20,277 nucleotides of DNA from Gemmatimonadota bacterium (GTDB taxonomy: Bacteria; ARS69), in assembly GCA_030747075.1 (NCBI GenBank), contig JASLLL010000037.1:1-20277 (forward strand). The letters run 5' to 3'. Position 1 is the stretch's first letter; each line of letters starts with the position of its first letter. The notes below the pieces were generated by a model. That model did no database searches. It was not told where the DNA came from and saw nothing but the letters and a program-made list of their open reading frames with translations. The position numbers and the translations under genes were made by a program. Positions 1 to 20,277 of the stretch are shown piece after piece.

Positions 1-2356
1 TCCGGAACCGCAGCGTGAGGTCATCCGAGAGTCGGTCTGTGACTTCCACCCATGCGCGGAACGCCTGTCCGTCCGCCACGCGGAATGTGCTCTTCTCAAA
101 GAACCAGAGGAATCCGTCGTACAGGAACGCGGCGCCGTCCAGTTTCATGCGGCCCGACTCGAAGTTGTGGGTCCACCAGCCACCGAACGCGTAGGCAGGC
201 TGGGCGTTGTTCCCCGAAATCGGGCTGGATCCGGTGGCCTCTGCCTCGCCCTGAAGCCTGCCGCGAGGAGGCCAGTGCGTATAGGAAGTGGCGTAGAGGA
301 ACTCCAGTTGGTCATAGCGTGAGAGGCGGTACTCCAACTCCATCCGCGTCTCCACATTGCTGAAGATCGACGGGTCGTAGTAGTTCTGGCGCTCACGGTT
401 CTGGTACTTGTGGCGCAGCTTGAAGCGCAGCGGGAACAGGAAGCGGTACTCCAGCTTCCCGACCCAGCGGGAATAGCGACTCATGTCCGCCTGTCGACGC
501 CAGGTGTCCCATTCCACGGTCGTGATGATGCGCTCGTGCCAGCGATAGCGCGTGCTGAGAAAGAACCCCTTCTCCGCCTGCGGTTGCGCCGCATTCTCAT
601 ACACGAAGCCGTAGATCGGGTCCGCAAGCCGGAAGTTGTCCTCCATGATGGAGCCCTTGAAGCGCTGGTAGTTCGAGAACGACCGCTGGTACGGGTTGTC
701 ATACGCCACATCGTAATCCCGATACACGACCAGACAGTTCAGGTTCTCGTACTGAAGGAATCCGTTGAGGACCAGCGCGCTGGGATCGTCTCCGACGCGA
801 AGCGCCGACCCTCCCTTATCCAGTTCCGCGTACTCACCCTGAAGAGCAAGATTGCGATACACCCACTGGAAGTCCGCGCCCACCACGCGCCGATACTTTC
901 CATCGCTCTTGTAGGAGGAGAAGACTTCCCCATCCTGCGGGAGGATGTTGTCTTCGTTGTCGTCGAGAATCAGCGGGTGCTTGTCCGTCGGGTTCTCCGG
1001 ATCCCACTTCGGATCGAAGAAACGATCATAGCGGCTCTCGTAGCCGCCCACTCCCACATGACAACCCGGAGAGAAGGTGTAGCGGAGATTCCCGCCGTGC
1101 GTGCGCTCGCGAAGCACATCCTTCATCGGACGAAGCCCCGCTTCCTCCAGTTGTGAATTCTCGAGCCGGGGGGACATGGTGATCAGCATATTGACGGAAC
1201 CATCGGCATTCAGAATGGCGTCCCGATGGTCATCCGAGAAGAAACCGATCGCGCGGAACTTCCCCACCGAGGCCTCGCCCGCCGCTCCGTTGAAGCTGAA
1301 CTGCTGAGTCCGCGAAAGATCTCCCAGGACACCATCGTAGCGTTTGCCCCAACCGTAACCGCTCTTTCGGGGGCTCCGGAAATCTGTGTTCTCCATGACG
1401 ACGCCCTGCCCCCAGGAGACCTGATAGTTCCCGAAGTAGATCTTGTCGATCTTCAAGAGGCCGGACGAGTCGGTCAGATCCTCCAGCCCGACAAATGCCT
1501 TTGGATTCTCCAGAAGATCCCGCTCTCCGAGGCGTCTGCTGGCCGCAAGCCCCACCTGCGCGCCATGCCCGTACCGAAGGCGCAGCTTCTGCAGAACCGC
1601 CGGGGAGGGATTGTCCATACCGGTCCGGTCCCACCAGGTGTCCGTCGTACCCTGCCCGGGATCCCGATCTCCGCGGAGCAGATCTTCCACATCCGAGAAG
1701 TAGTTGGTGGACTCCACGCGAAGCGAGTAGTTCCCCTGAAGGCGTGCCGCCGCCGGAGCATCTCCCTCCGATCCATAGCTCAGGAAGTTCCGGGCATTGG
1801 AGTACCCCCATCCCGAGAGTCCTGTGACGCGGCGCAGCTGCCCACGACTCCCGATGCTCCCGACCTTCTTCCGGTACTTGAAGATGGAGACCGCATCCAC
1901 CGGCGACACGCTCTGGAGGTTCTGAAGATCCAGCACCCCGGCCACATTCACATCGATGGGGTCCAGCGCGAGATCCTTGTAGAGTTCCACCAGGGACTCG
2001 TCCATTCCCTCGGCGCCTTCCCACCACTCAAACCGGTAGAACAGGCGGTCCTTCCGTTCTCGTTCCGGGCTCTGCGCCACGGCCTGAACGGCGACCGACC
2101 CGCGGATGTCGGCAAGAAGCACTGCGGTCATCCCGGGCACATCCAACAGGTCCGTCACCGACCGGTAGTAGTCCACATACTCCCGGTGCAGCCAGACTCC
2201 GCGCGCGACTTCTTCCGGAATCGGAAGCGCAAGGATCTCCTCCAGAGTTGCGCGGTTCAGGTCCAGCGGGTCGGCTGCGAGTGCGCCGCCGGTGACAGCA
2301 AGCATCAGCAACATCAGCGCGCCGATCGATCTTGTTCGGACTCCCGAAAACATCAT
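1..2356 (-). CDS. Outer-membrane beta-barrel-like protein with two N-terminal helix-hairpin-helix units (3' end outside window)
   Basis: The frame is open from ATG 2356 to the left edge: 785 codons without a stop, C-terminus missing. A signal peptide (about residues 1-28, hydrophobic core GALMLLMLAVTGGALA) precedes two ComEA-like helix-hairpin-helix units. The first is at about 29-86 (DPLDLNRATLEEILALP ... DLLDVPGM), the second at about 131-190 (DPIDVNVAGVLDLQNL ... LRRVTGLSG). From about residue 195 onward the protein is rich in alternating aromatic strands with polar turns, as expected for a large outer-membrane barrel. HhH units usually contact DNA backbone through a GxG hairpin; here both hairpins are degenerate (PIPEEV, SVSPVD), so DNA binding is uncertain. 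The start lies 16 nt after the PorV-like gene, with GGGGAA at 2363-2368 as the likely ribosome site. Last visible gene of the envelope operon. Barrel topology is inferred; function unknown. Confidence 0.8.
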   Translation of the reverse strand, partial: MMFSGVRTRSIGALMLLMLAVTGGALAADPLDLNRATLEEILALPIPEEVARGVWLHREYVDYYRSVTDLLDVPGMTAVLLADIRGSVAVQAVAQSPERERKDRLFYRFEWWEGAEGMDESLVELYKDLALDPIDVNVAGVLDLQNLQSVSPVDAVSIFKYRKKVGSIGSRGQLRRVTGLSGWGYSNARNFLSYGSEGDAPAAARLQGNYSLRVESTNYFSDVEDLLRGDRDPGQGTTDTWWDRTGMDNPSPAVLQKLRLRYGHGAQVGLAASRRLGERDLLENPKAFVGLEDLTDSSGLLKIDKIYFGNYQVSWGQGVVMENTDFRSPRKSGYGWGKRYDGVLGDLSRTQQFSFNGAAGEASVGKFRAIGFFSDDHRDAILNADGSVNMLITMSPRLENSQLEEAGLRPMKDVLRERTHGGNLRYTFSPGCHVGVGGYESRYDRFFDPKWDPENPTDKHPLILDDNEDNILPQDGEVFSSYKSDGKYRRVVGADFQWVYRNLALQGEYAELDKGGSALRVGDDPSALVLNGFLQYENLNCLVVYRDYDVAYDNPYQRSFSNYQRFKGSIMEDNFRLADPIYGFVYENAAQPQAEKGFFLSTRYRWHERIITTVEWDTWRRQADMSRYSRWVGKLEYRFLFPLRFKLRHKYQNRERQNYYDPSIFSNVETRMELEYRLSRYDQLEFLYATSYTHWPPRGRLQGEAEATGSSPISGNNAQPAYAFGGWWTHNFESGRMKLDGAAFLYDGFLWFFEKSTFRVADGQAFRAWVEVTDRLSDDLTLRFR

Positions 2357-2372
2357 CGCCGGTTCCCCGCTC

Positions 2373-3302
2373 CTAGAAGTGCAGCCCAAGGCCGTAGTGG
2401 ATCGTCGCGTCCATGACCGGATGGTGGGTATAGGTCACATCCAGCTTCGCCATGCCGAAGTTCAGCCCCACGCCAACATCGAGCAGGTTGGGTTTCGTCT
2501 GCGCACCGACTCGAATCACGAGCGGCTTCGAGACTTCAAACTCCATTCCGCCATGGAACTGGATCTCCTGCCCCAACTGTTTCTCCACCTCGAATGCCGT
2601 GATCACGCCATCGTAGGGCCGGTAGGCCATGCCGCCTGACACACGCTGCGGCAGATCCACGCCGACCGGATCACCCATGCTCGGATTGTTCAGGTTCTCC
2701 ACGAAGAACCCCGCCGTCGTTCGTTCACGCAGTTGCGCCACGAACCCGATGTCCAGTCCGACTGTGGTCTCCGATCCCAGGTCGAAACCGGTCACGGAAA
2801 CCGTGGGGTAGTCCAGGTTGTAGATGTTCACCGAGTAGCCGAACGCCAGTCCCGAGGAAAGGTCTCTCATCAGGTCAAACGCGTGCGAGAAAGTGAGCGT
2901 TCTCTCCACCTCCAGCACGGTGTCCAGATAGTCCACGCGAAAATCCGAATACCCCACGCCCACGGTGCCCCAACCCTGCACGGGAGTCGAATACGCGAAG
3001 AGATTCACACGGCTGAACGGCATATCGAACGGGCGAAACATGGAGAGATAGGCATTCCGACCCTCCGTGTTCACAAGTCCCGCCGGATTGTAGAAGACAC
3101 CGGTGGCCTCGCTTGACAGTCCGGCATAGCACCCGCCCAGCCCACGGGCTCTCGGGCTGACTTCCAGGTCATCGAAGACTGCCCCAGCCGATGCAGCCTG
3201 AAGAACCACGAGGAGCAGCGCAGTCAGAAGACACCTTCCGCTCCGGAATCGAATCAAGTGAACACCTCCCTTGCGAAAGGAAGAAGCGCGCACGCAGCTC
3301 AT
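2373..3302 (-). CDS. PorV/UPF0164-like outer-membrane beta-barrel protein
   Basis: 309 codons from ATG 3302, or 294 from TTG 3257. After a signal peptide (IRFRSGRCLLTALLLVV, cleavage near AGA/VFDD) comes the family hallmark: SPRARGLGGCYAGL, then EATGVFYNPAGL. The rest is amphipathic strands typical of FadL-fold barrels, closing with HYGLGLHF and its terminal aromatic residue. In Bacteroidetes, PorV shuttles cargo carrying C-terminal sorting domains; other members of this broad family have no known role. Two starts are each supported by GGAGG: ATG 3302 overlaps the upstream stop as ATGA with 6-nt spacing; TTG 3257 has 7-nt spacing and gives the more conventional signal peptide. Stop is TAG. 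It lies between an OB/lamin-tail exoprotein and the HhH barrel, so it may help export or anchor operon products. The family call is firm; the role is inferred. Confidence 0.8.
   Translation of the reverse strand: MSCVRASSFRKGGVHLIRFRSGRCLLTALLLVVLQAASAGAVFDDLEVSPRARGLGGCYAGLSSEATGVFYNPAGLVNTEGRNAYLSMFRPFDMPFSRVNLFAYSTPVQGWGTVGVGYSDFRVDYLDTVLEVERTLTFSHAFDLMRDLSSGLAFGYSVNIYNLDYPTVSVTGFDLGSETTVGLDIGFVAQLRERTTAGFFVENLNNPSMGDPVGVDLPQRVSGGMAYRPYDGVITAFEVEKQLGQEIQFHGGMEFEVSKPLVIRVGAQTKPNLLDVGVGLNFGMAKLDVTYTHHPVMDATIHYGLGLHF
3265..3269 (-). promoter_or_regulatory. Internal Shine-Dalgarno for alternative TTG start of PorV-like gene
   Basis: GGAGG on the minus strand, 7 nt before TTG 3257, which begins a textbook signal peptide (Met-IRFRSGR then the hydrophobic core). 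A second GGAGG (3309-3313) sits 6 nt before ATG 3302. The gene therefore has two equally good initiation sites 45 nt apart in the same frame. Confidence 0.5.
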
Positions 3303-6300
3303 CGCGATCCTCCCGGGCCTTCCAGTTGCATGCCCACCACGATCGGCGCGGACGCGGTCTGAACGCTACCACCGTCCAGAGGCACCGCGCGGGCGTGACA
3401 GATGTACATTCCCGGCTCGACCACGGAACCGTCCAGCCCCACTCCGTCCCAGGAGAGCGTCTGCGGTCCCAGACCAATGCCGTCATAGAGTGTCGTCACC
3501 TTCCTGCCCACAGCGTCGTAGATCTCAAGGACCATGTCGCTGCGGAAGGAGGTGTTGGTGCGGATCTCGATGGTTTCGCCCAGTGCCGGGACCAGTATGC
3601 CCCGCTCCACTTCCACCAGAGGACCGGAAGAGGAGAACCCGCCGTTCACTTCCTGAATGGTGTCCTGAGACTGGGGAATCAGTTCGTAGCCGGAGAAGTA
3701 GGGCGGCGACGAGTCGTACTGTGTCAGCACACCGGTCACATGGATTCGATCGCCGACATTGAATCGCGTGAGGTCCAGCGTGTCGAAGTTCTGGAACACC
3801 TGAATGCTGCCTGTTCCGTCGTCGATGTACGCCGCCAGCGAGTTGGAGTTGATGATCACGCCCTCTGTCTCCAGGAGCGCACCTTCGTACACCTCCTGCC
3901 CGACTTCCCCGGTCGGCACCACCACAGGCACCGCCCCGGAAAGGCCGCGAGCCAGAAACTTGTAGAACCCGGGGTCCTCGGTCAGCGCGGAGACTTCCGT
4001 CACAGCGCCGTTGCCGCTGCCGGACACATACTCCACCACGGTCCCCTTCACCTGAACCAGATCCCCGACACGAACGCCATACTCCCGAACATCCGGGTAG
4101 TAGAGGTCGTACTCCGCAGCGTCCGAAGCCATGAAAGAGAACACATTCGCCCCGCAGCCGCCGGGATCCTGCACCCAGATGCTGAGCCGCTCTTCGGGAG
4201 CCCCCGTCCCCGTTTCCACGGGGTCGATGTCACCCAGCGTCACAAACCCGCTGACCACGACGGTGTCGCCGTTCATGGGTGAGAACCCGGCCTCATCGAA
4301 AGCCTGAACATCGCAGAAGGCCGCGGCAAGAGACGGCACTGTGAAGGACGCGGACGCACTCGTGAGATTTCCCTCCAGATCCGCGACGCCTTCCACCACA
4401 AGCGCCACCTCGGAACCCGCAGGAAGGGGATCCGTCCAGAGGAAGTAGCGGCGGTTGGGGGTCAGCGGATCCGCATACACTTCCCGCACGGTCGGGGACT
4501 CGGCCCTGCCCGAAGTGGTGAGGGAATAGTGGGCCGCCGTGAGAGCGCTGGCGTCATCCACCGACTCGTCGAAGGAGACCTCCACCAGAATCGTCGAGCG
4601 GGCCGCATCTTCGGAGTCCACGATCAACGCAGGTGCGACCGTATCCCCGGGGATATTCGCCATGCCCGGTGTCGGGTTCGATGAGGGGAGCAGGTCGGCC
4701 AGCGAACTCCCCGTCCATGAGGAGACCGCATCCAGCCCGAGGGTGTGCCCCACCTTGGGCGCGCCGAAGGGGTAGGCATCGGCCGGGCCGGTGATCTCTC
4801 CGTCACAGAGATCTCCCTCGCACGGTCCGGTCTCGTGGTACTCCACCGCATCCACCACAGTCCCGTCCTGATCCCGCAGGACTACCAGTTCCCCGTAGGG
4901 CACGGCTGATCCCGGGAGCAAGTCCGGCTCGCACTGGCCCGCGTTCGTCTGGAACCCGCCCAGGAGCGCCATCTGATCGTCGCCGGAAGACGGGTCCAGG
5001 AGAATCATGTTGTCGGTATTGGGATCATCCGCTTCGACAGCCCGAAGCAGCGTGGAAGCGTCGTAGGTCTCCAGGAAGAGAACGGCACTGTCCGGTCGCG
5101 CAAACTGGAGAAGGTACCCCTTGTCGTCTTCGGAGCCGGGCCCCTGGGGATCGAACGCGGTCCGGCAGACCACCGCATACCCTCCGGCGGGAAGTTCCGT
5201 GCCTGCGGGGAACTCCCAGCGCGGGCCGGGATCGCAGCCGGGACCGTCGCGCCCGATGTCCGCAAGCGTCCAGCCGCCAATCTCCATCACCTTCGTCGTG
5301 CTGTTGAAGATCTCGACGAACTCCGCGCCCTCCTCGAACTCGGTGGAGGAGGTGTTCGGGTAGACCTCGTTGATGACGACATCTCCCGGCAGCACCTGTG
5401 CACGGACCCGAACCGAAGGAGACTCTCCGATGGCCGAAGGAACTCCGCCGGCGGTGGCGGTCGTCGACAGGAAAACATACTCCGCCAGAGAATCCGGTGC
5501 GGTCAGGCTGCCGACGGTCACCGTTCCGGAGGCCCCGGGAAGAACCGTCGCCCCGCCAATCCAGACGGTGTACCGCCCGGGAGAGACTTCCTGATATCCC
5601 GCCGTGGCAGCCGCAAAACCGCTCCCGGCCACGGAGAGGTCTCCGGGAACCGCCCACTCCCACGCGGCGGGGATCTCAATGCCCAGCGTCTCCAGTTCCT
5701 GCTCCTGCGCTTCCAGTGTGAAGGAGAGCGTGATGTCCACGGCGCTCTCAAGCACGACCTCCGGCGTCACGACGACGGTTCCGGATCCGTCTCCGGAAAC
5801 GAAATCCCCGGTGGAAGTCGGGAGGAGAATGTGGCCGTCAAGATAGGGTGAAGAAGGATCGTTCTGCGCCACAAACCCCACGAGATCGAAGGCCGCCGGT
5901 ACCGGCGAACCGTCGATGTTGGTGTCGTCGTCGACATAGAGCGAAAACTCATCCGCACCGTCCGTCACGCGCACAAACCCCGAGGTGCCTTCCCCCGGCC
6001 ACTCCGCGGGATCAACGAGCGAAAGACCATCCACGCGCGCGCGGGATCCTTCCCATGTCGCGCCCCCGGTGAGCACATCCGAAGCAGCCAGAACCAAGGG
6101 GGCGTCCACCGCCCCGGATCCAATGACCGAGATGTTCGCACCGGATGTCACATAGAGATAGCGAGTTCCAGCCAGCGGATTCAGCGGATAGGTCCCCACC
6201 ACTCCCGTGGCCTGCACTTGATCCCCGTCAGTCACCGCGGCGGTTCCGGAGACATCGATCACCGCCACGCCTCCTGTTCCGTCCGCCACATAAATCCAGA

Positions 6301-6496
6301 CGGATCCATCGTCGAAGGGCGCCAGAACTCCGCCTCCCAGTTGGACGATCCCCTCGATGGTGACGGTCTGGAACTCCATTACGGCGGTTCCATTGGCGGC
6401 ATTTGCGTTCACATCGGAGATGGGCGTGATCTGCGCCGTGGCACTCCCGGCGGCCAGCACCACAAACAGTGCCGCAACAAGACTTCGGAGTTTCAT
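3299..6496 (-). CDS. Large secreted multidomain protein: OB folds, lamin-tail domain and FlgD-like C-terminus
   Basis: 1065 residues from ATG 6496; an upstream in-frame extension to 6628 lies inside the next gene and was dropped. Signal peptide 1-21 (MKLRSLVAALFVVLAAGSATA). Domains by eye: OB-like about 27-120 (VTIEGIVQ, YVADGTGGVAV, GDQVQATGVV) and 135-230; a beta-rich linker 235-365; a lamin-tail domain 370-620 (VVINEVYPN, AEFVEIFN, IGGWTLAD); an Ig/SbsA-like domain 624-722 starting near PGDTVAPALIVDSED; OB-like 728-840 and 860-945 (ETEGVIINSN, YIDDGTGSIQVF, GDRIHVTGVL); and a FlgD-like Ig module 960-1055 (YDAVGRKVTTLYDG, PGMYICHARA). Exported OB and lamin-tail modules often accompany extracellular nucleases, but no nuclease motif is visible, so catalysis is not claimed. 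It overlaps both neighbours by ATGA, implying translational coupling. The tail runs past the FlgD module (GMQLEGPGGSR). Confidence 0.88.
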   Translation of the reverse strand: MKLRSLVAALFVVLAAGSATAQITPISDVNANAANGTAVMEFQTVTIEGIVQLGGGVLAPFDDGSVWIYVADGTGGVAVIDVSGTAAVTDGDQVQATGVVGTYPLNPLAGTRYLYVTSGANISVIGSGAVDAPLVLAASDVLTGGATWEGSRARVDGLSLVDPAEWPGEGTSGFVRVTDGADEFSLYVDDDTNIDGSPVPAAFDLVGFVAQNDPSSPYLDGHILLPTSTGDFVSGDGSGTVVVTPEVVLESAVDITLSFTLEAQEQELETLGIEIPAAWEWAVPGDLSVAGSGFAAATAGYQEVSPGRYTVWIGGATVLPGASGTVTVGSLTAPDSLAEYVFLSTTATAGGVPSAIGESPSVRVRAQVLPGDVVINEVYPNTSSTEFEEGAEFVEIFNSTTKVMEIGGWTLADIGRDGPGCDPGPRWEFPAGTELPAGGYAVVCRTAFDPQGPGSEDDKGYLLQFARPDSAVLFLETYDASTLLRAVEADDPNTDNMILLDPSSGDDQMALLGGFQTNAGQCEPDLLPGSAVPYGELVVLRDQDGTVVDAVEYHETGPCEGDLCDGEITGPADAYPFGAPKVGHTLGLDAVSSWTGSSLADLLPSSNPTPGMANIPGDTVAPALIVDSEDAARSTILVEVSFDESVDDASALTAAHYSLTTSGRAESPTVREVYADPLTPNRRYFLWTDPLPAGSEVALVVEGVADLEGNLTSASASFTVPSLAAAFCDVQAFDEAGFSPMNGDTVVVSGFVTLGDIDPVETGTGAPEERLSIWVQDPGGCGANVFSFMASDAAEYDLYYPDVREYGVRVGDLVQVKGTVVEYVSGSGNGAVTEVSALTEDPGFYKFLARGLSGAVPVVVPTGEVGQEVYEGALLETEGVIINSNSLAAYIDDGTGSIQVFQNFDTLDLTRFNVGDRIHVTGVLTQYDSSPPYFSGYELIPQSQDTIQEVNGGFSSSGPLVEVERGILVPALGETIEIRTNTSFRSDMVLEIYDAVGRKVTTLYDGIGLGPQTLSWDGVGLDGSVVEPGMYICHARAVPLDGGSVQTASAPIVVGMQLEGPGGSR

Positions 6497-8004
6497 CGGA
6501 GCGTCCCCTCTGATCCCAGCGCGACCACTACCGGCGCGACCGTCTTCTCTCCCGTACGCGTCATTTCCAGGTGCAGGAGGTACATCCCGGCCGGCAGTTT
6601 CCGTCGCAGGTGATCCCGTCCATCCCACGGGATCGACCCGAGACCGCCCGCCGGAACCGTCTCCTCCGCAAGGAGGAAGACCTCTCTCCCGCGCATATCA
6701 TAGAAGCGAAGGCGCACGACTTCCCCCTGCGGCGCCTCGTAGGAAATATCCATCTGTCCATCAAGATCCGGTGCGAAGGGGCGTTTCGGAACGATCAGCG
6801 AAAGCCCCGGGCCGGGATTGAACCCCCGGAAGAGAATGCGACTGCCCGGGACGAGTTCCTCGGTCAGATCCTCCGACGCGATCCCCGAAGCGCGAACCTC
6901 ATAGACCGCCAGTGGCGACAGCGTCCCGACCTGAAGCGCAATCGTCAGACCGTCGGTGTCCGGTACGGCGGCTTCCACGGTGACGGGGACATTCTCCAGA
7001 ACGCCGGACGCAGACTGGACTCTTCCGAGCGTATAAGAGGAGACGGAACCGGCCGTCACCGGATCTACCGTCCTGGAGAACACCAGTTCCACGCGATCCT
7101 CCGCGGTGGAGGCTGCGCTCAGCATCGCCGGGGGACCGTAGTCTCCGGGGGAACCGATCGAGGCCACGGTCGAGGCCAGCCATGTGGCCGAGTAGTTCTC
7201 GCTGGTCTCGTCGTTCCCGGTGAGACCGTTGCCGCCTTCCGCAACCTCATCACCCTCGCCGAAGTGGATGCGCGAGACGGTCTTGCCGTAGTCGTGCGCT
7301 CCGGACACTGACGAAGCCAGATCCTGCCCCTGAGGCGGCGTGTCATCCAGATAGGTGGAGGCTTCTTCATCGGCGTCCGGCCCGTCGACGGAGATTCCCG
7401 ACTTGTCAGCCGAGAGCGTCACGAAATCCGGCCCCGCGTTCGACCACTGCACGATGTCCACATCCTGCACCAGGTCCGAGACCCCGTCCCACTTGAAGAG
7501 AATAATGATCTCTCGGTCATTGGAGAGCCCGGCCTGCGACAGGATATACGGATGGCCGACCAGTTCCAGCCCGGGATCTCTCATCGCCGGAACGCCGTCT
7601 GCGTCCCCGTCATTCGTGAATTCAAAGTCCGGTGAAACCTGATTTCCCCAGACATCCTGAAACTCCCCGTCGTCATGCAGGGAGACCACGACGGCCTGCC
7701 CGGGAAAGATGGAAGTGCCGGAAGGGAAACGCGCGATGAAGTCGTGCGGAAAGGAGGTGTCCCAGGGAATGGAGGCATCCGTCAGGTGCCAGTAGTTCTC
7801 GTATACGCCGCCACGATAGATCATGTCCGACAGGTAGTAGTCCGTGAGATCCAGGATGTCTGCGGTCGGGTTGTAGATCTCGATGAACTCGCCATCGGTC
7901 GGACTGACGGCAAACTCGGTGATCAAGAGGTGGTCCGCAGCCGACACCGGAAGGGCCGCCACCATGAGACAGGCGCAAAGGGACCATAGAAAACGAGGCG
8001 ACAA
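6493..8004 (-). CDS. Secreted lamin-tail-domain protein with FlgD-like C-terminus
   Basis: 503 residues from TTG 8004, chosen because AGGAG lies 7 nt upstream and the product starts with a signal peptide (SPRFLWSLCACLMVAALPVSA). Upstream frame extension to 8496 lies inside the solute-binding-protein gene and has shadow-like Arg/Ser composition. A lamin-tail domain fills about 24-270 (HLLITEFAVSPTDGEFIEIYNP, then LTDYYLSD). It carries an acidic stretch, FEFTNDGDADGVPAMRD. An Ig-like domain follows at about 275-395 (VELVFSRTVDP, YEVRASGI). The last 100 residues are a FlgD-like Ig module (FYDMRGREVFLLAEE, IPWDGRDH, PAGMYLLHLEM). First gene of the envelope operon; its stop overlaps the next start as ATGA. 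Bacterial lamin-tail domains are thought to bind or scaffold at the surface; the ligand here is unknown. Confidence 0.85.
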   Translation of the reverse strand: MSPRFLWSLCACLMVAALPVSAADHLLITEFAVSPTDGEFIEIYNPTADILDLTDYYLSDMIYRGGVYENYWHLTDASIPWDTSFPHDFIARFPSGTSIFPGQAVVVSLHDDGEFQDVWGNQVSPDFEFTNDGDADGVPAMRDPGLELVGHPYILSQAGLSNDREIIILFKWDGVSDLVQDVDIVQWSNAGPDFVTLSADKSGISVDGPDADEEASTYLDDTPPQGQDLASSVSGAHDYGKTVSRIHFGEGDEVAEGGNGLTGNDETSENYSATWLASTVASIGSPGDYGPPAMLSAASTAEDRVELVFSRTVDPVTAGSVSSYTLGRVQSASGVLENVPVTVEAAVPDTDGLTIALQVGTLSPLAVYEVRASGIASEDLTEELVPGSRILFRGFNPGPGLSLIVPKRPFAPDLDGQMDISYEAPQGEVVRLRFYDMRGREVFLLAEETVPAGGLGSIPWDGRDHLRRKLPAGMYLLHLEMTRTGEKTVAPVVVALGSEGTLR

Positions 8005-8011
8005 GCGGCGG

Positions 8012-8016
8012 CTCCT
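8012..8016 (-). promoter_or_regulatory. Shine-Dalgarno fixing the TTG start at 8004
   Basis: AGGAG on the minus strand, 7 nt before TTG 8004. It favours this non-ATG start over the internal ATG at about residue 14, which would cut the signal peptide in half. Confidence 0.6.
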
Positions 8017-8080
8017 GCGCGGGTTCGGGAAGTACAGCGCCGCAGAGTCCGCGAACTCCCTCGGCGGGAAACAGCATATT

Positions 8081-8109
8081 CGTGTATCACGCTCTCCGGA
8101 GCGCGTCAA
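8081..8109 (-). promoter_or_regulatory. Weak candidate promoter for the envelope operon, with inverted repeat in the spacer
   Basis: The 106-nt gap between the binding-protein stop and the lamin-tail start holds TTGACG at 8104-8109, 5 of 6 to the -35 consensus. A poor -10 (TACACG) follows after 17 nt. The spacer contains an inverted repeat, CGCTC-CGGA-GAGCG, around the palindrome CTCCGGAG. No T-run follows the repeat, so it does not read as an intrinsic terminator. The envelope genes may start here or be read through from the importer operon. Confidence 0.25.
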
Positions 8110-8110
8110 G

Positions 8111-9385
8111 CTAGCTTCCTGAAAGTTGTGCGTCTGCCTTCGCAGCGGCGAGCGCCAACGCCTCCTCCGGATCCGCGATTCCCCGCAGGACCGGCTCGAT
8201 GGCCACCGACTCCAGGATCTTGCGACCCGCGTACCAGCCCTTCGCGCTCGGCTGGGGAAGCGCGCGCTCCAGTTGCGCATACGCTTCGGCCAGTCCGGAA
8301 TACTGAGCGAGGTGTTCCTGCATGACCGGATGCTCCATCGCGGACCGGCGAACGGGAATGTACCCTGTCTCCGCCGACCAGCGTGCCGTGCGCTCCGTAT
8401 CCGTGAACCAGCGGATGAACTCCCACGCGGCGCGTTCCCGTGACGGATCGGTCCGGAACACCACGACATCGGTTCCGGCCACCAGTTGCGTATCAAACTC
8501 CCCCGCGGGAAGCGAAGCGATCCCCATGTCGAACCCGATCTTGCCCCGCATGAAGGCCAGGCTCACGGAACTCCCTTCAATCATGGCGACATTCCCTGCC
8601 AGGAACTCGTTCTGGTACTCGAAGCCCTGACTCAGGAGACAGCTCCCGTCGTTCACCAGGAGATCCGCCATGAACCGCAGCGCCTTGAGGCCCTCCGGGG
8701 AGTCGAACGCGGACTTTGTCTCCGTCGAATCCAGGAGCGTCCCGCCTGCCTGCACAAGGAGGTTCTCGAAGATCGTGACCGTGATCTGGCTGGCGGTGCC
8801 GTACTGGTCGGGTTCCCCGTCACCATCGAGATCGCGTGTCAGCGCGCGTGCCGCCAGCCGGTACTCTTCCCATGTCCGGGGAGGAGCGTCCGGGTCGAGC
8901 CCGGCCTCCGCAAACCGGTCGCGGTTGTAGTACAGCATGCGCACGGACTTGTTGAACGGGAAGGACCAGATCTCTCCGCCCCGGGTGCCACCTTCCAGAA
9001 AGATGGGATAGATGTCCGCCAGCGATTCCGGGCTCAGGCCATCCGGACCCTGGATCATCTCCGTGAGCGACGCGACCGACCCGTTGTCGATCAGGTTGCC
9101 GGTCCACGCCTCGTAGCACTGCGCAATGTCCGGCGGCCCGCCAGCGGCCACCGCAGCCATGATCTTCTGCGAGAGCGCCGTGTAGCGCCCCATGGAGACG
9201 CTCTCTACCGGCCCCCCGGGATCGGCCGCGTTGAAATCCTCCACCAACCCGTCCAGTGAAGTGCCCAGCGGCCCGCCCATGGCGTGCCAGAAACTGAGTC
9301 GTGGTGACTCTTCGCCTTCCCCCCCGCATGAGGCAAGGAGAACGACCATGGCGACCAGCAGAACTGGGAGCATTCGTCTTGTCAC
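8111..9385 (-). CDS. ABC importer solute-binding lipoprotein, carbohydrate type (family 1 / UgpB-like)
   Basis: 424 residues from GTG 9385, with AAGGGA at 9393-9398 giving 7-nt spacing. The N-terminus is a lipoprotein signal: hydrophobic stretch, then lipobox LLASC with the acylated Cys at residue 20 and a Gly/Glu-rich linker. The mature part opens with LSFWHAMGGPLG and continues with the family 1 pattern (GGPPDIAQCYEAWTGNLIDN, then FPFNKSVRMLYYNRD and a late WEFIRWFTDTERTARW). It should be tethered in the periplasm and deliver substrate to the two permeases upstream, 4 nt from the nearer one. The ligand cannot be read from sequence; sugars, oligosaccharides and glycerol-phosphate are typical. 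The stop is TAG. Expected size for the family, no defect seen. Confidence 0.93.
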   Translation of the reverse strand: MTRRMLPVLLVAMVVLLASCGGEGEESPRLSFWHAMGGPLGTSLDGLVEDFNAADPGGPVESVSMGRYTALSQKIMAAVAAGGPPDIAQCYEAWTGNLIDNGSVASLTEMIQGPDGLSPESLADIYPIFLEGGTRGGEIWSFPFNKSVRMLYYNRDRFAEAGLDPDAPPRTWEEYRLAARALTRDLDGDGEPDQYGTASQITVTIFENLLVQAGGTLLDSTETKSAFDSPEGLKALRFMADLLVNDGSCLLSQGFEYQNEFLAGNVAMIEGSSVSLAFMRGKIGFDMGIASLPAGEFDTQLVAGTDVVVFRTDPSRERAAWEFIRWFTDTERTARWSAETGYIPVRRSAMEHPVMQEHLAQYSGLAEAYAQLERALPQPSAKGWYAGRKILESVAIEPVLRGIADPEEALALAAAKADAQLSGS

Positions 9386-9389
9386 GGTT

Positions 9390-10241
9390 CTATCCCTTCA
9401 GGCCGGTGTGGGTAAGGCTCTCAATGATCTGTTTCTGGGCGAAGAAGTAGGCCACCAGAAGCGGCGCCACGGCGAAGGTGGCTGCGGCCATCATGAGGCC
9501 ATGCTCGGTACCCTGCTCCTGTGCGAAGAACGCCAACCCGACCTGAACCGGCCGGATAGTGTCGGAGTTGGTCATCACCAGCGGCCAGAGGAAGCTGTTC
9601 CATGTGTTGATGAATGTGAAAAGGCACACGGTCGTGAGCGCCGCTCGCGAGAGAGGCAGAATAATCCGGAAGATGAATGTGACCGGCCCGCATCCGTCGA
9701 TGACCGCCGCATCCACCAGATCTCTCGGGAACGAGAGAAAGTGCTGCCTGAGAAGAAAGATGGAGAAGACATGCGCCAGCCACGGAACGATCAGCGCGGA
9801 GTAGTCGTTGATCCATCCATCCCTTCCTCCGCCGGGCAGGTTGTACAGGAGGATGTAGGACGAGATGATGTAAACGGGCTCGGGAACCATCATCGTCGAG
9901 AGGAAGGAGTTGAACAGGCCTTCACGCCCCCGGAACTTCAGGAACGCAAACGCGAAGGCCGAAAGCCCGGAGGTCACAACCACTCCGGCCACGATGCACA
10001 AAGCCACGAAGATCGTGTTGAAGAAGTACCGCGGGAATGGAACGGAGTTCCACGCGTCCGGAAAGTTGGCGGGGCGCACATCGTGGGGGAAGAAGGTGGG
10101 CGGAGACTCAAACAGCTCCGCAGAGCCCTTCAGCGCCGTCGACAGCATCCAGTAGAATGGAAGAAGAAACGAAACCGCCCCCGCAAGAAGCACGACATGA
10201 ACCGCCCAGTTCCTCTGCCCGATGCGAAATCCCTCACGCAT
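9390..10241 (-). CDS. ABC sugar-type transporter permease (MalG/UgpE-like)
   Basis: 283 residues from ATG 10241; the longer frame to 10349 lies within the upstream permease and was dropped. About six membrane segments, the first at 13-33 (VHVVLLAGAVSFLLPFYW). The cytoplasmic EAA loop that docks the ATPase is at about 177-196 (VDAAVIDGCGPVTFIFRIILPL), with the conserved Gly and the LP end. N-terminal ALKGSAELFESPP and the C-terminal GLKG ending are typical of MalG-type subunits. The start overlaps the stop of the partner permease by 8 nt (ATGCGTGA), indicating coupled translation. It forms the inner-membrane channel together with that partner. Stop is TAG. Confidence 0.93.
   Translation of the reverse strand: MREGFRIGQRNWAVHVVLLAGAVSFLLPFYWMLSTALKGSAELFESPPTFFPHDVRPANFPDAWNSVPFPRYFFNTIFVALCIVAGVVVTSGLSAFAFAFLKFRGREGLFNSFLSTMMVPEPVYIISSYILLYNLPGGGRDGWINDYSALIVPWLAHVFSIFLLRQHFLSFPRDLVDAAVIDGCGPVTFIFRIILPLSRAALTTVCLFTFINTWNSFLWPLVMTNSDTIRPVQVGLAFFAQEQGTEHGLMMAAATFAVAPLLVAYFFAQKQIIESLTHTGLKG
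9393..9398 (-). promoter_or_regulatory. Shine-Dalgarno for the GTG start of the binding-protein gene
   Basis: AAGGGA on the minus strand, 7 nt before GTG 9385 and overlapping the TAG stop of the permease. It supports GTG 9385 over ATG 9373; both retain the lipobox. Confidence 0.6.
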
Positions 10242-11205
10242 AGTGCACCTTCCGCTCCACGACCTTCCGCTGGAACAGCGTGAGCGCAAGGATGACCACG
10301 AACAGCACCAGCGCCACCGCGGATGCGTACCCCATGTTTCCGCCCGCATCGAAACCCTTCTCGAACAGGTAGTTCACGATCACATTCGTGGTCCCGAGCG
10401 GTCCTCCGACCGGCGGCCCCGTCATCAGATAGATCGGAGCGAAGACCTGGAACGACAGGATGGAGGTCATCACCAGGACATAGAATGTCGTCGGGGTGAG
10501 CAGCGGCCAGGTCACATGGCGAAACGCGGCGCGTCGACCTGCTCCGTCGATGCGGGCGGCCTCATAATAGTGCTCCGGGATGTTCTGCAATCCCGCAAGG
10601 AAAAGAACGACATTGTAGCCAATCCCCCGCCACACAGAGACGACAATCACACACACCAGCGCGAGGCTGGGGCCTTCCGCCCATCCGGGGAGATCCGCCC
10701 CCACGGAGTTTGCGGCCAACTGGAATACCCCCGTGTGTTCGTCCAGCCAATGCAACCCCTTCCCGCCGAGACGCTCAATCACGGAGTTCGCCAGCCCGAA
10801 GCGCACATGAAAGATCAGCTTCCAGACCATGGACACGGCCACGAACGAGGTCACGACCGGCAGGAAGTACACGGTGCGATAGAGTCCCAACGCCTTCACG
10901 CCACGCCGCAGGAGGAGCGCGAAGAGAAGCGAGAACCCCACGGACAGCGGCACCGTCCCGGCCACGAACCACACGGTGTTCCCGGCGCTCTGCCAGAAGT
11001 CCGGATCCGAAAGCAGCTTCCGATACTGCCCCATGCCGACAAACGCGTGGATCTTCCCGAAACTGGCATCGAAGAACGAGACGGCCAGCGCGGACACAAT
11101 GGGCAACAGACGGAAGGTGAAGATCAGGATGGCAGCCGGGAGGAGAAACGCGAACGGCATAAGCCGTCCCCATCGGCCTCGCTGCAGAGGGCTTGCGGGT
11201 TCCAT
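10234..11205 (-). CDS. ABC sugar-type transporter permease (MalF/UgpA-like)
   Basis: 323 residues from ATG 11205; TTG 11229 and GTG 11214 are possible earlier starts in frame (GGGGAG lies between TTG and GTG). Six or so membrane segments, first at about 15-44 (LMPFAFLLPAAILIFTFRLLP). The EAA loop is at about 215-234 (EAARIDGAGRRAAFRHVTWPLL), a good match to the family. A periplasmic loop at about 140-180 is somewhat long. First gene of a three-gene importer operon: permease, permease, binding protein. No ATP-binding subunit is encoded in the window, so a shared MsmX/UgpC-type ATPase elsewhere is presumed. Promoter at 11261-11290. Confidence 0.93.
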   Translation of the reverse strand: MEPASPLQRGRWGRLMPFAFLLPAAILIFTFRLLPIVSALAVSFFDASFGKIHAFVGMGQYRKLLSDPDFWQSAGNTVWFVAGTVPLSVGFSLLFALLLRRGVKALGLYRTVYFLPVVTSFVAVSMVWKLIFHVRFGLANSVIERLGGKGLHWLDEHTGVFQLAANSVGADLPGWAEGPSLALVCVIVVSVWRGIGYNVVLFLAGLQNIPEHYYEAARIDGAGRRAAFRHVTWPLLTPTTFYVLVMTSILSFQVFAPIYLMTGPPVGGPLGTTNVIVNYLFEKGFDAGGNMGYASAVALVLFVVILALTLFQRKVVERKVHYA

Positions 11206-11260
11206 GTCAGCCACGGGACTCCCCGGCAAATGCGGTGGATTCGTTCGAACCGGACCCGGC

Positions 11261-11290
11261 AGGATAGAAGGGTCGGCAAGAAAGTGTCAA
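11261..11290 (-). promoter_or_regulatory. Sigma70-type promoter of the ABC importer operon
   Basis: On the minus strand TTGACA (11285-11290, perfect -35) is followed after 18 nt by TATCCT (11261-11266, 4 of 6 to the -10 consensus). Transcription should begin near 11254, giving a leader of about 50 nt to ATG 11205. A perfect 8-bp palindrome, GTTCGAAC (11243-11250), falls just downstream of the predicted start and could be a repressor site. Confidence 0.6.
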
Positions 11291-11292
11291 GG

Positions 11293-11321
11293 CGGCGCCG
11301 ATCGCTTCCGGGTGGCGCCAC
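11293..11321. promoter_or_regulatory. Paired GGCGCC palindromes in the divergent intergenic region
   Basis: Two palindromes, CGGCGCCG (11293-11300) and, 20 bp apart centre to centre, TGGCGCCA (11313-11320, within the 10-bp palindrome GTGGCGCCAC at 11312-11321). They lie between the importer promoter and the EF-G start. The spacing of about two helical turns would suit a dimeric regulator, but GGCGCC is also common by chance in GC-rich DNA. No convincing promoter for the EF-G gene was found here. Confidence 0.2.
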
Positions 11322-11368
11322 TCGATGCGTCCGCGCTACGCTGTCCGGGTATGTCTGCGGGAGGATTC

Positions 11369-13435
11369 ATGGGACGCGAAGAAATCCAGCGCCTGCGCAA
11401 CATCGGCATCATCGCCCATATCGACGCGGGGAAGACAACCACCACGGAGCGCATCCTCCACAGGACGGGAGTATCGCACCGGGTCGGCACGGTCGACGAA
11501 GGCACCGCCGTCATGGACTGGATGGCTCAGGAGCGCGAACGCGGCATTACCATCACCTCCGCCGTCACGACGGCCCATTGGCACGACCACATCCTGAACA
11601 TCGTGGATACACCGGGCCATGTGGACTTCACGGCGGAGGTCCAGCGATCCCTTCGCATCCTCGACGGCGCCATCGTCGTCATCTGTGCGGTGGGCGGCGT
11701 GGAGCCACAGTCGGAGAAGGTCTGGCACCAGGCCTCCGAGTACCGCGTTCCGCGCATTGTTTTCGTGAACAAACTGGATCGCTCAGGTGCTGATTTCGAA
11801 GCCGCACTGGCCGACATGAGAAAGCGCCTCGGGAACATCTTCGTCCCGCTCGTGGTGCCGCTGGGCCGTGACGATGGGTACGGCTCCGTCCTGGATCTTC
11901 CGGGCAATCGGCTTCTCACCTGGGATCCCGACAACCCGGATGCGCCGCCCGCCGCGTCCCCGGTTCCGAAGGAGTACGCGGACATTCGGGCGGCTGGATT
12001 CGAACGAATCGTCGAAGCGGCGGGAGACGCGGATGACTCCATCCTCGACGAGTTTCTGGAGACCGGGGATGTCGACCGTGACCACCTTGTTCCGGCCCTC
12101 CGCAAGGCGGTTCTCACCGGCGAAGTCCACCCCGTCCTCGCCGGGTCCGCACTCCGCGGGCGGGGCATTCGTTCGCTCCTCGATTCGGTACTCGACTACC
12201 TGCCCTCTCCACTGGATGTCCCCCCCGTGACGGGCACACTGGTGGATGGAGGAGAACCGGTCGCCCGGCCACCGAATCCGGACGCGCCTCTTGCGGCGCT
12301 GGTCTACAAAGTCATGAACGACGAAAACCGCAACCGCCTCTATTACACGCGTATCTATTCCGGGACCGTCCCCCGAGGCGCCAAGATCCGAAACCCGCGC
12401 ACCCACACGGACGAGAGGATCACCCGCATCTACCGAATGCACTCCAATCGGAAGGAAGCGCTGGACGCCGCGATTGCGGGAGACATCGTCGTCCTGGTCG
12501 GCCCGAAGAAGACGCGAACGGGCGACACGCTTGGAACACCCCAGGGCGCGGTGTTTCTGGAGCCGATCGATTTTCCGGACCCCGTCATCTCCGCCGCCAT
12601 CGAGCCGGGCACCCGGGCGGAACTCCCGGAGTTGGAGCGAGCTTTGGCCGAAATGGCGATCGAGGATCCCACCTTCACCGTGAAGGATGATCCCGAGACC
12701 GGGCAGAAGGTCATTTCCGGAATGGGCGAACTGCATCTTGAAGTGCTGGTGGATCGGGTCCGGCGGGAGTTCGGAATCGATGCGCGAATCGGGCAACCGC
12801 AGGTCGCCTATCGGGAGACGGTGGGCGGTGTGGCTACCGCGACCGGATTGTTTGACCGGGAGATCGCCGATTTCCAGCACCGCGCCGGCGTGACCCTGGA
12901 AGTGTCGCCCGGTGCGCGGTCTTCCGGGTTTGCGTTTGTGGGCACCGATGATTCTGCCGACATCCCGGGCCCGGTGCCGGGGTGGGTGGAGTCCGCCGCC
13001 CGCGACTCGCTGACCTCCGGACCTTTCGCCGGATACCCCATGCTCGACATCCGCGTCCGGATCGTGTCGGTAGACCTCTACGGCGACGCCTCCACGGAGA
13101 TGGCCGTCCGTGGCGCCACTTCCGACGGCTTCCGGCAGGCCGCCACAAGGGCGGAGCCCGTACTTCTGGAACCCGTGGTCCGGCTGGAGGTCATCGCGCC
13201 GCAGGAAGCGACCGGTGATGTCATGCGTGATCTCAGCGCACGCAACGCGACGGTCACCGGCATCGAAGCGCGCGGCACCCGTGAGAAGGCGCTGGCCACC
13301 GTGCCTCTCTCGCGGATGTTCGGCTACGCAACAGACCTTCGCTCCGCCACGAGAGGGCGCGGGACATTCTCCATGGAAATGTCTCACTACGAACCCGCGA
13401 CGGAAGCCATGAAGAGGTTTCGCTCCGGCGCGTGA
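11369..13435 (+). CDS. fusA: Elongation factor G-like translational GTPase (divergent paralog type)
   Basis: 688 residues from ATG 11369, with GGGAGG at 11359-11364; ATG 11351 is a less likely earlier start. All GTPase motifs are intact: AHIDAGKTTTT (16-26), RERGITITSA (56-65), DTPGH (80-84), NKLD (134-137), GSAL (259-262). Domain II spans about 290-390, domain III includes GMGELHLEV (451-459), and domain V ends with LSRMFGYATDLRSATRGRGT (647-666). Domain IV is unusual: the conserved SGGRGQ segment is replaced by FDREIADFQHRAGVTLEV (495-512), and the tip loop, normally YHDVDSSE, reads LYGDASTE with no His. EF-G moves tRNA-mRNA on the ribosome; some paralogs act instead in recycling. No str-operon genes (rpsL, rpsG, tuf) adjoin it. 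It stands alone, divergent from the importer. Family certain; role as main EF-G or paralog unresolved. Confidence 0.93.
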   Translation: MGREEIQRLRNIGIIAHIDAGKTTTTERILHRTGVSHRVGTVDEGTAVMDWMAQERERGITITSAVTTAHWHDHILNIVDTPGHVDFTAEVQRSLRILDGAIVVICAVGGVEPQSEKVWHQASEYRVPRIVFVNKLDRSGADFEAALADMRKRLGNIFVPLVVPLGRDDGYGSVLDLPGNRLLTWDPDNPDAPPAASPVPKEYADIRAAGFERIVEAAGDADDSILDEFLETGDVDRDHLVPALRKAVLTGEVHPVLAGSALRGRGIRSLLDSVLDYLPSPLDVPPVTGTLVDGGEPVARPPNPDAPLAALVYKVMNDENRNRLYYTRIYSGTVPRGAKIRNPRTHTDERITRIYRMHSNRKEALDAAIAGDIVVLVGPKKTRTGDTLGTPQGAVFLEPIDFPDPVISAAIEPGTRAELPELERALAEMAIEDPTFTVKDDPETGQKVISGMGELHLEVLVDRVRREFGIDARIGQPQVAYRETVGGVATATGLFDREIADFQHRAGVTLEVSPGARSSGFAFVGTDDSADIPGPVPGWVESAARDSLTSGPFAGYPMLDIRVRIVSVDLYGDASTEMAVRGATSDGFRQAATRAEPVLLEPVVRLEVIAPQEATGDVMRDLSARNATVTGIEARGTREKALATVPLSRMFGYATDLRSATRGRGTFSMEMSHYEPATEAMKRFRSGA

Positions 13436-13439
13436 CCCC

Positions 13440-15137
13440 TTACCGAATCAGCACGACGCGAGCCGCGGCTTCTTCTTCGCCCACGCGGAGCCGGGCAAAG
13501 TACACCCCCGAGGCCACTGCCCTTCCCGAAGGGTCGGTCCCGTCCCAGGCGCACTCGCGTGATCCTGCCTGTGCCGGTCCGTCGAAGAGGTGCCTCACAA
13601 GCCTCCCTGTCGCGTCATAAAGAGCCAGGTGCGCCCGTGCGCCCGCATGCTCTGCCGCGATGTCAAAGACCACAACCGGCGTCGCGCTCCCCGATCCCCG
13701 CACGCGGAGGAAGTGGCGATCCGGCACCGTTTCCGGCGCACCGACAACGCCGCTCCCCGCCGTGTAGAGATAGTTCTTCGTCCCGGTGTCCTGCACGCCC
13801 GAATACACCAGCACTGCCTCGGAGTGGGTCGTCCCAAGCTGCGGAAGTGCCAGCGTTCCCCGCTGCTGTCCGTCAAGGACCATGTCCACGACTTCCGTCG
13901 GATTCGTCGCGTCCAGCAACATGGCACGCACGGAGAAGCGGTTGTTGTCGCTGCCGTCAAAGCCCATGTGCGGAGCCGGACACCCGGTGAATCGTGCGTA
14001 GTCCGCGGCCCACGGCTTCACGCGCTGTTCGACCGAATCCACGGGACACGCCGTATGCTGGCCGATCGTGCCGAACGGCGGGAGCGTCTCTCCCACATAC
14101 CCGAATCGGCCGTCCCCGATCGATGTGTCATCCAGGAAGTTCGCCACAACCCAGTCGCGGAACACCGCCTCAAAGTCCTCGGTGTATCCCTGCGCGGAAA
14201 GCACCGCATCAATGCCCGCCGTCGAGTTGGCGGGGTGTGCCACCAGCGAAAGGACCGATGACTGCCCTCCGTACCTCTCGTAGAAGTAGAGGCTGAACAG
14301 GTAGCTCTTGATGTAGTCGCGCCAGTACCCGCTGAAGTTCGTCAGGTTCTTGTCCGGGTCTCCCGGGAAATCGGAGATGGTGTCCGGATGCCCGTAGAGC
14401 CACATCGCCAACTCGGCCAGTCCCTCGTCCAGCCACGCGTATTCGTCCATGTCGTAGTTGTAGTGAATGAGGTGTTCGAACTCGTGCGCGAGAACCGCGG
14501 TAAGAAAGTCCCCCGCCGGATCATGAATGCCACAGTTCATGTACACGACATCGCACTCGTTGGAACTGAACGCACCCATTCCGTCGCACGCCTGATCAAA
14601 GCCCCAGAAGAACCCGTCCGACGACACATCAAACTGGTAATACAAGACGAAGATCCGGGGGTTCTAGTCAATGACATCCGGCGGATCGCCGAAGTGGGAG
14701 GTGTTCAGGTCCCAGATTCCCTGCGTCGGATAGGGCCCAATGCTCGTGTTGTCGAAGTGCTCGACGATGGAGTCGACCTGCGCCTGAGTCATGTTCACAT
14801 TCCACTGCGAATCCTCGACGACGATGTAGCAGTTCGCCCCCATTCCACGGACGGTGCAGGGCTGGAGCGTCGCCGTCGGCATTCCCGCAAGGCTCCAGAT
14901 GTACCAGTCCCAGGTATCGCCGACCTGCGGATTCGGCGGCGGTCCCACGGGTGTCCCTGCGCAGGGAGCGCGAAGCGCCGTCTCCCCCGGGGCGGCCCAC
15001 GCTTCCTCTCCGACGAACTCGCGCAGTTTGGGGGTGGCACACCGAATGGTTTCCGGTCGATCCACTGCCCACGCGGTGGCCGCTGCAAAAAGAAGCATCC
15101 CCGCGATTCCAGCCCCGCACACTCGATGTCGCAACAT
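13440..15137 (-). pseudogene. Secreted gluzincin metalloprotease (HEXXH) interrupted by an in-frame TAG
   Basis: Both halves share one frame: ATG 15137 to TAG 14664-14666 (157 residues), then open through to TAA 13440 (about 565 residues in all). The N-terminal part has a signal peptide (MLRHRVCGAGIAGMLLFAAATAWA) and a propeptide-like region. The part after TAG, starting NPRIFVLYYQFD, holds HEFEH (14472-14486) and, 16 residues later, the Glu of WLDEGLAELA: a gluzincin zinc site like that of M30-type peptidases. The last 80 residues are a FlgD-like Ig module (YDATGRLVRHLFDG, SGVYFARLRV, ending RVVLIR). The downstream half has no ribosome site near its first possible start (TTG 14645) and no signal peptide, so it is unlikely to work alone. 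TAG serves as a normal stop in three other genes here. A disabled gene, a sequencing error or amber readthrough are the options. It lies 26 nt after the lyase-like gene. Confidence 0.8.
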
Positions 15138-15163
15138 CTGCTGTCCCCTTCCGGATGTTCCCG

Positions 15164-18100
15164 TCAATGCTCCGTGGGAGCGGATCCCGTTTCCGGGAAG
15201 ATCCCGCCTGTGAATGTGAAACTACCCGACACCGATGCGAGGTTGCCTTCTGCGTCGGAGACCCAGATCTGCCATACATAAGTGGCGTCCTGCACCAGGT
15301 CCGCAAGTGCGGCCTGGAATGCCACGCCCGGCGAGTCGGAGGAGGCCAGCGCGCAGACCCGTTCATCGATGGAGCGCTCGCCCCAGCGAAGCACCCCGTA
15401 AGCGGCGGAGGTGGTCGTGAAGTCCACAGACGCCGACGACGGCCCCTGCGTCCAGAGGATGTCCTCCACGGCGAGCGCACCGGTCGCGCCTCCGCCAGCG
15501 GTCGCCGTGGGGGAGTTGGAGAGCCCGCCGATATTTCCGAAGTCATCCACGGCGCGCACCGCAAAGGCCAGCGTTTCTCCCGGAGGCAGCCCCCCGGCCA
15601 CCACAAGGTCCACCTGTCCCGCCACCCCCGGTTGCGGAAGATTGCCCACCGGCAGGGACGCGTCCCAGTCCGCCTCGGTCTGTATCGGGGTGGAACTCCG
15701 CCGCATCAGGTACGCGGTCGCACGCCCGCTCATTCCGTCATCCCCGGGGGCCGTCCACCACAGCGCGACTTCGCCCTCGCCCGCGCCGGTCAATACCGCA
15801 AGGTCTTCCACAGCCCCCGGGGGCACCGTATCCACTCCCCCGCCGGAAGTGGCCTCCGCCATCCACTCATGTCCGGACCCCGCCAATACCTGATGCACCT
15901 TGACCTGCATGTACTCCAAACGCGGGCAGGAGTGGCACCACGGGTAGGAAGAGCCATCTTCGAACGCGATGCGGCCGATGTCATAATAGCGTGCCCGGGG
16001 CGCCGGATCCGTCGCCCGCCGGAAGGCGGCGATCATGGCGTCGGATCCGCGCACGGTCCACATGTTCACATTGTTCCCGCCGGGGACATTCGTCCCGTCC
16101 CCCTCTGTCTGATAGTGAAAGTACCCGGGTTCGGAACCCGCACGATCCACCCAGGCCCGGTCCTCCATGAAGTCCGCATACGCCAGAAGCGATGCCACCG
16201 CCTCCGTCTCCACGACTCCCAGCTCCGATTCGATCTCATCCGCAAAGCGCCCGAGATTCCGCATGAGTATGGCGATCATCCACGGCTTGCACCGCCAGGT
16301 TCCGGACCAGTGGTTCTGCACAAACTCCTTGGTGTCCGCATGGCTCTCGGTCACGATCTTCCGGGCCGCATCCAGGTAGCGCGTATCCCAAGTGTGAAAG
16401 TACGCATCCAGCATGACCTGAAGCGCATGCCCGGGGCCCCGTTCCTCGCCTGTGGTTCCACTGATCCCCGGCATCCCCGGACCGTTCTCCACGCGCCATG
16501 CGACGCTCCCGGCCACTTCCATGGCCGCTTCCAACACATTCCGATCTCCGCTCAGGTAGTACCAGACGAGCATCCCGCGATTCCAGGTGTGCGCCATGTT
16601 CGGAGAGTCTCCCCGATGGGGATCGTCGATGCCGCTGTTGCCGTGCCCGGTGTGGTTCCACATCCCGTTCCACAGCCACGGAAGCGGACCCTCCTCGACA
16701 TGGTAGACATCGATGTCCGCCTGATGCTCATTCCCCTCCCTCGCGAGCTTCCACCACTTCCCGGAAAGGTCATCGTCCAGGCCCGCCGTCCGCAGCGCCT
16801 GCTGGATGAAGACGAAGCCGGTATCGTACTCAAGATTGTTGGCCGCATTGTTCGTATTGGGAGGATCGCCGCCGCCTTCGAAGTCGCTCCACAGGTCTCC
16901 GAAATCCTGCCACCCGTAGACATCGGCATCTTCCCGAATGTCCAGAAACCCCTGCGCACCCAGGGCATTGTGCTGTTCGTAGTCGGAAAAGGCCGCCGCA
17001 TCCCACGGCACAAGATCGTTCAGTGCATGCGTGTCTCCCGTCCACTGCGCAGCCGGGACCGCGCGGAGCGGATCCTGAAATGCCGCGGACACGCGCGAGA
17101 CATCACCCGCGACTTCATCTCCGGTGTGAAAGTGGAAGAGCGCCCAGTGGGTCTTTCGCTCGCCCGGACGATGCTCAAAAGCCGTGGCAAAGTCCCGCGG
17201 CATAAACCCGACGGAGACGGTCCCGTCTACGGCCACGGAGATTCGGTCCGGGAAGTTCTCCCAGAAGTCCCGGATGGAAACGGCGAGTCCCCGCGCGCCG
17301 TCGTTGATATCGACGAACCCGTCCGCACGGTCTCCAGCCAGCACGACCCATGACGCGTGCCCCGCCTGATAGCCGCGGAAGGAAGTCCCCTCCGTCACAT
17401 ACCAGTACGGACCGCCGCTGGAATCCTGATAGAGCCACGCCTGTGCCGTCAGATCTCCCGTGGCGACGGACTCCCCGCGTACTCCCTGGATTGCGTATCG
17501 GGGCGCGCCCGCCAGATTCACGCGTGTCACCAGCGAGAGATCTTCGAAGAGGAGACTGTTCTCCGCGCCCCCCACCGGTCCCTGCCCCGCCAGCCAACGG
17601 CACTTGGGCTGCGATCCATTGCTGTAGGTCGCCGTGGCCTGCCCGTTCGTCTGAGAGAACTGCACGCGAACATCACTCCGGCCACGCCACGCATGGATCC
17701 TCCCGGAGAACTCCAGATGCTCGCCCGCCATTCCGTCGTGGATTCCGCGGAAATGAATCACCGCGCGAATCGGTCCCGACTCCTCCACTTCCAGAACTTC
17801 CAGCGCGCTGACCGAGGAGAGATACGCCTGTCCCCCGGTTCCCTCCACGATCGAGCCATTGAGCACATCCGATGCAATCATCTTCTCGGACGCCTCAAAG
17901 ACACGATCGCCGTTCGTGTCCAGCCAGACTTCATCGAAGAGTGTGAAGGAGTCTCCGCGCACGGTGAAGCGGAGCGGCCCCGTGTCCACGGTGACGGCTC
18001 CGCCCGCCTCCACGACCGAGAGCCCCGCAGGCGGCGGGCTCCCCGTGCCATCGACAAGCCGGTACACAGAAGTCCCCCACGCGCTCACCGTCGCGGGGAA

Positions 18101-18361
18101 AGACACTTGAAGCCACTTGACCGAGCCGTCCCTCCAGGTGGCAAGCGGGAGAAACTGCGCGTCCACCCCCTCGATCGCCACATCACTTCCGGAGAGGACT
18201 TCTCCTTTGGGCAGGGGGATTCCACTGGTCACGATCTCCCCGGCTCGCGCGACACCCGCCGTCTCGCGAACGGTCAGCGGAACATCGAGCGCATCGGCCG
18301 TCCCCGCAAGCGCCAGAGACGCCAGGAGCAGTGCCGCGCCGACTGGCTTGCACGCTTTCAT
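15164..18361 (-). CDS. Secreted PcRGLX/YetA-like protein (rhamnogalacturonan-lyase type) with C-terminal FN3-like domains
   Basis: 1065 residues from ATG 18361; the earlier in-frame stretch to 18478 lies in the upstream gene. Signal peptide 1-24 (MKACKPVGAALLLASLALAGTADA). Residues 25-165 resemble the RIFT-barrel domain of the PcRGLX/YetA family (VPLTVRETAGVARAGEIVTS, then LPLATWRDGSVKWLQVSFPA). A central beta-rich part runs to about 470. An alpha/alpha-toroid-like part follows to about 840, rich in Trp, His and Asn (LWNGMWNHTGHGNSG, AHTWNRGMLVWYYLSGD). Two FN3-like domains close the protein (VPPGAVEDLAVL ... LAFAVRAVDDFGNIGG, and ALAVEDILWTQGPSSASVDF). Fungal PcRGLX cleaves rhamnogalacturonan; YetA and most relatives are uncharacterised, so the substrate is an inference. 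Unlike its neighbours it has no FlgD-like ending. It overlaps the upstream gene by ATGA; its own ribosome site is weak, which suggests coupled translation. Confidence 0.82.
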   Translation of the reverse strand: MKACKPVGAALLLASLALAGTADALDVPLTVRETAGVARAGEIVTSGIPLPKGEVLSGSDVAIEGVDAQFLPLATWRDGSVKWLQVSFPATVSAWGTSVYRLVDGTGSPPPAGLSVVEAGGAVTVDTGPLRFTVRGDSFTLFDEVWLDTNGDRVFEASEKMIASDVLNGSIVEGTGGQAYLSSVSALEVLEVEESGPIRAVIHFRGIHDGMAGEHLEFSGRIHAWRGRSDVRVQFSQTNGQATATYSNGSQPKCRWLAGQGPVGGAENSLLFEDLSLVTRVNLAGAPRYAIQGVRGESVATGDLTAQAWLYQDSSGGPYWYVTEGTSFRGYQAGHASWVVLAGDRADGFVDINDGARGLAVSIRDFWENFPDRISVAVDGTVSVGFMPRDFATAFEHRPGERKTHWALFHFHTGDEVAGDVSRVSAAFQDPLRAVPAAQWTGDTHALNDLVPWDAAAFSDYEQHNALGAQGFLDIREDADVYGWQDFGDLWSDFEGGGDPPNTNNAANNLEYDTGFVFIQQALRTAGLDDDLSGKWWKLAREGNEHQADIDVYHVEEGPLPWLWNGMWNHTGHGNSGIDDPHRGDSPNMAHTWNRGMLVWYYLSGDRNVLEAAMEVAGSVAWRVENGPGMPGISGTTGEERGPGHALQVMLDAYFHTWDTRYLDAARKIVTESHADTKEFVQNHWSGTWRCKPWMIAILMRNLGRFADEIESELGVVETEAVASLLAYADFMEDRAWVDRAGSEPGYFHYQTEGDGTNVPGGNNVNMWTVRGSDAMIAAFRRATDPAPRARYYDIGRIAFEDGSSYPWCHSCPRLEYMQVKVHQVLAGSGHEWMAEATSGGGVDTVPPGAVEDLAVLTGAGEGEVALWWTAPGDDGMSGRATAYLMRRSSTPIQTEADWDASLPVGNLPQPGVAGQVDLVVAGGLPPGETLAFAVRAVDDFGNIGGLSNSPTATAGGGATGALAVEDILWTQGPSSASVDFTTTSAAYGVLRWGERSIDERVCALASSDSPGVAFQAALADLVQDATYVWQIWVSDAEGNLASVSGSFTFTGGIFPETGSAPTEH

Positions 18362-20277
18362 CTCAGCCGCACCACCTTCCGCGTTCGCACCTGATCCACC
18401 CCTTCGAATCGCACAAAGTAGACTCCCGCCGCCGCGCGCTTCCCGGATGAGTCGTTTCCCCGCCACGACACGCTCCAACGGCCGGGCTCCGCCAACCCGT
18501 CCAGCAGCGTGACCACCCGCCGACCCGTGACATCAAACACATCCATCTTCACGCGTCCTCCGGGTGACGGCACATCGTACGCCAGCTCCGTCAAGGTGTG
18601 GAACGGATTCGGCCGGACCGGATGGAGCGCAAACTGCAGGGGAGTGGAATCAGCCGGAGCGGAGGTGATGTTCGAGGCGCTCACAAAGTCACTTTCCGTG
18701 CCGGAAGAGTCGACGCAGGAGATCCGATACCATGCCATCGAAACGGGCGGGCCGGGATCGACCCAGGAGAGTCCGGCCGTCTCGTGAACCTGCGTCTCGG
18801 GCGACGGGACGAACGAAACGGAAGAGCCCCGGTGTACTCGATAAAGCACGACATCGGCCTCCTCCGATGCGTTCCATGAAAGGCGCGCGCCTTCACCGGT
18901 GTCCGGCGTGATCGCAAACCCGGATGGCGGCATGGGTGGAGGGTCGTCGCTATTCGCCCATTCCACCGCAAGCTGTGAGCAGATCGCGTTCTGGTCCGGT
19001 CCCAGAACGAAGTGGGTGGATCGCCAGAGGAGCCCCTCCCCGGGAATCGCCAGGTCCACCCAGGACCGGTCAGGAGAGACTCCCTGCCAGGTGAATCCCC
19101 CGTCAGCGCTCGCTTCCCACGCCACAAGACCGCTCTGCTCGGAGCGAAGGCGCACGGAAGAAATGAGCGGCCCGCCTGTTGAGTCAAACGCACGCACAAT
19201 CCGCAGTCCGGACGCCCCGTCCGCGACATGGATGTCGTCTCCCGAAGCCGCGAGATCCTGCACGGATTCCGGGAAAGTCACCTCCCCCCGGTACAGGGGA
19301 GCGCCGGGCTGAGACACATCCAGCATGATGACCCGGGGGCCGTCCCCCACAAACGCGTGCCACCGATGGACCACGACCGCATCCGCGTCGAGGGCGGTGG
19401 GCCATGTCGCGACCAGCAAGGGAACTTCCGGATCCGCGATGTTGAATATGGAGAGCCCCCCCGGCCCGTCCGCGACATAGGCATGATCGCCGGAGAGCGC
19501 CACATCCCGCGCCGAACCGGGCGAGCGGACGGTCCCCAGGGGTTCCGGGCCGTCCGCATCTCGTACAGAGAAGAGGTGAATCCCGTAGCCCCGGTCCAGT
19601 GCAACCAGAACCTCGTTTTCCGCCACGACCCCGCGCGCATCGGCCACGCTTCCCACCAGTTCCTCCAGGAAGGGGCTGGCCGGAGAGCTCGCATCCACCA
19701 GCAGAAGCCCGCCTGTCCCGTCGGCGACATAGACCTGGTCCTCCAGCGGAAATGTCGCCCGGGCCTCCCCGGAAGTGTCCAGCGAACCCACCGTGGTCGG
19801 CGAGAGCGGATTCGCCACATCCACGATCGCAATCCCCGCAGTCCCGTTCGCCACGAAAACCAGACTGCCGATCGTCGAAAGTCCGTAAGCGGTCGCTGTC
19901 GTGGGCCATGTCCCGGCAATGGCCGGAGCCGCCGGATCCTGCAAGTCCACGACCTGCATGCCTTCCGTTCCGTCAGCGACGAATGCAACCTGCCCCGCAA
20001 TCGCCACGCCGCTCGCAAACCCCGGTGTCTGAACCGACCCGACTTCGGTGGGCGAGATGGCGCCCCGTCCCCCCGAGGGAGTCGCGATCACCACCGACTG
20101 GCCCCGATTCGCCGCCTGATCCAGCGACCCCGGACCGGACACCTGAATGGAAGCCAGCCCCGCCGAGTGGTCGGCCACGAACACATGATCCGTCCCGACA
20201 GCGACGCCGTAAGACCTGCCCTGCGTATCCAGCGAATCCACGCACACCGGCGCGAACGGGTCCGTCAGGTCGTAGAC
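18358..20277 (-). CDS. LVIVD-repeat beta-propeller exoprotein with FN3 and FlgD-like C-terminus (5' end outside window)
   Basis: The frame stays open to the right edge, so the true start lies beyond 20277; 639 residues are visible. About eight LVIVD-type repeats of roughly 42 residues fill 18358-distal positions 1-345, each with an F/YVADG core (VAFVADGTEGMQVVDLQDP, LVFVANGTAGIAIVDVANP, AYVADGPGGLSIFNIADP). They probably form a propeller. Next come a beta-rich region with WEASADGGFTW (about 355-430), an FN3 domain (about 435-535, GARLSWNASEEADVVLYRVHR) and a FlgD-like Ig module (about 545-639, PVRPNPFHTLTELAYDVP, FDVTGRRVVTLLDG, AAGVYFVRFEG, ending KVVRLR). LVIVD proteins are surface or secreted proteins of unknown function. 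The stop overlaps the next start as ATGA. Confidence 0.85.
   Translation of the reverse strand, partial: VYDLTDPFAPVCVDSLDTQGRSYGVAVGTDHVFVADHSAGLASIQVSGPGSLDQAANRGQSVVIATPSGGRGAISPTEVGSVQTPGFASGVAIAGQVAFVADGTEGMQVVDLQDPAAPAIAGTWPTTATAYGLSTIGSLVFVANGTAGIAIVDVANPLSPTTVGSLDTSGEARATFPLEDQVYVADGTGGLLLVDASSPASPFLEELVGSVADARGVVAENEVLVALDRGYGIHLFSVRDADGPEPLGTVRSPGSARDVALSGDHAYVADGPGGLSIFNIADPEVPLLVATWPTALDADAVVVHRWHAFVGDGPRVIMLDVSQPGAPLYRGEVTFPESVQDLAASGDDIHVADGASGLRIVRAFDSTGGPLISSVRLRSEQSGLVAWEASADGGFTWQGVSPDRSWVDLAIPGEGLLWRSTHFVLGPDQNAICSQLAVEWANSDDPPPMPPSGFAITPDTGEGARLSWNASEEADVVLYRVHRGSSVSFVPSPETQVHETAGLSWVDPGPPVSMAWYRISCVDSSGTESDFVSASNITSAPADSTPLQFALHPVRPNPFHTLTELAYDVPSPGGRVKMDVFDVTGRRVVTLLDGLAEPGRWSVSWRGNDSSGKRAAAGVYFVRFEGVDQVRTRKVVRLR

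Follow-up and report, generated by a model that had tools for sequence, protein, structure and literature searches.

An in-frame TAG codon interrupts the gene of a putative secreted metalloprotease in the draft genome of a Gemmatimonadota bacterium, and it probably (at a rough probability of 0.6) represents a real and recent nonsense substitution. The window, which is the whole stretch of 20,277 nucleotides that was analysed, is contig 37 of a 61-contig draft genome of 2.67 Mb, rated 100% complete and 0.96% contaminated. On its minus strand 566 codons follow one another in one frame from 15137 to 13440, and the sole internal stop among them is the TAG at codon 158. The gene, its two parts and the features within them are located here:

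13440..15137, minus strand: the whole interrupted metalloprotease gene, from ATG (15137-15135) to TAA (13442-13440) in a single frame
14664..14666, minus strand: the in-frame TAG, codon 158, which is CAG (Gln) in the two nearest homologs and a Gly codon in the other nine
14667..15137, minus strand: the first fragment, 157 residues, with a signal-peptide-like start and the N-terminal piece of the conserved protease module
13440..14663, minus strand: the second part, 407 residues, with the HExxH...E site, the remainder of the module and the C-terminal FlgD-like domain
14472..14486, minus strand: the HEFEH zinc-binding motif, residues 218-222, after the stop
14406..14435, minus strand: WLDEGLAELA, residues 235-244, with the presumed third zinc ligand Glu238, after the stop
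13500..13664, minus strand: a FlgD_ig domain, residues 492-546 (Pfam, E 1.4e-9)
14643..14645, minus strand: TTG, codon 165, the first possible restart codon past the stop, with no Shine-Dalgarno-like sequence ahead of it

The original prediction described a lone TAG in an unshifted frame within a gene that otherwise looked undamaged, and its reading was exact on the minus strand down to the flanking codons (GTC ATT GAC TAG AAC CCC CGG ATC, with no frameshift); the frame holds this one stop, and the catalytic residues are intact. The prediction had also assigned HEFEH, WLDEGLAELA and a FlgD-like end to the second part and the signal peptide to the first part only, and these assignments were borne out: the signal-peptide-like start is confined to the first part, and the 407 residues of the second carry no signal peptide. 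A Pfam search of the 157-residue fragment returned no match. The few bases upstream of the gene's ATG read GGAAGGGG. The gene directly upstream, which ends 27 bases before that ATG (minus strand, 15164-18478), has as its product a large exported protein, 1104 amino acids long, of no clear family.

Species genomes of bacteria and archaea were scanned, which gave 11 named homologs, hosted by Candidatus Eisenbacteria, Krumholzibacteriota, Coatesbacteria and others, and in all 11 of them the open reading frame (ORF) is continuous through the site. One of the two closest, L091 (JALGZR010000084.1; the same gene as G002 and L003), comes from a relative in the same family; it is 58% identical to the joined frame over residues 6-563 and aligns there free of stops. 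Because of this alignment and the continuity of every homolog, the two pieces are, on comparative grounds, one gene and not two ORFs that happen to lie side by side, as had been predicted; homologs that end naturally at this point and are followed by a separate protease gene were not found among the 11. The other close relative is L092 (JAGVPR010000210.1, Candidatus Eisenbacteria), and both resemble the window gene in having a signal-peptide-like start, the conserved block, a FlgD-like end and the motifs HEFEH and [WV]DEG[LM]A at 58-60% identity; they differ from it in that their ORF is uninterrupted and has CAG in place of TAG. The gene neighbourhoods of L091 and L092 differ from one another and from that of the window, and upstream of the homolog in L091 lies a trimethylamine-methyltransferase-like gene (named from its translation).

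Aligning homologs to see which residue sits at the stop, as the original prediction had advised, gave Gln (CAG) in these two closest sequences and Gly in the remaining nine. The TAG thus differs from the CAG of its nearest relatives (~60% identical) by one transition, and the position varies within the family and thus tolerates different residues. The many stops that one homolog, L093, had seemed to contain proved spurious: the join was made by a tail repeat lying upstream, and in a different frame the gene is undamaged. Read in its own frame, L093 is continuous and has PPNPLDGQERIF at the TAG position, giving Gly.

The two parts could in principle be a true split, that is, two working proteins of which the second arises by translational restart past the stop, and a TTG does stand 18 bases past it, from which the second ORF would run for 401 amino acids. 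There is, however, no Shine-Dalgarno-like sequence ahead of TTG 14645 or of the next start-like codons, and the product would carry no signal peptide, so that restart is unlikely; the cut also falls within a conserved module, and no homolog is split. Two working proteins are therefore a highly improbable outcome.

Where the stop falls within the protein was judged from conservation among the homologs. Mean conservation is at least 0.57 across residues ~61-345 and mostly 0.7-0.86, and residues 141-160, around the stop, reach 0.85 and are among the best conserved stretches of the block. Since residues 61-345 are uniformly conserved, the first part belongs to the protease module, and by this measure the stop cuts inside a conserved module that bears the HExxH site. 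The original prediction had placed the stop between propeptide-like and catalytic parts, a division that was not recovered; residues 61-345 form a single conserved block that contains the stop. In the alignment of 11 sequences (A4) His218, Glu219 and His222 are invariant, as are Glu238 and Gly239, so that the HExxH is accompanied by the conserved downstream Glu that is taken as the mark of the gluzincin type. The product is accordingly described as a putative secreted HExxH zinc metalloprotease of gluzincin type. Its best family match is the MXAN_6640 putative metalloprotease model (NF045524), in which residues 211-384 align with profile positions 110-290 (E 2.1e-9) at 37.5 bits, where the curated cut-off is 140, and this model likewise has ~110 positions ahead of the HExxH region. 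By profile similarity the window protein is a distant relative of the MXAN_6640 family and, under the cut-off rule, no member of it. A suggested likeness of the module to M30 (hyicolysin) was dropped, as no Pfam match supports it. The PDB sequence search gave weak FlgD matches only. AlphaFold2 modelled the read-through protein poorly (pLDDT 52.5, pTM 0.36), so that the model cannot place the stop in the fold and a PDB fold search with it is uninformative for the protease module.

TAG is an ordinary working stop in this genome, because release factor RF1 is intact, PylS and a tRNA with anticodon CUA are lacking, and TAG ends housekeeping genes. RF1 scores above its curated cut-off and retains the PAT and GGQ motifs, a PylS profile search of the genome gave weak matches only, all below the cut-off, and none of the 45 tRNAs found with the Rfam model and read with ARAGORN has the anticodon CUA. 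Stop usage was sampled on 20 stretches of 20 kb, and 73 of 268 long ORFs in ~420 kb terminate in TAG. A sucC-like ORF has its TAG immediately ahead of sucD and a fabH-like ORF just ahead of fabD, and in purH-like and valS-like ORFs a terminal TAG likewise precedes the next gene (all names read from translations). In the window itself TAG does close the three genes with ends at 2373, 8111 and 9390, as had been pointed out in the original prediction, whose judgement that general reassignment is unlikely is upheld by the intact RF1 and by the housekeeping genes that end at TAG right before the next gene. Its alternative of amber suppression was searched for and lost ground, with 0 of 45 tRNAs carrying CUA, no PylS over the cut-off and RF1 intact. 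An in-frame TAG within a conserved gene is what this case shares with amber recoding, whether by pyrrolysine or in TAG-to-Gln codes, and what would speak for a genome-wide reassignment or suppression that inserts pyrrolysine, Gln or another residue; in contrast to recoded genomes, this one has neither PylS nor a CUA tRNA, its RF1 is intact, and TAG is a normal stop that in housekeeping genes directly precedes the next gene. Such a reassignment can be discounted almost entirely.

Bacteria in general read through UAG at a low level. At this site a near-cognate tRNA, such as tRNA-Gln, might decode the codon at low frequency and yield some full-length protease; the sequence past the stop is conserved, and Gln is the residue found in the closest relatives. 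Functional readthrough of this kind is nevertheless improbable, as the stop is absent from every relative and hence no conserved readthrough signal is evident, RF1 is intact, there is no CUA tRNA, and a recent origin of the stop explains the conservation past it equally well. Readthrough at a useful rate, by which the cell would make a little of the full-length protease and much of the short fragment, is likewise improbable.

The two marks of a nonsense interruption are both present, in that the homologs are continuous with a sense codon at the site and TAG is a stop in this organism. Under the favoured reading of a nonsense allele, one transition would have converted a Gln codon to TAG at codon 158, RF1 would end translation there, and the result would be a secreted-type fragment of 157 residues; as this fragment has neither the active site nor the FlgD-like domain of the C-terminus, the gene would effectively be inactivated in the population that was sequenced. 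Three points are inferred: the real presence of the base in cells, the codon ancestral to this lineage, and the loss of protease activity. The Gln state in particular is drawn from relatives only ~60% identical, with Gly in the others.

The age of the event was addressed through decay past the stop. Of the columns that are invariant in the other sequences, 0 of 34 before the stop and 2 of 65 after it, in the catalytic region, have changed in the window (F211 for Tyr and L236 for Val); in L091, with its intact ORF, lineage-specific changes affect 5 of 68 such columns after the stop position. Identity to relatives is similar on both sides, and third-position G+C is 0.76 before and 0.78 after the stop. 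There is thus no excess of changes past the stop of the kind that relaxed constraint in an old pseudogene would leave, and the event would therefore be recent, or else the base is an error. These were the leading readings from the outset, and the absence of excess decay fits both.

The lack of decay fits a consensus error equally well. A draft-assembly base error, whether by miscall, low-coverage consensus or strain mixture, would mean that the gene of the living population is intact; the intact frame is just one base away, the gene is otherwise undamaged, and the genome is a draft of 61 contigs. A survey of 126,564 genomes (PMC11017572) found that internal stops in drafts often stem from faulty assembly and that they vary with coverage, platform and assembler. 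The present gene resembles the ordinary or spurious pseudogenes of that survey in its single internal stop, its otherwise intact state and its draft setting; it differs from them in that the relatives' sense codon and the genome's codon usage were checked here, and it is known from the assembly, not from reads. Against rampant errors speaks that most boundaries flagged in the ~420 kb are normal and that no second interruption was recognised there, by a scan that recovers ~16-56% of planted positions depending on flank length and whose flagged sites were partly read. Two more TAGs and one TGA flagged by the first scan all proved to be normal gene boundaries (sucC/sucD, fabH/fabD and prenyltransferase-like/ispE-like), and at each of six sites inspected from the wider scan one gene ended and another began after it. 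A base error is a tentative second explanation, and a real allele is favoured over it.

Caution is in order when an uncultured bacterium shows a lone TAG within a conserved gene, as the codon could pass for recoding; here plain termination is evident from the relatives' codon, the tRNA set, RF1 and the stop codons that end housekeeping genes. Either the gene is broken in an ordinary way or the sequence is in error, and a novel reading of the code is very unlikely. If the base is real, one secreted protease would recently have been lost from a genome in which ~100 proteins share its tail; the FlgD-like C-terminal domain has ~100 matches in these 2.67 Mb. The genome also encodes an SprA homolog and a PorU-like sortase, both above curated cut-offs, and on the strength of such matches a type IX-like secretion system seems to be in use by this small phylum. 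It is plausible that the FlgD-like tail serves this type IX-like secretion and would be lost along with the active site. The window also contains, at 2373-3302 on the minus strand, a gene whose product resembles outer-membrane proteins of the PorV family (NF033709, E 6.9e-12, below the cut-off) and possibly belongs to the same secretion route.
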